Positions 1 to 64,000 of a DNA stretch of 64,000 bases are shown here, in pieces. Location of the stretch: positions 62,001 through 126,000 of the forward strand of contig NZ_QZDU01000008.1 in NCBI RefSeq assembly GCF_009917525.1, given 5' to 3'. Every line of letters starts with the position of its first letter. Position 1 is the first letter of the stretch. The DNA comes from Acutalibacter sp. 1XD8-36 (lineage in GTDB: Bacteria; Bacillota; Clostridia; Oscillospirales; Acutalibacteraceae). The notes beneath the pieces are model-generated. The model was not told where the DNA came from and did not search any database. It saw only the letters and a program-made list of their open reading frames with translations. The position numbers were made by a program, and so were the translations under genes.

Positions 1-95
1 TTGGAGTCTTATATATCTCATATATTGTACAGGAAAAGCCGCCGGAGCGCAAGGGGTAATTTTCACTTTTTTAAGTCAGCCGTCTATTTGGGTAG

Positions 96-124
96 TTGAC
101 AAATTCACAGCAGATTGATAAAAT
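96..124 (+). promoter_or_regulatory. Sigma-A-type promoter for the glutamine synthetase gene
   Basis: The -35 TTGACA (96-101) and the -10 TAAAAT (119-124) are separated by exactly 17 bp. It lies about 130 bases before the preferred start codon, so the leader is fairly long. I saw no recognisable riboswitch in that leader. Confidence 0.75.
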
Positions 125-255
125 AGATATAAAAATAGGAAGGGCAGGCAGAGCCCAGTTTGAAATTCCGGGCGTTGAAGGGGTAACCTTTCTTCGCCCT
201 CCTTCTTATAATGTCTTATAATGATATGAAACCCAATAGAAAGAGTGGTCTTTTT

Positions 256-2370
<2,115 letters not shown>

Positions 2371-2416
2371 TAATAATTATTGGGTACGGAAGTCCAGCTT
2401 TTAGGAGTTGAGGAAA

Positions 2417-3784
2417 ATGGAGACCGGGGAGAAAAAGAATAAAATCCGCCGCCTGAACGTCCGCTATGCTAATTTTTGCATAATGGGCCTGTCGGTGCTG
2501 CTGTATGCTGCGCTGCTCATAGTCAGCTTTCAGGCCGCCGGGGAGTACAGGGAGATGAAGGCCATTACCGACCTGTATGTCTCCTGCCAGGAGAACGCCG
2601 GGCTGGTGACGTCCGGCTCTGACTACCTTACAGAGCAGGTTCGGATGTTCACCTTTACCCTAAAGCCCGAGTATATGGATAGCTATTTCCATGAGATAAA
2701 CGTGGACCGCCGCCGGGACCTGGCCCTGGAGCAGCTGGAGGGCCAGGCCGGTGAGACCGCCATGGGGTACCTGGGCAAGGCCCTGGACAGGTCGAACCAG
2801 CTTACGGAGCTGGAGATATACGCCATACGCCTTGCCGCCGAGGGCTCCGGGCTCACGGCACTGCCACGGGAGGTCCAGGAGGTTGAGCTTTTCCCGGGAC
2901 ATAAGGCCATGTCTTCTGAGGAGAAGATAGATTTAGCCCGGGAGAAGGTCTTCGGGGAAGAATATCAGGCAAAGAAGGCGCTGATAAACGACAACGTGGA
3001 GGCGTTTATTAAAGACGTGATGTCCGGCACCCAGTACCGCCAGAAGACGTCCATGGCGGATTTAAACCGGGCCATGACTACACAGCTTGTGGCGTTCAGC
3101 CTGCTGCTCCTTCTGAACATACTTATATTTGTGATGATATCCCTGCTGATAGTTAAGCCCCTTAAAATGTATGTAAGGTGCATACATGAGGACAGCCGCA
3201 TGTCAGTGAGCGGGGCCTATGAGTTTAAGTATATGGCCCTAACCTACAACGACATATACGAGCTTGGCGCCGCCAACGAAATGCTACTGCAGCACAGAGC
3301 CGAGCACGACCCGCTCACGGGCATACTGAACCAGGCCGCCTTCGACCAGTTGAAGAACATGATGCGCCTGAAGCCCCGGCCCATTGCCCTGCTGCTTATT
3401 GATATCGATAAATTCAGCCAGATAAACCACGGATACGGGCATGACGCGGGCGATAAGGTGCTGAAGCTTGTAGCAAAGCTGCTGAAGGACTGCTTTAGGG
3501 CCTCGGACTACCCCGCGCGCATAGACAGCGACAAGTTTGCCGTCGTTATGGACGAGATGAGCCCTGAGAAGCAGGAGGCCGTCTGCCAGAAGGTCCGGGA
3601 TATAAACCGCAGGCTGGCCCATCCGGGGGGCGGGCTGCCGCCGGTGTCCATCAGCGTGGGCGGGGCGTTCTCCCCCGGCGGCTTTACGGACCAGCTTTAC
3701 ATCCAGGCAGAGGAGGCGCTCCGCCTGGTGAAGGAGACCGGGCCCGGAGGGTACGAGTTCCATAAAGAGGATATTTCAGAGTAA
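2417..3784 (+). CDS. Membrane protein with degenerate GGDEF domain, possible c-di-GMP receptor
   Basis: The protein is about 455 residues. It has a membrane segment near residues 19-41, an extracytoplasmic helical region, a second membrane segment near 223-245 and a C-terminal GGDEF domain from about 285. The active-site motif is DSDKF (residues 370-374) instead of GG(D/E)EF, so diguanylate cyclase activity is doubtful. The inhibitory c-di-GMP site RxxD survives as RASD, at the canonical five-residue spacing before the motif. This combination is known from GGDEF proteins that act as c-di-GMP receptors; receptor function here is an inference. A TTG at 2408 is possible, but AGGAG at 2403-2407 sits 9 bases before the ATG at 2417 and only fits that start. 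Confidence 0.85.
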   Translation: METGEKKNKIRRLNVRYANFCIMGLSVLLYAALLIVSFQAAGEYREMKAITDLYVSCQENAGLVTSGSDYLTEQVRMFTFTLKPEYMDSYFHEINVDRRRDLALEQLEGQAGETAMGYLGKALDRSNQLTELEIYAIRLAAEGSGLTALPREVQEVELFPGHKAMSSEEKIDLAREKVFGEEYQAKKALINDNVEAFIKDVMSGTQYRQKTSMADLNRAMTTQLVAFSLLLLLNILIFVMISLLIVKPLKMYVRCIHEDSRMSVSGAYEFKYMALTYNDIYELGAANEMLLQHRAEHDPLTGILNQAAFDQLKNMMRLKPRPIALLLIDIDKFSQINHGYGHDAGDKVLKLVAKLLKDCFRASDYPARIDSDKFAVVMDEMSPEKQEAVCQKVRDINRRLAHPGGGLPPVSISVGGAFSPGGFTDQLYIQAEEALRLVKETGPGGYEFHKEDISE

Positions 3785-3789
3785 AATTC

Positions 3790-3833
3790 AGCGGTTATCT
3801 GCCTTAAAATTTGCAGATAACCGCTCTTTTTTT
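3790..3833 (+). terminator. Rho-independent terminator after the GGDEF gene
   Basis: A perfect 13-bp stem (3790-3802 with 3813-3825) and a 10-base loop are followed by a run of T from 3827. The facing RibU gene ends at 3835, so the same hairpin may also stop transcription from the other side, although the U-tract on that strand is short. Confidence 0.9.
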
Positions 3834-3834
3834 A

Positions 3835-4437
3835 TTATTTTGTGCCTTTTAAAATTGGCGAAATCCGCTTGTATATGAGGAAGGTGACCGCCGTGCTGAG
3901 AAGCCCCTTTACGAAGGTGAATGGTATATTAAACCATATAAGCGCGTCCCATAGGCTGCTCACATTGGGATTGATGGCCCGGTACATATCGAGTATCGCC
4001 TCCATGGGCATTACAAGACCATAGGCCGGGTAGACTATGAAATAGTTGCTGGGCAGGCTCAGAAGCGCCATTGCCGCGGCCCCTATAACCGCGCCTGTGA
4101 GCGCCCACAGGCGGGTCTTCTTCGCCCTGTAAATAATGCCCGCCGGCAGGACAAATGCCGCTCCCAAAAGGAAATTGCTCAACTCGCCTACGCCGCCTGT
4201 GCTGGTGGCAAAGAGGTGCACAAGGTTTTTAATAAGGCAGACGGATACTCCGGACAAGGGCCCCAGGCTGAAGGAGGCAATCAGCGCCGGAAGCTCGCTA
4301 AAGTCCAGCTGAAGGAAGCTGGGCATTAGCGGCACATGTACGCCAATGAACATCAGCGCCGAGGCTGCCGCCCCCAGCACCGCCGTGACCGCCAGGGCCC
4401 GGATGTTTACTCTCTTGACTTGACTTGCTTGCTCCAT
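3835..4437 (-). CDS. ribU: Riboflavin ECF transporter substrate-binding subunit RibU
   Basis: This is the membrane S-component that binds riboflavin and works with a shared ECF energizing module (EcfA, EcfA', EcfT), which is not in this window. The protein is about 200 residues and strongly hydrophobic with roughly six membrane segments. It carries RibU family signatures: LDFSELPALIASFSLGP, LIKNLVHL, TGGVGELSNFLLGA and a C-terminal FNIPFTFVKG. An upstream in-frame start at 4482 would run into the riboswitch terminator, so I choose the ATG at 4437, which has GGAAAGG upstream. The FMN riboswitch and terminator directly upstream independently support riboflavin uptake as its role. Confidence 0.93.
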   Translation of the reverse strand: MEQASQVKRVNIRALAVTAVLGAAASALMFIGVHVPLMPSFLQLDFSELPALIASFSLGPLSGVSVCLIKNLVHLFATSTGGVGELSNFLLGAAFVLPAGIIYRAKKTRLWALTGAVIGAAAMALLSLPSNYFIVYPAYGLVMPMEAILDMYRAINPNVSSLWDALIWFNIPFTFVKGLLSTAVTFLIYKRISPILKGTK

Positions 4438-4480
4438 AATACCATGACCTTTCCTATAAATTTGCAAAGGCCTTTTCCGC

Positions 4481-4512
4481 AAAAAAATCCCCGGACGTAG
4501 AAACGCCCGGGG
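4481..4512 (-). terminator. Riboswitch expression-platform terminator before ribU
   Basis: On the minus strand a 10-bp stem with one G-U pair (4503-4512 with 4489-4498, four-base loop) is followed by seven T. It lies between the FMN aptamer and ribU, as expected for transcription attenuation: FMN binding should favour this hairpin and shut off riboflavin uptake. Confidence 0.88.
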
Positions 4513-4548
4513 CTATGCGTCAGGAACAGGCGGCGGGAAATACACCGC

Positions 4549-4676
4549 CGCAGCCTTCTCTCATCCGGACTGTACCGTCGGTACCGGAATCACACCGGTT
4601 CAACGCCGCCGAAACCTGGCAGGCGCTCGCAGACTTTCACTGCCGGTAAGGAATTTCACCTTGCCCCGAAGACCTT
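4549..4676 (-). ncRNA. FMN riboswitch (RFN element)
   Basis: On the minus strand the conserved RFN blocks appear in order: GGGGCAAGGTGAAATTCC, TACCGGCAGTGAAAGTC, GCGAGCGCC, then GAACCGGTGTGATTCCGG, TACCGACGGTACAGTC and GGATGAGAGAAGG. The 5' CTTC and 3' GAAG ends close the P1 stem. The element lies between a consensus promoter and a terminator upstream of ribU. Confidence 0.97.
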
Positions 4677-4689
4677 TTGCTGCTATAAT
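4661..4689 (+). promoter_or_regulatory. Divergent extended -10 promoter for nnr
   Basis: On the plus strand TTGCCC (4661-4666), 17 bp and TATAAT (4684-4689) are preceded by TGC, an extended -10. It overlaps both the riboswitch promoter -10 and the first bases of the aptamer, so the two directions probably compete for polymerase. Confidence 0.65.
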
Positions 4690-4716
4690 TATAGTATGTA
4701 TTTGACGGATTGTCAA
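4688..4716 (-). promoter_or_regulatory. Consensus sigma-A promoter for the FMN riboswitch/ribU transcript
   Basis: On the minus strand TTGACA (4716-4711), a 17-bp spacer and TATAAT (4693-4688) match consensus at every position. Its -10 box lies within the 12-bp palindrome CTATAATTATAG (4683-4694), which also carries the -10 of the divergent nnr promoter. Confidence 0.88.
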
Positions 4717-4735
4717 GAGCGGAGGGAGGGTGTTC

Positions 4736-6232
4736 ATGAAGCTTTTTAGGAAAACGGAGATACAGGCGCTGGAGCAGGCCGGGGAGCGGGAAGGCGTCAG
4801 CCTCTCTGAGATGATGGAGCGGGCAGGAGCCTCACTTGCCCGGTTAGCGGTGGAATCCTGGGGGCTCCCCAATAGGGCGGCGCTCCTCTGCGGCAGGGGC
4901 AATAACGGCGGGGACGGCTTTGTCTGCGCCGTGGAGCTTGCCGGGATGGGAGTTAGCTGTACGGTAATCCTCCTCCACGGCGAGCCGGGGACTGAGCTCT
5001 CCAGGGCGGCATTTAACAGGCTCCCCGAGTCTGTCAGGGTGCTGGGGCCTGGAGCGGAAGCTGAGGCCGCCCTTAGGGAGGCCGGACTTATTGTGGACTG
5101 TGTGTATGGGTTTGGGTTCAAAGGCGAGCTGGACGGGGTATCCGCCGGGTACCTGAGGATAGCCAACGAATCCCGCTGCTATAAGCTTGCGGCGGACCTG
5201 CCCAGCGGGGCTGAGTGCGACAGCGGGCGCGCCTGCAGGGATACCTTTAAGGCTGATATTACCGCGGCCTTTACCGGGCTGAAGCCCGCCCATGTCAGCT
5301 ATCCTGCGAAGGAGTTTTGCGGGGAGGTCAGGGTCTTACAGGTGGGTGTGCCGGGCGAGCTTACCGGGAAGGCCGAAACCCTTTGGGAGATAACCGGGCC
5401 GGAGCGCCTCTCTCCCCTGCTGGAATTGGCCGGGGCCCAGGCCCATAAGGGAAGCCGGGGGCGGCTTCTGATGGTATGCGGAAGCTGGGGCATGGCCGGG
5501 GCCTGTATTATGGCGGCCCGGGCGGCCCTTAGGTGCGGGGTCGGGTTGCTGGATATTGTGTGCGGGGAGCGGGTATACCCTATTATAGCCGGGGCAGTTC
5601 CCGAGGCTGTTTTTACAGTTATAGCCTGTGGGGACGGCGGCGGTGAGCTTCGCCGCGCCCTTAAAGCAGCTTCGGCCTGCGTGGTGGGCTGCGGGCTTGG
5701 GAGCGGGCAGGATGAGGTTATAAGGCGGGTGCTGGAGGAGTGCCCGGCGCCTTTGCTTATAGACGCCGACGGGCTGAACTTCTGCGCCAGGACCGGGTTT
5801 GACCTGAAAAGCCTTGCCGTGCCCCATGTGGTTACGCCTCACCCGGGGGAGGCCTCCCGGCTTCTGGGCAGGAGCGTGCGGCAGATACAGAGTGAGCGCA
5901 TACCCGCCGCTTTTGAGCTCTCTGAGCTTACAGGCGGCACGGCGCTGCTCAAGGGGGCGGCTACGGTCATTGCCTCCCCTGATGGCAGGGCCGCCGTAAA
6001 CCCCACCGGCAACCCGGGCATGGCTAAGGGCGGCAGCGGCGATGTGCTGGCGGGGATAGCCGGGGCATTCCTAGCCCAGGGGGCCGGCCCCTTTGAGGCG
6101 GCTGCGGGGGCCGCTTACCTACATGGGCTGGCCGGGGACATGTGCCGTGACAGGTTTTCCGAGAGGGGAATGCTGCCTACGGATATTGTCGGTATGCTGA
6201 CGGAAATTATTAAGGATTTTGAAAGGCCTTAA
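4736..6232 (+). CDS. nnr: Bifunctional NAD(P)H-hydrate epimerase / ADP-dependent dehydratase
   Basis: This metabolite-repair enzyme restores NAD(P)H from its damaged hydrated forms. The N-terminal half epimerises the hydrate and the C-terminal half dehydrates the S form using ADP. The protein is about 498 residues, the normal fused length. The epimerase domain (about 1-210) contains GRGNNGGDGF and VDCVYGFGFKGEL. The dehydratase domain (about 225-495, ribokinase-like) contains VVTPHPGEASRLLG and NPGMAKGGSGDVLAG, the nucleotide-binding signature. A GTG at 4730 is in frame, but GGAGGGAGG at 4721-4729 is positioned for the ATG at 4736. The gene stands alone under its own promoter. Confidence 0.95.
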   Translation: MKLFRKTEIQALEQAGEREGVSLSEMMERAGASLARLAVESWGLPNRAALLCGRGNNGGDGFVCAVELAGMGVSCTVILLHGEPGTELSRAAFNRLPESVRVLGPGAEAEAALREAGLIVDCVYGFGFKGELDGVSAGYLRIANESRCYKLAADLPSGAECDSGRACRDTFKADITAAFTGLKPAHVSYPAKEFCGEVRVLQVGVPGELTGKAETLWEITGPERLSPLLELAGAQAHKGSRGRLLMVCGSWGMAGACIMAARAALRCGVGLLDIVCGERVYPIIAGAVPEAVFTVIACGDGGGELRRALKAASACVVGCGLGSGQDEVIRRVLEECPAPLLIDADGLNFCARTGFDLKSLAVPHVVTPHPGEASRLLGRSVRQIQSERIPAAFELSELTGGTALLKGAATVIASPDGRAAVNPTGNPGMAKGGSGDVLAGIAGAFLAQGAGPFEAAAGAAYLHGLAGDMCRDRFSERGMLPTDIVGMLTEIIKDFERP

Positions 6233-6236
6233 GGGG

Positions 6237-6265
6237 TTTACAATTCGGTTATACTCTGTTAAAAT
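6237..6265 (+). promoter_or_regulatory. Sigma-A-type promoter for the PF06541 membrane protein
   Basis: TTTACA (6237-6242), 17 bp and TAAAAT (6260-6265), followed by GGAGG at 6297-6301 and an ATG at 6310. The promoter begins five bases after the nnr stop codon. Confidence 0.7.
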
Positions 6266-6309
6266 AGTCTGAGTTTTAGGCGCATATCTGCCATACGGAG
6301 GACTGTTCT

Positions 6310-7860
6310 ATGCTTTACACCTATCTCTACTGTTTCTTTATCTACGCGTTTTTGGGCTGGTGCGGGGAGGTGTTGTACGCGGCGGCTATAGAGAAGCGCT
6401 TTGTAAACCGGGGGTTTCTCAACGGGCCGGTATGCCCCATCTATGGCGTGGGGGTTGCGCTGATTGCCCTGTTTATGGGCCCCTTTGCGGAGAGCCCCCT
6501 AATGCTGTTTTTGGGCTCCATGATACTTGGCACAGCCCTTGAGTGGACGGCGGGATTTCTCCTTGAGAAGATATTCCACCAGAAATGGTGGGACTACTCC
6601 CACGAACCTCATAATATGAACGGATATGTCTGCCTGAAGTTCTCGGTGCTCTGGGGCTTTGCGGGGGCATTTGTGGTAAGGTTTATAGTGCCCTCTACCA
6701 GCAGCCTTGTACATCTGATGCCAAGGACCCTTGGCTGGGCGCTGCTTGCGGTGATGGGCGGGCTTATGGCGGCGGATTTGGCGGTGACAGTAGTTGCCAT
6801 TATTGGGCTAAACCGCAAGCTGAAAATGCTGGAGCTGGTGGCGGCAAGGCTTAGAGAGGGCTCGAATAAGCTGGGCAACGAGCTCTACGGCAGGGCTGTG
6901 AGCGCAAAGAAGACCGCCGAGCTTTTGCAGCTGGACGCTGAGAAGCTCCGGGAGCGGTATGAGAAAAGCCTGCACTCAAACGTCCTGCACCGCAGGCTTC
7001 TGAAGGCCTTCCCCGACCTGAAGTCTTTAAGGCATAACGAGCAGCTTGAGGCCCTGCAGGAGAGCATAAATGTATTCGGCAGGGAATACCGGGACGCCAT
7101 TGAGCGCAGGAACCAGGCGGCTATGGAGGCCTATGAGCCCCATCTAGAGGAGGGGCAGGAGAAGCCCTTTGCGTATATGATTTGCTATGAGAAGCTGTTC
7201 TGGATATTCATGTCGGGGAACATTGTGGGCTGTTTCCTTGAGACCGTGTACGCGCTGATACTCCCACCCCACCAGTTTGAGCTGCGTGTCAGCGTGGTGC
7301 TTGGGCCGTTTATACTGGTATACGGCTTTGGGGCTGTTGCCATAACCCTGTTTTTGCGCAGGATGTATAACCAGAGGGATGTTCTGATATTTATAGCCAG
7401 CATGATGGTGGGCGCGGCCTTTGAGTATTTCTGCAGCTTCTTCCAGCAGGCGGCCTTCGGCACGGTGTCCTGGGAATACAGCGACTCGGCCTTTAATGTG
7501 GGCGGGCGCACCAACCTTATGTACTCCATCTTCTGGGGGATACTTGGGCTGGTGTGGGTGAAGGACCTGTACCCGGTGGTGTCTAAAAAGCTTGAGCAGG
7601 TGCCGAAGAAGCTTGGGCGCGTGCTGACGGTGGTATTCACGGTATTTATGGCTGTTGACATGGCTGTGTCCGCCGGGGCGGTATACAGGCAGTATGAGCG
7701 GATGGGCGGTACGCCTGCCACAAATGCCGTGCAGGAGTTTTTTGACAGGGCCTTCCCCGACGAGGTGCTCCAGGTTATATACCCGCATATGCAGTACGTC
7801 GGCAAGCCTGAGCTTGTGGATAAGCTCAAGGATAACCAGGCAGTACCAGCGCCGGAATGA
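6310..7860 (+). CDS. Internally duplicated PF06541 (CmpB-like) membrane protein
   Basis: This is a 516-residue polytopic membrane protein of the family annotated as putative ABC transporter permease (PF06541/DUF1113). The function is not established. Residues 1-165 and about 285-455 look like two copies of the same unit. FLGWCGEVLYA...GPVCPIYGVG in the first matches IVGCFLETVYA...GPFILVYGFG in the second, and LEWTAGFLLEK...WWDYSH...LWGFAG matches FEYFCSFFQQA...SWEYSD...FWGILG. A charged, helical cytoplasmic stretch (about 180-280) joins the two. Most family members I know have one unit. No ABC ATPase lies next to it, so a transport role is unsupported here. Confidence 0.82.
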   Translation: MLYTYLYCFFIYAFLGWCGEVLYAAAIEKRFVNRGFLNGPVCPIYGVGVALIALFMGPFAESPLMLFLGSMILGTALEWTAGFLLEKIFHQKWWDYSHEPHNMNGYVCLKFSVLWGFAGAFVVRFIVPSTSSLVHLMPRTLGWALLAVMGGLMAADLAVTVVAIIGLNRKLKMLELVAARLREGSNKLGNELYGRAVSAKKTAELLQLDAEKLRERYEKSLHSNVLHRRLLKAFPDLKSLRHNEQLEALQESINVFGREYRDAIERRNQAAMEAYEPHLEEGQEKPFAYMICYEKLFWIFMSGNIVGCFLETVYALILPPHQFELRVSVVLGPFILVYGFGAVAITLFLRRMYNQRDVLIFIASMMVGAAFEYFCSFFQQAAFGTVSWEYSDSAFNVGGRTNLMYSIFWGILGLVWVKDLYPVVSKKLEQVPKKLGRVLTVVFTVFMAVDMAVSAGAVYRQYERMGGTPATNAVQEFFDRAFPDEVLQVIYPHMQYVGKPELVDKLKDNQAVPAPE

Positions 7861-7867
7861 ACATATA

Positions 7868-7899
7868 AGTACCCTCCTCAGTAAAATGAGGAGGGTACT
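7868..7899. terminator. Hairpin between convergent genes, probable bidirectional terminator
   Basis: A perfect 13-bp stem (7868-7880 with 7887-7899) and a six-base loop lie between the stop codons of two converging genes. Neither side has a clear T-run, so efficiency is uncertain. The position favours a terminator or 3'-end stabiliser. Confidence 0.6.
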
Positions 7900-7908
7900 A
7901 TTATACGC

Positions 7909-10050
7909 TTAATGTCCCAGGAAAACAATCACGGAGCGGGGGCCTATGCGGAAGCTGCGGCTCTCGAAGCGCTGCGGGTGCTGCTCGGACTGCCAGGTGC
8001 TGCACACCATTTCCCAGTGCATGGATAGGGGCAGCTCGGGAAGGGTAACGTCCAGCTCTCCCCAGTAGGCGTTTGAGGCCACGTAGACTACCTCTGCCCC
8101 CATATCCCGCTCATAGCCGGCGAACATCACGCCTACATAGTGCTCGTCAGCAGTGAAGCCGTCATTCTTCCAGGGGGTGACGCCGTGGAAGCTCACGTCC
8201 GGGAAGCCCATGACCCCGCCGCTTAAATCAGCGCGCAGAACCCTGTGGGCCTTCCTGAAGGCTATCATATACTTGAAGAAGCCGAACATATCCCTGTATT
8301 TATCGAGCCTGCGCCAGTCCAGCCAGGAGGTGATATTGTCTTGGCAGTAGGCGTTATTATTGCCGAACTGGGTATTGCAGAACTCGTCTCCGGAGAGGAA
8401 CATAGGGATTCCCCGGCTGCACATTAATAGGGCAAAGGAGTTTCGTATCATCCTAAGGCGCAGCTCGTTCACCTGGGGGTCGCTGGTCTCCCCTTCTGCG
8501 CCGCAGTTCCAGCTGTAGTTGTTCCAGGTGCCGTCGGTGTTGTTCCAGCCGTTTGCGTCGTTATGCTTGTCGTTATAGGCGAACAGGTCATACAGTGTGA
8601 AGCCGTCGTGACAGGTGAGGAAGTTTACAGAGGCGTTTTTCCGGCCCTTGGACTCGTATATGTCCCTGGAGCCTGATATCCGCTGGGCGGCAAGGTTTGC
8701 CGTACCGCCGTCGCCCTTGATATAGGCGCGCATATCGTCCCTGTATTTCCCGTTCCACTCGGCCCAGCGGTTCCAGGAGGGGAAGGTGCCCACCTGGTAG
8801 AGTCCGCCTGCGTCCCAGGCCTCGGCTATGAGCTTTACCCCGCCCAAAATCGGGTCAAAGGCCAGGGATTGCAGCAGGGGCGGCTTATCCATAGGCGAGC
8901 CGTCCTCATTCCGGCCTAGAATAGAGGCAAGGTCGAAGCGGAAGCCGTTTATGCGGTAGGTGGTGACCCAGTAGCGCAGGCAGTCCAGAATCATCTGGTG
9001 CACAATGGGGTGGTTACAGTTGAGGGTATTGCCGCAGCCGCTGAAATTGTAGTAGTAGCCCTCTGGGGTCAGCAGGTAGTAGATATTGTTGTCAAAGCCC
9101 TTGAAGGAGAAGAAGGGGCCGTGCTCGTTGCCCTCTGCGGTGTGGTTGAAGACCACGTCCAGGTAGACCTCAATGCCGTTTTCATTCAGCTCCCTGATAA
9201 GGCGCTTGAGCTCGTTGCCCTCACGGTTATGCTCGTTGGTGGCGGTATAGCTGGTGTTGGGGGCAAAGAAGCTGACGGAGCTGTAGCCCCAATAGTTATA
9301 GAGCTTATTGCCCTCGTGCTCTCTGTAGTCCTGCATTTCGTCGAACTCAAAGATTGGCATAAGCTCTACGGCGTTTACGCCAAGCTCCTTGAGATAGGGT
9401 ATCTTCTCACGAAGGCCCTCGAAGGTGCCGGGGTTGGCGACCCCTGATGAGCTGTCCTTGGTGAAGCCGCGCACGTGGAGCTCGTAGATTATCAGGTCCT
9501 CGTTGGGCACCATCGGCTGGGAGAAGTTGCCCCAGTCAAAGTCGTTTTTCACTACCCTGGCCTTGTACTGCTGCATGCCCGGCTGGTTCTCCCCCCACTC
9601 CCTCTGGCCTGTGACGGCCTTGGCGTAGGGGTCCAGAAGGGGCTTGCTGCGGTCGAATATCAGGCCCTTCTTTGGGTCATAGGGGCCGTCCACACGGTAG
9701 GCGTACTCGAACTCGGCAATGTCCAGGCGGAAGACTATCATTGAGTACACGTTGCCTATCTTATAGGGCTCGGGGAAGGGTATCTCGCCGTAGGGATGGT
9801 CCTCGCCGGGATGGTAAAGGAGAAGGGTTATGGCGGTGGCCCCGTTTGAGTGTACAGTGAAGTTTACGCCGCCTGGGATGGCGGTAGCCCCGTTTATCTC
9901 GTAGAAGCCGGGGCGTATAGAGTATGTGACGCCGTTGCACTCGATAAAATCCAGTGGCGCCAGGTGGATATTGCTGGGCAGCTTCATGGCTGCCATGGTG
10001 TCTATCTTGTCAAGGGTATGCACGTCCAGGGGGCGGAGATTGTTTTCCAT
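7909..10050 (-). CDS. glgX: Glycogen debranching enzyme, GlgX/isoamylase type (GH13)
   Basis: This enzyme hydrolyses alpha-1,6 branch points in glycogen or limit dextrins. The protein is 713 residues with an N-terminal beta-sandwich (about 40-170, CBM48-like) and a GH13 barrel. All four GH13 conserved regions are present: DVVFNHT, GFRFDLAS with the nucleophile Asp, EAWD with the acid/base Glu, and TCHDG. Isoamylase/GlgX features such as DPYAKAV and NYSWNCGAEG are also seen. No other glycogen genes are nearby. GGAAG precedes the ATG. The name GlgX is inferred from overall similarity; an isoamylase label would be equally acceptable. Confidence 0.92.
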   Translation of the reverse strand: MENNLRPLDVHTLDKIDTMAAMKLPSNIHLAPLDFIECNGVTYSIRPGFYEINGATAIPGGVNFTVHSNGATAITLLLYHPGEDHPYGEIPFPEPYKIGNVYSMIVFRLDIAEFEYAYRVDGPYDPKKGLIFDRSKPLLDPYAKAVTGQREWGENQPGMQQYKARVVKNDFDWGNFSQPMVPNEDLIIYELHVRGFTKDSSSGVANPGTFEGLREKIPYLKELGVNAVELMPIFEFDEMQDYREHEGNKLYNYWGYSSVSFFAPNTSYTATNEHNREGNELKRLIRELNENGIEVYLDVVFNHTAEGNEHGPFFSFKGFDNNIYYLLTPEGYYYNFSGCGNTLNCNHPIVHQMILDCLRYWVTTYRINGFRFDLASILGRNEDGSPMDKPPLLQSLAFDPILGGVKLIAEAWDAGGLYQVGTFPSWNRWAEWNGKYRDDMRAYIKGDGGTANLAAQRISGSRDIYESKGRKNASVNFLTCHDGFTLYDLFAYNDKHNDANGWNNTDGTWNNYSWNCGAEGETSDPQVNELRLRMIRNSFALLMCSRGIPMFLSGDEFCNTQFGNNNAYCQDNITSWLDWRRLDKYRDMFGFFKYMIAFRKAHRVLRADLSGGVMGFPDVSFHGVTPWKNDGFTADEHYVGVMFAGYERDMGAEVVYVASNAYWGELDVTLPELPLSMHWEMVCSTWQSEQHPQRFESRSFRIGPRSVIVFLGH

Positions 10051-10094
10051 GGGGAAACTTCCTTTCGTGGCAATAAATATAGGCTATACCATAT

Positions 10095-10123
10095 ATTATA
10101 TAAAGTTTTTTACTGATTTTCAA
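10095..10123 (-). promoter_or_regulatory. Sigma-A-type promoter for glgX
   Basis: On the minus strand TTGAAA (10123-10118), 17 bp and TATAAT (10100-10095). It overlaps the 3' end of the upstream nucleotidyltransferase gene, which is normal for closely packed genes in the same direction. Confidence 0.75.
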
Positions 10124-10961
10124 GTAAATTATTTAATATTTTCAGGGCAGACTGCTCGGCTTTTTCCGGGTAGGGATATTGCAGTGCCTCGGCACTGGCC
10201 CGGGCTAGGCGGCTGTACAGGTTCGCCAGGGCCCGCAGGGCTTCGGCTGTCTCCAGGCTGTCGTAAGTGGTGAAGCAGCCGCGAAGCCCCTCCCTTACGT
10301 CCTCCCCAGCCCAAAGCTCCAGCAGGCGTCCATTATGCCATACGTCGTAGTACATCGAATGCCGGCACTTCTCGCAGAGCTCTATCATTACCAGGAGAAG
10401 ACTTGAGATGTAGCCGTTCACGCAGGCCACAGCAGTATAGAGCTCGCCGCGCCTTAGTTTCTTAGCGGCCCAGACAATGTGGAACCAGAAGTCGTTTACC
10501 GTGTTTGTATACTCCTGAAGGGACATGGGGCCTCCGAGTATGGGGGCCGGTGCGAATTTTAGGCTTTCTGCCGCGCCCATCCTGTCAAACAGCACCCTGC
10601 TCCCCCGGGCCAGGATACCGCCAAGCTCTCCGGCCCCTATGGCCCGGCTCAGCTGGCCGGGCGTGACTACGACGATATCCACGTCCAGTGAGCCCTCAAA
10701 CAGTATACGTCGCTCCTTGGCTCCAGCCAGTGTCGGCTCTACAAAGGAGATGAGAGGGCTGCCTAGCCGGGATATGAGCGCATCCCCGCAGAGGTATCTC
10801 TCCGGCTCACTTGTGGCAAGTATCAGGTCCAGGTCTGAGAATTGGTCCGCAGGGGTCTGCTCCCGGGTCTGGGAGCCTATCTCGATTATCGCCTTTATGT
10901 CGCTGTCTGCTTCAGCCAGTTTTAAGAGCCGTTGCTTTATCTCTCCAAAACGCTCCGGCAT
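10110..10961 (-). CDS. ANT(6)-like aminoglycoside 6-adenylyltransferase family protein
   Basis: The protein is about 283 residues and fits the streptomycin 6-adenylyltransferase family (PF04439). The nucleotidyltransferase core shows GSQTREQ followed by FSDLDLIL, giving the first two metal-binding Asp. LDVDIVVV supplies the third. The helical C-terminal half contains NDFWFHIVWAAKKLRRGEL, which resembles the substrate-binding half of ANT(6). Chromosomal homologues are common in Clostridia and many have no proven resistance role, so activity on streptomycin is not shown. The ATG at 10961 is preceded by AGGAGGGG; a start at 11009 lacks a site. No mobile element surrounds it. Confidence 0.8.
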   Translation of the reverse strand: MPERFGEIKQRLLKLAEADSDIKAIIEIGSQTREQTPADQFSDLDLILATSEPERYLCGDALISRLGSPLISFVEPTLAGAKERRILFEGSLDVDIVVVTPGQLSRAIGAGELGGILARGSRVLFDRMGAAESLKFAPAPILGGPMSLQEYTNTVNDFWFHIVWAAKKLRRGELYTAVACVNGYISSLLLVMIELCEKCRHSMYYDVWHNGRLLELWAGEDVREGLRGCFTTYDSLETAEALRALANLYSRLARASAEALQYPYPEKAEQSALKILNNLLENQ

Positions 10962-11007
10962 ACTGCCGCCCCTCCTATAAGTCAAATCCAAAACAATTCT
11001 GTATAGC

Positions 11008-11032
11008 AAAAATGCCCTCGGTATGAGGGCAT
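11008..11032 (-). terminator. Terminator of the long fla/che operon
   Basis: On the minus strand an 8-bp stem (11032-11025 with 11019-11012, five-base loop) is followed by TTTTT. It lies 14 bases after the EAL-HDOD stop codon and marks the end of the operon that begins at flgB. Confidence 0.88.
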
Positions 11033-11045
11033 AGAGCTGCTGTTA

Positions 11046-12314
11046 TTATTGGGCTGCCTCCGGCATAGGGGGCTGCTGAGGCGAGATTATCTGCTTCCAG
11101 GTGGCATTCACCGACTCGGTGCAGTTGAAATAGACATTGGTGAGGGTATGGGCGGGAATGCCCAGCTCCTCGGCGTAATTGGTTATCTTTTCCCAGTCCG
11201 CCTGCTCATAGCTGAGCACCAAGTCGTACAGCTGACCGCAGCGGCCCTCGTGGAGCAGTATAGCCGACTTTATCTCCTCTGCAATGGGCACAGTGGAGAG
11301 TATCTCCTCCATTGGGGCGTCGATAAGGTGCTCAAGGGTGGAGAACATGCCCATTAGGTATGCGTCCGAGCGGGAGATGGGCATACCCTTTATGAAGCGC
11401 ATAAGCTCACTGCAGAAGCTGGCGCGCATGAAGGAGACCTTCAGGAACTCCTCGGCGGTCTCGTCTATCTCGTCATTGGCGTTGGTGGTACTCAAAAGGT
11501 ATATCCACTGCTTGAGCTGGGAAATACCCAGGCTAACCAGGGCCTGGCGAATCGTAGTTATCTTATTGGTGGTGAAGTACGCCGAGTTTGCCACGCGCAG
11601 AAGGCCGTATGTAAGGGTGGCGTCCATGGAGATAATCTGCTCTATCTCCTCCATGTCCGGCTCCTCCTTCACCACGGCTACCATGAGCCTGAAGAAGTTG
11701 CTCTGGAGATACCCGCTGGAGTGGGCCTTTGTAGCCAGCTGCTTTGCAACATAGCTGCCCTCCAGGGCGTACACGCCCAGCTCGATGGCGGCTTTATAAA
11801 GCTCCTCGTCATCGACGTTGGTAGCTATGACCTTCTTGTTCATGCTTCCGGCAAGGTTGACGATATTCTTTGCGCTTATAAGGTTTGTGGTCTTTACATT
11901 CAGCTTGATATAGTCGATAAAGTCAATCAATGACAGGTATCTCGGCGCAAACTGGAACTCGTTCACCGCAATCTTATAGCCGTCTCTGGCGTACTGCTGC
12001 ACAAAACGCAGGGCAAGGGGATGTATCACCACGCTGTCATCTATCTGTATTACCAGGTTCTCCTTGGGGAACAGCGCAGGGGTCTTCTTCATCAGCAGGG
12101 TAGTGGTAAAGGTCATGAAATGCAGGGCGTCTGTCAGGGACTTCTCCACATTCTGCATAAGGAAGCTGTATACCGTGTCGGCTACGGCAAACTCGTTAGA
12201 GCTCTCGTCGCTGTTGCCATAGGCCTGGTTCTCCCCATAGTACAGCAGCTCGTATGCTACAATCTGGTTTTTATCATTCTTGACCGGCTGCCGGACGATG
12301 TATCTCTCTCTCAT
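11046..12314 (-). CDS. EAL-HDOD signalling protein with degenerate EAL domain
   Basis: The protein is 422 residues with an N-terminal EAL-like domain (about 1-195) and a C-terminal HDOD domain (about 200-395), the YuxH architecture. The EAL signature reads ELL. The usual catalytic positions are replaced: FMTFTT where FxNxS is expected, VNEF in place of the DDFG-type motif, and ATNVDD in place of AEGVE. c-di-GMP hydrolysis is therefore unlikely; ligand binding or a scaffold role is possible. HDOD domains are helical HD-like domains without the catalytic HD pair and often act in signalling. It is the last gene of the fla/che operon, just after cheV, which suggests a role in motility control. 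Confidence 0.88.
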   Translation of the reverse strand: MRERYIVRQPVKNDKNQIVAYELLYYGENQAYGNSDESSNEFAVADTVYSFLMQNVEKSLTDALHFMTFTTTLLMKKTPALFPKENLVIQIDDSVVIHPLALRFVQQYARDGYKIAVNEFQFAPRYLSLIDFIDYIKLNVKTTNLISAKNIVNLAGSMNKKVIATNVDDEELYKAAIELGVYALEGSYVAKQLATKAHSSGYLQSNFFRLMVAVVKEEPDMEEIEQIISMDATLTYGLLRVANSAYFTTNKITTIRQALVSLGISQLKQWIYLLSTTNANDEIDETAEEFLKVSFMRASFCSELMRFIKGMPISRSDAYLMGMFSTLEHLIDAPMEEILSTVPIAEEIKSAILLHEGRCGQLYDLVLSYEQADWEKITNYAEELGIPAHTLTNVYFNCTESVNATWKQIISPQQPPMPEAAQ

Positions 12315-12329
12315 AATTTGTGACCTTCC

Positions 12330-13277
12330 TTACACCGCCGGGCGTTCTGCCTTGGCTTCCTTTTTCTTTTCAAGCAACACGTCCATTACATGGACCAGCT
12401 TGCCAATCTCGGGCTTGCTCATCTGCTCGTCGGCGCCCAGCTCCTTACCCTTAATGCGCATCTCCTCGTTTATCAGCGACGAGAAAATTATGAGGGGTAT
12501 ATGCTTCATATCCGGGTCGCTCTTCACAAGCTTTGTGAGCCTGTGCCCATCCATCTGGGGCATTTCAATATCCGTAACTATCAGGGCCGCCTGCTCATCA
12601 AGGGTCCCGTTTTTCTTGGCCTGGGACAGGAAGTTCCACAAATCATGCCCGTTGGGGAACATGCGCAGGTTTATGTAGCCGGCCTTATTCAGGCACTCCT
12701 GTATCATATGCGACAGGAGTATAGAGTCCTCAGCTACTAAAACAGGCACCTCGTTGCGCTGGCGCTCGCCCATCTCCTCTATCTCACTGACCTTTATAGA
12801 TGTGGAGGGGGATATCTCCGCCACTATGCGCTCGAAGTCCAGTATGGTGACCAAGTCCTTGCCGCACTGGGCTATACCTGTGGCTACGCCGTCGTTGCCG
12901 CCGCTTATGGTGTTGTCAGGCTTCTGGATGTCCTTCCAGGAGACTGTGGCAATGCCCACCACCGTATGAATGCGGAAGGCCACGGTCATTTTGTTGAAGC
13001 CGGTAAGTATAAACAGGTCGTCGGGCTTGGGCTCATAATTATTCACACCCAGATATTTGGGGAGGTTTATGACCGTTATCACCTCTTCCCTGGGCTTGAA
13101 GATGCCCTCCACCGCCTCGTGGGTGTGGGGCATGAACTTCACCGGCTCTGAAATCATTATCTGCTGTACCTTGGCAACATTGATGCCGTAAAGGACTCCG
13201 TCAATGGAGAACTGCATTATTTGCATTTCATTCGTACCGGACTCCAGCAGTATGTCGTCGTTCATTACTATGGCCAT
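12330..13277 (-). CDS. cheV: CheV coupling protein (CheW domain plus receiver)
   Basis: The protein is 315 residues. Residues about 15-165 form a CheW-like domain that links chemoreceptors to CheA. Residues about 175-305 form a receiver domain with the phospho-acceptor Asp near position 237 in IVTDIEMPQMDG and the Lys in MSKPEIG. CheV is the phosphorylatable coupling protein used for adaptation in Firmicutes. Here it takes the place of CheW inside the fla/che operon, while the simple CheW lies with cheR and cheB at about 58 kb. GGGAG precedes the ATG, and it is 17 bases from cheD. Confidence 0.93.
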   Translation of the reverse strand: MAIVMNDDILLESGTNEMQIMQFSIDGVLYGINVAKVQQIMISEPVKFMPHTHEAVEGIFKPREEVITVINLPKYLGVNNYEPKPDDLFILTGFNKMTVAFRIHTVVGIATVSWKDIQKPDNTISGGNDGVATGIAQCGKDLVTILDFERIVAEISPSTSIKVSEIEEMGERQRNEVPVLVAEDSILLSHMIQECLNKAGYINLRMFPNGHDLWNFLSQAKKNGTLDEQAALIVTDIEMPQMDGHRLTKLVKSDPDMKHIPLIIFSSLINEEMRIKGKELGADEQMSKPEIGKLVHVMDVLLEKKKEAKAERPAV

Positions 13278-13294
13278 TTTCCTGACTCCCTTCG

Positions 13295-13783
13295 TTACAG
13301 TATGATATCCTGTTTGCCGTAGCTCTTTATGGTAGCCTTGCCTGTTGCAGGGTCAAATGACAGCGTGCGCGCCACCGAGCCCCCTACGTCCTCAGCTATC
13401 AGCCGGATACCCTCGGCCTTGAGCACTTTATGTACGCTCTCAATATTCCTCTGCCCTATGTTCCCCAGGGCCCCTGAGCCGGACACCGCGAACATCTTGG
13501 CCCCTCCGGCCACCTTCGCCGTTATCCTGACTTTCCTGGCGCCCTTGGCCTCCATCTGCCTGAGGGTCTCGCGTATGCCGGTATCCGCGTACTTCATTGT
13601 GTTGGTGCGGCCTGCCTCCATGTTCAGCGGCAGCATTATATGTATCATTGCAGCCAGCCGCACATTTGGGTCCAGGAGGCATATTCCACAGCAGGAGCCC
13701 AGCGCGTATGTGATGAGCTCGTTGCCCTGGTTTGTCATCTTCATGTCTGCAATGCCTATAACTAATTTAGAACTGTTAGCCAT
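13295..13783 (-). CDS. cheD: Chemoreceptor glutamine deamidase CheD
   Basis: CheD deamidates receptor glutamines and binds CheC to increase its phosphatase activity. The protein is 162 residues, normal for the family. The catalytic triad known from Thermotoga CheD is visible at matching spacing: Thr25 in the strand before LGSCCGICL, Cys31 in GSCCGI and His48 in MIHIMLP. The C-terminus contains NIGQRNIESV and DVGGSVARTLSFDPATG, typical of CheD. The gene overlaps the end of cheC by 8 bases, so the partners are translationally coupled. Confidence 0.95.
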   Translation of the reverse strand: MANSSKLVIGIADMKMTNQGNELITYALGSCCGICLLDPNVRLAAMIHIMLPLNMEAGRTNTMKYADTGIRETLRQMEAKGARKVRITAKVAGGAKMFAVSGSGALGNIGQRNIESVHKVLKAEGIRLIAEDVGGSVARTLSFDPATGKATIKSYGKQDIIL

Positions 13784-14402
13784 CTTCCACGCCCAGCTTT
13801 CTCAAAAGGAAATTGAGTGACCTGATATCGGGGGACAGTATCAGGCGGCAGGGCAGCTCGTGTCCGTCGCAGGAAAAATTACCCCCGATGGCCATAAGAT
13901 AATCAGACTGCCCGCCGTACTCGGCCATGGGCACCGTCAGTATCGCGCCCTGCATGTCAACTGTCAGGCAGGGCACTGTGAGGTCCACCTTTATGTCCGC
14001 TAGGTTTGACATGGCGTTAATAAACGTGGATATCATGATGTTTCCAACCTCCACCAGGGCGGAACGCTCAAGCTCAGCCAGCTGGCTGTAGTCCTGGATG
14101 GAGACGGATAGCATACGCTCAAGGATAATATTTATAAACTCAAGGGGCTGCACTGAGAGCATTATGCCGTTAATCTGACCGCCGATGTGCACCAGCACTC
14201 CGGCTGTCACCGGCTCGGGGCCGCCTATCCAGTCAATGGCCTCGTTGAACTCCATAATGCGTACCTCGGGCAGGGTGATATGCACCGGGCAGCCCAGCAT
14301 ACCGGAAAGTGCCGTAGCCGCGTTGCCGGTGCCTATACTGCCTATTTCCCTGAGGGTGTCCATCTCCAGGCTGTTAAGTTCCTGGTAGTTTTTTATTGTC
14401 AT
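13776..14402 (-). CDS. cheC: CheY-P phosphatase CheC
   Basis: CheC dephosphorylates CheY-P and partners with CheD. The protein is 208 residues with two pseudo-symmetric halves. The family active-site pattern is D/S-x3-E-x2-N. The second site is intact (SALVEVGN). The first reads DTLREIGS with Ser22 where Asn is expected, so the first site may be weak or inactive. FliY in this same operon keeps both sites intact. CheC lies directly after the flhO/flhP rod genes and overlaps cheD. Confidence 0.93.
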   Translation of the reverse strand: MTIKNYQELNSLEMDTLREIGSIGTGNAATALSGMLGCPVHITLPEVRIMEFNEAIDWIGGPEPVTAGVLVHIGGQINGIMLSVQPLEFINIILERMLSVSIQDYSQLAELERSALVEVGNIMISTFINAMSNLADIKVDLTVPCLTVDMQGAILTVPMAEYGGQSDYLMAIGGNFSCDGHELPCRLILSPDIRSLNFLLRKLGVEDG

Positions 14403-14425
14403 CCGATTACCTCCAGCCTATATAA

Positions 14426-15169
14426 TTATCTGCGCAAATCATTCACCGTTGTCTCAATCTCGTCAGAGGTCTGTATCATTTTCAACGCGTAAGTGAAGGA
14501 CCGCTGAGATTCTATCACCTTTGATATTTCGTTTGCAAGGTCCGCGTTTGACTGCTCCAGCTTGCCCTGGACCAGCTTGCCACTGCCGACCCTCAGGCCG
14601 CCGTTTTTCTCAATGGGCACAAAACGGTTCTCACTGACGCTGAGCATTCCGTTGGTGTTCACAAAGTCAAAGATACCCACCGGCAGCATTTCAGCCATGT
14701 TCTGGGAGTCGTCGGCGTCCACCTCTACAAGCCGCCCGTCGCGGCCCATTACAAAGCGCCCCAGTCCGTCCGAGAGATACCAGCGGGTCTCCATCTCCCC
14801 GGCCTCGTTCTCAAGCATATACTGGGACATGGTAAAGGAGCCGTCCCGGGTATAGGTGTACTCTCCGCTTGAGGGCTCCCACAGTGCGAAGAAGCCGTCG
14901 CCGTTTATGGCGTAGTCCAGGGCCCTGCCGGTGTCGGCAAAGCCGCTCTGGTGGAAGTCCGTGTCGGCGGACACCATGTAGGCGCCGGTGCCCCGGGGCA
15001 TTTCGTCCTGCTGGGCGCCCTGGATATAGGCGTACATCAGGTCGGAGAACACCGGGCGCTTGGCCTTGAAGCCGTAGTTGTTTATGTTGGCTATATTGTT
15101 GCCATGGACATTCAGGCGCTCCTGCTGCTGCCAGGCCCCCACTGCCGCTGTATAAAAGGATTGGTTCAT
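14426..15169 (-). CDS. flhP: Distal rod / hook-basal body protein, FlgG/FlhP type
   Basis: The protein is 247 residues. The N-terminal motif (NVHGNNIANINNYGFKAKR) and the C-terminal motif (VQGKLEQSNADLANEISKVIESQRSF) are the coiled-coil-forming ends shared by rod, hook and hook-associated proteins. It is exported by the flagellar type III system and builds the rod. The order with its upstream neighbour matches Bacillus flhO-flhP, the FlgF/FlgG equivalents; which of the pair is strictly FlgG is an inference. Confidence 0.9.
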   Translation of the reverse strand: MNQSFYTAAVGAWQQQERLNVHGNNIANINNYGFKAKRPVFSDLMYAYIQGAQQDEMPRGTGAYMVSADTDFHQSGFADTGRALDYAINGDGFFALWEPSSGEYTYTRDGSFTMSQYMLENEAGEMETRWYLSDGLGRFVMGRDGRLVEVDADDSQNMAEMLPVGIFDFVNTNGMLSVSENRFVPIEKNGGLRVGSGKLVQGKLEQSNADLANEISKVIESQRSFTYALKMIQTSDEIETTVNDLRR

Positions 15170-15185
15170 CTAACCCTGTGCCTCC

Positions 15186-15944
15186 TTACTGTAATCTGCC
15201 CAGGTCGCCTGAAGCATGGCTCATTACCTGGTCATACATCTTTGTGAGCGTCGCGGAGCTCTGGTAGGCCCGCTGGGTGCTTATCATCTTTACCATCTGC
15301 TGGGCCAGCCCCACGTTGGAGCGCTCCAGCATACCGTGGTGCAGGCGCACCGTATCGGCCTCCGGCTGGGCCCCGCCCGGGTCAAACATGCCCATCGGGT
15401 CCTTTACAAGGCCCTCGGTATCCTCAAACACATACACACCTATCTGGCCCAAAAAGCCGCCGTTTTGGGTATACATGCGCCCGAAATCGTCCGTGCTTAT
15501 CTTATCGGTCACAAGGGCTATCTCCTCGCCGTTTACGTCAAGCACGCGCCCGTGGTCCGGCAGGCTCAGATACCCCTCCTCGTCAAGGGAGAAGTCACCC
15601 GCCCGGGTGTAGCGTATGCCGGCGTCGGTCTGGATGGCGAAGAAGCCCCGCCCGTCGTCGTCTATAGCAAAGTCCAGGGGCATGCCTGTCTCGTCGAAGC
15701 TGCCCTGGGTATAGTCGGTGTAAAGCTGGCTTGGAACGGTGGCATAGCTGCGCTCGCCGATATCTATAAAGTTCTTGTCCTTGTTCCCCACCAGGCTGTA
15801 CATTACCTCGTCGAAGGTCTGCCCGGTGAAGGTGTCCACCTTAAAGCCGGTGGTTGCCACATTTGCCATATTATTGGATATAACATCCAGGTGCTTGCCG
15901 TGGGTTATCATTCCGGAAGCTAGATTGTAAAAGCCGCTAAACAT
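15186..15944 (-). CDS. flhO: Rod / hook-basal body protein, FlgF/FlhO type
   Basis: The protein is 252 residues with the rod-family N-terminal signature (LDVISNNMANVATTGFK) and the C-terminal signature (LERSNVGLAQQMVKMISTQRAYQ). The middle (GRGFFAIQTDAGIRYTRAGDFSLD) is the typical FlgF/FlgG core. It is 16 bases upstream of its paralogue. It is preceded by a possible internal promoter with a palindrome between 15978 and 16006. Confidence 0.9.
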   Translation of the reverse strand: MFSGFYNLASGMITHGKHLDVISNNMANVATTGFKVDTFTGQTFDEVMYSLVGNKDKNFIDIGERSYATVPSQLYTDYTQGSFDETGMPLDFAIDDDGRGFFAIQTDAGIRYTRAGDFSLDEEGYLSLPDHGRVLDVNGEEIALVTDKISTDDFGRMYTQNGGFLGQIGVYVFEDTEGLVKDPMGMFDPGGAQPEADTVRLHHGMLERSNVGLAQQMVKMISTQRAYQSSATLTKMYDQVMSHASGDLGRLQ

Positions 15945-15977
15945 AAGTATTGTCCCCCATACATTGACTTATATATG

Positions 15978-15996
15978 ATTATACCACGATTCGTGG
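15978..15996 (-). promoter_or_regulatory. Extended -10 box with abutting 13-bp palindrome before flhO
   Basis: On the minus strand the sequence CCACGAATCGTGG (15996-15984, a perfect inverted repeat around one central base) is followed directly by TATAAT (15983-15978). Its last two bases create a TGG extended -10. The -35 position holds only GTGCAA. This looks like an operator-controlled or activator-dependent internal promoter within the fla/che operon; no regulator can be assigned. Confidence 0.45.
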
Positions 15997-16045
15997 CTCA
16001 TTGCACTAGGTAAATCAGATTTTTTTGAGAAAATTACAAATTTTT

Positions 16046-16831
16046 TTACTCCCCGCTGAGATACTTTTCCATCAGCACCTTCAGCTTCTGTACCGCCCGG
16101 GCGTGTATCTGGGATACCCTTGGTGGGGTGATGTCCATTACCGCCGCGATATCCTTCATCTTCAGGTTCTGCTCATAGTACAGGGAGAGCACCAGCTGCT
16201 CGTTCTCCTTCATGGTGCTGATGGCCTGGGCCAAGGTCTCAGTGAGCTCCTCATTCATGAGCTTCTGCTCAGGGGCGCTCTCGGCGCCGCCCTCTGTGCC
16301 CGGGTCTGAGGGCCATAGGTCGCTGCTGTCGAAAAGCTCCTGGAGTGAGAGGATATTGTGCAGGGAGGCGTTGGCCATTGCCTCCTGGTACTCCTCCATG
16401 CTTATCCCCAGTCGCTCAGCCACCTGGGCCTCGGTGGGTATCTGCCCTGTCTCGTTATAGAGCTCGGTAGTCGCCCGCTCTATCCGCTGGGCCCGCTGGC
16501 GCACTGTGCGGGGCACCCAGTCCTGCTGGCGGGCAAGGTCAACTATCATCCCCCGGATGCGCTTTGCAACATAAACCTCAAAGCGGCCCCGCTCCGGGTC
16601 GAACTTGTCGACGGCCTCGGCAAGGACTATAAGCCCCTCGTTTATTATGTCGTCCAGCTGGGTGAAACTGCAGAAGACTCCCCTTATCTGCAGGGCAATG
16701 CTCTTTATGAGCCCCGTGTACCGCATGGCTATTTCCCACTTGAGCTGCTGGTCACCGCTCTCGCGGTATATTTCAAACAGCTCCTCAGTGGTCATGTCTT
16801 CATAGTTTTTGCCTGTGGCCGCGGGGGTCAT
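16046..16831 (-). CDS. fliA: Flagellar sigma-28 factor (FliA/SigD)
   Basis: This sigma factor directs RNA polymerase to late flagellar and chemotaxis genes and is held inactive by FlgM. The protein is 261 residues. Region 2 is seen in INEGLIVLAEAVDKFDPERGRFEVYVAKRIRGMIVD, region 3 around VPRTVRQRAQRIERA, and region 4 in LVLSLYYEQNLKMKDIAAVMDITPPRVSQIHARA with its helix-turn-helix. (Motifs are quoted as landmarks; the boundaries are approximate.) It is encoded near the distal end of the operon, as in Bacillus, where distance from the promoter limits its level. Its start overlaps the flhA stop by 4 bases. Confidence 0.95.
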   Translation of the reverse strand: MTPAATGKNYEDMTTEELFEIYRESGDQQLKWEIAMRYTGLIKSIALQIRGVFCSFTQLDDIINEGLIVLAEAVDKFDPERGRFEVYVAKRIRGMIVDLARQQDWVPRTVRQRAQRIERATTELYNETGQIPTEAQVAERLGISMEEYQEAMANASLHNILSLQELFDSSDLWPSDPGTEGGAESAPEQKLMNEELTETLAQAISTMKENEQLVLSLYYEQNLKMKDIAAVMDITPPRVSQIHARAVQKLKVLMEKYLSGE

Positions 16832-18924
16832 GTTGCCACCGCCCTTCTGGCTGCGGGCTGCTGCATTGTGACGTTGCCAAGGGACTGTATCTGCACCGTG
16901 CCCACTATCTCACTGAAGGAGAGCACGTAGAGGTTGGCGAAATACTGGGACAGGAGCCTGCTCAGATATATGCGCACCACCTGGCTTGTAAGGAGTATCG
17001 GCGACTGGCCCAGCTCTGCAAACTTTGGCATATGCTCTGCAAGCTGGGTTATCAGGGCCTGGATAAGGTCGGGCTCCATGGCAAGGTAGATACCGTGCTC
17101 GTTCTTCGTGAGGGAGGCCACAACCCGGCGCTCCACCTCGGCGTCAAGTGTGATGGCTCTAAGCTGTCCGTCCTGGCAGAAGCGCCGGGTGATGGTACGG
17201 CTCAGGGCATTTCGCACGCTCTCGGTAATAAGGTCCGGGTCCCTGGTGGTGCCCATTGCGTCCACCATGGTCTCCAAGATTGTCTGCATATCCCTGATGG
17301 GTATGCCCTCCATCAGCAGATTGCGAAGGACCTTTTCAAGCAGTGCGTAGGATATAACTGCCGGACAGGCCTCCTCCACCAGCTCCGGGGAGGTCTTCTT
17401 CAGGTTTTCCACAAGCTGTATGGTCTCTGTACGGGTCAGCAGCTCGTGGGCGTACTTCTTTATAGTTTCAGAGAGGTGGGTCAGGATAACGGACAGGGGG
17501 TCTATGACCGTGTAGCCGTATATCTCTGCCATCTCCTTGTTTTCAGGCAGAATCCACCTGGATGGAATACCGTAGGCGGGCTCCACCGTCTCTATGCCGT
17601 CTATCTCACCCAAGGGCTTCGAGGGCTCCAGAGCCAGGTAGTAGTCCACAAGGATTTCGCCCTTCGCGACTTCCTCGCCCTTCACCTTTATGGTGTACTG
17701 GTTTGTCCCGATAACCGAGCTGTCGTGCATTCGCACCGTCGGCACCACAAAGCCCATCTCCTGGGCGTACTGCCGCCGGAAGATAACTATGCGGTTTATG
17801 AGTTTGCCGCCGCTGCTCTCGTCCACAAGGGGTATCAGGCTGTAGCCCACCTCCATCTCAATGGGCTCCACCGCAAGGAGCGGGTATACGTTGCTCACAT
17901 CCCTGTAGTAGTCGGCCTCCTGGGGCGCGGCCTCGGGCTCCACCTCCTGGGGCGCGGCCTCCATGGCCTCCTGAGCCTGGCGCTCGGCGCGCATTTTCCG
18001 GCTGAGCAGCAGACCGCCGGTTATGAGTATCGCCGCCACAATGCCCAGGGCAACGTGGGGGGTGTTTGGCATTAGGGCAAGGAATATCAGCGCGGCTCCG
18101 GCGGTTATAATGGCCCGGGGCTGGGCGCTGAACTGCTTTATCATGTCGGTGTTCAGGCTGCCGTCGGACACCGAGCGTGTGACTATCATGCCGGTGGCTG
18201 TGGAAATCATCAGGGCGGGCAGCTGGCTCACAAGGCCGTCACCGATGGTGACTATGGAATACTCTGAGAAGACCGTACCGATGTCCAGGCCCCTATAGAC
18301 CATGCCCATGATAACGCCGCCTATCAGATTGATGGCGGTGATAATAAGGGACATGACCGCGTCGCCCTTGACTATCTTCGTGGCGCCGTCCATGGCTCCG
18401 TAGAAGTCGGCCTCCCGCTGTATTTTTTCCCGGCGCAGACGTGCCTCCTGCTCGTCGATAAGGCCGGTGTTAAGGTCCGCGTCAATAGCCATCTGCTTAC
18501 CGGGCATGGCGTCCAGGGTGAAGCGCGCCGCGACCTCAGCCACGCGCTCGGCGCCCTTGGTGATAACGATAAACTGCACCATGACGATGATGAAGAAGAT
18601 GATGAAGCCTATGACTACGTTGCCGCTGGTAATCAGGTTTCCGAAGGCGGCGATAACGTCTCCCGCATAGCCGTCCCAGAGTATCATCCGCGTGGATGAT
18701 ACGTTCAGCCCCAGACGGAACAGGGTGGTGATAAGCAACAGGGACGGGTATATGGAGAACTCAAGGGTCTCCTTAATATTCATGGTGATAAGCAGTATCA
18801 CGATAGACAGCGATATGTTTATTACCAGTAAGACGTCCAGCAGGAAGGCGGGCAGAGGCAGGATAAGGAAGAGCACTACGACAACTACGAACAGTGAGAT
18901 AGAGTTATTCAGTATCCGCTTCAT
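16828..18924 (-). CDS. flhA: Flagellar export gate protein FlhA
   Basis: FlhA is the largest membrane component of the flagellar type III export gate. The protein is 698 residues, normal length. The N-terminal half has about eight membrane helices. The conserved cytoplasmic loop between them contains the FHIPEP-family stretch GAERVAEVAARFTLDAMPGKQ. The C-terminal cytoplasmic half binds chaperone-substrate complexes. It lies between flhB and fliA. In Bacillus flhF and flhG follow flhA; here they are absent and fliA follows at once. Confidence 0.96.
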   Translation of the reverse strand: MKRILNNSISLFVVVVVLFLILPLPAFLLDVLLVINISLSIVILLITMNIKETLEFSIYPSLLLITTLFRLGLNVSSTRMILWDGYAGDVIAAFGNLITSGNVVIGFIIFFIIVMVQFIVITKGAERVAEVAARFTLDAMPGKQMAIDADLNTGLIDEQEARLRREKIQREADFYGAMDGATKIVKGDAVMSLIITAINLIGGVIMGMVYRGLDIGTVFSEYSIVTIGDGLVSQLPALMISTATGMIVTRSVSDGSLNTDMIKQFSAQPRAIITAGAALIFLALMPNTPHVALGIVAAILITGGLLLSRKMRAERQAQEAMEAAPQEVEPEAAPQEADYYRDVSNVYPLLAVEPIEMEVGYSLIPLVDESSGGKLINRIVIFRRQYAQEMGFVVPTVRMHDSSVIGTNQYTIKVKGEEVAKGEILVDYYLALEPSKPLGEIDGIETVEPAYGIPSRWILPENKEMAEIYGYTVIDPLSVILTHLSETIKKYAHELLTRTETIQLVENLKKTSPELVEEACPAVISYALLEKVLRNLLMEGIPIRDMQTILETMVDAMGTTRDPDLITESVRNALSRTITRRFCQDGQLRAITLDAEVERRVVASLTKNEHGIYLAMEPDLIQALITQLAEHMPKFAELGQSPILLTSQVVRIYLSRLLSQYFANLYVLSFSEIVGTVQIQSLGNVTMQQPAARRAVAT

Positions 18925-19005
18925 CTGCTTTCCTCCTTCCGCAGGTTTTGGTTGATGGTTTCAGTCAAGATAAATTTATATGTCATATATATTGTCACGG
19001 CCTAA

Positions 19006-20073
19006 CTATATGGCCAACCTGTTTTCAAGTTTATAGACGTACACTAGGACCTCCGCCACGGCGGCGTACAGGTCTGGGGGTATCTCCTGGTCCACCTCAG
19101 CCTGGGCGTACAGCGCCCGTGCCAAGGGGACGTTCTCGATTATAGGCACCTTTGCCTCCTCCCCCTTTGCCACTATCCTTGCCGCTAGCTCATCCTGGCC
19201 CTTTGCCAGCACTTTAGGCGCTGAGTCCACGCCCTGCTTATATCTCAGGGCCACGGCAAAGTGGGTGGGGTTGCGGATGATTACGTCGGCCTCAGGGACC
19301 TGCTGCATCATCCTGGACTGGGCCATGCTCCGCTGGACCTGCCGTATGCGGCTCTTAATCTGCGGGTCGCCCTCGGTCTGTTTGTACTCCTCCTTTATCT
19401 CCTGCTTTGACATCTTCATCTGGCGCTCATGCTCCCAGCGCTGGTACAGATAGTCGAAGAAGGCTATCGCAACGAAAGCCACGCATACCTGAAGGAGCAT
19501 ATTGTATATGGCCTCAAGAAAGGTCTTGCAGGCAGAGCCGATGTCGGAGTACATGAACCCGGAGGCTATGCCCATAAGGCTTATCAAGCTGTTATATATG
19601 AATAACATCAGGATGGTAATCTTTATAAGCCCCTTCAGCGCCTCAACTATGCTGCGGAAAGAAAACAGCCGCTTAAAGCCGCTTAACGGGCTTATCTTAC
19701 TGAATTTGGGGCGGATTATCTCTCCCGCCACAAGAAATTTGGTCTGGGCGAAGGTCGCCGTCAGGGCCACTAAAGCCGTTGCCAGAAGCATTGGGCCTGC
19801 CGTTGAGACGAAGACTTTCAGCCCGGAAAAGAGCAGCTCACCCATATAGAAGCTGGGGTCTGTCTCCATTGTGCCTATTGCAAATCCGGAGCACAGAGTA
19901 AAGAAGTTTGTGAGCTGGTTCACAAAGGTATCGAACATAATGCGAAGCATCACCACGCTGCCTATAAGCGTTGAGACCGCTATAATGTCCTGGCAAAAGA
20001 GGATATTTCCCTTCTTTCGTTCGTCCCGCCGTCGTTTCGGCGTTGCTTTTTCGGTTTTATCCTCACCCGGCAT
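19006..20073 (-). CDS. flhB: Flagellar export switch protein FlhB
   Basis: FlhB switches export from rod-hook to filament substrates. The protein is 355 residues with an N-terminal basic segment (TEKATPKRRRDERKKGN), four membrane helices and a cytoplasmic C-terminal domain. The autocleavage motif NPTH is intact in IRNPTHFAVAL. A separate short gene at 62392-62793 encodes an FlhB C-terminal-like protein without this motif. FlhB lies 19 bases after fliR and 81 bases before flhA. Confidence 0.96.
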   Translation of the reverse strand: MPGEDKTEKATPKRRRDERKKGNILFCQDIIAVSTLIGSVVMLRIMFDTFVNQLTNFFTLCSGFAIGTMETDPSFYMGELLFSGLKVFVSTAGPMLLATALVALTATFAQTKFLVAGEIIRPKFSKISPLSGFKRLFSFRSIVEALKGLIKITILMLFIYNSLISLMGIASGFMYSDIGSACKTFLEAIYNMLLQVCVAFVAIAFFDYLYQRWEHERQMKMSKQEIKEEYKQTEGDPQIKSRIRQVQRSMAQSRMMQQVPEADVIIRNPTHFAVALRYKQGVDSAPKVLAKGQDELAARIVAKGEEAKVPIIENVPLARALYAQAEVDQEIPPDLYAAVAEVLVYVYKLENRLAI

Positions 20074-20092
20074 ACGACCACCTCACTTTCGC

Positions 20093-20866
20093 CTATCCCC
20101 CCATAGCCAGGGCTATGGCCTGCTCGACCTCCTTTAACATGCTGCTCTCCATGCTGAGCAGAAACTCGCTCATTGGGGCCAGCAGGAAGTAGAGCATAAA
20201 CAAGCCCACCAGCACCTTCAGTTCGATGTTTATGGCAAAGACGTTTATCTGGGGGATGGCCTTCATAAGTATCCCCATTCCCACCTGGCCCATCATCTCC
20301 GCCCCCAGCACAGGCAGGCAGAGCTTCATTGCCAGCAGCGTGCAGTCGATAAACAGCACCACCACCCTTTCAGCAGCCGCCGTGCCCAGGGCCGCCTGGC
20401 CGAAGGGAACAACGCCGCCTGAGTCCAGCATCAGCCGCAGGAGCGTGTGGTGCCCGTTGGCTGCAAAGAAGATTAGTATGCTGAAGATGTTCAGGACGTT
20501 TGCGGCAGGTGTCGCCTGCCCCTGAAAGCTGGGGTCGTAGGTCTGGGCCATTGCCATACCCATCTGCTCGTCCATGATATGTCCTGCGTAGGCGGGGACG
20601 AACAGAAAGATATTCATAATGACGCCCACCAGGTATCCAACTCCGAGCTCCAGTATCATCCTCACCGCGAGCTCCAGCAGGGTCCCGGGCATTGGAGTGA
20701 GCTCCCCCTGATACGTATAGCTGACCGCCACCGCCAGCACCAGGCTGAAGCCAGCCTTAAAGATGTTCGGCACGTTAGTGCGTCCAAAGAATGGATTGAA
20801 CAGTATAAACCCTGACATACGCACCGTGATGTACAGGAACAGCGTCAGCCTATCCCAATCCAGCAT
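20093..20866 (-). CDS. fliR: Flagellar export protein FliR
   Basis: The protein is 257 residues with about six membrane segments and is a core part of the export gate with FliP and FliQ. Family features include ARMSGFILFNPFFG-like N-terminal sequence (here VRMSGFILFNPFFGR) and MDEQMGMAMAQTYDP. It is 4 bases from fliQ and is followed by flhB, the standard order. Confidence 0.95.
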   Translation of the reverse strand: MLDWDRLTLFLYITVRMSGFILFNPFFGRTNVPNIFKAGFSLVLAVAVSYTYQGELTPMPGTLLELAVRMILELGVGYLVGVIMNIFLFVPAYAGHIMDEQMGMAMAQTYDPSFQGQATPAANVLNIFSILIFFAANGHHTLLRLMLDSGGVVPFGQAALGTAAAERVVVLFIDCTLLAMKLCLPVLGAEMMGQVGMGILMKAIPQINVFAINIELKVLVGLFMLYFLLAPMSEFLLSMESSMLKEVEQAIALAMGG

Positions 20867-20870
20867 GGCC

Positions 20871-21128
20871 CTACCCCTTCATCAGCTCGAACAGCTCCAT
20901 GGTGAAGGCCTGAAGGTTCGACATCATCCAGCTGCCCCCCATAATGAGGAACAGCACAACAACTATGAGCTTCAAAATAAAGGAGATGGTCTGTTCATGT
21001 ATCTGCGTCACGGCCTGGAGGATGGCCACGATAACGCCCACCACCATGCTCAGAAGCAGCATTGGCGCGGCAAGCCTTATCACCACCCCGACGGCGTCCC
21101 GGAAAACGTCCACAACCGGCAGATCCAT
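20871..21128 (-). CDS. fliQ: Flagellar export protein FliQ
   Basis: The protein is 85 residues with two membrane helices, the family's normal size. The conserved run LAAPMLLLSMVVGVIVAILQ and TQIHEQTISFI are characteristic. It assembles with FliP and FliR into the export channel and sits between them in the operon. Confidence 0.95.
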   Translation of the reverse strand: MDLPVVDVFRDAVGVVIRLAAPMLLLSMVVGVIVAILQAVTQIHEQTISFILKLIVVVLFLIMGGSWMMSNLQAFTMELFELMKG

Positions 21129-21163
21129 ATATCAGCCACCTCCTGTTCCTTTCTGTATAGTCC

Positions 21164-21838
21164 CTATTTTACCGTCTGTATAAGTGTGGAGAACACCATC
21201 TCCCAGCCGTTTATGCTCACAAAGAGAAGGAGCTTAAAGGGCGTGGATATCATGGATGGCGGTAGCATCACCATGCCCATTGACATGAGGGTGGAAGCCA
21301 CCACTATGTCTATAAGCAAAAACGGTATATAGAGATAGAAGCCTATTTCAAAAGCGTGCTTGAGCTCGGTTGTGATAAAGGCCGGGATTATGGTGCGCAG
21401 GGGCAGGTCCACGGCTGTCTCCGGGTCCCCGGGGCGCTCAAGCTGGGCCATATCGCAGTACATATTCAGCGACGACGGCTCTGTGTTTCGGAGCATGAAC
21501 TCCTTTAGGGGCTCTTGGGCCAAGTCGAAAAACTCCTCCTGGCCTATCTCCTCGTTCACATAGGGCTCATAGGCTATCTCGTTCACCTGGTCTATCACCG
21601 GTCCCATGGTAAACAGCGTCAGAAACAGGGCGACCCCCACCAGCACCATATTAGGCGGCGTCTGCTGGGTGCCCATGGCGTTGCGCAAAAATGAGAGCGC
21701 GATAACATACCTGGTGAAGGAGGAACACATTATCACCAGCGATGGGAGCAGTGTGATAAGGGTGGTAAGGATAATGATTTCCAGCGCCTGCACGCTGTCC
21801 CCATTTATATTGACTATTCCATCCATAGTTTCAGGCAA
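21164..21838 (-). CDS. fliP: Flagellar export protein FliP
   Basis: The protein is 224 residues. Characteristic features are SFTRYVIALSFLRNAMGTQQTPPN, LTLFTMGP and the C-terminal MGMVMLPPSMISTPFKLLLF. The N-terminus is short compared with proteobacterial FliP and shows no clear cleavable signal peptide. It is the first of the fliP-fliQ-fliR trio. Confidence 0.95.
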   Translation of the reverse strand: MPETMDGIVNINGDSVQALEIIILTTLITLLPSLVIMCSSFTRYVIALSFLRNAMGTQQTPPNMVLVGVALFLTLFTMGPVIDQVNEIAYEPYVNEEIGQEEFFDLAQEPLKEFMLRNTEPSSLNMYCDMAQLERPGDPETAVDLPLRTIIPAFITTELKHAFEIGFYLYIPFLLIDIVVASTLMSMGMVMLPPSMISTPFKLLLFVSINGWEMVFSTLIQTVK

Positions 21839-21848
21839 TCTATCACGC

Positions 21849-22253
21849 TCATTTCTTTTTGGGCAGGTTACTCTTCAGCACCTCAAGAAAGCTTGGCACC
21901 TCAGTGACCCTCTCCTGTTTTTGCAGCCATTCGGCCGCCTCCTCTTCCTCAAGCTCGGTCAGTACGGTTATGCCTCCCCCGGTCACGCCAAGTAACAGGC
22001 AGCGCCGGTGCAGGCGTACCAGCACCAGCCTCTCCCCCTTGCCCAGGCTCAGCTGCCATAGTATCTGCAGCTCACCCTGGCCCTGTATCCCCCTGGCCCA
22101 GCCGGGCAGTCCCCTCTGACCGATGAACTTTGTCACCCAATAGGCCAGGAACAGTATTAGTATGACCGTCACGAGCATCCCTATAAGGGAGAAGGCGTTG
22201 CGGTCAAGGGTAAGGGTCCTGAAGGCTGCAGAAGGCCGGACCGCGGCACACAT
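21849..22253 (-). CDS. fliO: FliO-like flagellar assembly membrane protein
   Basis: The protein is 134 residues with one membrane helix near residues 22-42 and a small cytoplasmic beta domain containing LQILWQLSLGKGERLVLVRL, the FliO/FliZ signature. FliO helps FliP assemble. Its ATG overlaps the cheY stop codon (TGATG), so translation is coupled. The first 20 residues are unusual, and a later start cannot be excluded. Confidence 0.85.
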   Translation of the reverse strand: MCAAVRPSAAFRTLTLDRNAFSLIGMLVTVILILFLAYWVTKFIGQRGLPGWARGIQGQGELQILWQLSLGKGERLVLVRLHRRCLLLGVTGGGITVLTELEEEEAAEWLQKQERVTEVPSFLEVLKSNLPKKK

Positions 22254-22618
22254 CAGGGCGCGCCGACGATAGAGGTGACTGTCTTCATGATTCGGTCGGA
22301 CTTAAAGGGCTTGACGATAAAGTCCTTGGCCCCGGACTGGATGGCCTCGATAACCATGGCCTCCTGGCCCATTGCGGAGCACATGACGATGTTGGCTGAG
22401 CCGTTCTTGGCACGCATGGCCTTGAGGGCCTCCAGACCGTCCATATTGGGCATGGTGATATCCATTATCACCAGGTCCGGGTTGATTTCGGAGAACTTCT
22501 CCACAGCGTCAGCGCCGTCAACCGCCTCATAGAGGTCCGTATAGCCGTTCTTCGTCAGGGTGTCCTTGATGACCTTGCGCATGAAAGCAGCGTCGTCAAC
22601 CAGTAAAATCTTTGCCAT
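22253..22618 (-). CDS. cheY: Chemotaxis response regulator CheY
   Basis: This is a single receiver domain of 121 residues. The acidic pocket is Asp8/Asp9, the phospho-acceptor is Asp53 in VIMDITMPNMDG, the switch Ser lies in VMCSAMG and the conserved Lys in IVKPF. When phosphorylated by CheA it binds the motor switch. It lies just after fliY and fliM, whose products it contacts. Confidence 0.97.
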   Translation of the reverse strand: MAKILLVDDAAFMRKVIKDTLTKNGYTDLYEAVDGADAVEKFSEINPDLVIMDITMPNMDGLEALKAMRAKNGSANIVMCSAMGQEAMVIEAIQSGAKDFIVKPFKSDRIMKTVTSIVGAP

Positions 22619-22676
22619 AATGTTTCATCCTCTTTTCATATGTTTTTGCGACATGATTTGTCAGCGGTTTCACATT

Positions 22677-24065
22677 TTACTTGCCGGTGATATCCTCGAT
22701 TTCGGGCCGCTTGATTATCTCAGTGACCCTAATGCCGAAGTTGTCGTCTATCACCACCACGTCTCCCCGGGCAATGCACTTGCCGTTTACGAACAAATCC
22801 ACCTGGTCCCCCGCCAGCTTGTCGAGCACCACCAGTGAACCCTTTGAGAAGGAGAGTATCTCCTGCACACGCTTCCTGGTGCGCCCGATTTCCACAGTGA
22901 CCTCTAGGGGCACGCCCATAATCAGGTCCAGGTTCTGGCTCTGCTCCTGGGACAGCTCCTCGCCGTTTTCCAGCCTCGGCATGGAGGGCTGGGTCGTGGC
23001 AATCACCTTTGGCTCAGGCGGCTGGGGCGGGTAATATGGATAGCCCGGATAGGGCGGGTAGTATGGATAGCCCGGATAGGCCTGCTGGCCCTCCTGGCCC
23101 GGCATGGGCATCATGGGCGGCATCACAGGCATCTGTGCCTGTGCCCCTGGCTGAGCCATTGGTGGCTGCTGCACTCCGGCAGGCGTTGCCGGTGCTGCCG
23201 GAACCTGCGGCGCCGGTGTAGCGGCTGGGGCGGAAGCCCCAGCTCCTCCCGCCAGAAGCTTCTCTATCTCCTCCTGACTCATCTTTCCGCCGCTGTCTGC
23301 AGGGGCGGGGGCCGGTGCCGGAGCAGGTGTGCCCGCTCCGCCGCCAGCCAGGAGCTTCTCTATCTCTTCCTGGCTGAGCTTGCCGCCCTCTGACGGTGCG
23401 GCAGGAGCAGGTGCCGGAGCCGGGGCGGGTGCTGCTGGAGCTGGGGCCGGCAGAGGTTCCATATCCTCGTCGTCAAGGCCAAAGCCCTTTACCAGCTCTT
23501 TCGCAAGCTCAACTGATATGACATTCATAAACTCGCTCTGCAGCTGGTCCTCTATGCTGAGAGCGAAGCGCACTACAACTATCGGGCCCTCCTTCACGGG
23601 CATCCTGTCCCGCTTCATGGCCTCCTGGTCGTACACATCAAAGGTCTCAGGAGTGGAGATGTTTACCACGCGTCCTAAAAAGTCCGAAAGGGCCGTGGAA
23701 GCCGCGCCCATCATCTGGTTCATGACCTCGCATACGGCGCTGAGAGTCAGCTCATCCAGCTCGAACTCCTCCAGCGGTGTGTCGGTACCCATTAGGATAT
23801 CAACTATTACCTTGATATCGCTCATGCGCAGCAGCATAATATTGCTGCCGTCCAGACCTGAAACATACTTGATTTCCACGCCCACCGCAGGCTCAATATC
23901 GCCCAGCTCAAAATCCTTTACATCAACCACCTCGACCGAGGGCGTAGTGATATCGACCCGGTGGTCTAACATGTTGGAAACTGCCGTCGCCGAAGATCCG
24001 AGACTGATATTCATGATCTCACCGATGGCATCAATCTCCATAGGTTTAAAAACACTATTGCTCAT
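22677..24065 (-). CDS. fliY: Motor switch phosphatase FliY with two FliM-N-like motifs in its linker
   Basis: FliY joins a CheC-like CheY-P phosphatase to a FliN-type C-ring domain. The protein is 462 residues. Residues about 5-195 hold two intact D/S-x3-E-x2-N sites: Asp12/Glu16/Asn19 and Ser109/Glu113/Asn116. Residues about 375-455 are the FliN domain (IMGVPLEVTVEIG...). The long Ala-Pro linker contains LSQEEIEKLLAGG at 230-242 and MSQEEIEKLLAGG at 262-274. Both resemble the CheY-binding N-terminus of FliM (LSQSQIDALL in this operon). A Tyr-Pro-Gly repeat (YPGYPYYPP, twice) follows at about 330-347. In Bacillus FliY a single such motif is at the N-terminus. It overlaps the end of fliM by 11 bases. 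Confidence 0.95.
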   Translation of the reverse strand: MSNSVFKPMEIDAIGEIMNISLGSSATAVSNMLDHRVDITTPSVEVVDVKDFELGDIEPAVGVEIKYVSGLDGSNIMLLRMSDIKVIVDILMGTDTPLEEFELDELTLSAVCEVMNQMMGAASTALSDFLGRVVNISTPETFDVYDQEAMKRDRMPVKEGPIVVVRFALSIEDQLQSEFMNVISVELAKELVKGFGLDDEDMEPLPAPAPAAPAPAPAPAPAAPSEGGKLSQEEIEKLLAGGGAGTPAPAPAPAPADSGGKMSQEEIEKLLAGGAGASAPAATPAPQVPAAPATPAGVQQPPMAQPGAQAQMPVMPPMMPMPGQEGQQAYPGYPYYPPYPGYPYYPPQPPEPKVIATTQPSMPRLENGEELSQEQSQNLDLIMGVPLEVTVEIGRTRKRVQEILSFSKGSLVVLDKLAGDQVDLFVNGKCIARGDVVVIDDNFGIRVTEIIKRPEIEDITGK

Positions 24066-25074
24066 TTACTACTCTGTCCCTTCTTCCGGCGTTATGGTAC
24101 ACCTCTTTTATCTTCACGGCCAGCTTTTTATCGCTGACCCCCATCAATCCGTTAAACCACCGCTGCCCGCCTACATAGAGGTTTAGGGTGCTGTCCTTCT
24201 TCTGGTTTAAGTCTATCACGTCGCCTACATTGAGCCTGTACACGTCGTCCAGCCGTAAAGTGGTCCTAGCAAGCTCTGCCCGTATCTCCAGTGTAGACTC
24301 ACGCAGATTGTCAAATATCTCGTCTGAATGGTCCTCGCTGTTGCTCTTCTTGCTGGCGCTACCCGCGTTTATCTGTGTAAATATCTCCATAAGCACCGCC
24401 TCAGGCAACACTATGCTGATACTGCCCTCCACGTTGGAGAAAGCCACCTTCATGTCAATCAGCACCACTGTCTCCTCAAGGCCGATAAGCTGCACGAGGG
24501 TCGGGTTGTTCTCCACACGGCCGAACTCGAACTCAAGCTGTATGTAGTTCTCCCACGTAATACCCATCATGCTGACAAAGTCCTTCATCAGCACCTCAAA
24601 GAGCTTAAGGTCCAGCTCAGTGTAGGTGTAGTCGTCCGGCAGGCTGTCTACGTCGCCGTTGCCGCCTGTCATACGGTCCATCATGCTCACCATAATCGGG
24701 GCTGCGGCATAGAAGAGCACCGGAGTCTCCTCCATCTCCTCCTTGAGTATCAGGTGTGCCGTTGTGAGCACGGCGCTGTCACTCAGGGCGTTGGAGAACT
24801 CGAAGTACCTCTGCTCCTCCACGGACTCCACACTTATCTCGCAGGTGGCGTGAACAAGGCCGTTTATCCTGGTAGTCAGCACCCGGGAGTAGTTGTCGAA
24901 GATACTGCTCAGCATCTTCAGCCTATCCTTTGTAAACTTCCGTGGGCTGCTGAAGTCATATTTCCTATATTTCTTTTCCTGCGGTTCCTCCTCTGCCGGG
25001 GACGAACCTCCCCCGCCGCCGTTCATGGAGTTCAGCAGGGCGTCTATCTGGCTTTGGGATAATACCTCTGGCAT
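24055..25074 (-). CDS. fliM: Flagellar motor switch protein FliM
   Basis: FliM forms the C-ring wall and receives CheY-P. The protein is about 339 residues. The N-terminus carries the CheY-docking motif LSQSQIDALLN, then a flexible Gly/Ser/Glu stretch, then the CheC-like middle domain (about 45-235) without phosphatase residues, and a C-terminal SpoA domain with LNVGDVIDLNQKKDS. The ATG at 25074 has AGGAGGG seven bases upstream. A longer reading from 25152 would add a non-conserved basic leader, so I reject it. The start overlaps the end of motB. Confidence 0.96.
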   Translation of the reverse strand: MPEVLSQSQIDALLNSMNGGGGGSSPAEEEPQEKKYRKYDFSSPRKFTKDRLKMLSSIFDNYSRVLTTRINGLVHATCEISVESVEEQRYFEFSNALSDSAVLTTAHLILKEEMEETPVLFYAAAPIMVSMMDRMTGGNGDVDSLPDDYTYTELDLKLFEVLMKDFVSMMGITWENYIQLEFEFGRVENNPTLVQLIGLEETVVLIDMKVAFSNVEGSISIVLPEAVLMEIFTQINAGSASKKSNSEDHSDEIFDNLRESTLEIRAELARTTLRLDDVYRLNVGDVIDLNQKKDSTLNLYVGGQRWFNGLMGVSDKKLAVKIKEVYHNAGRRDRVVNEQ

Positions 25075-25078
25075 CCGA

Positions 25079-26008
25079 TTAACCCTCCTGACCGCTTGAA
25101 CTCGGCGCGCTGCCGGAGTCGTCCTCAGTGGGGGCGGAGCTCCCGGCGTCATCCTCTTTCAGTGAGCCGCCCTCGCGCTGGGTATAATACTGCTCCACCG
25201 CATCGCCCAGCTTATTCCCAAGGTCCTTGCCTGTTATGGTCATCTCAACGCGACGGTTCTCCTTGCGGTGCTCGTCATCATTCACCGCTATAGGCCTATG
25301 CTGTCCGTAGGACTGCCCGACAATCCGGGCGGGCTCTATACCGGGCTTGCCGTCGCCGGTAGGCCGGCACAGCTGCTGCAGGTAATAAGTCACCTGTGCC
25401 GCACGTTCAGCAGAGAGCATCCTATCCCCCTCAGGGTCGTTTTCCTCATTGGGGTCGGCCTGGGCTGTATGGCCGGATATGCGTATCTCGTCTATGGCCG
25501 GGGCTGCCGCTTTAAGCACAGGTCCCATATTGTCAAGGAGCGCCTTGCCCTCAGGCAGCATATCGTATTTATCCGGGTAGAAGAACACCGTGTCCACCAG
25601 TGACAGGAACACATACCCGTCGCCTTTTGTTATTTCAATATTCTTGCCGGACTCCTCTATGTACTGCTTCAACTGGTCATAGAGCTGGTCCACCTGCTGG
25701 TTTATCTGCTCCTGCATCGCCTCCTGAGCTGCCTCAAGAGCTTCCTTTATCACATCCGGGTCGGCAACGCCCGGCTCCTTGTCATTGGCCTCTGCAAAGG
25801 GGCCATGGCTGTCGCCGGCCTCAATCTCTGTCTCCGCCGGAGTAGCGTTGGGGTTGAAGCTCTGTACCAGGGCCTTCCACTTGTTTTCATCAACTGTGGA
25901 CATAGAGTAGAGCAGTACAAAGAAACACAGCAGCAGGGTAACCATGTCGCCATAGGTGTCCATCCAGTTCGCGCCGCCGCCTTCGCCGCCGCCGCTCTTC
26001 TTTTTCAT
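25079..26008 (-). CDS. motB: Flagellar stator protein MotB
   Basis: MotB anchors the ion-driven stator to peptidoglycan. The protein is 309 residues. The single membrane helix at about 20-40 begins with the proton-channel Asp21 in TYGDMVTLLLCFFV. A coiled-coil-like linker (about 85-130) leads to an OmpA-type peptidoglycan-binding domain with SGHTAQAD and RMLSAERAAQVTYYL. The C-terminal tail is acidic and Ser-rich. A 265-base spacer with its own promoter and a strong hairpin separates it from motA, unlike the usual tight coupling. Confidence 0.95.
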   Translation of the reverse strand: MKKKSGGGEGGGANWMDTYGDMVTLLLCFFVLLYSMSTVDENKWKALVQSFNPNATPAETEIEAGDSHGPFAEANDKEPGVADPDVIKEALEAAQEAMQEQINQQVDQLYDQLKQYIEESGKNIEITKGDGYVFLSLVDTVFFYPDKYDMLPEGKALLDNMGPVLKAAAPAIDEIRISGHTAQADPNEENDPEGDRMLSAERAAQVTYYLQQLCRPTGDGKPGIEPARIVGQSYGQHRPIAVNDDEHRKENRRVEMTITGKDLGNKLGDAVEQYYTQREGGSLKEDDAGSSAPTEDDSGSAPSSSGQEG

Positions 26009-26073
26009 GTTGACGTGACACCTCCGTTTCTTCTAAGACTTCTAGCTTGCTCCCATTTAAACGCCGTTCAATA

Positions 26074-26115
26074 CCGCTTCGCTGTACATGGGCCTGCCCA
26101 TGTCCGGCGAAGCGG
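26074..26115 (-). repeat. Nested inverted repeat in the motA-motB spacer
   Basis: An outer 9-bp stem (26074-26082 with 26107-26115) encloses an inner 7-bp stem (26087-26093 with 26096-26102), with small internal loops between them. No T-run follows on either strand, so it is not a classical terminator. It would fold in the 5' leader of a transcript from the promoter at 26163-26192. Confidence 0.75.
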
Positions 26116-26162
26116 CACTCGAAGCCGCCAGGCCTGGGCCGCAGGGAGCGTTCCATCGTGTT

Positions 26163-26192
26163 ATTATACCAAACATACCCCCCTCGCGTCAA
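26163..26192 (-). promoter_or_regulatory. Internal extended -10 promoter upstream of motB
   Basis: On the minus strand TTGACG (26192-26187), an 18-bp spacer and TATAAT (26168-26163) are present, with TGG just before the -10. It would start a transcript for motB, fliM, fliY, cheY and the export genes, with a leader of about 150 bases. Confidence 0.6.
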
Positions 26193-26273
26193 GTACCACG
26201 GGGAAGCTTTTGAAGGAAACTTTTGTTACGTATATTACCGCATACACAAGAGGCTGTATATTCCGGCTGAATA

Positions 26274-27089
26274 TCAGGCCTCGCCGGAGCCGCCCGCGCT
26301 GTTTGCCAGCTTCTCCCTCTGCTTCTGGGCAACGAAGGTGAGGAGCTTCTCACGCAGCATTTTGGGGTTTTCACCGGCCTGGATACAGGTTATGCCCTCA
26401 ACGATTATCATTTTATTGAGGACCTCCTCGCTGTCCCTGATACGCAGGTTGTTGGCGACCGGGCCGAACACCATATGGGCCAGGATACAGCCGTACAGGG
26501 TGGTGACAAGGGCCACGCTCATGTCCGCGCCGATGTTGCTGTCGGAGGAGGTGGGGTCCATGTTCTTGAGCATGTTTATAAGGCCTATCAGCGTGCCCAC
26601 CATACCAAAGGCCGGGGATACTGCCGACGCCTTATCATAAAGGGCCGCCGCGGCGTTATGCCGGTCGGACATGCACTCTATGTCGTTTTCCAGGGTTGCG
26701 CGCACACGGTCTGGGTCGTTGGCGTCCACTATGAGCATGATTGCCTGCTTGAAGAAGGGGTCCTCCTGCTCGCCGGCCTTCTCCTCAAGGGCAAGCAGTC
26801 CGTCCTTACGGGCTATCTGTGCAAGGTCCACCAGTGCGTCTATAATGGTCTCGGGCTTCTGCTTGGGGTTCTTGAGCATAACGGCAAAGTGCTTTGGTAT
26901 GCTCAGGAAAGTCTTCAGCGGGAAGCTTGCCAGCACGATGGCGACGGAGCAGCCGATAACTATCATAACGCTGGGGCCGTCAACGAAGTTTCCGAGCTTC
27001 CCAAACTCGTATGGCGGGAATCCGTTTGCCATGCCCAGCACCATAACTATAATGGCGACCACAAGGCCTATGAGATAAGCTATATTCAT
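26274..27089 (-). CDS. motA: Flagellar stator protein MotA
   Basis: MotA forms the ion channel with MotB and contacts FliG. The protein is 271 residues with four membrane helices (about 3-22, 33-50, 150-170, 180-205) and a large cytoplasmic loop between the second and third. Family landmarks are GGPSVMIVIG-like GPSVMIVIG, FPLKTFLSIP, AFGMVGTLIGLINML and ALVTTLYGCILAH. No Na+-type assignment can be made from sequence alone. Confidence 0.95.
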   Translation of the reverse strand: MNIAYLIGLVVAIIVMVLGMANGFPPYEFGKLGNFVDGPSVMIVIGCSVAIVLASFPLKTFLSIPKHFAVMLKNPKQKPETIIDALVDLAQIARKDGLLALEEKAGEQEDPFFKQAIMLIVDANDPDRVRATLENDIECMSDRHNAAAALYDKASAVSPAFGMVGTLIGLINMLKNMDPTSSDSNIGADMSVALVTTLYGCILAHMVFGPVANNLRIRDSEEVLNKMIIVEGITCIQAGENPKMLREKLLTFVAQKQREKLANSAGGSGEA

Positions 27090-27124
27090 TGGTCCTTCAC
27101 CTTCATTTCCTTATTCCCAGGGCT

Positions 27125-27394
27125 TTATCGTCTGAAACCCGGCCGCTGGGTAGAACTCCGTGCCGCGGGGGCCCCGGAATTTGGGTTTTCATTGATTGTC
27201 ACAGTGCGGTGCACGTCCATGACCTTGGCGTTATAGTCGGCAATGCGCGCAGTGATGTCCTGCACAGTCTCGAGCACCAGGTAGAAGTCCCGGTTCATCA
27301 TGACTATCTTCGTCTCGGGTATCAGCTCGATACACTCAATCTGCAGGTGGTTCACCAAAAACCGCTCGCCGCTGGTCTTCGTGAGCATTATCAT
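27125..27394 (-). CDS. flbD: FlbD/SwrD family small flagellar protein
   Basis: This small protein of 89 residues begins with MIMLTKTSGERFLVNHLQIE, the FlbD/SwrD signature. In Bacillus SwrD raises motor torque. It lies between flgE and motA, the usual place. The C-terminal 20 residues are Pro/Arg-rich and probably disordered. Confidence 0.9.
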   Translation of the reverse strand: MIMLTKTSGERFLVNHLQIECIELIPETKIVMMNRDFYLVLETVQDITARIADYNAKVMDVHRTVTINENPNSGAPAARSSTQRPGFRR

Positions 27395-27497
27395 AGATAA
27401 CTCCTCCTTATATCAGCCGGCCCGCCGGAAGGGCGTCCTCTGCGCCCTCCCCGGCCCGGCATTTGTCCCTTTACATCATATTAACAGCTTATTAAGC

Positions 27498-28844
27498 TTA
27501 GCGCTTCATGTTCACCAGTTCTTCGAGCATACTGTCGGTAACGGTAACGATACGCGTGTTGGCCTGGTAGCCGCGCTGTACCATAATCATATTGCTTATC
27601 TCGGTAGCAAGGTCAGTACCCGAGCTCTCGAGGCCGTTGCTGATAAGTTTTGTACTGCCGGCAGAACGGATTGCTGTTTCACCCTCAATGGTTTTGCCTC
27701 TCTGGTCTTCAGGAATGAGGACACCATCTTTGTCAAACATATAGAACATACTTGTCGGGTCGCTGCTATTTACAACTGCGTGCCCGACGGAAGTTAAGCT
27801 AACTCTTCCTGCGCCGCCCAATGCCTGATAGTAATGCCCATCAACATGTGTAAGACCGTTAGGATTTTCCACCTTAGCAATGGCGATGGAACCGACAACA
27901 ACCGCCTCGCCACTCTCTGTTGTACAGGTAATACGCCCTGTATTTTCATCAATGCTGACACTGTCCTTCACAATACGGCCGAATCCTTCATCTGAATCAA
28001 TGATTTGTCCGTATGTCGCACTTCCGGGGTCCATATCCCACTTAGGATATGACGCGCCGCCATCAGCATTAGCCATGGGTATACGTATGGCTGTAAGTGC
28101 CGGTGCTTCAACATACTGCTCCACCACCGTTACTGTAAAGTCAGCCAGTGTCTGGTCTGCTGGTGCTGTCGCTCCATCTGCTAATGGCTTCGGTGTCAGC
28201 ATAACAACCTGGTCTTTATCGTTGACAAAGAACTGTGGCTCAGTTGCAGCAGCAGTATAAGCATCTTTTATTTCATCCGCTGTAAGCTTGTCAAGCCGTT
28301 TAAGTTCGTCAACACCCTTCGGGTTGTCTGGGTCAGCAGCATTTTTATTACCAAATGCCACAGCTGCCTTATATGCCGGACTTTCGACTGCCAGAAATCC
28401 ATATACAACCTGCCCTTGCCCATCAACTAGATAACCCTGATTGTCAAACTCCAGGTTGCCAAGACGAGTCAAGTACATATCTGACAGCTCTTTATTTCCT
28501 GTCGTTGTACCAAATGTCGAGCCTTTGTCACCCACAATCAACATACCGTCGCCATCAATCATAACATCGGTTGCATGACCAGTCGGAGTATAGTTCTTGG
28601 TACTCATATCAAGGTCTATCGTACCTATAGAAGAGCCATATCCAACCTGCGCGGGGTTCTTACCGCCCAACTGATTTGAGCCGTCGCTGCCGCCGCGTAC
28701 GCTGGTATAGAGAGCCTCCAGGAAGGTGTAGCGGGTAGCCTTATAGGCGTTGGTGTTTACGTTTGAGATGTTCTGGCCGATGACGTTCAAAGCGCTCATA
28801 TGAGCCTTCAGACCCGACACGGCCGCATACATAGCTCCTGTCAT
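27498..28844 (-). CDS. flgE: Flagellar hook protein FlgE
   Basis: FlgE polymerises into the hook. The protein is 448 residues with the conserved N-terminal (MYAAVSGLKAHMSALNVIGQ) and C-terminal (LATEISNMIMVQRGYQAN) ends that form the inner coiled coil. The variable middle (about residues 70-400) has a clearly lower GC content than both ends and the neighbouring genes. One counted 60-base line (28321-28380) has 29 G or C. This suggests recombination or diversifying selection in the surface-exposed domains. Confidence 0.95.
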   Translation of the reverse strand: MTGAMYAAVSGLKAHMSALNVIGQNISNVNTNAYKATRYTFLEALYTSVRGGSDGSNQLGGKNPAQVGYGSSIGTIDLDMSTKNYTPTGHATDVMIDGDGMLIVGDKGSTFGTTTGNKELSDMYLTRLGNLEFDNQGYLVDGQGQVVYGFLAVESPAYKAAVAFGNKNAADPDNPKGVDELKRLDKLTADEIKDAYTAAATEPQFFVNDKDQVVMLTPKPLADGATAPADQTLADFTVTVVEQYVEAPALTAIRIPMANADGGASYPKWDMDPGSATYGQIIDSDEGFGRIVKDSVSIDENTGRITCTTESGEAVVVGSIAIAKVENPNGLTHVDGHYYQALGGAGRVSLTSVGHAVVNSSDPTSMFYMFDKDGVLIPEDQRGKTIEGETAIRSAGSTKLISNGLESSGTDLATEISNMIMVQRGYQANTRIVTVTDSMLEELVNMKR

Positions 28845-28946
28845 TAGTTCATGCTCCTTTTCTTTAACGGCGGGGTACGGCGGCAGACCAGTCGGGCCTG
28901 CCGCCCAAACCTCCCGCGCCCGGTGCTCCGGGCAGGTGGGTCCGGT

Positions 28947-29384
28947 TCAGATTAAAACCGCGCCGTCAATGTTTGTAAAGATATTCTCCTTCATCTCGTC
29001 CTGGTTCATGGTGGTTATCACCCTGCCGAAAGGGACGTTGATGATGAAGGCCTGGGTGGCGTTAAACGCCAGGATGTTCTTTGCGCCCTTCTCCTGTGCC
29101 TTTTCCACAGAGCCGGAAAGCGCCTCCATTAGAGCCGGGGTCAACTCTATTCCCCGCTCCTGGGCACGGCTCATTGCGTGCTTGGAGAAGTTTATAACCG
29201 ATTGTACCGACTGCTCCGGGGCCTCCTCTTCTGGCGGCTCCGGCGGAATCTGGGGCTTGGGAACAGCGCTCTGGGCCTGCAGCATCATCTGGCCGAAGCC
29301 TGAAGCCGGGGACGCGCCCTTTTGGCTCTGCTGCTGCCGGACCGCTCCCTCTATGCCCTGTACGCGGTCAATCATACCCCTCAT
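28947..29384 (-). CDS. Flagellar operon protein, TIGR02530 family
   Basis: The protein is 145 residues with a Gln- and Pro-rich N-terminal half and a conserved C-terminal half (about 65-145) containing INFSKHAMSRAQERGIEL and NIDGAVLI. This matches the unnamed family found next to flgD and flgE in Clostridia and Bacilli. No membrane or signal sequence is seen. A role in hook assembly is likely from position, but the molecular function is unknown. Confidence 0.85.
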   Translation of the reverse strand: MRGMIDRVQGIEGAVRQQQSQKGASPASGFGQMMLQAQSAVPKPQIPPEPPEEEAPEQSVQSVINFSKHAMSRAQERGIELTPALMEALSGSVEKAQEKGAKNILAFNATQAFIINVPFGRVITTMNQDEMKENIFTNIDGAVLI

Positions 29385-29396
29385 CCTCTCTGCTTT

Positions 29397-29999
29397 TTAG
29401 GGTGTTGTGCTCTCTCCGCCCTCCGGCTTATCCCCCGGGTCTGTGTCCGGGTCCGGAGCCTCTGGCTTACCGGTATCGCCGGTATTTTCACCGCCTTCAA
29501 CCTTGTCGTCCTCGCCTTCACCTTCGCCCTCGTCGGGAACCACGTCGTCCTTTATCTCGGGCAGGCGTCCCACAGCCAGAATCTGGTTTAGGTAATAGCT
29601 CTTGTCGTTATCCAGGAAAATGACCTGCTGACCGTTCAGGGTGCCGGTGCCTATAACCGTGCCCACGGTTTCCACCATTTCCTTATTTACCACCTCGCCT
29701 ATGGTGACCTCCTTGCCCACAAGGGACGCGGCATAGGTCAGCACGGTGGAGTCGTCTATAAGGGTGCTGATGTTTGTGATGGCCTGGACCACGGACATCT
29801 GGACAAACTGGTTCATCATGTCTGTGGTAGATGCTGCGTTGTCGATGTCCTGGTTCTGGAACATTGCCACCATCAAAGTCAGGAAGTCGGTCATATCCAG
29901 GCTTGAGCCGGCCTTCTTGTTGGTGCTCTGGGTAGCGTTCTTTACCGGCGGCGCAGTACCCAGAATATTGGCAAGGTCGTTCATACCAGCATTTGCCAT
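29397..29999 (-). CDS. flgD: Flagellar hook cap / assembly protein FlgD
   Basis: FlgD caps the growing hook. The protein is 200 residues. The conserved N-terminus contains DMTDFLTLMVAMFQNQDIDN, followed by a beta domain with ASLVGKEVT. The C-terminus (about 155-200) is an acidic Gly/Glu/Pro/Asp tail with no equivalent in enteric FlgD, probably disordered. It is followed by the TIGR02530 gene and flgE. Confidence 0.93.
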   Translation of the reverse strand: MANAGMNDLANILGTAPPVKNATQSTNKKAGSSLDMTDFLTLMVAMFQNQDIDNAASTTDMMNQFVQMSVVQAITNISTLIDDSTVLTYAASLVGKEVTIGEVVNKEMVETVGTVIGTGTLNGQQVIFLDNDKSYYLNQILAVGRLPEIKDDVVPDEGEGEGEDDKVEGGENTGDTGKPEAPDPDTDPGDKPEGGESTTP

Positions 30000-30035
30000 T
30001 ATATCACTGCCTTTCTGTAAAAAATTCTCTTGGGC

Positions 30036-31181
30036 TCACTCCACGTTCCCAACGAGGCCAAGCCTCAGCTGTGACAGGAAATCTGCGGCGCTGACGCCCT
30101 CGGTACGGCTCTCCTGCTTCTTTTTCTTCCCGTCGTCCTCGTCCTCGCGGTTCTGCCCGTTGTGCCCGTCGGGATTCATCATCATCCCGGCATTCTCAGT
30201 GTCCTCGGGCATGTTCACCTGGACGCTTACGACATTCTCGCCCTTCTCGGCAAGGCTGGCGATAAGGTTCTCCGCGTGGGCGTTCAGGATATTGGCGGCC
30301 CGCACGTTTTCCGGATTCATGACGATGGTAAGCTCCCCTGCCGCTGTGCGGCTGAGCTCGATGGTCACATTGCCCAGCTCTATGGGGTTCAGCTGTACCC
30401 GCACCACATCGGCTCCCTCCTGCATGGCGCGGGACAAAAGCCCTGCCAGCTGCTGGGAGTTCTCAGGCTCTACAGGCTCCTGTGCAAAGTGTACAAGATG
30501 GGCGTCACCCACCTTCACAGGCGCAGCCTTTACATCCTGGAACACCGGCTGGCTCTCCTGCTCTACATTTGAGTCCATTTCCTCGTCCTGGGGCTTGCTG
30601 TCCGGCTGGGCCTTCTGCACAGTAACCTCGGGCTTATCCCTGCCCTCTGCCACTGTCTCCGGCTGGACCTTCTGGCCCTCAGCCTTGGGCTGCTCCTCCT
30701 TCGGCGCCTCAACTACGGTCCCGGCGGCCTCCTGGAACTGGCCCTCGACCGTCTGCTCCTGCTGGGCAGCTTCCTCGGGCTGGACCTCTACGGCCTCAAC
30801 TATACCTTCCACAGGCTGCTCCACAGCCACGCCCTCCATGCTGACGGGCTCAAGGATAACTGTGCCGTCCTCGGCTACCTTTACCTCGGCCTCCTCGAAA
30901 ACAGTAATGGGCACCACGGGCTGGGAGGTAACCAGAGTCGCGGCAAGTTCTCCGCCCTTCTCTGCTGCCTCATCCTCCTGGGTGCTCTTCTGCTCCGGCT
31001 TCTCCGGGGCTTCCTTATCCTCCGTCTTCTTCTGGGGACGGCTGTTCTCCTGCTGGGACTTGCTCTGCTGCACAAGCATATCCTCGAACTCCTGGGCATT
31101 GCCGTCAGAGCTCATAGGGTCCGCCGGCGCCAGCTTAGTCATGTCTCCGGTCAGGGTTGGGAATAGCATATCGATGTTCAT
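30036..31181 (-). CDS. fliK: Flagellar hook-length control protein FliK
   Basis: FliK measures hook length and triggers the FlhB specificity switch. The protein is 381 residues. The first 240 residues are low-complexity and rich in Gln, Glu, Pro and Val, as expected for an extended ruler. The C-terminal Flg_hook domain (about 254-330) contains VRVQLNPIELGNVTIELS. A second gene with a possible Flg_hook-like C-terminus lies at 60984-62411. Confidence 0.9.
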   Translation of the reverse strand: MNIDMLFPTLTGDMTKLAPADPMSSDGNAQEFEDMLVQQSKSQQENSRPQKKTEDKEAPEKPEQKSTQEDEAAEKGGELAATLVTSQPVVPITVFEEAEVKVAEDGTVILEPVSMEGVAVEQPVEGIVEAVEVQPEEAAQQEQTVEGQFQEAAGTVVEAPKEEQPKAEGQKVQPETVAEGRDKPEVTVQKAQPDSKPQDEEMDSNVEQESQPVFQDVKAAPVKVGDAHLVHFAQEPVEPENSQQLAGLLSRAMQEGADVVRVQLNPIELGNVTIELSRTAAGELTIVMNPENVRAANILNAHAENLIASLAEKGENVVSVQVNMPEDTENAGMMMNPDGHNGQNREDEDDGKKKKQESRTEGVSAADFLSQLRLGLVGNVE

Positions 31182-31254
31182 TTTGATTCACCTCCTTTCA
31201 ATGTATATGCTGTATAATATGCCCGAAGCCTCGGGCCTTGTTATCTTTATTCAC

Positions 31255-31719
31255 TTAGGCCAGCTCCTCCGCCTCCCTGAGGCTGGCGGACCTTCTTGCC
31301 ATCACCAGGTCGTCTATCTCCTTCTCCTCGGCCTTGGCAATCATGCTGTCGTACTCCCCGCGCTTCATCTCCTTGAGCTTCTCCAGGGACTGGGTCTCCT
31401 GCTTGGCCTCCACCAGGGCGGCGCGCTTCTGCTCCTCTATCTTTCTGAGCTCCTTGAGCTTCTCTGTCTCCCTGAGTACAGTGCGCTGCAGCACCTGAAT
31501 GCCGGTCTCATACTTCATGGCATCGGCTATTGTCAGCCCAAGTGCCTTCATCTCCCTGTACTCGTCCTCACAGGCAGTCCTGTTTTTTACAGCCTGCTCC
31601 AGCACTCCCTCCTGCCTGCGCACATTTGCAAGCGCGGTCCCGTGCTCTGCCAGCCGGATATCCAGCACCTGGGTCTTATACCTCAGCACGGTATCCAGCT
31701 GAAACTTAAACTTTTTCAT
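31255..31719 (-). CDS. fliJ: Flagellar export chaperone FliJ
   Basis: The protein is about 154 residues, nearly all predicted coiled coil, beginning MKKFKFQLDTVLRYK, the FliJ signature. FliJ links the FliI ATPase to FlhA. A GTG at 31725 is in frame but too close to the AGGAGG; the ATG at 31719 has nine bases of spacing. It directly follows fliI. Confidence 0.92.
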   Translation of the reverse strand: MKKFKFQLDTVLRYKTQVLDIRLAEHGTALANVRRQEGVLEQAVKNRTACEDEYREMKALGLTIADAMKYETGIQVLQRTVLRETEKLKELRKIEEQKRAALVEAKQETQSLEKLKEMKRGEYDSMIAKAEEKEIDDLVMARRSASLREAEELA

Positions 31720-31816
31720 CGGCACCTACCTCCTAAGACCGTGGGGCCATGCCCCTCACATTGACTTATACAACGTATAGTTCTTCAACCTCTTAAAACC
31801 CTGCCAAAACTTACAG

Positions 31817-33121
31817 CTACCTGGTTAAGATTAAATTCAGCTGCTCCAGGCATTCTTCATAGGTGAAAGCCTCCCGCGTGCCCTGCATCAGGAACTCGTT
31901 TATTTTGTCTATCTTTGTCAGCGCGAAATCCAGCTTGGGGTTGGTCCCAGCCTTGTATGCGCCGATGGACACCAAATCCGCGTTCTGATTATATGTGCTC
32001 AGAATGTCCCTGAGCCTTGAGGCCATCTGCCGGTGGTTTTCGTCCACCAGCTCCACCATCAGTCGGGAAATGCTGGCCCCGATGTCGATAGCTGGATAAT
32101 GGTTTGCGGCGGCAAGGCTTCTCGTTAATACTATATGCCCGTCCAGGATTCCGCGTACCGTATCCGCTATTGGCTCGTTTGTGTCGTCGCCCTCTACCAG
32201 CACCGTATATATGCCGGTAATAGAGCCCTTCTTAAAGTTGCCGCTGCGCTCCAGCAGCTTTGGGAGCTCCGCATAGATTGAGGGGGTATATCCCCTCGCC
32301 ACCGGCGGCTCACCGATTGCAAGCCCCACCTCACGCTGGGCCATTGCAAAACGTGTCAGGGAGTCCATCATTAGCAGCACATCCAGGCCCTGGTCCCTGA
32401 AGTACTCGGCAATCCCTGTAGCCACTGTGGGGCACTTCTTTCTTAGCATTGCAGGCTGGTCTGAGGTAGCCACCACCAGCACCGACCTTGCCATGCCCTC
32501 CTCGCCCAAATCTTTTTCAACGAACTCCAAAACCTCTCGGCCGCGCTCGCCCACCAGGGCTATCACGTTGATATCGGCCTTCACATTCTTGGCAATCATA
32601 CCCATCAGGGTGCTCTTGCCAACGCCGGAACCTGCAAAGATTCCCATACGCTGGCCCTTGCCTATTGTGAGCAGCCCGTCTATGGCCTTTACCCCGAACT
32701 CCATACGCTCCCGGATAGGTGGGCGGGTCAGCGGGTTTATGTAGCTGCTCCCCAGATAGTAGTCTTCGCCGCCCTCAAAGGGCCCTTTATCGTCAATCGG
32801 CTGCCCCAGCGCATTTATAATGCGCCCCTTTAGGAACTGGCCCACCTTTAGCTGGAGCTGCCTGCCTGTATTCCTTACAAAATTCCCCGAGGAAATTCCT
32901 GTCATCTCCCCATAGGGCATTAAAAGCATCCGGTCGTTCTTGAAGCCCACGACCTCCGCGGGTATCTGCCCCCCTGACTCTCCGCTGTAAATGCGGCAGA
33001 TATCGCCAACTGCGGCCCTGCCGCCGCTGGCCTCTATGGACATTCCCACGATGTTCTCTATTTTCCCGGTATGGCCGATGGTCTCAGCCTGCCGCACGCG
33101 CTTTATGGTATCCTGGAACAT
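31817..33121 (-). CDS. fliI: Flagellar export ATPase FliI
   Basis: The protein is 434 residues and homologous to F1-ATPase beta. The Walker A motif GSGVGKST lies near residues 163-170, Walker B in DVLLMMDSLTRFA, and the catalytic Glu in GERGREVLEFVE. It drives substrate unfolding and release at the export gate with FliH and FliJ, its immediate neighbours. Confidence 0.97.
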   Translation of the reverse strand: MFQDTIKRVRQAETIGHTGKIENIVGMSIEASGGRAAVGDICRIYSGESGGQIPAEVVGFKNDRMLLMPYGEMTGISSGNFVRNTGRQLQLKVGQFLKGRIINALGQPIDDKGPFEGGEDYYLGSSYINPLTRPPIRERMEFGVKAIDGLLTIGKGQRMGIFAGSGVGKSTLMGMIAKNVKADINVIALVGERGREVLEFVEKDLGEEGMARSVLVVATSDQPAMLRKKCPTVATGIAEYFRDQGLDVLLMMDSLTRFAMAQREVGLAIGEPPVARGYTPSIYAELPKLLERSGNFKKGSITGIYTVLVEGDDTNEPIADTVRGILDGHIVLTRSLAAANHYPAIDIGASISRLMVELVDENHRQMASRLRDILSTYNQNADLVSIGAYKAGTNPKLDFALTKIDKINEFLMQGTREAFTYEECLEQLNLILTR

Positions 33122-33130
33122 GCGCGCCTC

Positions 33131-33985
33131 CTAAGGTCTGCCCTGGCGGTCCGGCTCATCGGAGATGAGCCCGCGCAGGTTGTCCAGCTGGGTTGAAACG
33201 CTGGCGTCGATTATCTCGTCGGGCATTTCGATTATGCAGGTGCCGGATTCATCCCCGGTCATGGGTATCACCCGCACCCGGTCCGACAGCCTCGAGAGCG
33301 CCTCAGTAAGCTCCGGCACAGTGTTGGCCGAAGCCCTTGCGTCCCTGTCGGCAATGTACACCTGCACCCACTCGCAGCGCCTTCTCTTGGCTGTGGCTGA
33401 TTCTATCATTCTTATAAGTATGTCCCCGCTGCTTTTCAGGCTCACGTGAATGACCTTCTCGGCGATTGCCAGCGCCAGCTCCTTCAAATCCTGCTTGCTG
33501 TCCTCAAGAAGCTGGTCCCTGACCCTCACGGCGTCCTTTAGAAAGGCAGCCACTTCCTTCTCCTGCTCGGCAGCCATCTGCTCCAGCTGGAGCCTGGCCT
33601 CCTGGCGGCCCTCAGCCATCCCCTCCGCAAACCCGGCCTGATAGCCCTCTGTATGGGCCTGATTCCTCAGCTCCCCCAGCTCCGCCTCCAGGTCAGCCAT
33701 AGCCTTCTCCCGCAGCTCATTGGCCTCCTGCTGGGCCTCGGCAAGTATTGCATCGGCCTGGATTTGGGCAAAGTCAATGGGGCTTGGGTCCTTCTTCTTT
33801 ACAGGCTCCTCCGGCTTGGGCCTGGGCTCAGGGGTATCTGTGTCAGCAGGGAGCTCGCTGTCTGTGAACTCCTCCAGAGTTAAAGGCTCAGCAGCGGTTT
33901 CCCCGGGAATATTAAGGTCTTCCGCGTCCGGGAAAACGTATTTGTCCGCGCTCACGCTGGTGAAACGCTTGAAAATGCCCGGCAT
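33131..33985 (-). CDS. fliH: Flagellar export ATPase regulator FliH
   Basis: The protein is 284 residues. A Pro/Glu-rich N-terminus (about 20-75) is followed by a long coiled coil (about 75-165) with Gly-containing repeats, for example GYQAGFAEGMAEGRQEA, and a C-terminal domain like the V/F-ATPase peripheral stalk. It binds FliI and anchors it to the C ring. Confidence 0.9.
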   Translation of the reverse strand: MPGIFKRFTSVSADKYVFPDAEDLNIPGETAAEPLTLEEFTDSELPADTDTPEPRPKPEEPVKKKDPSPIDFAQIQADAILAEAQQEANELREKAMADLEAELGELRNQAHTEGYQAGFAEGMAEGRQEARLQLEQMAAEQEKEVAAFLKDAVRVRDQLLEDSKQDLKELALAIAEKVIHVSLKSSGDILIRMIESATAKRRRCEWVQVYIADRDARASANTVPELTEALSRLSDRVRVIPMTGDESGTCIIEMPDEIIDASVSTQLDNLRGLISDEPDRQGRP

Positions 33986-34035
33986 ACAGAAGACCTCCTT
34001 TATGCTTGAAGTTGTAGTGTGTTTACTTTTTTCAG

Positions 34036-34109
34036 GCTGCTTCGCGCCTGCAAGGCCGCGGGACTCTGTCCCACACCCTGCAGCCTTTGTAAAGGCTGGC
34101 GAAACTTTT
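34036..34109. repeat. Palindromic intergenic repeat, copy 1 (fliG-fliH spacer)
   Basis: On the plus strand the element contains a 5-bp hairpin (GGGAC, 34060-34064 with 34068-34072), then ACCCTGC, then a 7-bp hairpin (AGCCTTT gt AAAGGCT, 34082-34097) and the end CGAAACTTTT (34100-34109). Copy 2 at 37847-37926 shows the same order. It abuts the fliG stop codon. Confidence 0.8.
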
Positions 34110-34111
34110 GA

Positions 34112-35242
34112 TTACGCGATAATGTCGTCCTTGCCGCCCTTGAGGATAATGATTTCGTTCTTGGCCTCCAGGTCGCGGATGATACCCACAATGCGCTGCT
34201 GGGCGTCGTCCACGTCCTTCATGCGCACATTGGTGGTGATTTCCAGGTCGTCCCTGATGCTCTCGGCCATACGGGTGGACATGTTCTTGTAGAGCTTGTT
34301 GGACAGCTCCGCCGTTGCGGACTTGAGCGCCAGCACCAGGTCGTGGGTGTCGCAGTCACGCACAAAGCGCTGCACAGAGCGGTCGTCCATGGTAAGGATA
34401 TCCTCGAATACGAACATGCGCTTGCGGATTTCGTCGGCAAGGGTCGCGTCGTACATGGTGAGGCCGTCGAAAATACTCTTCTCGCTGACACGGTCCACGT
34501 TGTTCATCACGTCGGCTACGAAGTCTATGCCGCCCACCTGGACATTGCTGCTGCTGAAGATATTTGCAAACTTATTGCTCATCTCGTTTTCTATTATCTT
34601 AACTGCGGCAGGCGAGGCGCTGTCCATCATGGCAATGCGCTCCACCACCTTTATCTGCGCGTCCGGCTCAAGCTGGGCTATCACAGCCGCCGCCTTGTCC
34701 GGCTCTATGTATGAGAGCACCAGCGCGATGGTCTGGGGCCGCTCGTTCTGCAGGGCGGTGAACAAATCCTTCTCGCCGGCCTTGTTCATGAAGGCAAACT
34801 CCCTGTTCTTCAGGGACTTTGTCACCTTGCCCAGCAGCTCGTTGGCGGTCTGGGCGCCGAAGGCCTTCTCCAAAACAGTCCGTGCATACTCAAGGCCGCC
34901 CTCTGTAACGGCCTTGTTTGTCATGCACATCTGGTAATACTCGTTCAGAACCGCCTCGGTGGCGTCCGCGTCGAGATAGCCAAGCTTGGCTACCTCCAGG
35001 GTTATCATCTCCACGTCCTCGGGGTCCATATACTGGTACAGCTGTGAGGCCTTGTCTACACCCAGGGAGACAATCACCGCCGCCGCCTTCTGAGCTCCGC
35101 TCATGGCGTCCAGCAGGGATACCCCCGGCGGTATTGCCGGCTCCGAAGGCGTTTCTGCGGCTGGCTCCTCAGGGGGCTGCTCCCCCTTCTTCAGCTTTTT
35201 AGGCTTCTCTGTCTTCACCTTATCAGGCATTGGCTTCTTCAT
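34112..35242 (-). CDS. fliG: Flagellar motor switch protein FliG
   Basis: FliG is the rotor protein that interacts with MotA. The protein is 376 residues including a Lys/Pro/Glu-rich N-terminal extension (about 1-45) not usual in other FliG proteins. Conserved parts include GAQKAAAVIVSLGVDKAS, the middle domain and a C-terminal torque helix region with MFVFEDILTMDDRSVQRFV. It overlaps fliF by 20 bases. A second ATG at 35230 is also possible. Confidence 0.95.
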   Translation of the reverse strand: MKKPMPDKVKTEKPKKLKKGEQPPEEPAAETPSEPAIPPGVSLLDAMSGAQKAAAVIVSLGVDKASQLYQYMDPEDVEMITLEVAKLGYLDADATEAVLNEYYQMCMTNKAVTEGGLEYARTVLEKAFGAQTANELLGKVTKSLKNREFAFMNKAGEKDLFTALQNERPQTIALVLSYIEPDKAAAVIAQLEPDAQIKVVERIAMMDSASPAAVKIIENEMSNKFANIFSSSNVQVGGIDFVADVMNNVDRVSEKSIFDGLTMYDATLADEIRKRMFVFEDILTMDDRSVQRFVRDCDTHDLVLALKSATAELSNKLYKNMSTRMAESIRDDLEITTNVRMKDVDDAQQRIVGIIRDLEAKNEIIILKGGKDDIIA

Positions 35243-36848
35243 CTCCCCTCAGCAGCGCCTTAATGGCCTGAGCAGCAATCTCAGGGTTGTTCTCGGCCAG
35301 CTCGCGCACGCTGCGGCGCAGCTCCATGCTCTTTTCTGTATGTACATCCATAATGTCGGCCCCGGCAGGCTCCGGCAGCTCCTCTACGATGGATTCAAGC
35401 TCCGGGCCCATATCCACTGCAGGCTCCAGCTGTACCTGGCCGCGGGTGCGCCGCCGTCCCAAAAGCACGAACACCGCAAACAGCGTCATGAACAGGAACA
35501 GTCCGGCAAGCAGTGCTAAGTACACCCAAAGCGGCATGCCTCCAAATATCTGCTCGATTGGGTTGATAATAGTCGGCTCGGCACTGGGTTCAGGCGCCCA
35601 GAAGGGTGCCGTCAATACGGATATCTTATCCGCATCATTAGCCCCTGTAAGGCCGACAGCATTTGCAACATGGTCCACCAGCGCGTCTATGGACACCTGG
35701 TTTGACACATTGCTGTTTATAGTCACAGACACCGTAACATCCTCAATATATCCAGCCATACGCTGGGACTGTGTAACGGTCTTGTCGTTTTCAAATTCCT
35801 TCTTCCCGCTGGCCTGCAGCTCCTGCTCATTGCCGTTCAAGTCAGGATTCTGAACATACTCGTTCAAGTCAGCGTTGGTCTCAGTGCCAACCGTGCCGCC
35901 TTCGGCTTCATCTCCGTAGCCGATAAAGCCGTTCCACTCCATGCGGCCGATTATGCCCTCGCCGTCGGCATTCTCCTTTGCCCAGTCCGGCTGGTCGTAC
36001 TTGGTGCTCTCCGAGAACTCGCTGCTCATGCTCACGGTGGTATTTACCGCGACAGTTACATTTCCCACGCCATAAATCGGCTCCAGCACGCCAAGCACCT
36101 GCTTTGTCAGGCGCTTATTCACGGAATCCTCTATCTCCATACGCTTGGCGGCAACATCGCTTATGTCCCCGCCGTCTGTGCCGTCATAATGATTTCCCAG
36201 GGAATCCCTGATGTCCACATTATCGATAATAAGGCCCTTCACGGCATAGCCCACCGTGTTGCGTATCGACTCAGCCAGCTTTGCGTTTATAGGGGCCTCG
36301 TCAGCCATCGTCACCACCACCGAGGCGCTGGCCTCAATAGTATTCTCCTGGCTGAGCACGTACCTGCGGTCCTCGCCCAGGGCGATGTTCACCGTGGCGT
36401 CGTGTACGCCTACAAAATTGCGAATAGTCTCCTCCAGCCTGTCTTGCAGCTGATATAGATTCAGCTGTGCCCGGTCCGACTCTGTAGACAGGGAACTGAT
36501 ATTGTCAAGATACAGCGAATAGCCCGACCCGGAGGTAAGGTATCCCCCGGCGATGACCCCGGCCTTCAGCTTCGCCTCCTGGTCCGCAGGCACCATAATC
36601 GTGTTCTCACCCTTGACCTCAAAGGTGGCCTGGTTTTCATTCAGATAGGCGCATACCTTCGCCATGTCGTCATCGGTCAGCCCGGTGAAGAGCTCTCTGT
36701 ATTCCGTCTTGGAGCCGTTCGCCAGCACTATGGCAATCACTACCAATGTGATAACAATGCCCGCGATGACAATACCCTTCACGGTCTTGCTCAGGCCGCC
36801 AACGGTCCCCTTAATCTTTTGCCATATATCTTTTGCCTTTTCTTCCAA
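35223..36848 (-). CDS. fliF: Flagellar MS-ring protein FliF
   Basis: The protein is 541 residues with membrane helices near residues 24-44 and 440-462 flanking the large periplasmic domains. YreLFTGLtddDmAkvcayL-type ring-building sequence, SVVVTM and ALGEDRRYVLSQ are recognisable. The C-terminal cytoplasmic tail binds FliG. The gene follows fliE and overlaps fliG. Confidence 0.95.
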   Translation of the reverse strand: MEEKAKDIWQKIKGTVGGLSKTVKGIVIAGIVITLVVIAIVLANGSKTEYRELFTGLTDDDMAKVCAYLNENQATFEVKGENTIMVPADQEAKLKAGVIAGGYLTSGSGYSLYLDNISSLSTESDRAQLNLYQLQDRLEETIRNFVGVHDATVNIALGEDRRYVLSQENTIEASASVVVTMADEAPINAKLAESIRNTVGYAVKGLIIDNVDIRDSLGNHYDGTDGGDISDVAAKRMEIEDSVNKRLTKQVLGVLEPIYGVGNVTVAVNTTVSMSSEFSESTKYDQPDWAKENADGEGIIGRMEWNGFIGYGDEAEGGTVGTETNADLNEYVQNPDLNGNEQELQASGKKEFENDKTVTQSQRMAGYIEDVTVSVTINSNVSNQVSIDALVDHVANAVGLTGANDADKISVLTAPFWAPEPSAEPTIINPIEQIFGGMPLWVYLALLAGLFLFMTLFAVFVLLGRRRTRGQVQLEPAVDMGPELESIVEELPEPAGADIMDVHTEKSMELRRSVRELAENNPEIAAQAIKALLRGDEEANA

Positions 36849-36892
36849 TTTTCCGTGACCTCCTCAGCCCGGCAGCGGGTGATTTTCCAGCT

Positions 36893-37192
36893 TTACAGGC
36901 TGATGCGCATTATCTCGTTATATGCCTCAACGGCGCGGTTGCGCAGCTGCACCAAGAGGCTCACGGACATCTCATATTTTGAGCTCGCCAGGGAAAGCTC
37001 CGCTGGGTTATCCAGCTGGCCAGTCGCCATCAGGTACTGCAGCTGGGTCTTATCTGCGTCGGTCTCCTTCACATTATCTATGGCAGAGCGGAAAATTCCC
37101 CCGAACATATTCTCAAAGCCGGCCCCTTTGGCGGCCTCGGGCTTCTCGTCCCCCCATAGCGGGGTCAAAGGGGTAATCTCATTTATAAGCAT
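36893..37192 (-). CDS. fliE: Flagellar hook-basal body protein FliE
   Basis: The protein is about 99 residues and joins the MS ring to the rod. The C-terminal half (LASSKYEMSVSLLVQLRNRAVEAYNEIMR) is the family signature; it is quoted here only as a landmark. An upstream in-frame start at 37240 exists, but AGGAGG eight bases before the ATG at 37192 decides for the shorter form. Confidence 0.93.
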   Translation of the reverse strand: MLINEITPLTPLWGDEKPEAAKGAGFENMFGGIFRSAIDNVKETDADKTQLQYLMATGQLDNPAELSLASSKYEMSVSLLVQLRNRAVEAYNEIMRISL

Positions 37193-37349
37193 AAAACAAG
37201 CCTCCTGTATGGTTCCTTGTATATTTGTGTATGTAGGCAATTATATTATAATCCTTTGGACCCACCAATGCAAGGCCTTGGCAAGCCCAAATTTATACAA
37301 AATTCGAGTTTTTTCTCTCCTGGTTTTCAGCCAAAAAGTGTAGTTAGCT

Positions 37350-37811
37350 TTACTTGCCCAGCTCCAGGCCCCTGGCAATAACTGTTTTTAATGTAGAGAA
37401 TGCCGTCACGTTGGCTGAGTACGCCTGGGTAGCAGCCATGGCGTCGGTGATTTCCTTGACAAGTATTACATTGGGCATTTCAAGATAGCCCTGTTCGTTT
37501 GCGTCGGGATGTGTCGGGTCATAGCTGATTGGGAAGTCGCTTTGGTCCTCGACAATGTCGGTGACCTTTACGCCGCCGGCCTTCTCCGCCCCTCTGTTTG
37601 AGGCTCCAACCGCAGCGTTTGCCATGGCCTGGCGGAAGGTATTGCGGCCTCCCTCGGCCTCGAAGACTACCATTTTGCGGCGGTAGGGGCCTTCGCCGTT
37701 TTCTGTGCGGGTCGTGCTCAGGTTTGTGATGTTTTCGGAAATTACGTCCAGGCGTAGCTGCTGGGCGGTCAGGCCGGAGCCTACGATGTTTATTGTGCCT
37801 AGGAATGCCAT
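37350..37811 (-). CDS. flgC: Proximal rod protein FlgC
   Basis: The protein is 153 residues with the rod N-terminal motif (LTAQQLRLDVISENITNLST) and a C-terminal motif ending in MAATQAYSANVTAFSTLK. It lies between flgB and fliE. A 114-base spacer holding a repeat element separates it from flgB. Confidence 0.95.
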   Translation of the reverse strand: MAFLGTINIVGSGLTAQQLRLDVISENITNLSTTRTENGEGPYRRKMVVFEAEGGRNTFRQAMANAAVGASNRGAEKAGGVKVTDIVEDQSDFPISYDPTHPDANEQGYLEMPNVILVKEITDAMAATQAYSANVTAFSTLKTVIARGLELGK

Positions 37812-37846
37812 GTTTTGTGCACTGCCTTTCTGTTGGTTTGCCGCGC

Positions 37847-37926
37847 TGGCTTTGCCTGCGCGTTTGAGACCTCAGGGGCGCTGCCCCTGAAACCCTGCCA
37901 CCTTTGTAAAGGTGGACGAAACTTTT
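37847..37926. repeat. Palindromic intergenic repeat, copy 2 (flgB-flgC spacer)
   Basis: On the plus strand an 8-bp hairpin (TCAGGGGC gct GCCCCTGA, 37872-37890) is followed by ACCCTGC, a second 8-bp hairpin (CCACCTTT gt AAAGGTGG, 37898-37915) and CGAAACTTTT. The last base touches the flgB stop codon. Copy 1 in the fliG-fliH spacer has the same layout and orientation. Confidence 0.85.
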
Positions 37927-38315
37927 TAGCCGCTTATGGCTGTGCGCAGGGCTGTGATGTCGCTGGTGAGGCTTTGGAAGACGTACTGCATCTGGTAGGC
38001 GTTGCGCACAAGCTCGGTCATCTGCTCGGTGACGTTTACGCCGTTTTCGTCCCGGCGGGTGATTTCATCGAGCTTCTGAACCTCCCAGGACGCGTTCTCA
38101 ATGGTCTCCCGCATGGTGCGCTTTGTGATTTTGTTGCGCCCGTGGTCCGCGGCCTCCAGCTGGCGCTGAAAGTCCTCCTCAAAGGTAACGAGCTTTGCCC
38201 GGTAGTTTGGCGTCTCCGCATTGGAGATATTGTCCAGCAGCGCCGTCTGCTTGGTCCAGAGAAATTCCATGGACCGCTCCATCATGCGCATACTATTATT
38301 GGTTATACCTTCCAT
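37926..38315 (-). CDS. flgB: Proximal rod protein FlgB
   Basis: The protein is 129 residues. It begins MEGITNNSMRMMERSMEFLW and contains DNISNAETPNYRAK, the FlgB form of the rod motif, and a C-terminus with MQYVFQSLTSDITALRTAI. AGGAGGG is six bases before the ATG at 38315; the longer frame up to 38408 covers the promoter and is rejected. It is the first gene of the fla/che operon. Confidence 0.95.
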   Translation of the reverse strand: MEGITNNSMRMMERSMEFLWTKQTALLDNISNAETPNYRAKLVTFEEDFQRQLEAADHGRNKITKRTMRETIENASWEVQKLDEITRRDENGVNVTEQMTELVRNAYQMQYVFQSLTSDITALRTAISG

Positions 38316-38372
38316 AGGGTTCCCTCCTGAGTCTTCTCGAAATTCTTCCCTATTATAAAATCTATCTGAGAT

Positions 38373-38401
38373 AGTATACCATATTTTCGTGTGAACTTCA
38401 A
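38373..38401 (-). promoter_or_regulatory. Sigma-A-type promoter of the fla/che operon
   Basis: On the minus strand TTGAAG (38401-38396), 17 bp and TATACT (38378-38373), with TGG forming an extended -10. It starts the operon running from flgB to the EAL-HDOD gene. Its leader is about 50 bases. Confidence 0.8.
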
Positions 38402-38523
38402 GTCCCATACAGTATTTTTAATTTGGAAAACTTTACCCCTCTCTCCCCCTAAACTCCGGGGCTGTCCGGGCATGGGAAATTGTATGAAGGACTGCCGTAA
38501 AATATTTTCACAAATCTGTCGAC

Positions 38524-38985
38524 TCAGCCCATCTCAAGCTGTGTGACCTGATTGCCCTCCAGTTTATATAGCGCCGTGCCGTCCCTCGCCAGCAGGAAAA
38601 CACCCGCAGGCTCATTTGTGCCTGACTTACTCTCGTTATATACTATTATTTTCAGGCAGGGTATGCCGTCAACCGGCACTGCTTTCTCCGATGGATACAT
38701 CTCATACTCGGACATCTCCTTCCCTGGCAGCCCCAGCACCTCAGGGCTCAGCTGCTTGAATCGTGACAGCGCCTCGTCTACAGTCATCATAAGCAGCTCG
38801 TCGCCCTTATCCGTTTCCACCGTGGAAGAGGAGCTTATCTGGGAGCTGCTTCCATTTACCGCCGGGTCTGAGCCCTGGGCCAGTGTGATGGACGACGAGG
38901 AGGAGTTCCCCCCGCCTCCGCACCCGGCCAGCATAAGTCCTAATGCCACCGTGCAGGCGGCTAAGGCAAGGCTCTCTAATTTCAT
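38524..38985 (-). CDS. Putative lipoprotein of unknown function
   Basis: The protein is 153 residues. A signal peptide ends in the lipobox LAGC, so lipid attachment at Cys22 is expected. A Ser/Gly-rich linker (about 23-60) leads to a small domain (about 62-153) with two or three predicted strands and the tail LYKLEGNQVTQLEMG. I do not recognise the domain. It follows the FtsA-like gene by 53 bases and lies directly upstream of the fla/che promoter, so it may be co-transcribed with the FtsA-like gene. Confidence 0.75.
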   Translation of the reverse strand: MKLESLALAACTVALGLMLAGCGGGGNSSSSSITLAQGSDPAVNGSSSQISSSSTVETDKGDELLMMTVDEALSRFKQLSPEVLGLPGKEMSEYEMYPSEKAVPVDGIPCLKIIVYNESKSGTNEPAGVFLLARDGTALYKLEGNQVTQLEMG

Positions 38986-39038
38986 CCTAATCTTCCTTTC
39001 CTATGGCTATTACTATAATAATATATTTGTTTTATCTA

Positions 39039-41183
39039 TCACTCGTCCCGATAACGTATCGTCACCTGGTCGTTAGCCCTCAGCACCTGGCTGAACTGGC
39101 CCTCAGCACCATTTACAAGCAATTCCACCGGCCTGTCAAGCTTTGAAAAGTCCAGCCCGGAACGCTCCAGCAGGTCCATCAGGTAGTAGTCCCCTCCGCC
39201 CTGCTTTGCCTCCAGGCGCAGGGGCGCGCCGTTGAGCACAACCTGCAGCCCCCCAAAGCTCAGCTGTCCCGGCAGCGGCTCCTCAGGCTGGGCCTTCTCC
39301 TGGGGCTCCTCCTTTGTGGTCCGGCGCTTCCTCGCCTGAGGTTCCTTCGGCTGTTCAGTAATTGGCTGCGCTTCAGGTTTCGCCTTCGGCTCAGCCTCAG
39401 GCTCTGTCTTTGGTTTCTCCTCCGCCTCAGGCGCGGGAGCTGGCTCCGGCTTGATTTCAGGCTCGCTTTTTACCTCTTTTATTTCTATTTCGGTAGTTTT
39501 CGGCTGCCTTTCAAGCTTTTTTTCAAGTACCGGCGGTGGCGGAGTCTCCTTCTGCGGCTTTGGAGGCTCAACTGGCCTGATGCGCCGCTGGGGTCGGGGC
39601 GGTATCGGAGCGCCCTCGGCAGTCACGTCGTCCCCCTGATGGATAGAGTAATCCATAGGCTGGGGCTGACCGTTTACCAGGACTGTCCCCGGGTATCCCT
39701 GACCCAGCAGCTCGCCCAGGGTCATTGTGGCAGGCTGGCCCGCCCTGGCTGGGATAAACTCAATCCGGTCCCCGGCCTGGACCACCGTGCTGAACTGGGC
39801 CTCCTCACCGTTTATGCTCAATCTGGACTCAACTCCAGGCATTCCACGCAGGAACTCCCTCTGGTCATTGAGAGTAAAGCTGAGATTTGCTCCGGTGCGC
39901 CCCATCATGTCCCCATAGTGGAAGCCGTTCATCAGCAGCACATCCCGAAGATTCAGGGTGCCGTTGCGGAAGAGCTTGGCAGGGTAGCCGTTCAGGGTCA
40001 CCATATAGCTGTCGTTTATCATCCCCAGCGCCGCCGAGGCCCCGATGCCCAGTGGCGTGGCGTACTCCGGGTCCGCCAGCTGATACTCGTCGGAGAAGGC
40101 GCTGTTGGCAAAGTGATTTCCTGCCAGTGCAACCCTTGCCTCGCTCATGTCTAGCTCACCGGCTATCATCGCCGTCAGGCCCTGGAGCTTGCTGCCGCCT
40201 CCCGCCAGGAACACCGCCGAGGGCGCCCCGCCGTTGAGCTCAAGTATCTGAGCGGCTATCTCCTTCGCCAGCTTCTGGGCGGCAGGCTGTATCACTTCGC
40301 TGAGGTTTGCCGGACTTATCTCGTGCTTTATCCCCAGGATATCCGGGTACTGTATCGGCTCCATCGAGCCCAGGGCCAGCTTTAGACGCTCGCCTGTCTT
40401 AAAGTCCACCAGCAGGCTGCGCATTAGCAGCTCGGTTATCTCATCTCCAGCCACGGTAGCCATGGTGTAGCCCACCACGCTCCCCTCCCGGCAGACAGCT
40501 ATGTCCGAAGTGCCGGCCCCTATATCTACAAGCACCAGGTTCAGCAGCCGGATGTCGGCGGGTATAGCCGCATTCAGCGCTGCGATGGGCTCAAGGGTCA
40601 GACTGGAGACCTCTAGTCCCAGGCGGTTAGTTACGGCGTACAGGCTCTCCACCACGCCGCTTGGCAGGAAAGTCGAGACTACGTCCGCCTCAAAGACCTG
40701 GCCCCGGTGGTCCATCAGATTTGTCATCGGGTATCCGTCCAAAACATACTGCCTGGCGGTATATCCCACCATATAAAAGCGCCCCTGCCCGGCGCTGTCC
40801 CCGGCTATAAGCCGCTCGGCCTCGGTGACAGCCCCGGCCTCCAGCTGGCCTATAAGGTCCGCGTCGGCCTTTCTCAGCTCGTCAAACTTCAGCGTAAAGC
40901 TGGCGCTCTGGGACCTAAGGGCCCTTCCTGCCGCAGCCACACAGACCCGGCTGAGCTTCATGCCGGACTTCTCCTCAAGCCTCTTTATGACCTCTCCGGC
41001 TACTGAGGCCACCTGCTCTATCTCCACAATCTGTCCGTCAAGCATGGCCCGGCGGTCATGCTCCTCTTTCTCTATGGCTGTCACATAAAACCGGCCGTTC
41101 TCCACCCGGCCCAGCATACCGATAATGCTGCGGGTGCCGATGTCCAGGGCAAATACTACACCTGAGTCCTGTTCTTTCATCAT
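39039..41183 (-). CDS. FtsA/PilM-like actin-fold protein with beta-grasp-like C-terminal modules
   Basis: The protein is about 714 residues. Residues 1-390 match the FtsA fold: FALDIGTRSIIG is the first phosphate loop, LVDIGAGTSDIAV the second, and FLAGGGSKLQGL the adenosine motif. Classical FtsA stops near residue 420 with a membrane helix; none is seen here. Instead residues about 392-520 hold repeated pieces of the type VxxNG...GDxVxF (MVTLNGYPAKL, SINGEEAQFSTVVQAGDRIEF, TVLVNGQPQPMDYSIHQGDDV), a Pro/Glu/Lys linker follows (about 524-632), and a final module has the same pattern (636-714). The function is unknown. GAGGTGAGG supports the ATG at 41183. It lies 16 bases after a terminator and downstream of a chemoreceptor gene. 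Confidence 0.8.
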   Translation of the reverse strand: MMKEQDSGVVFALDIGTRSIIGMLGRVENGRFYVTAIEKEEHDRRAMLDGQIVEIEQVASVAGEVIKRLEEKSGMKLSRVCVAAAGRALRSQSASFTLKFDELRKADADLIGQLEAGAVTEAERLIAGDSAGQGRFYMVGYTARQYVLDGYPMTNLMDHRGQVFEADVVSTFLPSGVVESLYAVTNRLGLEVSSLTLEPIAALNAAIPADIRLLNLVLVDIGAGTSDIAVCREGSVVGYTMATVAGDEITELLMRSLLVDFKTGERLKLALGSMEPIQYPDILGIKHEISPANLSEVIQPAAQKLAKEIAAQILELNGGAPSAVFLAGGGSKLQGLTAMIAGELDMSEARVALAGNHFANSAFSDEYQLADPEYATPLGIGASAALGMINDSYMVTLNGYPAKLFRNGTLNLRDVLLMNGFHYGDMMGRTGANLSFTLNDQREFLRGMPGVESRLSINGEEAQFSTVVQAGDRIEFIPARAGQPATMTLGELLGQGYPGTVLVNGQPQPMDYSIHQGDDVTAEGAPIPPRPQRRIRPVEPPKPQKETPPPPVLEKKLERQPKTTEIEIKEVKSEPEIKPEPAPAPEAEEKPKTEPEAEPKAKPEAQPITEQPKEPQARKRRTTKEEPQEKAQPEEPLPGQLSFGGLQVVLNGAPLRLEAKQGGGDYYLMDLLERSGLDFSKLDRPVELLVNGAEGQFSQVLRANDQVTIRYRDE

Positions 41184-41198
41184 GAACCTCACCTCTCT

Positions 41199-41237
41199 AA
41201 ACGAAACCGGACGGCCCAATAAGTATAGGCCGTCCGG
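41199..41237 (-). terminator. Terminator between the chemoreceptor and the FtsA-like gene
   Basis: On the minus strand a perfect 10-bp stem (41237-41228 with 41216-41207) is followed by TTTCGTTT. It ends only 16 bases before the next start codon, so the FtsA-like gene is expressed by read-through or by a weak promoter not recognised here. Confidence 0.75.
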
Positions 41238-41274
41238 CTATGTTCTCTATTTAACAGCAGCCTGCGGCAAGTCC

Positions 41275-43059
41275 TTAATACTTGTCGTACCCTGCCCCAC
41301 CGCTGAAGCTGTCGCTGGAACTCACGCTGCTGCCGCTGGTGTTCACAGGAGCGGTGACCACGGGGCCCTCGCCGCTGTAATCCCGCAGGCGGAACTTGGC
41401 CATGAGCTGATTCATAATCTGAGCCTGAGAGGACAGCTGCTCGCTGGCGGCAGCGCTCTCCTCGCTGGTAGCGGAGTTGCTCTGCACAACTGCGGAAATC
41501 TGGCTGATACCCTCGCGAATCTGCTCAATGGACTCGGCCTGGTGCTCGGTAGTGTCAGCCACATCGCCCATCTTGGCAACGGCGCCGTTTACCATGCCAA
41601 CGGTCTTATCCAGAGCCTCGGAAACGTCAGCCACATACTCGCTGCCCTTCTGTACAGCGCTTATAGCGTGCTCAATGCGCTCCTTAGTGGCACGGCTGGC
41701 CTCGTCGGACTTGGACGCCAGTACACGCACCTCGTCGGCAACAACCGCGAAGCCCTTGCCGGCAACGCCTGCCCTGGCAGCCTCAACTGCGGCGTTCAGA
41801 GCCAGGATATTCGTCTGGAAGGCGATGTTGGAGATAGTATCGATAATGGTGCCAACCTCTTCGGCGGCGGCCTTAATGTCGTTCATAGCGCCAACTGTGC
41901 TCTGCATCAGGTCGCTGCACACGGTAATCTGAGCGGAAGCGTCGTTAGACAGCTGGCTGGAATCCCGGGCCAGGGAAACGCCTTCCTCGGCACCCTGGGC
42001 AATCTCGGTGATGGTAGCGGACAGCTCCTCAACAGCGCTGGCCTGCTGGGTAGCGCCCTGGGCCAGAGTCTGTGCACTGTTGGAAACCTGGTCCGCGCCG
42101 GAAGATACCTGGTCGGCAGAGGACTGAATCTGAAGCAGAGTGGTAGACAGGCTGCGGTTGATTCCGCGGATGGACTTAAGCAGGCCAGTCAGCTCTCCAA
42201 CAAAAGACTCCTCTACACGGGTACGGACATCGAAGTCGCCCTCCGCCATGGCCTCCAGCAGGCGGTTTGTATCGGTGATAACATCGCTCAGAACGGCCTG
42301 ACTGGTACGCAGAGCATGGCACATATCGCCCAGCTCGTTTTTGCTCTCAAAGTGAACCGGAATATCCAGCTTGCCCTCGCTGTAGCCAATCAGGGCTGTG
42401 CGGACCTCTTCCACAGGGCCGGTTATGCTCCTGATAATGCGCAGCTCCAGCAGCATCACAAGAATTGTTCCCAGAACCAGCGCTGCAATTATTCCTATAA
42501 TTGAAATCGTAACCAAATTTTCCTGCCTCTTGACAATGTCATCCTGCTCGGCAGTGATAGCGGCCTGCAGAGAGTTGGCCACTTCGTCAACCTTGGTGAG
42601 TGCCGGTGTACACTCATTCTGCAGCATAGTTATGGCTGCCTCCTGGTCTCCGCCCAAGGCAGTCTCCATGATTCCCGGTACTGCCTGGCCCCAGACCTCA
42701 ACGGCAGATATGTAATCGTCTATGAGGGTAGACCCTTCCAGTATTTTCAGCCCTCTCAGCTCCGTGATGTAGTCGCTGAGGGGTGTAAGGCTCTCGGTGG
42801 TCTTAGTTGCGGACTTCTGTGCGTTCTCACCTTCAGGGTCCAGAACTACGTCACGCAGGTAGCGCGCAGTCATATTGACCTGAAGACGGCAGGTCCTTAC
42901 AAGTGCGCTTCCGCGGACTTCTGTGTTGATAATTCCCTGATAACTTGATGACTGTACATTCATGATGACCAGCGATATGATAACGATAAGAACGCTGACC
43001 AGGACTGTGACTCCGAACCCCATAATGAGGCTCATCTTAACCTTCATGTTTTTGAGCAT
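41275..43059 (-). CDS. Methyl-accepting chemotaxis protein
   Basis: This is a transmembrane chemoreceptor of 594 residues. It has a membrane helix near 10-32, an extracellular helical ligand-binding domain (about 33-180), a second membrane helix near 183-205, a HAMP domain and a long cytoplasmic coiled coil. The signalling tip around residue 406 reads NIAFQTNILALNAAVEAARAG and is followed by GFAVVADEVRVLA. The C-terminus is Ser/Gly-rich with no CheR-tethering pentapeptide that I can recognise. The ligand is unknown. It is the only receptor in the window and has two consensus promoters. Confidence 0.95.
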   Translation of the reverse strand: MLKNMKVKMSLIMGFGVTVLVSVLIVIISLVIMNVQSSSYQGIINTEVRGSALVRTCRLQVNMTARYLRDVVLDPEGENAQKSATKTTESLTPLSDYITELRGLKILEGSTLIDDYISAVEVWGQAVPGIMETALGGDQEAAITMLQNECTPALTKVDEVANSLQAAITAEQDDIVKRQENLVTISIIGIIAALVLGTILVMLLELRIIRSITGPVEEVRTALIGYSEGKLDIPVHFESKNELGDMCHALRTSQAVLSDVITDTNRLLEAMAEGDFDVRTRVEESFVGELTGLLKSIRGINRSLSTTLLQIQSSADQVSSGADQVSNSAQTLAQGATQQASAVEELSATITEIAQGAEEGVSLARDSSQLSNDASAQITVCSDLMQSTVGAMNDIKAAAEEVGTIIDTISNIAFQTNILALNAAVEAARAGVAGKGFAVVADEVRVLASKSDEASRATKERIEHAISAVQKGSEYVADVSEALDKTVGMVNGAVAKMGDVADTTEHQAESIEQIREGISQISAVVQSNSATSEESAAASEQLSSQAQIMNQLMAKFRLRDYSGEGPVVTAPVNTSGSSVSSSDSFSGGAGYDKY

Positions 43060-43169
43060 GACTGCTCCTCCTTCTCTGTATTGAACTTGATTGACTCGTA
43101 TGCCGCGGGGAACAGACGTCTCTCCGCAGGTACGCAGGCCATCATGCGCGGCATTGAAACTGCCATATA

Positions 43170-43198
43170 ATTATAAGCCTTTGTACTGCGTTTGTCAA
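43170..43198 (-). promoter_or_regulatory. Proximal consensus promoter of the chemoreceptor gene
   Basis: On the minus strand TTGACA (43198-43193), 17 bp and TATAAT (43175-43170), a perfect sigma-A match. The leader to the start codon is about 105 bases. Confidence 0.88.
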
Positions 43199-43263
43199 TA
43201 AGCTTTCACCAGTACATATGACTAAAATTATCCCCGGCATTTTCAGTAGTTGCCTTTCGTATC

Positions 43264-43292
43264 ATTATAAACCCGGGCGCGTAAAATGTCAA
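43264..43292 (-). promoter_or_regulatory. Distal consensus promoter of the chemoreceptor gene
   Basis: On the minus strand TTGACA (43292-43287), 17 bp and TATAAT (43269-43264), again a perfect match, 94 bases upstream of the first. The 317-base spacer 43060-43376 holds these two promoters and I see no gene in it. Confidence 0.85.
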
Positions 43293-43376
43293 TCGGATGT
43301 TTTTATGCCGACCACAAGATTTATGTATACTTACAGGACTATACTATATGGGGTAATCCGGTGAGGGGAATTTTTT

Positions 43377-44108
43377 TCACACAATATCCCCGAAGCGCCC
43401 TTTGGCAACATCACCCACTATGCGCCCATCCACAAGGGTTATGACCCGCCTGCGCATTATGTTCACAAACTGCCTTGACTGGGTAGCCATCAACACTGTC
43501 GTGCCCCGGCGGTTCATCTCCTCCAAAAGGTGCATCATATCCCAGATGCTGTCGTCATCCATATGGTCGGTTATCCTGTCAAGTATCAGTATGGGCGGGC
43601 TGTAGAGTATGGCCTTCGCCAGCTCCACCTTCCGGCACTCCGAGGTGCCCAGCTCCCCCGGGTACTTCTCCTCGCTGCCTGCCATGCCCACCAGACCCAG
43701 AGCCTTTTCTATAAGCGGGCCGTCGGTAAGCGTCCCTCCCATCTTGCCAAAGCGCCCGGGTGGGCAGAGATTTTCAAATACCGTCGCCGTGCGCACAAGG
43801 CTCGACTCCTGGGGCACCCTGCCGAAAATGTATTTCAGCTTCTTCTCTTGCCTGCGCCCAAGCTTGGAGAGGTTTGTCTGGTCCAGGTAGACCGCGCCCT
43901 CGTCCGGCTGGAGCACTCCGGAGATAAGGTTCAGCAGTGTGCTGCTCCCTGCCCCCCGGCTGCCGACGAAGAAGGCAAACTCCCCCTGCCCTATCTGCAG
44001 GTTTATTTTCGAGAGCGTCTCGAAGCCCCTATGCCCGCCCTGCGGACCCTGGCCCCTTTTTGCACCCTTATATATTTTTGAAACATTCTCCAAGCGTATA
44101 GTGGGCAT
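43377..44108 (-). CDS. FtsE-like ABC ATPase domain lacking catalytic residues
   Basis: The protein is 243 residues with overall similarity to FtsE/LolD-type ATPases (IRLENVSKIYKG, VYLDQTNLSKLGRR). The key residues are changed: the Walker A Lys is Ser55 (GSRGAGSST, 49-57), the LSGGQ signature reads GTSEC (154-158), the catalytic Glu after Walker B is Arg178 (LILDR) and the switch His is Gln210 (ATQSRQ). The Q-loop Gln seems retained. The frame is open from end to end, so it is probably not a recent pseudogene. No FtsX-like partner lies nearby. A regulatory or structural role is possible; ATP hydrolysis is unlikely. Confidence 0.85.
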   Translation of the reverse strand: MPTIRLENVSKIYKGAKRGQGPQGGHRGFETLSKINLQIGQGEFAFFVGSRGAGSSTLLNLISGVLQPDEGAVYLDQTNLSKLGRRQEKKLKYIFGRVPQESSLVRTATVFENLCPPGRFGKMGGTLTDGPLIEKALGLVGMAGSEEKYPGELGTSECRKVELAKAILYSPPILILDRITDHMDDDSIWDMMHLLEEMNRRGTTVLMATQSRQFVNIMRRRVITLVDGRIVGDVAKGRFGDIV

Positions 44109-44155
44109 CCCCGGTCCGGCTCCTTTCAGCTATGCTTTCAGCGCTGCGGCGCTTC

Positions 44156-44184
44156 TTTACAAAACCATATTTTTTTGGTATAAT
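44156..44184 (+). promoter_or_regulatory. Extended -10 promoter for the C39-like protease gene
   Basis: TTTACA (44156-44161), 17 bp and TATAAT (44179-44184) preceded by TGG. The transcript diverges from the ABC-like gene, whose start is at 44108. Confidence 0.75.
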
Positions 44185-44230
44185 CGTGTCGAATCTAAAA
44201 TCGTTCAGTCCCTGCCCCAAGGAGGCCCCA

Positions 44231-45133
44231 GTGAAAAACCCCTCTCGGAGAAATCCAAGAAGCCCCATAATCTTTGTCATGCTCCTGGCGCTGCTATGCG
44301 TCGGGGGCATGGAGCTCGCTTTCTGCGCCCATTTCTCTCCGGAGCTCTATCATAAAATAACCGACCCGGTGGTACAGCCTGTGGTGCGGGCTGTCAACTC
44401 AGCCAAGGCCCAGCTGCGCCAGTGGGAGTTTGAGCTGCGCTTAAACAGGGTGCTTGCCGAAGTAGTGGAGTTGTCCTCTGAATATAGGCAGCCCCGCCCG
44501 GTATATTTCCCCGAGCGGCCCCAGTACATCCTGCACCCCGAGCTGCTTGAGCCTCCGCCCGAGCCCGCTGAGCCGGCGATTACCGAGTTCATTGAGGAAG
44601 ACGGCCGCATTATACTTACAGGCACCAACCCGGTGGTGTATTTTAACCAGGGTGACCCCGCCTGGCGCGACAAGCCCTTCGGCACGGACTACATAGGCAA
44701 ATATGCCTGCGGACCCACTGTTATGGCTATGGTCGTGGCTACTCTCACCGATACGGACACCGACCCGGCTAAAATGGCAGTTTGGGCGTATGAGCATGGA
44801 TACTGGTGCTCGGGAAGCGGGTCTTTCCCATCTATTATAGCGGGGACCTCAAAGGCCTTTGGGATAGACTGCCGGGAGGCCAAGGATTGTGACCCCGGCG
44901 CTTTGCGGGCGCACCTCCGTAGCGGGGGGTTGGCTGTGGCCTTAGTCGGGCCCGGGCATTTTACTGACAGCGGGCATTTTATCCTTATCCACGGGTATTC
45001 CCTTAGCGGGGAGGTTTTGGTTGCGGACCCTAACAGCAGGGATAATAGCTTGGCTCTTTGGGACCCCCGGGTTATTCTTAGTGAGGCCCGGGCCAGCAAT
45101 GGGGATGGGGTTTGTGTTTGGTTGATTGGGTAG
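44231..45133 (+). CDS. Secreted or membrane-anchored C39-like cysteine peptidase
   Basis: The protein is about 300 residues. A basic N-terminus and a hydrophobic segment (about 13-33) suggest a signal anchor. A Pro/Glu-rich spacer leads to a peptidase C39-like domain (about 130-300). It begins VVYFNQGDPAWRDKPFG and has the catalytic Cys in YACGPT, the His in SGHFILIHG and the Asp/Asn in VADPNS. The substrate is unknown. GTG at 44231 is chosen because AAGGAGG lies six bases upstream; an ATG at 44132 would precede the promoter -10. It faces the dead ABC-like gene but lacks the ABC fusion typical of bacteriocin exporters. Confidence 0.85.
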   Translation: MKNPSRRNPRSPIIFVMLLALLCVGGMELAFCAHFSPELYHKITDPVVQPVVRAVNSAKAQLRQWEFELRLNRVLAEVVELSSEYRQPRPVYFPERPQYILHPELLEPPPEPAEPAITEFIEEDGRIILTGTNPVVYFNQGDPAWRDKPFGTDYIGKYACGPTVMAMVVATLTDTDTDPAKMAVWAYEHGYWCSGSGSFPSIIAGTSKAFGIDCREAKDCDPGALRAHLRSGGLAVALVGPGHFTDSGHFILIHGYSLSGEVLVADPNSRDNSLALWDPRVILSEARASNGDGVCVWLIG

Positions 45134-45150
45134 GGGGGTGTTCTTTAAAA

Positions 45151-45195
45151 CAGGGGCTCTGCCCCTGACCCTGCCAGAGGGACCTGTCCCTCTGG
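45151..45195. repeat. Palindromic intergenic repeat, related form (two hairpins)
   Basis: A 7-bp hairpin (CAGGGGC tct GCCCCTG, 45151-45167) is joined by ACCCTG to a 9-bp hairpin (CCAGAGGGA cctg TCCCTCTGG, 45174-45195). The first half and the ACCCTGCCA junction match copy 2 at 37847; the second hairpin differs. The T-runs at 45219-45232 may end the protease transcript. Confidence 0.75.
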
Positions 45196-45273
45196 ACTCC
45201 CCTCTCGTTTCGCGCTTTTTTTGCGCTTTTTTATTATAGCACTTTTTTCTGCGCTAGACAACATGATTTTCGC

Positions 45274-45306
45274 AAAAACGCCGCCCGGATTCCTCCTGGC
45301 GGCGTT
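45274..45306 (-). terminator. Terminator of the fliD-fliS operon
   Basis: On the minus strand a 9-bp stem (45306-45298 with 45285-45277) continues into TTTTT when its last two T are counted. It lies 10 bases after the stop codon of the small gene downstream of fliS. Confidence 0.8.
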
Positions 45307-45316
45307 CCTCTGCATT

Positions 45317-45712
45317 CTATCGGAATTTCGTATAGAAGGACCTCGGCCCTCCCATCCTCATGCTCAGCTGCTTATCCAAGGTCCGGCATCTCTCAAGCAG
45401 CCTGCGGTTTTGCAGCACCTGCCCACAGAGCGCGCCCTCCTCAGGGCCCCGCTGCTCCCCGCCCTCCAGTATCTCCCTGGCGCGGATTGCGTCGTCCTCC
45501 GGCAGCTCCAGTATGCGGTGGCGCACCTGCTGGTCCACCTCCTGCATACGGTTAGCCGGCTCGCCCCGCATATTCAGAAGCATCTGTACCGATACCTCGT
45601 CCCTGCGGTCAAGAGCCTCTCCCAGCTGGCGGGTCAGGTCTTCAAACTCAGACAGCTTTACATATATGAGCCTTTCCTTTAAAAGCAGCTCATCCAGCAC
45701 TTTCCCGTCCAT
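45317..45712 (-). CDS. Small helical protein downstream of fliS, unknown (FliT-like position)
   Basis: The protein is 131 residues, charged and mostly helical, with likely coiled coils at about 5-60 and 95-120. It has no signal peptide or membrane segment. I do not recognise a family motif. Its place, 10 bases after fliS and before a terminator, is where fliT or a similar export chaperone lies in other flagellar clusters. A chaperone or anti-FliD role is inferred from position only. Confidence 0.7.
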   Translation of the reverse strand: MDGKVLDELLLKERLIYVKLSEFEDLTRQLGEALDRRDEVSVQMLLNMRGEPANRMQEVDQQVRHRILELPEDDAIRAREILEGGEQRGPEEGALCGQVLQNRRLLERCRTLDKQLSMRMGGPRSFYTKFR

Positions 45713-45722
45713 CGGCCGCCTC

Positions 45723-46130
45723 CTAACCGTGCGCCTCGGCGGCCTTTTTGTCAGCTTCTTCCGCGCAGTTTTTCTCCGCCTGCCTAAAGCTGTCCCGCAG
45801 GTCCGCTACCATCCCATGGACCTCATTCAATACCTTCCTGTTACGCCCTATCTTCACCCGCGTAAGCTGATAGCTAAAGTAGTCATACAGCTTATGCAGG
45901 TTTTGGCTGATAGGGTATTTGTCGTCCAGGGTGTCGTCCAGGTATCCGATTATATCCATGCTCTTGTCCGCGGAGGCCTCCAGCAGCTCGTACTGCTGCT
46001 GGTCCAGGGCCAGCTCACAGCGCACCAGGTTTTTGACCAGCTCATCGTACAGCAGCAGCAGCAATTCATTTGGCGTCATGGTGCTTATGGACTGTTCCTT
46101 ATACTGCTGTATCGGATTGTGGTGTTCCAT
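45723..46130 (-). CDS. fliS: Flagellin export chaperone FliS
   Basis: FliS binds the C-terminus of flagellin and prevents premature polymerisation. The protein is 135 residues with YKEQSISTMTPNELLLLLYDELVKNL near the N-terminus, quoted as a landmark, and the helical bundle typical of FliS. The last 20 residues are an Ala/Glu/Lys-rich tail. In Bacillus FliS also binds FliW, which is present in this window. Confidence 0.94.
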   Translation of the reverse strand: MEHHNPIQQYKEQSISTMTPNELLLLLYDELVKNLVRCELALDQQQYELLEASADKSMDIIGYLDDTLDDKYPISQNLHKLYDYFSYQLTRVKIGRNRKVLNEVHGMVADLRDSFRQAEKNCAEEADKKAAEAHG

Positions 46131-46154
46131 TAGGTACCTCTTTTTCTATAATTA

Positions 46155-48851
46155 TCAGCCGCCCATCATGCCCGCCAGCATGGAGCTCTGGGAGTTCATC
46201 TGGTTTATGAGCATTTCAAGCTGGGTAAACTTGTTGGTGTAGAAGTCCACCCTATCACCCATCTTATCCTGCCAGCGCTCTATCTGCTCCTGTAGATTGT
46301 CCATCTGGTCCTGTATCTCGTTATGGCTCAGTGAGTAGCTGGAGAGCTCTGTGCCCGCCTTGCTTACCAGTATGCCGGGGCTGCCGATGGAAGTTTTGCC
46401 GTACATCTCAAGGGTGGTCTTCAGCCCTGCCATCAGGCCGTCCTGGGAGGCGCCGTTGGCCGTGGACTGAGTGAAGGCGTTCTTTACCCTGTCCGGGTCG
46501 GTTTCCAGCATATTGCGCAGCTTATCCTCGTCCAGGCTCAGGGTGGAAAGGCCGTTGGAGAAGTCCACAGTAAGTCCAATGCTCCTAAGAGCCGCGCCAA
46601 CCTCGCCTGAGCCCTGAACCGCCTCGGTCAGCTTGCTGTAAAGGTTGGAAATGTCTTGGTCCCCAAAGAGTATGCCGGTCTTCGCCTTCTTCTCGTAGGC
46701 CTCAATGGAGCTCTCGCTCATGCCGGACATATCGTCGTCGGTCAGCGGCTCATATGGCTTGCCGCTGGAGTTCTTCAGCGTTTCAGTCTTATAGGCGTTG
46801 TGCATTTCTGTGACGAGCTTATTATAATCCTCAATAAAGCTCTTGACAGCGTCCACTATCTTGTCGGAGTCTGAAGTGTTGGTAAAGGTTATCTTCTCTG
46901 CGGAAGTGTCAATGCTTCCGTCTTCCTTATAGCCGAAGGTGTTCTTCAGTGTAACCTGCATACCGTCAAGGTCAACGGTGTTGGAGGAGCGGGTCAGCTC
47001 CATATCCTCACCGTTGATGTTCACGCTCAAGATAGCGTCCTGCCCGGCGGTGAATTTACCCTTAGACTCAGAATATGCCTTATCAACTTCTATTTCAACC
47101 GATTCAGGAGTAAGAACCCTGATACTAGCCTTCTCACCACTACTGTTTGTGACCTCAAATTGACTCGTATCTTTGTTGAAAGAGAAAGATTGTCCAGGAT
47201 TTGCATTCTTGTTCAATTCCTTAATGACATCTTCCATCGTTTGATTGTCAGCGATATTGAAGCTTTGAGTATAGTTTGTATTTCCCAATCTAAATTTAAA
47301 TGTGGTCCACTGCTTATCTCCCGGAGCAATCTTACCACCATAAACATCGTTAAATGTGGTAGTTTCAGTGATTTCCTTAGGCGGTGCGCCAAACAGCTTT
47401 GCACCCAAATCCCCACGTATATCGACCCTGCTCTGTGAACCAGTTTCCTTTGCAGTAATGGCAAAGTTCCCGGTCAGGCTGGAATACTTAATTTCAACGC
47501 CAGCCTCATCGTCGCCGTTGACCTTATCCATCAGATTCTTGATGGTATCGGTGGACTTGAACTCAAACTCCTTGCCGTTAATCTTGATGGTGGAGTACTT
47601 TATGTCGTTGCCGTCATCGTCTTTTTTTGTTTGCCAATTAAAGTTTTCGCCCAGCGCCTTCTCAAGAGTCCAGCTGGTCTGCAGGGTATTGCTGAAGCCG
47701 CCCTCGCCAAGGCCAAGAGCCTTATTGACCACATCACTGCTGCCTGAAACCTTCAGGGTAGAGCCGTTGCCGCTTGGCCCTGTAAACTTCAGGCCGCCGG
47801 TAGTAGCGTCCACAGAAGCGGTGACCTTACCGCCAAACTCCTCTTTGAGCTGCTTATTTATGCCCTCGGCCAAAGCTTTGGTTTTATCCTCATCTGAATT
47901 GGCATTTTTGAAAGCGTCGCTTTCAACGATATCCTTGAGCTGGATTTTCTTGGTCTTGCCGTCCAGGGTCACATTGATGTATTTGTCCCCAAGGTAGCTG
48001 GCACGGTCATTTTTCACTATCAGGTCGTCTTCAGTTATCGGCTTCTCGGAAGCAATGATAGAACCGGCAGCCTCGGACTTCTTAAACAATTCGCCCATCT
48101 TGCCTGTAGAGCCAGTAACGGCAAAATAGTTGCCCTTCTTGTCAACCAGCTGTATCCTTCCGTCCTCGCCCACCCTGGCCTCAATGTACTTATCAGCGGA
48201 GACAGCCCCGCTGCTGGTGGTGATGTTGCTGTCCTTTAGCTTCTTATTGATAGCGTCGGCCAGCTCCTGGGGAGTTTTGTAGACCTCATCCTCAGAGAAG
48301 CGCAGGGTAAAGGTGCTGCCCTTACCATCCTTGCCGCCGCCGTATTTCAGGGAGATTGAACCGGAAACGTTGCTGGTCTCAATCTTTTCATCCCAGTCAA
48401 TAGCCTCGGTTTCGGAGCCCTCGCTCACCAGATGGTCGGTGCCGACGGTATAGCTTGCGGCCTGGGCCAGCTGCTTAATGCGGTTGATAGCCACATTGCT
48501 GCTGCTCTTGCCGATGGCACTCACCGCCGCGGCATTGGCGCCGTTGGCGATGGTGTTCACCGCCTTGGTGAAGAAGCTGGAGCTGAAAAGGTTTGTGCTG
48601 CTGGAGTAGGAGGTGTACTTATCCAGGATATTGTTCATCTGGACGATAAGGCTGCGGTATGCGTCCTGTTTCCACTGCATTTTTGTCATTTTCTGCTGCA
48701 GGGAGGTTATCTTAGACTTGTACCCCGAAATGCTGTTTTCAATCATGGACTCAGTGTCCATACCGCTGGCAAGGCCGCTGATTACGTTGCGGTTGCCGTA
48801 TAAACTGTTGGTGCCGCTGGAACTGTTCATCAAACTTGTGATAGAAGCCAT
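46155..48851 (-). CDS. fliD: Flagellar filament cap protein FliD
   Basis: FliD caps the filament tip and guides flagellin assembly. The protein is about 898 residues, roughly twice the length of Bacillus FliD, through expansion of the exposed middle. The N-terminal domain contains VISGLASGMDTESMIENSIS and the C-terminus carries a coiled coil ending near MNSQSSMLAGMMG. The centre (about 47040-47460) is strikingly AT-rich: the 60-base line 47161-47220 has 22 G or C. GGAG precedes the ATG at 48851; a start at 48941 is rejected because it lacks a site. Confidence 0.95.
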   Translation of the reverse strand: MASITSLMNSSSGTNSLYGNRNVISGLASGMDTESMIENSISGYKSKITSLQQKMTKMQWKQDAYRSLIVQMNNILDKYTSYSSSTNLFSSSFFTKAVNTIANGANAAAVSAIGKSSSNVAINRIKQLAQAASYTVGTDHLVSEGSETEAIDWDEKIETSNVSGSISLKYGGGKDGKGSTFTLRFSEDEVYKTPQELADAINKKLKDSNITTSSGAVSADKYIEARVGEDGRIQLVDKKGNYFAVTGSTGKMGELFKKSEAAGSIIASEKPITEDDLIVKNDRASYLGDKYINVTLDGKTKKIQLKDIVESDAFKNANSDEDKTKALAEGINKQLKEEFGGKVTASVDATTGGLKFTGPSGNGSTLKVSGSSDVVNKALGLGEGGFSNTLQTSWTLEKALGENFNWQTKKDDDGNDIKYSTIKINGKEFEFKSTDTIKNLMDKVNGDDEAGVEIKYSSLTGNFAITAKETGSQSRVDIRGDLGAKLFGAPPKEITETTTFNDVYGGKIAPGDKQWTTFKFRLGNTNYTQSFNIADNQTMEDVIKELNKNANPGQSFSFNKDTSQFEVTNSSGEKASIRVLTPESVEIEVDKAYSESKGKFTAGQDAILSVNINGEDMELTRSSNTVDLDGMQVTLKNTFGYKEDGSIDTSAEKITFTNTSDSDKIVDAVKSFIEDYNKLVTEMHNAYKTETLKNSSGKPYEPLTDDDMSGMSESSIEAYEKKAKTGILFGDQDISNLYSKLTEAVQGSGEVGAALRSIGLTVDFSNGLSTLSLDEDKLRNMLETDPDRVKNAFTQSTANGASQDGLMAGLKTTLEMYGKTSIGSPGILVSKAGTELSSYSLSHNEIQDQMDNLQEQIERWQDKMGDRVDFYTNKFTQLEMLINQMNSQSSMLAGMMGG

Positions 48852-48982
48852 TGCATTCACTCCTTTTTTGTGGTAACATATCCCTAGAGGGGATGGATAG
48901 ACTGTTTTCTGGGGCAGTTTCCCCGGGAAAATCGCCCTCAAAAAGGGTAAAACCCAGAGAAGCCATTATTTCTTCTATATTT

Positions 48983-49009
48983 ATATCGACACTAGTATTG
49001 GAAAGATAA
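48983..49009 (-). promoter_or_regulatory. Candidate sigma-28 promoter for fliD
   Basis: On the minus strand GTCGATAT (48990-48983) matches seven of eight bases of the sigma-28 -10 GCCGATAT. At 15 bp spacing the -35 is TTAT, only two of four against TAAA. The leader to fliD would be about 125 bases. fliD is normally a late, sigma-28-dependent gene, which supports the call. Confidence 0.45.
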
Positions 49010-49051
49010 GAGCTTTCCGCGAAAATTTTGCTTCTGGAGAGGAGCCTTCCT

Positions 49052-49807
49052 ATGGAAAAGATTATTGCAATTACCAACCAGAAAGGCGGGGTCGGCAAAA
49101 CTACCACCGCTCTTTCCCTTATCAACGCCCTGCGCCTCAGAAATTACCGGGTCCTCGGCGTGGACCTCGACCCCCAGGGAAGCCTGGGCTTTTCGGCGGG
49201 GCTGGACATTGAGAATGCAGACACGGTCTATGAGGTGATGAAGGGCTCGGCCGATATCCGCGACACAATTATGTCCACAGACCTGGGGGACGTGCTGCCC
49301 TCAAACATCCTGCTGTCCACAGCGGAGCTGGAGTTTAACGCTCCCGGCCGGGAGTATCTTCTGAAAAACGAGCTGGACAAGGTTGAGCGTAACTACGACT
49401 ATATCATCATCGACACGCCGCCCGCCCTTAACGTCCTCACCATCAACGCCTATGTGGCCTCCGGCGCGCTGATTATTCCTATGGCCCCTGAGATACTGAG
49501 CCTTCTTGGTATTTCCCAGATTCGGGACACCATAAATACAGTGAAGAAATATTACAACCCCGACCTTAGGGTGCTGGGCATACTCCTCAACAAGTACAAC
49601 CAGCGGCTCACTCTCAACCGCGAGGTGCTGGAGCTCTCCAGTGAAATCGCCCGCAAGCTTGATACCAAGGTGCTCGACACCAAAATCCGCACGAGCGTAG
49701 TTGTCGCCGAGGCCCCCGCCCATGGTGAGAGCGTCCTGTCCTATGCACCCCGCTCCAACCCATCCATGGACTTCCAGGCGCTCTTGGACGAGCTCATGAG
49801 CCTATAA
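49052..49807 (+). CDS. parA: ParA/Soj-type ATPase between flagellar operons
   Basis: The protein is about 251 residues. It begins with a deviant Walker A (KGGVGKTT), then the switch DLDPQGSLG, Walker B IIIDTPPALN and a C-terminal half typical of ParA/Soj rather than FlhG/MinD, with no amphipathic membrane-targeting helix seen at the end. ParA proteins use ATP-dependent DNA or partner binding to position plasmids, chromosomes, chemoreceptor arrays or flagella. No ParB is next to it; a ComFB-domain gene follows after 40 bases. GGAG supports the ATG at 49052. Confidence 0.92.
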   Translation: MEKIIAITNQKGGVGKTTTALSLINALRLRNYRVLGVDLDPQGSLGFSAGLDIENADTVYEVMKGSADIRDTIMSTDLGDVLPSNILLSTAELEFNAPGREYLLKNELDKVERNYDYIIIDTPPALNVLTINAYVASGALIIPMAPEILSLLGISQIRDTINTVKKYYNPDLRVLGILLNKYNQRLTLNREVLELSSEIARKLDTKVLDTKIRTSVVVAEAPAHGESVLSYAPRSNPSMDFQALLDELMSL

Positions 49808-49847
49808 GCACAGCTTTATATAAAAACTACCGAAAGGAGACCATACT

Positions 49848-50606
49848 ATGGCTAATTCCAAAAATTCCCGCTCCAACAAAACTGCCCACGTTTTAAACCT
49901 CCTCACCGAGCCCGGCGAGGCCTCCAAGGAATCCTCCCGCTCCGAGCGTCCCGCCTCCGCGCCCACCCCTACACCCGACAACTCCGAGGAGGTTGCCAGC
50001 GCAATCCGCGACGCCCTTGAGGAGGACCTGCTTGCCGAGCTCACCGAGGACGAGCCCGCCGTGCAGCAGCCTGAGCCGGAGCCTGTACCCCAGCCCGCCC
50101 AGGAGGTTGAGCCTGAGCCTGCTCCCGAGCCGGAACCTGTCCACCAAGCCGCCAAGCCTGTCCCCCAGCCCGAGCCTGAGCCAATTCCGGAGCCTGTCCC
50201 GGAGCCCGAGCCTGTGCTGGAGGCTGAGCAGGCTCCAGAGCCGGAGCCTGCCCTGGAATCGGAGCCGGTACAGGAGCCCGACCCCATTGATGATATCACC
50301 TACGTGAACGTGCTGCAGGCGCTGGTTGAGGACCGTGTAGATAAGTATATGAAGCAGTTTAAGATGTGCGACTGCCATCGCTGCCGCACCGATGTGGTTG
50401 CCCTGGCGCTTACCAGTCTGCCCGCCAAATATATTGTGGTGCCTGAGCATGAGAGCGTGCCCATGCTGTCTATTTATGAAAGCAGGTACAGCGCTGCAGT
50501 TACGGCCCAGCTTATTGCGGCCTGCCAGAAAGTAGCCGAGCATCCCCGGCATTCTGACGGTCACGACGGGCGGCTGCGGCTGGGAGCTCCCAGAAACGAC
50601 GAGTAA
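49848..50606 (+). CDS. ComFB-domain protein with Pro-Glu linker, likely ParA partner
   Basis: The protein is 252 residues. The first 20 residues are basic and polar (K5, R8, K11). Residues about 43-68 are helical and acidic, 70-147 form a Pro-Glu repeat linker, and 149-235 match the ComFB family (PF10719) with [16 protein letters not shown], the CDCHRC cysteine cluster at 174-179 and [14 protein letters not shown]. ComFB-type proteins have been reported as c-di-GMP receptors in other bacteria. The tail (236-252) is basic. AAAGGAG lies before the ATG. The pairing with parA and the basic N-terminus suggest a ParB-like partner; this is an inference. Confidence 0.85.
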
Positions 50607-50630
50607 TCCCTATGCCGGTATAAAAAGAAT

Positions 50631-50659
50631 GCGGAGCATATGCTCCGCGTTTTTTTTTG
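50631..50659. terminator. Bidirectional terminator between the ComFB gene and csrA
   Basis: The perfect palindrome GCGGAGCATATGCTCCGC (50631-50648) is followed on the plus strand by about nine T. On the minus strand it is followed by ATTCTTTTTAT. It separates two converging transcripts. Confidence 0.9.
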
Positions 50660-50688
50660 TTGAAAACCTCCGAAGGCTGGCAAATCTC

Positions 50689-50946
50689 TTACTTTTTGTC
50701 CCCCTCGGATTTCTCGCCGCCCGCAAGCATTGAGAATGCCGCAAGCAAATCCTGAGGCAGGCTCTGCTCGTCTGCCGCGTCAATATTCTCGCGCATGGCA
50801 TTCGCCAACTCCAGGCGCAGCACCGACACCGTCTTAGGCGCGTCTATGGCTATCTGCACCTCTTTGTCCTTTGTGGCAATGATAGTCACCTTTACGTCCT
50901 CCCCAATGAGGAAGGACTCACCTGCTTTCCTGCGCAGAATCAGCAT
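50689..50946 (-). CDS. csrA: RNA-binding translational regulator CsrA
   Basis: The protein is 85 residues, beginning MLILRRKAGESFLIGEDVKV with the typical IAIDAPKTVSVLR strand. CsrA blocks translation of flagellin mRNA and is itself bound by FliW. The ATG at 50946 lies inside the last codons of fliW and has GAGGAGGGG upstream, so the two are translationally coupled. The C-terminal extension of about 25 residues is acidic and helical, as in other Firmicutes CsrA proteins. Confidence 0.97.
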   Translation of the reverse strand: MLILRRKAGESFLIGEDVKVTIIATKDKEVQIAIDAPKTVSVLRLELANAMRENIDAADEQSLPQDLLAAFSMLAGGEKSEGDKK

Positions 50947-51392
50947 GAGGACCCCTCCTCTGCCTGGAACTCCGACAGAAGGTGCCGCATTCCGTATTCC
51001 CCGCCCTCCAGTATCACCTGGGTTGCAATCCGGGTCTGGTCGTTTATCACCACCGGGCATTTCATATTTACAGTGCTTGTGGACACGGGGTTTTTCACTA
51101 CGCATAGGACATAGTAGCAGAGCTCGGTGCTCTCTTCAACTCCCATCTCGCTCAGCTCCTCCGGCTGAAGCACCGGCGCGTAAGCAGGGTTCATGGTGAA
51201 GGGATTCATCACCACAAAGGCAAGCTGTGGGGTCGCGAGGCTCTGCAGGCACAGCAGGGTACCGTCGCTGCCGGAGAAGGGCAGCAGCAGGAACTCCCGC
51301 TCCTCCTCGAAGGCGAATATGCCCCGGGGAAAGTGCAGCACGTCTTCTGCGCTATAGTCTATCTCGCCAAAATATTTTGTTGTTAGCTTCAA
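50940..51392 (-). CDS. fliW: Flagellar assembly factor FliW
   Basis: FliW binds flagellin and antagonises CsrA, so flagellin synthesis follows export. The protein is 150 residues. Signatures are DVLHFPRGIFAFEEEREFLLLP and the strand with NMKCPVVIND. It overlaps csrA by 7 bases, the conserved fliW-csrA arrangement. Flagellin, the third partner, is not in this window. Confidence 0.96.
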   Translation of the reverse strand: MKLTTKYFGEIDYSAEDVLHFPRGIFAFEEEREFLLLPFSGSDGTLLCLQSLATPQLAFVVMNPFTMNPAYAPVLQPEELSEMGVEESTELCYYVLCVVKNPVSTSTVNMKCPVVINDQTRIATQVILEGGEYGMRHLLSEFQAEEGSSC

Positions 51393-51408
51393 ACTGCTCC
51401 TCCCGGCC

Positions 51409-52026
51409 TTAGGCCCTTACGTCCACAGGCTCGTGGTTGGGGTCAGACGAAGGCGGTACGTACAGGGCCCCGCCAACGTACTTGATTATAACCTCGGGCC
51501 TCTGGGTCACAGAGAACTCAATGTCCCCGGGTACAAACTCAAAGCCCTGGCCGCCGGTCTTCCAGTTGAAATTCAGCTTATCCATCTCGTAGCGAATCTG
51601 CATCTGGCCCGGCTCCCAGTTCAGGTTGATACCCGCCTCAGGCAGGAAGCCCAGCCCGAAGTCATTAAGGTTGCGCCCAAGGTGGGCGTCCTGGGTCTCC
51701 TGGGCAAATTGGGTGATAAGCTCCTGTCCCAGCTGTGCGTCCATCACCAACTGCCCGCGCTTGGCATAGGTAGCCGTGGCCTGATACGCCGCCTGCTTGC
51801 CGGCCTCTGCTGCCTGCTTCACGCTCTGGGCGGTGGTCGGGCGGATGGAGCTGCGCGCCTGGAATGAGTCAATATTCAGCTTGACAGGCCTGCTCTTAAT
51901 GTTCAGGCCGCCTTTTTCCCGGGAGATTTCCACCTCAGCTGTGCCCCTGGAATAGACCAGATGGGCGTTTGTCGTCTTCATCTCAATCTCAATAGGCACA
52001 GTAGTTATCTCAATCAACGGTCCCAC
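51409..52026 (-). CDS. DUF6470 (YviE-like) flagellar-cluster protein
   Basis: The protein is 205 residues, beginning with IEITTVPIEIEMKTTNAHL and containing VKLNIDSFQARSSIRP, features of the DUF6470/YviE family. This family lies between flgL and fliW in Bacillus and Clostridia. It has no signal peptide or membrane helix. Its molecular role is unknown; the position here matches exactly. Confidence 0.85.
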   Translation of the reverse strand: MGPLIEITTVPIEIEMKTTNAHLVYSRGTAEVEISREKGGLNIKSRPVKLNIDSFQARSSIRPTTAQSVKQAAEAGKQAAYQATATYAKRGQLVMDAQLGQELITQFAQETQDAHLGRNLNDFGLGFLPEAGINLNWEPGQMQIRYEMDKLNFNWKTGGQGFEFVPGDIEFSVTQRPEVIIKYVGGALYVPPSSDPNHEPVDVRA

Positions 52027-52066
52027 AATAAACCCCTCTTTCAGTGAATATGGCTAAAAAATTTGC

Positions 52067-53236
52067 TTAATTCATATAATCTATCAGCGACTGTGATAAT
52101 AGATTGGTACCAATACGCAGCGCGGCGTTATAGGAATACTGGGCCCACATCAGCGCGGTGATGGCGTCGGCGGGGTCGATATCCTCGATAGTTGTTATCT
52201 GCTCGTTCAATGAATCGTCCAGGGAGTCCAGACGGTCGGCGTTAGTCTCGATAAATGTGCTCCTGGTATCGTGGGCTATCCACTTGGAGTGCACATCGTC
52301 CAGGGAAGCCTCCAGTGCCTTCTCCAGCGCCTCCGCCATCTCCTCCTGGGAGACCTGCTTGCCGTCTGCTGTGGTAATAGGCGTGTCACTGTATGAGCCG
52401 TCTTCCGGGCTGCAGGCGGAGAAAACCTCCCCCATCTGGTTCAGGATAGAGATGATATTCTTTGGCACCATAACCTCTTTGCCGCTGTTCAGCGTGACAG
52501 TGCGGTGGCCGTAGCCGATGAAGTCTGCTCCGTTGAGGGCCGTGTCAAAGGCGCTAGCCTCGATAAGCTGACCGTTATCCTCCTTCATGCCCATGCCCAG
52601 GTCCACAAATGTATGCTCGTTCTCAATGGAATTGACGATATCCATATAGCCCTGGTACTTCAGTCCGGAATTTGGGTCGTTCGGGTCGTTCAGCGCTGTC
52701 TTCCAAGAACCGTCCGCAAGCTCAGCCTCTGTCGGAACAGCCACGTCCACCGGCATACCACGATACATGACCTCGCCGTTGGGCCCCCACTCAAATGGAA
52801 CCCTCTCGCCGTCCGCGCCTGAGAAAACGAAGTTCTGACCGTACTTGGCGTTCATTGTCTGCATTACGGACTCAGCCGCGCCCTTCAAAACCTGGCCCAG
52901 AGCGGTGCGCCCGCCGGCGTCCGCGTCGTTGCTGGCGCGAAGGGCCGAGTATTTGCCCAGCTTCACACCCAGGTCCTGATAGGTGTCGTCCAGGCAGTCC
53001 CAGGCCTGCTGGAACTTGTGAACAACCTGCTTGGTATTGGCTATCTGGTTCTCCACGTTCCAGCGGTTACGCCTAAGCTGGAAGGCCTGGGCAGCCTTGG
53101 TGGGATTCTCGGCATAGGAATTGAAATTGCGCTCGGTGGTAACCCGCTCGCTGGCGGTTGCTAAAGTGTTATAGGACTTCATGAGGTTGGTCTTATAGCG
53201 GTTCATCATCCCATTAGTTGTAATGCGCTGTATCAT
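52067..53236 (-). CDS. flgL: Hook-filament junction protein FlgL
   Basis: FlgL (HAP3) joins hook and filament. The protein is 389 residues with the N-terminal flagellin-like region (RITTNGMMNRYKTNL, NFNSYAENPTKAAQAFQLRR) and a C-terminus with ALMWAQYSYNAALRIGTNLL. It is 36 bases after flgK. The central part is longer than in Bacillus FlgL. Confidence 0.94.
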   Translation of the reverse strand: MIQRITTNGMMNRYKTNLMKSYNTLATASERVTTERNFNSYAENPTKAAQAFQLRRNRWNVENQIANTKQVVHKFQQAWDCLDDTYQDLGVKLGKYSALRASNDADAGGRTALGQVLKGAAESVMQTMNAKYGQNFVFSGADGERVPFEWGPNGEVMYRGMPVDVAVPTEAELADGSWKTALNDPNDPNSGLKYQGYMDIVNSIENEHTFVDLGMGMKEDNGQLIEASAFDTALNGADFIGYGHRTVTLNSGKEVMVPKNIISILNQMGEVFSACSPEDGSYSDTPITTADGKQVSQEEMAEALEKALEASLDDVHSKWIAHDTRSTFIETNADRLDSLDDSLNEQITTIEDIDPADAITALMWAQYSYNAALRIGTNLLSQSLIDYMN

Positions 53237-53272
53237 ATTAAGTCACTTCTTTCCTTATAAAATTTATATAAA

Positions 53273-55135
53273 TCAGCGTCCGGCAACGCCGGTGCCGTTA
53301 ATCAGCTTATCCAGAAGCTCGTCAATGGTAGTTAGCAGGCGGCAGGAGGCCGAGTAGGACTTCTGCAGCTGCATCATATTGACCGCCTCATCGTTCAGGT
53401 CAACGCCGGAAACGGACTCCCGGCCCAAATCCAGCTCCTGGGAGGAGGCGTAGAAATTGTCGAGTATATCCCCTGTGGCCTTCTGGTCGTTGCCAAGCAT
53501 ATTGTTGATATAGGTGAGCATACCCTGGAAGGAACCGGTATAGAAGGCATCACCGTTTGCAGCCGCATTTCCCGGAACGGGATTATGGTTGGTATTCCCT
53601 AAATCTCCCGGGGCGTAAGCATGGTCGGCCTGCATTTGGGCAATAAGGTGAGCGATATTGTCATTAGCAGTTGACAGGTGGTTCTTTGCCGGGTCCCTGG
53701 TCTGAATAACATGGGTAGTTTCGTGAGACCAGTTATAAGAAATGCTGATATTGCCTGCTGTAATACCAGACGGGTCATTGTCATCACCATTGTTGCTGAA
53801 CAGTGCGCCTGCGCCGTCGATAACCGGCTCTGTAACCACATCATAGTTATTTAAATTTGCTTTGTCTGCATCAGTTGCTGTAGCTGGGTCACCTTTATAC
53901 TTTAAATAATCACCGTTAGCTGGATTCACAAGCATGAACCCATCCTTATCCTTCATGTTGGCTTCATTAAAGATACTGGCAAACTTCTGAGCTAGTGCGT
54001 CCAGAGCATTCTGATAATACCTTATGCCCCGCTTTGTAGAGGCGTTAGGGTCCATGGCAATCTCATCCGTGCTGGAATACTCACCCACCTTGGTGAGCAT
54101 TTCCCGCTGCGCCTGGAGGGTGCCGCTCTTTAGCTCCTGGTCCTTTATTTTATAAACCTCTCCCCCGGGCTTATTGACAGCCATCTTCTGGCCCAGGCCA
54201 TTCTCCAGCACGGATATCTGCAGGCGCAGATACGGGTCTTCATTTCCCGGGTTGTCAGGGTCATCCTGCACTGAGAGCTGGCCCCTGTACACGCCGTCTA
54301 CCAGCACGGCGTCGCTGTTGCCCTTGAGGGTTATTGTCAGCTTCTCAACAGTCATTCCCGCGCCGATGGACTCGTCGGAGTATTTAACGTCGATTGGGAT
54401 AAGCTTTGACAGCTCGTCGATGATGGTGTTGCGCTCGTCCCGGAGCTCCAGGGCCTGCTGCCCCCGCTCGCCTATCATGCCCTCTTTGCGTTCGGCGTCG
54501 CTTAGGGCGCCGCTGCTTATCTCAGCCTTCTTAATGGACTCGTTGAGCTCGCGCAGCTTTGTAAGGAGCCTGTTGACTTCGCCGATATTCTCCTTGAACT
54601 CAGCCTGGGTGTTCGTCAGCACCTTGTCAATGGACTCTGAGTAGGTGTGGAAAAGCTGTACAAGGGCCTCGGCAGACTTGCGCACCGCGGAGTCGTATGA
54701 CTTATCTCCGGCGTGCTCGGTGTTCATGACCTGAAGCTGCTCAAGGATATCGTTGAACTGCTTCTCCATGACGCCGCCGTCCTCCTCGCCCTTGGCAACC
54801 TCATTCATAATAAGGGAGAGAGACTGGAGTATATCGTACTTGCCCTCGTAGAAGCCCACCTTGGCGTTCTCATTCCTGAAGCGGATATCCAAATATGGGT
54901 CGCGCAGCTGTGACACGCCTGTGGTAAGGGCGCCGGCGCCCACGCGCACGTCGAACTGTGAGGAGTACACGTCCGCGCCGCCTACGAACAGGGCCCGCTG
55001 GTCCAGGGACTGGCGGGTATAGCCCGGCGTGTTGATGTTTGAAATATTATTGCCAGTGACCTCCATGGCCTTGGACGAAGCCATAATGCCAAGCCTTGCC
55101 ATTGTGAAGCCGCTGAATGTGGAAACAGTGCTCAT
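53273..55135 (-). CDS. flgK: Hook-filament junction protein FlgK
   Basis: FlgK (HAP1) connects the hook to FlgL. The protein is 620 residues. The N-terminus has NNISNINTPGYTRQSLDQRA and the C-terminus LNDEAVNMMQLQKSYSASCRLL. The middle (about 53590-53960) is much richer in AT than the flanks; the line 53821-53880 has 23 G or C in 60. This pattern is shared with FlgE and FliD. Confidence 0.95.
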   Translation of the reverse strand: MSTVSTFSGFTMARLGIMASSKAMEVTGNNISNINTPGYTRQSLDQRALFVGGADVYSSQFDVRVGAGALTTGVSQLRDPYLDIRFRNENAKVGFYEGKYDILQSLSLIMNEVAKGEEDGGVMEKQFNDILEQLQVMNTEHAGDKSYDSAVRKSAEALVQLFHTYSESIDKVLTNTQAEFKENIGEVNRLLTKLRELNESIKKAEISSGALSDAERKEGMIGERGQQALELRDERNTIIDELSKLIPIDVKYSDESIGAGMTVEKLTITLKGNSDAVLVDGVYRGQLSVQDDPDNPGNEDPYLRLQISVLENGLGQKMAVNKPGGEVYKIKDQELKSGTLQAQREMLTKVGEYSSTDEIAMDPNASTKRGIRYYQNALDALAQKFASIFNEANMKDKDGFMLVNPANGDYLKYKGDPATATDADKANLNNYDVVTEPVIDGAGALFSNNGDDNDPSGITAGNISISYNWSHETTHVIQTRDPAKNHLSTANDNIAHLIAQMQADHAYAPGDLGNTNHNPVPGNAAANGDAFYTGSFQGMLTYINNMLGNDQKATGDILDNFYASSQELDLGRESVSGVDLNDEAVNMMQLQKSYSASCRLLTTIDELLDKLINGTGVAGR

Positions 55136-55192
55136 AGGTATAGTCCTCCGTTAGGTTTGGGGTAGTTTTTTGTTCGCAGTCCCGGGCCGCTC

Positions 55193-55648
55193 TCAGGCGC
55201 GGAAATCCGTCTTCATCCTGGTCGGCGGCTCGCCCTTGTCCCTCTGGGGGACCGGCTGGCTTTCGGGCATCATCCGCTCGATATCGTGGAGCATACATTC
55301 CATTGTGACCCGCGCCGCCTCTGAAGCGCAGCTAAAGACCTCAAAGCGCTTGGCCGCGTGCTCGGCGGCCTTTCTTGCCCGGTCAAAGAGCTCGGGGGGA
55401 TAATTCTCTGCAAGCTTCGACAGCGGCACTCCCTCCAGGCCCATCTCTTTGAGCATTTTATCCCGCTTGATATCCATTCCCCTCAGGGTCATGCTGAATA
55501 CCTGCTCCTTCTTCATCATCGCCTCAACCGTCACCAGGTCACCGGCCTTTGCAGCCTTGTTCTTGGTCTTTGTAACCTCGGTCATCTGGTCCAGTGTATC
55601 GGCGAACTCCGCAAGATACTGTAAAAAATCCTCGTAAACCTGGCTCAA
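55193..55648 (-). CDS. flgN: FlgK/FlgL export chaperone FlgN
   Basis: The protein is 151 residues and mostly helical, with the FlgN-type coiled coil (LAEFADTLDQMTEVTKTKNKAA and EQVFSMTLRGMDIKRDKMLKEMGL; quoted as landmarks). It keeps FlgK and FlgL export-ready. The start codon is TTG at 55648, two bases after the flgM stop, with GGGGGAGG seven bases upstream inside flgM. Confidence 0.88.
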   Translation of the reverse strand: MSQVYEDFLQYLAEFADTLDQMTEVTKTKNKAAKAGDLVTVEAMMKKEQVFSMTLRGMDIKRDKMLKEMGLEGVPLSKLAENYPPELFDRARKAAEHAAKRFEVFSCASEAARVTMECMLHDIERMMPESQPVPQRDKGEPPTRMKTDFRA

Positions 55649-55650
55649 GC

Positions 55651-55959
55651 TCAGACCTCCCCCATCAGCAGGAGCTTTTTAGCTATGCTCCTTGCGTCCA
55701 CCTGGTACTGGCCGCTCTGCACCTCCCGGCGCAGGTTTGCCAGGGTGCCGGTGGTGGTAGCCGTGCGCACCTCCTGGGAGAGCTTGCTCTGAAGCTCCAT
55801 CTTTATTGGGTCCTCGCCCTCATGGGCAGACAGGGTTACCTTATCAAACTTCTCAGCCGGCTGGCCTTGCCTCACGCCGGCAGCGCCTGCTGTGCGGGGC
55901 TTGTTCACCCGCATGGAGCCCGCAGGGCTTAGGGGGGTGATATTTGACATACTAATCAT
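55651..55959 (-). CDS. flgM: Anti-sigma-28 factor FlgM
   Basis: FlgM holds sigma-28 inactive until it is exported through the finished hook. The protein is 102 residues. The C-terminal half has the FlgM pattern: FDKVTLSAHE, then LANLRREVQSGQYQVDARSIAKKLL. It leads the flgM-flgN-flgK-flgL-DUF6470-fliW-csrA operon. GAGGG is seven bases before the ATG at 55959. Confidence 0.92.
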   Translation of the reverse strand: MISMSNITPLSPAGSMRVNKPRTAGAAGVRQGQPAEKFDKVTLSAHEGEDPIKMELQSKLSQEVRTATTTGTLANLRREVQSGQYQVDARSIAKKLLLMGEV

Positions 55960-56013
55960 GTGACATCCCTCTTTTCGTCAATGGGGGTATAGTTACAACG
56001 TTCTCTAAATAAT

Positions 56014-56054
56014 TTATCGGATGACCCTTGGAAAAATTAAGGGGTCACCCGATA
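56014..56054 (-). promoter_or_regulatory. Candidate sigma-28 promoter within a 13-bp hairpin before flgM
   Basis: On the minus strand TTAA (56040-56037), 15 bp and TCCGATAA (56021-56014) resemble the sigma-28 consensus TAAA-N15-GCCGATAT (three of four and six of eight). The same bases lie in an inverted repeat (56015-56027 with 56042-56054) that pairs fully in minus-strand RNA if one G-U is allowed. It may combine an end signal for cheB transcripts with the flgM promoter. Confidence 0.5.
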
Positions 56055-56114
56055 TTTCTTTAAACTTTATTGAGACTGTATATTTAAATTTTCAGTATCA
56101 GGCCTTAGATACGC

Positions 56115-57170
56115 CTATTTTCCCGCCTGCAGGCTCCTGAGCAAGACGCTTGCCACGCGCTCAATGCTGGCCTGCTCACAGACTGCGCCTTTCTCATAGG
56201 CCACGCCGGGCATACCGTACACCACGCAGGATTCCTTATCCTGGCCGATGGTATAGGCCCCCTTCTGGCGCATACGGAGCAGTCCCTCGGCCCCGTCGGC
56301 GCCCATGCCTGTGAGGATTATGCCTGTCATTTTGCAGCGGACGTTCTCAGCCATGGACAAAAACAGCGCGTCTACCGACGGCCTGTGCCCGCTGACCTTA
56401 TCCCCCGGTGTGCAGGAGACATAATACTCCCCTGCCGGGCTGCGGTTTATCCGGCACTGAAGGTCCGCCGGGGCAACCAGGGCCAGGCCCCTGTGGAGCT
56501 TGTCGCCGTTTACTGCCTCCCTGACCTCCATGCGGCAGAGACGGTCCAGGCGTTCGGCGTACATCTTTGTAAATCCCGGGGGCATATGCTGCACTATCAC
56601 CATGGCTGGTATGTCCGCAGGCAGGCGCTTCATCACCTCAAGGGTGGCCTCGGTACCGCCCGTGGACGCACCCAGTCCGATAATATACTGCTGTGCGCCT
56701 GTGCTGCCGCCTATGGGCCCCACTGTCGCCGGCACCGGCAGCTCCGGCGCCGCAGCAGCTCCTACCGGGGCGGGGCGCCGCACCTTTGCATGGGAGGCCT
56801 CTATCACCGCCTCAGTTAGGGAGCGGACAAATTCGTCCCGGCTCTGCACACCGTCGGGCTTGCGCACAAATCCCACCGCTCCTGCATGCAGGGCGTCGAA
56901 CACCCTGAGGTTCAGCGAGGACGCCAGCACCACCGGAAGGGGGTGCTGGGGCAGTATCTTCTTTAGGAACTCTATCCCGGTCATGCCCGGCATTTGCACG
57001 TCGCAGGTCATAACATCCGGGTTAAGGGAGCGAAGCTTATTCTCCGCATCGGCGGCGTTTATGGCATAGCCTGCCACCTCAATACGCGGGTCCCTGCGAA
57101 GCCCCTCCATTATTATTTTCCTGGCAATGATGGAGTCGTCCACCACCAGGACCCTTATCTTGTTTGCCAA
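56115..57170 (-). CDS. cheB: Chemotaxis methylesterase/deamidase CheB
   Basis: CheB removes methyl groups from receptors when phosphorylated by CheA. The protein is 351 residues. The receiver domain (1-120) has Asp11/Asp12 and the phospho-acceptor Asp57 in TCDVQMPGM. The esterase domain has the catalytic Ser in GASTGGTEA, His in VQHMPPGFT and Asp in GMGADGAEG. It is the last gene of the cheW-cheR-cheB group. Confidence 0.96.
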   Translation of the reverse strand: MANKIRVLVVDDSIIARKIIMEGLRRDPRIEVAGYAINAADAENKLRSLNPDVMTCDVQMPGMTGIEFLKKILPQHPLPVVLASSLNLRVFDALHAGAVGFVRKPDGVQSRDEFVRSLTEAVIEASHAKVRRPAPVGAAAAPELPVPATVGPIGGSTGAQQYIIGLGASTGGTEATLEVMKRLPADIPAMVIVQHMPPGFTKMYAERLDRLCRMEVREAVNGDKLHRGLALVAPADLQCRINRSPAGEYYVSCTPGDKVSGHRPSVDALFLSMAENVRCKMTGIILTGMGADGAEGLLRMRQKGAYTIGQDKESCVVYGMPGVAYEKGAVCEQASIERVASVLLRSLQAGK

Positions 57171-57219
57171 CTAGTATCCCTCCTGATGCTTCTTGGAAAA
57201 ACCGGGCCGACAGAATGCC

Positions 57220-58062
57220 TTAGCGCTTCTGGAATATAGAGGTCGCCACCCTGGCATAGGGCGTGTCGGGCGGCAGGTTCTCAGCCTTGCTTATAATAAG
57301 GTACCCCCCTGGCACAGTGGCGTCGAACATCCTCCTTGCAAGGTCTGACTTGGTCTGCTGGTCGAAGTAAATCATCACGTTGCGGCAGAAGATGACGTCG
57401 AATTTCCTCTTGAAATGTATTGGGTCCATCAGGTTGAACTGCTTGAATATAACATTATTCTTTATCCTCGGGGCCACCTCGTACTGCTTGCCGCCCGCAG
57501 GCTTGAAGTAGTTTTTCCTCCAGTTGGGCGGTATGGTGTCCGGCAGCTCGTATATGCCCTTCTTGGCCTTGGTCAGGGCGTCCATTGATATGTCCGAGGC
57601 CAGCAGCCTGGTGTCCCAGGCAGAGGCCTGCCCCCCAAGATAGTCCATTATGTACATGGACACGTTATAGGGCTCCTCCCCCGATGAGCACGCCGCGCTC
57701 CAGATGGACAGGCATTTGTCCCTCTGGTGCTTATTCACTATATCCGGCAGAATGGTGCTTGTGAAGTAGTCGAAGGACTCCACCTCACGCATAAAATAGG
57801 TATAATTGGTGGTGAGCCGCGAAAGCAGATGGTTTATATCGTCCCCGGAGCCCTTTTTCAGCAGGAAGTCCACATACTCCGTGAAGCTGTTATAGCCCAT
57901 ATTCTTCACCGTGCCCGAAAGCCGGCTGGTGACGAGCTGGCGCTTCTGGTGCAGGTCTATACCATACTTGCCCTGCACGAAGGTAACTAAGCGGTTAAAA
58001 TCCTTATCCGTGATCGCCATGGAGGTTGAGGCGGCCGCGGCCTGCTTCTTACTGGTGTCCAT
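57220..58062 (-). CDS. cheR: Chemoreceptor methyltransferase CheR
   Basis: CheR methylates receptor glutamates using S-adenosylmethionine. The protein is about 280 residues with an N-terminal helical domain and a Rossmann-like catalytic domain with SIWSAACSSGEEPYNVSM (SAM binding) and FDVIFCRNVMIYFD. The start is uncertain: the ATG at 58062 overlaps the end of cheW by 14 bases and has no clear ribosome site. A second ATG at 58020 would also work. Translational coupling to cheW is likely. Confidence 0.94.
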   Translation of the reverse strand: MDTSKKQAAAASTSMAITDKDFNRLVTFVQGKYGIDLHQKRQLVTSRLSGTVKNMGYNSFTEYVDFLLKKGSGDDINHLLSRLTTNYTYFMREVESFDYFTSTILPDIVNKHQRDKCLSIWSAACSSGEEPYNVSMYIMDYLGGQASAWDTRLLASDISMDALTKAKKGIYELPDTIPPNWRKNYFKPAGGKQYEVAPRIKNNVIFKQFNLMDPIHFKRKFDVIFCRNVMIYFDQQTKSDLARRMFDATVPGGYLIISKAENLPPDTPYARVATSIFQKR

Positions 58063-58546
58063 ACAGCAGCTGGGTGCAGTCAAGCACCATCAGAGTCTTC
58101 TTGCCTCCGGGGAGGCTGTACATGCCGGTCACCATCTTCTGGGCCGACATATCGCTCTGGCGGGGCACAGGCAGTATCCGGTTCTTCTCAATGTCCACGG
58201 TCTGGTCCACCTCGTCAACCAGTATGCCTATCTGGGTTCCCTCCATATCCAGGATAACCGTGCAGAATTTGTCCTCGGGCATACAGCCCATCATCAGCCT
58301 GAAGTCGATTATGGGCACCACGCCGCCGCGCAGGTTGATTACGCCCCGGATATCCGGGGGCAGCATGGGCAGCCAGGTAACGGAGGTCTCCCACTGGGTG
58401 AGCATCTCCTTTACATACTTGGTGTCCACGCCGTAGTAGATACCGCCGGAGAGGAAGATAAGGTACTTATTGACCTCTACCTCCACCATCTCTTCATCAG
58501 GGGCCAGCGCTGCTGTATCAGCCGTCATTTCAGTCATTGTATCCAT
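58049..58546 (-). CDS. cheW: Chemotaxis coupling protein CheW
   Basis: CheW links receptors to CheA. The protein is 165 residues with an acidic N-terminal extension (about 1-22) before the standard fold: VNKYLIFLSGGIYYGVDTKYV, LPPDIRGVINLRGGVVPIID and ILVDEVDQTVDI. It is the first gene of the cheW-cheR-cheB operon, separate from cheA by a promoter. Confidence 0.95.
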   Translation of the reverse strand: MDTMTEMTADTAALAPDEEMVEVEVNKYLIFLSGGIYYGVDTKYVKEMLTQWETSVTWLPMLPPDIRGVINLRGGVVPIIDFRLMMGCMPEDKFCTVILDMEGTQIGILVDEVDQTVDIEKNRILPVPRQSDMSAQKMVTGMYSLPGGKKTLMVLDCTQLLYGHQ

Positions 58547-58605
58547 ACAGCGAAAATCCTTTCCTCTTGCTTTTATTTCCCGAGCTGATTTATATATACT
58601 CTAAG

Positions 58606-58634
58606 ATTATATCAGAAGTTACGCCTGTTTGCAA
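58606..58634 (-). promoter_or_regulatory. Sigma-A-type promoter for cheW-cheR-cheB
   Basis: On the minus strand TTGCAA (58634-58629), 17 bp and TATAAT (58611-58606). It lies directly after cheA, so these three genes can be made independently of the kinase. Confidence 0.75.
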
Positions 58635-58643
58635 TACCCATGC

Positions 58644-60731
58644 TCAGCCTGCCTGGGAGGCGGCGTAGATACTGGCGACGTCCAGTATAATGCTGATATC
58701 GCCGTTTCCTAGGATGGTGCAGCCGGTGACGCCGTAGTTGCGGATGCCGTAGTTGTTCACATAGTCCGGCAAAGGCTTTACCACCACCTGCTGCTCGCCT
58801 ATCAGCTTATCCACGAACAGGCAGAAGGAGTTGTCGCCGGACTCCACCCACAGGATGATACCGTCGTCTATCTCGTCCTGGCCCTTCTCCATCTGATAGA
58901 ACTCCTTGGCGCGCACCACAGAGTAGAAATTGTCCATGACCCGCAGGGTCTCGCCCTTGGTGGAGTCGTGTATCACATCCCCGTTTGTCATCTTCAGTAT
59001 GGAGCGGATATTGTTGATGGGCACGGTGAACACCGAATCACCCACGGATACCTCCATTCCGTCCATGATAGCCATTGTCAGCGGTATCTTCAGGGTGGTG
59101 GTCATCCCATGGCCCTTTTCGCTGGAAATGCTCACAGTGCCGCCAACGCTCTCCACGTTGGACTTCACCACGTCCATACCCACGCCGCGGCCTGAATACT
59201 CCGTGACCTCCACGTTGGTGGAAAAGCCGGGCATGAGCAGGAAGTTAAGTATATCCTTATGGGAATAGTCAACACCCGGGACAGCCAGGCCCTGGCGCAT
59301 AGCCTTATTGAGGATGGCCTCGTCGTCGGCGCCCTGGCCGTCGTCTATTACCTCTATAATGACCTCGCTGCCGGTGTGCCGGGCGGAGAGGACTATCCTG
59401 CCCACCGGGTCCTTCCCGGCGGCTATCCTGTCCTGCACGTTCTCCTCAATGCCGTGGTCCATGGAGTTTCTGACGATGTGCATGAGCGGGTCGCTGATAC
59501 TGTCAACTATCGTCTTGTCTATCTCGGTCTCCTCGCCCTCAAGAACAAGGTTTACCTCCTTGCCCAGCTTCTTGCTCATATCCCTGACTATCCTGCGCAT
59601 TTTCTGGAATGTAGCGGATACCGAGACCATCCTGAGGGACATGGACACGTCCTGGAGCTGGTCTGTAAGGGAGCGGAGCTGCCTGGCGGCGCTGGTGAAG
59701 TTATCTAACTTTAAGCCCTCCAGGTCCGGGGATGCCGTCACCATGGACTCGGTTATGACTATCTCGCCCACAACCGCGTTCAGCTCGTCCAGCTTGGAGA
59801 GGTTTACGCTTATAAGGCTCTCCTTCTGGTTCTTATTGGCGTTATTATTGCCGCCCTGCTGGGCCGCGGGAGCCGGGGCCGCAGGGGTGCTCTGGGGAGC
59901 TGCTGCCTGAGCCTTTGGGGGCTCCGCCTGCTGGGGAGCGGCCTGGGTCTCCTGGGCCTCGGGGGCCTCATACTCAAAGAGGTTATAGTTGCCCACAGAC
60001 CCCGCGTCCTTCACGACCGCCAGGGCCTTCTGCCTGAGTTCGTCCGTTAGGAAACGGATGGAGAAGCCCTCGTCCACAACTATTGCAGAGGTCTCGGAAT
60101 TTGTGTCCACGTCTGCGGGATAATAGTCAAAATCGCTCTCGCTCTCCACAGAATCCCTCACGGCGCTTGCCAGCATAAAGGCCCTGAGGTTCTCCATGCC
60201 CGCGCCCTCGTCAAAGAAGACCCGTATGCCGAAGGGGAACTTGCTGCTGGTATGTCCGCCCGCTTCGCTGGCCGCGGGAGCCTCCGGCTCAGCCTTGGCC
60301 TCGGCAGCCGGCTCCTCATCATCGGCCTTGCCCTGAATTTTATTTGAAAAGCTCTTAATATTCGCCAGTATGCTGTCGATATCCTCAGTGAGGCTTGCGC
60401 CGCTCTCCAGCTTCTCTACCTCGGCCTTGAAGAAATCTATGGCCTGGAAGATAAGGTCGAATAGCTCGGGCCGAAGCTCTTCAGCCACGGCTTCCATGCC
60501 CTTGTCGCGGATTATAAAGAACATATCCTCAATACGGTGGGCGACCGTCATAAGATTGTCGAACTCCATCATTGCGGAGGAGCCCTTTATCGTGTGCATA
60601 ATACGGAATATCTCGTTCACGTCCTCCTGGGAGAAGGTCTTCCTGTCCTCCGCGCCCAGCACCATCTCGTCAAGGGATTCCAAAAGCGTGTTCATCTCGT
60701 AGAGATAGGCTTCCATCATATCGTTGGCCAT
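58644..60731 (-). CDS. cheA: Chemotaxis histidine kinase CheA
   Basis: The protein is 695 residues. The P1 domain carries the phospho-acceptor His46 in IMHTIKGSS. A P2 domain for CheY/CheB docking (about 160-265) and an Ala/Pro/Gln-rich linker follow. P3 dimerisation begins near LISVNLSKLDELN. The P4 ATPase has the N-box HIVRNSMDHGIE and Gly-rich boxes DDGQGADD and GRGVGMDVV. The P5 CheW-like domain ends the protein. GGTGG is six bases before the ATG. Confidence 0.97.
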   Translation of the reverse strand: MANDMMEAYLYEMNTLLESLDEMVLGAEDRKTFSQEDVNEIFRIMHTIKGSSAMMEFDNLMTVAHRIEDMFFIIRDKGMEAVAEELRPELFDLIFQAIDFFKAEVEKLESGASLTEDIDSILANIKSFSNKIQGKADDEEPAAEAKAEPEAPAASEAGGHTSSKFPFGIRVFFDEGAGMENLRAFMLASAVRDSVESESDFDYYPADVDTNSETSAIVVDEGFSIRFLTDELRQKALAVVKDAGSVGNYNLFEYEAPEAQETQAAPQQAEPPKAQAAAPQSTPAAPAPAAQQGGNNNANKNQKESLISVNLSKLDELNAVVGEIVITESMVTASPDLEGLKLDNFTSAARQLRSLTDQLQDVSMSLRMVSVSATFQKMRRIVRDMSKKLGKEVNLVLEGEETEIDKTIVDSISDPLMHIVRNSMDHGIEENVQDRIAAGKDPVGRIVLSARHTGSEVIIEVIDDGQGADDEAILNKAMRQGLAVPGVDYSHKDILNFLLMPGFSTNVEVTEYSGRGVGMDVVKSNVESVGGTVSISSEKGHGMTTTLKIPLTMAIMDGMEVSVGDSVFTVPINNIRSILKMTNGDVIHDSTKGETLRVMDNFYSVVRAKEFYQMEKGQDEIDDGIILWVESGDNSFCLFVDKLIGEQQVVVKPLPDYVNNYGIRNYGVTGCTILGNGDISIILDVASIYAASQAG

Positions 60732-60787
60732 ACTGTTTCCACCTTTTCTGCATAGATTGCCGGGCGCCTATCTGCCCCAGCCTGCTT

Positions 60788-60816
60788 ATTATAACACAGG
60801 GATTTCATTTTCGCAA
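60788..60816 (-). promoter_or_regulatory. Sigma-A-type promoter for cheA
   Basis: On the minus strand TTGCGA (60816-60811), 17 bp and TATAAT (60793-60788). It is about 55 bases before the cheA start and diverges from the promoter at 60890-60918. Confidence 0.65.
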
Positions 60817-60889
60817 CACCAAAACGCAAACCCTCAGGTTAGTAATCGGCTTTCTTTCGCAAAAAAATAAGGGACATGACGGTTTATTC

Positions 60890-60918
60890 TTGCCTTTTGG
60901 CAGATTTTATTATAAAAT
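60890..60918 (+). promoter_or_regulatory. Sigma-A-type promoter for the YlqG/YlqH/PilZ gene group
   Basis: TTGCCT (60890-60895), 17 bp and TAAAAT (60913-60918). AGGAG lies before the ATG at 60984. The 250-base divergent region holds this promoter and that of cheA; no other feature was seen. Confidence 0.65.
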
Positions 60919-60983
60919 AGAGTGGCACAGACTGATTATCACTCTGTTTTGACTTTACTATTTCAGATACAGGAGCAATAACT

Positions 60984-62411
60984 ATGCCTGAGATACTGCG
61001 CCCTACAAACCCCGTCCCGGGGTATGACAACGTCTCGGGACGGCAGCCCATAAACCCCCAGGACCCGAATACCAATATCCGCAACGTGGTGGACCCCTCC
61101 CGTGTCACCCGCGGGGACCAGCGCTCTGACCAGCAGCAGGCCGGGGACGCCTCCGTCTCCCATAGGGTCCGGTACGAGTCCAACTTCCTCACGTTTTTAC
61201 AGCGCATGGCCAACTCGCCGGATTCGGCGTCGGCCATGCTCCGCCTGCTTCAAGGGCAGGGGCTACAGGTCTCGTCGGGGATAACGGCGGGGCTTGCAGA
61301 GGAGCTGAAGGCCTTCCTTGATATGCTCCAGATGGATGAGGCCCAGCTGGCAAAGTTCCTGCAGAACCAGCTTATGAGCGGGCAGCGCTTCGGCGGGGCC
61401 CTGTTCGGGGCGCTGCGGAACGCCTTCAACAGCTCCCAGTCCGAGATGTTCCGCACGGAGATTTTGCAGTTCCTGCGCCAGTACAGCGACTGGTCCTCCA
61501 CAGAGCACCTTGAGAGCCGGATGCTGCGCACATTATATGATATGACAAAGTCCCTGCCCTCCCATTGGGCAAACCAGCTGACGGATATGGCGGCTAAAAT
61601 GGAAAACGGCATCGCCGCCCGTGACCGGCAGGGGAACCTGGAGCTTCTGAGGGGCCAGGTCTTCCCCCTCATATCCGACTATGTGCGCCGCACCCACGAC
61701 CACGGCATGGCAAGAGGGCTGCTCTCCATGCTGACCCTTGATATTGTACGCTACGAGAACGGCGCTGAGAACGACCTTATCCAGGCTTTTAGGCACCTTG
61801 GGAACTACAATATTTTCAAGGCCGACCTTAACGGCCTGTCGGACGCCGATATTTTAAGGCTCTTAAAGGACACTGAGTTTGCCAAGGCCTCAAGGTCAGA
61901 TAATTTCACCCAGCGCTTTATAGAGCTTGCCCAACGCTCCCTACAGGGCGAGGGCGGCACGGCGGCTCAGGACATATTCAGGAGCCTTATGAGCTCTATA
62001 CTAATAAATGAGAGCGTCTATATGCCCCTGCAGCATTTAATGCTGCCCTTCCAGTGGGAGGATAAGGCGGTGTTCTCGGAGATGTGGGTGGACCCGGACG
62101 CTGAGCACAGCGCAGGCCGGGAGGCCCCGGCCCCAAGGCTGCTGATAAAGATGGACATTGAGGGTATCGGCCCCTTTGACCTGATAATAGACAGCAGCAC
62201 CTCCGGCAAGACCTCCCTGCAGGTCTCCTGCCCCCAGGAGGTGGCGGCCTTCTCAGGGGACGTGAGCCGGGACCTGACGGATATACTCACCCGCAACGGC
62301 CTGACCCCAGGCGATGTGCGGGTCTCAGCTATGAAGCGCCCGATGAATATTTCAGACGCTTTCCCAAATCTATTCCAAGAGGTGAAGAACGGTGTCGATG
62401 TCAAGGTCTGA
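60984..62411 (+). CDS. YlqG/FliK-like protein, first of a pair with an FlhB-C-like gene
   Basis: The protein is 475 residues. The first 60 are polar and disordered. Residues about 60-340 are helical without clear family marks. The C-terminal part (about 355-465) contains RLLIKMDIEGIGPFDLIID and RDLTDILTRNGLTPGDVRVS, which resemble a FliK-type Flg_hook domain. The gene pair ylqG-ylqH in Bacillus has the same order: a FliK-like gene followed by an FlhB C-terminal homologue. The function of that pair is not established. It overlaps the next gene by 20 bases. Confidence 0.7.
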   Translation: MPEILRPTNPVPGYDNVSGRQPINPQDPNTNIRNVVDPSRVTRGDQRSDQQQAGDASVSHRVRYESNFLTFLQRMANSPDSASAMLRLLQGQGLQVSSGITAGLAEELKAFLDMLQMDEAQLAKFLQNQLMSGQRFGGALFGALRNAFNSSQSEMFRTEILQFLRQYSDWSSTEHLESRMLRTLYDMTKSLPSHWANQLTDMAAKMENGIAARDRQGNLELLRGQVFPLISDYVRRTHDHGMARGLLSMLTLDIVRYENGAENDLIQAFRHLGNYNIFKADLNGLSDADILRLLKDTEFAKASRSDNFTQRFIELAQRSLQGEGGTAAQDIFRSLMSSILINESVYMPLQHLMLPFQWEDKAVFSEMWVDPDAEHSAGREAPAPRLLIKMDIEGIGPFDLIIDSSTSGKTSLQVSCPQEVAAFSGDVSRDLTDILTRNGLTPGDVRVSAMKRPMNISDAFPNLFQEVKNGVDVKV

Positions 62412-62793
62412 AGCAGAGGGCCGGCCTGTGCGCCAGCGGGCCGTGGCCCTGCAGTATGGCGTCAGCGATTCGGCGCCTGTGATAGTTGCCGCCGGCATGG
62501 GCCATCTTGCTGAAAAAATCCTGGATGTGGCCCAGGAAAACGGCGTGCCAATCTACGAGGACAACTCCCTTGCCACCATACTCTCCCAGCTTAATTTGGG
62601 CCAGGAGATACCGGCGGAGCTCTACAGGGCCGTCGTGGAGATATACGTGTACTTTCTCAATTTCGACTTCAACCGCCAGTCCCAGGGCCTCAGGCAGCTT
62701 CGCAGCCTGCTACCGGGGGCAGGCCAGAATCAGGCCCATAGCCAAAACCAGGGCAATGCCGGGGACGTACCCGATGAACCCGAGGAGAATTAG
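62392..62793 (+). CDS. FlhB C-terminal-like protein (FhlB/YlqH family)
   Basis: The protein is 133 residues and resembles only the cytoplasmic end of FlhB: AVALQYGVSDSAPVIVAAGMGHLAEKILDVA, then VPIYEDNSLATILSQL and EIPAELYRAVVEIYVYFL (landmarks). There is no membrane part and no NPTH cleavage motif. Homologues can partly replace the FlhB C-terminus in some bacteria. A GTG at 62392 fits GAGGTGA at the right spacing; an ATG at 62398 is possible. The last 30 residues are a Gln/Asn/Gly-rich tail. Confidence 0.85.
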   Translation: MSMSRSEAEGRPVRQRAVALQYGVSDSAPVIVAAGMGHLAEKILDVAQENGVPIYEDNSLATILSQLNLGQEIPAELYRAVVEIYVYFLNFDFNRQSQGLRQLRSLLPGAGQNQAHSQNQGNAGDVPDEPEEN

Positions 62794-62807
62794 GAGGATA
62801 TTTGATT

Positions 62808-63437
62808 ATGTTTTTTAAGAAGAAGGATAAGGCGGCGAAAAACGCCCCCCTATGCGTGCTGCTGGACAGCAACACATCAAGGGTGCTGGCCCGCGGGGCC
62901 CTGGAGGGTCCGATGGACGGCCTCAACATGCAGATAAACATTATCGAGGGGGACCCTCTGGCGGTGGTCCATACCGACCATATCCAGATAGTCCCCGCCG
63001 ACGAGGCGATTTCCCCAAAGCTTGGGCACGTGATACACTACCAGGGCACCCACCTGGTTTTGGAGCCCCTAAGGGAGCTTGTGGGCAATACGGTCCGGGC
63101 CAACCTCAGGATGCCCGTGGACTTTGACACCTTCATCTACCCCACCGACGGCAGCCCCGGGCGCTATAAAGCTAAGAGCAACGACCTCAGCTGCGGCGGC
63201 ATAAGCTTCTATACCAGCGGCGTGTTTAAGGTGGGCGACATCGTTGAGGTGGTGGTGCCCATTACAAGAGGAGGCCCCCTGCTCCTGGGCTGCGAGCTGC
63301 TGCGTATCAGCGAGATGGAGGACGGCTCGCTGTTCTATGCCGCCAAGTTCACCGAGGTCCTGAACGAGCAGGAGAGCATGCTGAGGGAAGCGGTGTTCAA
63401 CGTGCAGCTGAAGTCAATACAGCGCACCAGGCGCTAA
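62808..63437 (+). CDS. PilZ-domain c-di-GMP effector
   Basis: The protein is about 209 residues with an N-terminal YcgR-like beta domain (about 12-95) and a C-terminal PilZ domain (about 98-200). Both c-di-GMP-binding motifs are intact: RANLR (RxxxR) and DLSCGG (DxSxxG). Such proteins brake or bias the flagellar motor when c-di-GMP is high. It lies 14 bases after the YlqH-like gene, so it is probably in the same transcript. AGGAGG at 62792-62797 favours the ATG at 62808 over a TTG at 62802. Confidence 0.92.
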   Translation: MFFKKKDKAAKNAPLCVLLDSNTSRVLARGALEGPMDGLNMQINIIEGDPLAVVHTDHIQIVPADEAISPKLGHVIHYQGTHLVLEPLRELVGNTVRANLRMPVDFDTFIYPTDGSPGRYKAKSNDLSCGGISFYTSGVFKVGDIVEVVVPITRGGPLLLGCELLRISEMEDGSLFYAAKFTEVLNEQESMLREAVFNVQLKSIQRTRR

Positions 63438-63481
63438 CAAAGGCCCTTGGCAGGCAAATTTTGGTAAATACATTAAATTTC

Positions 63482-63510
63482 TTGCAATATCACAGGAAAT
63501 GGAATAAAAT
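63482..63510 (+). promoter_or_regulatory. Sigma-A-type promoter for the S-layer-homology gene
   Basis: TTGCAA (63482-63487), 17 bp and TAAAAT (63505-63510), about 100 bases before the ATG at 63609. Confidence 0.7.
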
Positions 63511-63608
63511 CTATTTAAAGCATCTTTTGGAAGGGAGTGGGGCCAATACCCTTGAAGAATGTCCGAGCTAATTTACAAATCCTTGATGACTTAGAGAAAG
63601 GGAAACAA

Positions 63609-64000
63609 ATGATTACGAACACGAAGAAATTCATCAAGCGCACTGTGGCACTGCTCCTGTGCGCCATGCTCCTATTCGGCGCCGTGCCGCTGGAGATTAT
63701 GCCCAGGGCCTCGGCCGCCTCCTGGGCCGACCCGTACATGGACCAGCTAAAGCAGTACGGCGTCATGGTCGGCGGCCGCCCCAACTCCGTTATAACCCGG
63801 GCCGAGATGGCGGCGGTGCTGAACCGTGCCTTCGGCTTCAGGCGCACCGGCCCCATCCCCTTTACCGACGTAAATAAAAACGCCTGGTACTATAACGACA
63901 TCGTGGTATCCTATAACGAGGGGATTCTGGCGGGCACCAGCAGGACTACCGCCTCCCCTAACGCCCCGGTGACCCGTGAGCAGGCCCTGGCCCTTATAGG
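63609..64000 (+). CDS. S-layer-homology (SLH) domain surface protein, 5' part only
   Basis: The reading frame is open from 63609 to the window edge (130 codons) and continues beyond it. A signal peptide (basic TKKFIKRT, hydrophobic VALLLCAMLLFGAV, cleavage after RASA) is followed by one SLH repeat (WADPYMDQLKQYGVM...TRAEMAAVLNRAFGF) and most of a second (FTDVNKNAWYYNDIV...VTREQALALI). SLH domains bind secondary cell-wall polymers. The C-terminal cargo domain is not visible. A purine-rich GAGAAAGGGA precedes the ATG. Confidence 0.9.
   Translation, partial: MITNTKKFIKRTVALLLCAMLLFGAVPLEIMPRASAASWADPYMDQLKQYGVMVGGRPNSVITRAEMAAVLNRAFGFRRTGPIPFTDVNKNAWYYNDIVVSYNEGILAGTSRTTASPNAPVTREQALALI

Follow-up and report, generated by a model that had tools for sequence, protein, structure and literature searches.

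A Conserved ParA-ComFB Gene Pair in Flagellar Loci of Clostridia Is a Candidate Positioning Module for the Motility Apparatus

Results

The parA-comFB Locus

The window, which is the whole 64,000-nucleotide stretch of DNA analyzed here, carries parA and the gene of a ComFB-domain partner as a plus-strand unit among minus-strand flagellar genes (Table 1). The start of parA is the ATG at 49052, with the SD-like sequence GGAGAGGAG upstream, and a gap of 40 nt separates its stop, which ends at 49807, from comFB. The unit is divergent from fliD-fliS and convergent with csrA-fliW. On the parA side it is flanked by minus-strand genes for FliS and FliD, and on the comFB side by minus-strand genes for CsrA, FliW, DUF6470, FlgL, FlgK, FlgN and CheB/R/W/A, FlgL having been assigned by its place and length, without a Pfam match. 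The coordinates, the short gap and the strong terminator bore out the description of parA and comFB in the initial annotation as a two-gene plus-strand unit, and the annotation of the flanks confirmed that this unit sits between fliD and csrA. None of 94 upstream regions matched the sigma-D promoter consensus, with shuffled sequences giving 1.1 matches to its loose form and 0.1 to its strict form. The comFB gene of the pair was the single Pfam-detected ComFB in the window genome, and a search of viral contigs with the window protein alone as the query gave no relative.

Table 1. Features of the parA-comFB locus and of related flagellar genes in the window.
Feature	Position	Strand	Description
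parA	49052..49807	+	251-aa Soj-type ParA ATPase of the flagellum-associated clade; deviant Walker A KGGVGKT; no FlhG-type N-terminal extension
comFB partner gene	49848..50606	+	252 aa: N-terminal motif, Pro/Ala/Glu linker, ComFB domain
N-terminal motif (12 residues)	49869..49904	+	Residues 8-19; proposed ParA-activating peptide; short helix in model
Mid-linker predicted helix	49983..50045	+	Residues 46-66; structure model
ComFB domain	50295..50552	+	Residues 150-235; C174, C176, C179, H235 predicted zinc site; N154, D182, Y195 dimer-type residues
Intrinsic terminator hairpin	50622..50657	+	T-run; -22.4 kcal/mol, z -5.07; between convergent comFB and csrA
fliD-parA divergent intergenic region	48852..49051		200 bp; sigma-D consensus not found
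fliD	46155..48851	-	One of the nearest matched neighbors of the pair in 70/80 named loci (best 80 of 157)
csrA	50692..50937	-	Neighbor of the pair on the comFB side in the window
fliY	22680..24065	-	CheC and FliMN_C domains; linker with two copies of GGK[LM]SQEEIEKLLAGG peptide
fliM	24058..25152	-	LSQSQIDALL near N-terminus (EIDAL-type, CheY-binding motif)

Conservation of the Pair

When 197 genomes of the order and 200 genomes of the family were searched for the Pfam ComFB domain, 44 distinct loci were identified: the order sample gave 28, to which the family sample added 16. A ParA gene was directly upstream in 24 of these 44 loci, and the two groups separated fully by size, with the paired ComFB frames having 154-419 aa and the 20 unpaired ones 90-136 aa (for one of them, L004, 440 nt of upstream sequence were available to call it solo). 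For a second scan, of named genomes, a six-sequence alignment was used as the query and the best 80 of 157 relatives were taken. Tight pairing was observed in 78 of these best 80; in the two exceptions there was either an intact ParA 0.4 kb further off (L080) or the locus started at a contig edge (L110). The named relatives include Oscillospiraceae, Lachnospiraceae, Flavonifractor, Oscillibacter, Anaerotignum and Mediterraneibacter. Five sequences occur in both sets (L049/L090, L050/L111, L051/L155, L061/L143 and L063/L086), so the sampled and named sets cannot be taken as independent of each other, and five of the 104 partners are repeats. In a class sample ComFB was present in 112 of 391 genomes, mostly as frames of 87-138 aa, and pairing was counted in the order and family samples instead. 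Adjacency of the two genes in related genomes had been set beforehand as one of the points on which the proposal could fail, and the counts from both sets (24/44 and 78/80) show it to be conserved.

A ParA profile was run on 18 flagellates that lacked both FlhF and a Pfam-detected pair, and it identified three extra members (L186, L187 and L188) at more than 365 bits, the next best match being at 245. L186 and L188 have a ParA and a motif-bearing partner that gave no ComFB match at E values up to 1, and Pfam ComFB was therefore rejected as a complete detector of the pair. The L187 partner carries the N-terminal motif described below and runs off its contig before any ComFB domain. Of the papers that our literature search (subscription papers and preprints not covered) listed for ComFB with ParA or for ComFB with flagella, none concerned the ParA-ComFB pairing by title.

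The ComFB Partner

The window partner matched PF10719 over residues 153-233 (E 1e-14, 54.8 bits against a cut-off of 25). Its CDCHRC cluster contains C174, C176 and C179, which together with H235 show no variation across the 21 paired rows of alignment A1, window included, and correspond to the residues that bind zinc in B. subtilis ComFB (PMC4381287). CxCxxC and PxH were present in 80 of 80 proteins (79 named ones and that of the window), from which a zinc site is predicted. In the structure model the ComFB domain was confident (block pLDDT 94-98) and was preceded by a helix at residues 46-66 and by a short helix at residues 12-20, the latter of low to moderate confidence (block pLDDT 69). 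A Foldseek search of the PDB with this model returned B. subtilis ComFB (4wai, E 8.9e-05) and the CdgR-c-di-GMP structure (8hja, E 1.4e-03), and nothing besides these two below E 0.01. Domain and structure searches of the window partner found no CheW-like (AIF) or MCP domain and no DNA-binding domain.

The Pro/Glu-rich linker is present in the window partner, and the linker in the named partners is composed of 18% Pro, 17% Ala and 17% Glu. The Pro-Glu linker and the ComFB domain with its CDCHRC cluster, both read from the sequence at the outset, were hence borne out. With one ad hoc pattern, a segment related to the mid-linker helix was found in 53 of 90 type A partners, and with a second such pattern in 51 of 104 partners; conservation of this predicted helix is therefore no more than suggested.

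The N-terminus of the partner had been described as basic and disordered. What we found there was a conserved motif, modeled as a short helix, in a stretch that in the window is only mildly basic (net charge +1 over the first 25 residues). Over the same 25 residues the charge ranged from 0 to +6 in the 24 sampled partners, and in L065, L048, L067 and the window (0 to +1) the N-terminus is hardly basic; counted from the start to the end of the motif, the charge was +2 to +6 in 79 named type A partners and the window. By eye, the 24 sampled partners were assigned to 12 with a type A motif (consensus K-S-[NS]-K-T-[AD]-[HR]-V-L-N-L-[LI]), 10 with a type B motif, which resembles D-K-E-L-M-Y-K-K-L-M-P-S, and two with neither (L045 and L046). 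The type A core was present in 79 of 80 named partners (best 80 of 157) vs. 0 of 43 solo ComFBs; the named figure is biased in that the scan patterns included the N-terminal motif, a bias of which the 24 Pfam-based loci are free.

The ParA ATPase

The window ParA matched AAA_31 with an E value of 2.8e-52, and its closest solved chains were ParA/Soj. KGGVGKT, with the signature lysine, is present, and K11, G12, G13, V14, K16 and T17 are invariant across the 21 ParA rows of alignment A3. R213, a candidate residue for non-specific DNA (nucleoid) binding, is kept in at least 90% of these rows. The window ParA starts MEKIIAITNQKGG, and all 21 rows begin a few residues before the P-loop. FlhG has an N-terminal DQAxxLR helix ahead of its Walker A motif (PMC12826062). 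It also has an amphipathic helix at its C-terminus that targets it to the membrane; the C-termini in the A3 rows are short and variable. Based on the absence of the DQAxxLR helix, the neighborhood and the tree, an identity of the window ParA with FlhG was rejected.

In a quick tree that held 44 ParAs of types A and B, 19 of them chosen by us from the 78 named pairs, these 44 rows formed one clade (SH-aLRT 99) apart from 21 other ParA/MinD rows. The type B ParAs formed one clade within it (support 99), and the type A ParAs consisted of a 32-row clade (99) and, in addition to it, L186/L188. The ParAs of the motif-less pairs L045 and L046 were outside the A+B clade on long branches, and these pairs possibly represent a second origin of the pairing. 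The N-terminal motif of the partner thus largely follows the ParA clade. Taken with the conserved adjacency and the absence of the motif from solo ComFBs, the single ParA clade for both motif types supported the proposal that the ComFB protein is a dedicated partner of ParA.

Association with Flagella and Chemotaxis Genes

FlhA was encoded by all 23 genomes with a Pfam-detected pair (two genomes being common to both samples). In the order sample such a pair was present in 13 of 37 FlhA-positive vs. 0 of 160 FlhA-negative genomes (p 5e-11), and in the family sample in 12 of 20 vs. 0 of 180 (p 2e-14), p-values that treat related genomes as independent; one weak FlhA match (G291, E 9e-4) was excluded from the counts. 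Flagellar or chemotaxis genes were identified at 77 of 80 named loci (best 80 of 157) and at 19 of 24 sampled loci; the fetched stretches of L134, L137 and L144 among the former and of L045, L046, L057, L058 and L060 among the latter had none. The points of insertion differ (between fliD and csrA, fliD and EAL-HDOD, or cheB and flgK), indicating that the flagellar association survives rearrangement, and in L101, L102, L109, L115 and L124 the pair is codirectional between EAL-HDOD and fliD. Together, the co-occurrence with FlhA and the flagellar neighbors supported the tie of the pair to flagella.

Distribution Relative to FlhF and FlhG

The absence of flhF and flhG noted for the operon extends to the whole genome of the window (G000), in which nothing scored over the cut-off of the FlhF model and none of the six ParA/MinD-like frames, one of which (L075) is MinD-like, contained the DQAxxLR motif. 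Two partial matches to the FlhF model (75 and 55 bits) are presumably FtsY/Ffh.

Among the 37 FlhA-positive genomes of the order, 14 had FlhF over the cut-off, 16 had the pair, none had both and seven had neither. This non-overlap had a p-value of 2e-5 (3.5e-4 with only the 13 Pfam-detected pairs), calculated with relatives treated as independent and with families f7 and f18 as the only ones to contain both states, in different genomes; the samples include incomplete genomes, and the FlhF-positive genomes were covered for the pair by Pfam alone, by which a diverged pair could be missed. No FlhF over the cut-off was found in the 16 pair genomes of the order sample or in 10 further pair genomes of the family sample, where the 20 flagellates divided into none with FlhF, 12 with the pair and eight with neither. 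The 15 flagellates without FlhF and without a detected pair (seven from the order, eight from the family) indicate that the module is not obligatory. The non-overlapping distribution suggests that the pair may replace FlhF/FlhG in their role.

FliM/FliY-like Peptides in the Linkers of Some Partners

The strict pattern [LMIV]SQx[EDQAN]I[ED]xLL was found in the linkers of 3 of 104 partners, in one copy in L095, two in L136 and six in L187; the window partner has no such peptide. These peptides are mostly GGK[LM]SQ(E/D)EIE(K/R)LL (MSQEEIEKLL type), and the copies in the window FliY, SEGGKLSQEEIEKLLAGG and SGGKMSQEEIEKLLAGG, are also within a Pro/Ala linker. In a scan of 4,636 stop-to-stop frames of at least 100 aa (1.04 million residues) from the window and the loci over 7 kb, which leaves the shorter L187 locus outside, the strict pattern occurred in four frames only: the partners of L095 and L136, the window FliM and the window FliY. 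Shuffling of the residues of the 104 partners gave zero matches in 1000 rounds. A looser form (e.g., MSDDAIAALF) is repeated four times in L053 and six times in L054. The EIDAL-type patterns were drawn up after the repeats had been seen, and most loci stop short of fliM/fliY. B. subtilis FlhG is said to interact with FliY. The EIDAL motif of FliM is bound by CheY (PMC6946799), and we read the linker peptide as putatively connecting the partner, where a lineage has it, with CheY or the C-ring.

Residues Conserved in Solo ComFB Proteins

At eight positions that are conserved in 79-100% of 43 solo ComFBs, with T and S counted together (E157, N189, T/S198, G201, Y204, K206, Q213 and D217), the window partner reads Q, T, V, H, V, M, R and A, respectively. 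Five of the eight are comparable with the solved c-di-GMP receptor CdgR, and all five are common to CdgR; B. subtilis ComFB also lacks the glycine (G201) and the aspartate (D217). The window partner keeps E202. The type A partners, compared in 37 rows (the window, ten sampled loci and one third of the named loci), keep the zinc ligands and N154, D182 and Y195; E157 is kept in 40% of these rows and the other seven positions in a minority. They have conserved positions of their own, namely K194 and C226 (100%), R/K213 (93%) and Y210 (91%). A T-[ST]-E-x-G loop is still present in the CdgR fragment and in the pairs without a motif. From these comparisons we infer a shift of the type A ComFB from ligand receptor to adaptor, in which the changed positions would once have had a ligand role.

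Discussion

Partners of ParA/MinD ATPases (A/D-ATPases) are described as having a charged, positively enriched N-terminal stretch for the ATPase, with the rest serving the cargo (PMC10241942, PMC7993993). The layout of the ComFB protein matches that of these partners, which supports its role as a partner of ParA. Our main reading, to which we assign a probability of roughly 0.6, is that the pair is a ParA-type positioning module for the motility apparatus that acts in the role of FlhF/FlhG and has the C-ring or chemotaxis proteins as its cargo. Based on the behavior of its family, ParA would bind the nucleoid as an ATP dimer, and the N-terminal motif of the partner would dock on ParA and trigger ATP hydrolysis. 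The long disordered linker would provide reach, while the zinc-stabilized, dimeric ComFB domain would tie the partner to a cargo such as the flagellar C-ring/CheY or chemotaxis proteins, helped in some lineages by the FliY-like linker peptides. The module could in this way set the number and placement of flagella or of co-placed chemotaxis clusters. The module is conserved, associated with flagella and found where FlhF is missing; most likely it serves to position motor or chemotaxis cargo, and flagella or chemotaxis clusters may thus be placed or counted by a system that has not been described before. We are more tentative, and inclined to somewhat less than even odds, about the full proposal that a new ParA system replaces FlhF/FlhG in flagellated Oscillospiraceae- and Lachnospiraceae-type Clostridia, with a partner built of motif, linker (bearing a CheY/C-ring peptide in several lineages) and ComFB adaptor, and a nucleoid-riding ATPase that places the motor or CheY-P.

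It is conceivable, if somewhat unlikely, that chemoreceptor arrays alone are positioned, in the manner of ParC/ParP or PpfA/TlpT, and not flagella. Chemotaxis genes are beside many pairs, with CheB adjoining ComFB in L067, L136, L140, L147 and L153, for example, and ParP has the same layout, in that it binds ParC through its N-terminal part and ends, after a proline-rich linker, in an array domain (PMC5706961). However, the window partner has no CheW/AIF-like domain, the usual neighbor of the pair is fliD (70 of 80 named loci, best 80 of 157) and not che genes, the non-overlap concerns FlhF, and some partners have a linker peptide with its match in C-ring proteins. A regulatory role, in which ParA-ComFB would control flagellar gene expression or the availability of CheY-P without any transport of cargo, seems to us quite improbable. 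FlhG/FleN-type ATPases also regulate transcription, csrA-fliW adjoin the pair in the window and some partners have CheY-binding-type peptides, all of which would suit such a role, but ParA retains its ATPase motifs, the partner has the layout of ATPase-activating partners and a DNA-binding domain was not seen in the window partner. That the ParA is an ordinary chromosome or plasmid partitioning protein with a chance neighbor can be dismissed almost entirely: although it is of the Soj type and matched NCBIfam partition models, below their cut-offs, no ParB adjoins the window parA, the neighbor being ComFB, and the ParAs of both motif types make up a separate clade that excludes the Soj-ParB loci of the same group (L189, L190, L193 and L198, sorted by eye, do have a ParB neighbor). 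The pairing is also conserved over many genera, and ParABS partitioning was accordingly rejected on the neighborhood and the tree.

Gating by a cyclic dinucleotide can be combined with positioning, in that ComFB would bind c-di-GMP (or c-di-AMP) and the ligand would switch the binding of cargo or ParA, thereby coupling the messenger to flagellar placement; we regard this as unlikely. B. subtilis ComFB reportedly binds c-di-GMP and affects motility. The window model weakly resembles the CdgR-c-di-GMP structure 8hja, GGDEF proteins are encoded in 23 of 23 pair genomes, and E157 and N189 are kept in 10 of 10 type B partners. Near the pair itself, two genomes of one genus (G067 and G108) have a codirectional PAS-GGDEF gene 115-120 nt upstream of parA, and EAL-HDOD is the next matched gene upstream in five Lachnospiraceae-type loci. 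The GGDEF gene near L058, in contrast, is separated from the pair by another gene. Synechocystis ComFB binds c-di-AMP, for which c-di-GMP competes (PMC12313861). Against such gating are the substitutions in the window partner, the retention of the same positions in only a minority of type A rows (40% for E157), and the L186 partner, which has no zinc cysteines and gave no ComFB match. For the window protein, in which 8 of 8 solo-conserved positions differ, the link to c-di-GMP made in the initial annotation is not supported, while c-di-GMP control of the pair family as a whole is possible.

If the positioning module for the motility apparatus that we favor is correct, the pair would be a concrete two-gene candidate for the placement or counting of flagella in Clostridia. 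The ParA/MinD toolbox would gain a new class of partner, and the ComFB domain would appear to have given up positions that its family conserves and to have become an adaptor. Some motile bacteria have no FlhF/FlhG, and a review asks whether and how enterics place and count their flagella and points to newer regulatory systems elsewhere (PMC12826062).

The pair has likenesses to, and differences from, several known systems. Like FlhF/FlhG, it has an ATPase of the ParA/MinD superfamily in a flagellar locus, but it has no SRP-type GTPase partner and no DQAxxLR helix, and its ATPase is of the Soj type. With the ComFB/CdgR family (PF10719) the partner shares the domain, the residues of the zinc site and N154, D182 and Y195; it differs in its long N-terminal extension, its ParA partner and its changes at solo-conserved positions. 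The carboxysome positioning system McdA/McdB likewise joins a ParA-like ATPase to an N-terminally charged partner (PMC7993993), whereas its cargo and partner domain are different. ParC/ParP and PpfA/TlpT resemble the pair in having a ParA-like ATPase with a link to chemotaxis, and ParP binds its ATPase through the N-terminus, as proposed for the window partner, and likewise has a proline-rich linker (PMC5706961); the window partner is unlike them in lacking a CheW-like or MCP domain. In PomX/PomZ of Myxococcus, too, a ParA/MinD ATPase goes with a partner of three parts, namely a conserved, charged peptide at the N-terminus, an unstructured stretch rich in Ala and Pro, and a C-terminus that serves interaction (PMC7993993); there the C-terminus is a coiled coil, where the window partner has ComFB, and the cargo is cell division. 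The module lacks those defining features of FlhG, ParABS and ParP that were tested, and by analogy it would work in the way that PomX/PomZ or ParC/ParP does.

Partners of ParA at other loci

Analyses of the ParA partners (proteins encoded next to ParA, in the window an N-terminally extended ComFB protein) at L186 and L188, loci from other genomes, found no Pfam ComFB match in their C-terminal part. The zinc cysteines were lost in the L186 partner, and at both loci the partner gene lay behind a PAS-GGDEF gene and parA. At L045 and L046, an N-extended ComFB protein was paired with a different ParA, away from flagellar loci, and it is possible that this pairing had a separate origin.

Other genes in the window

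In five Lachnospiraceae-type loci, the first matched gene on the upstream side of parA encoded an EAL-HDOD protein. FliY of the window contained GGK[LM]SQEEIEKLLAGG twice, in the linker that joins its CheC-like and FliN-like domains. Many relatives, among them L049, L063, L088-L091, and L095-L098, had a homologue of the window FtsA/PilM-like ATPase next to their flagellar genes, and the position of the divergent C39-type peptidase was also common to many relatives.

Features of the window and of two compared loci (type A motif, conserved N-terminal motif of the partner)
Feature	Location	Strand	Remarks
Partner	L186 2344-2904	+	Type A motif
Partner	L188 862-1428	-	Type A motif
Adenyl_transf (streptomycin adenylyltransferase family)	Window 10113-11009	-	Pfam match, E 2.7e-31
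EAL-HDOD protein	Window 11049-12314	-	
CheV-like protein	Window 12333-13277	-	CheW + receiver
FliY	Window 22680-24065	-	Pro/Ala linker with repeats
FtsA/PilM-like ATPase	Window 39042-41219	-	726 aa, containing ThiS/ubiquitin-like stretch
Divergent C39-type peptidase	Window 44132-45130	+	Near fliS and ABC ATPase
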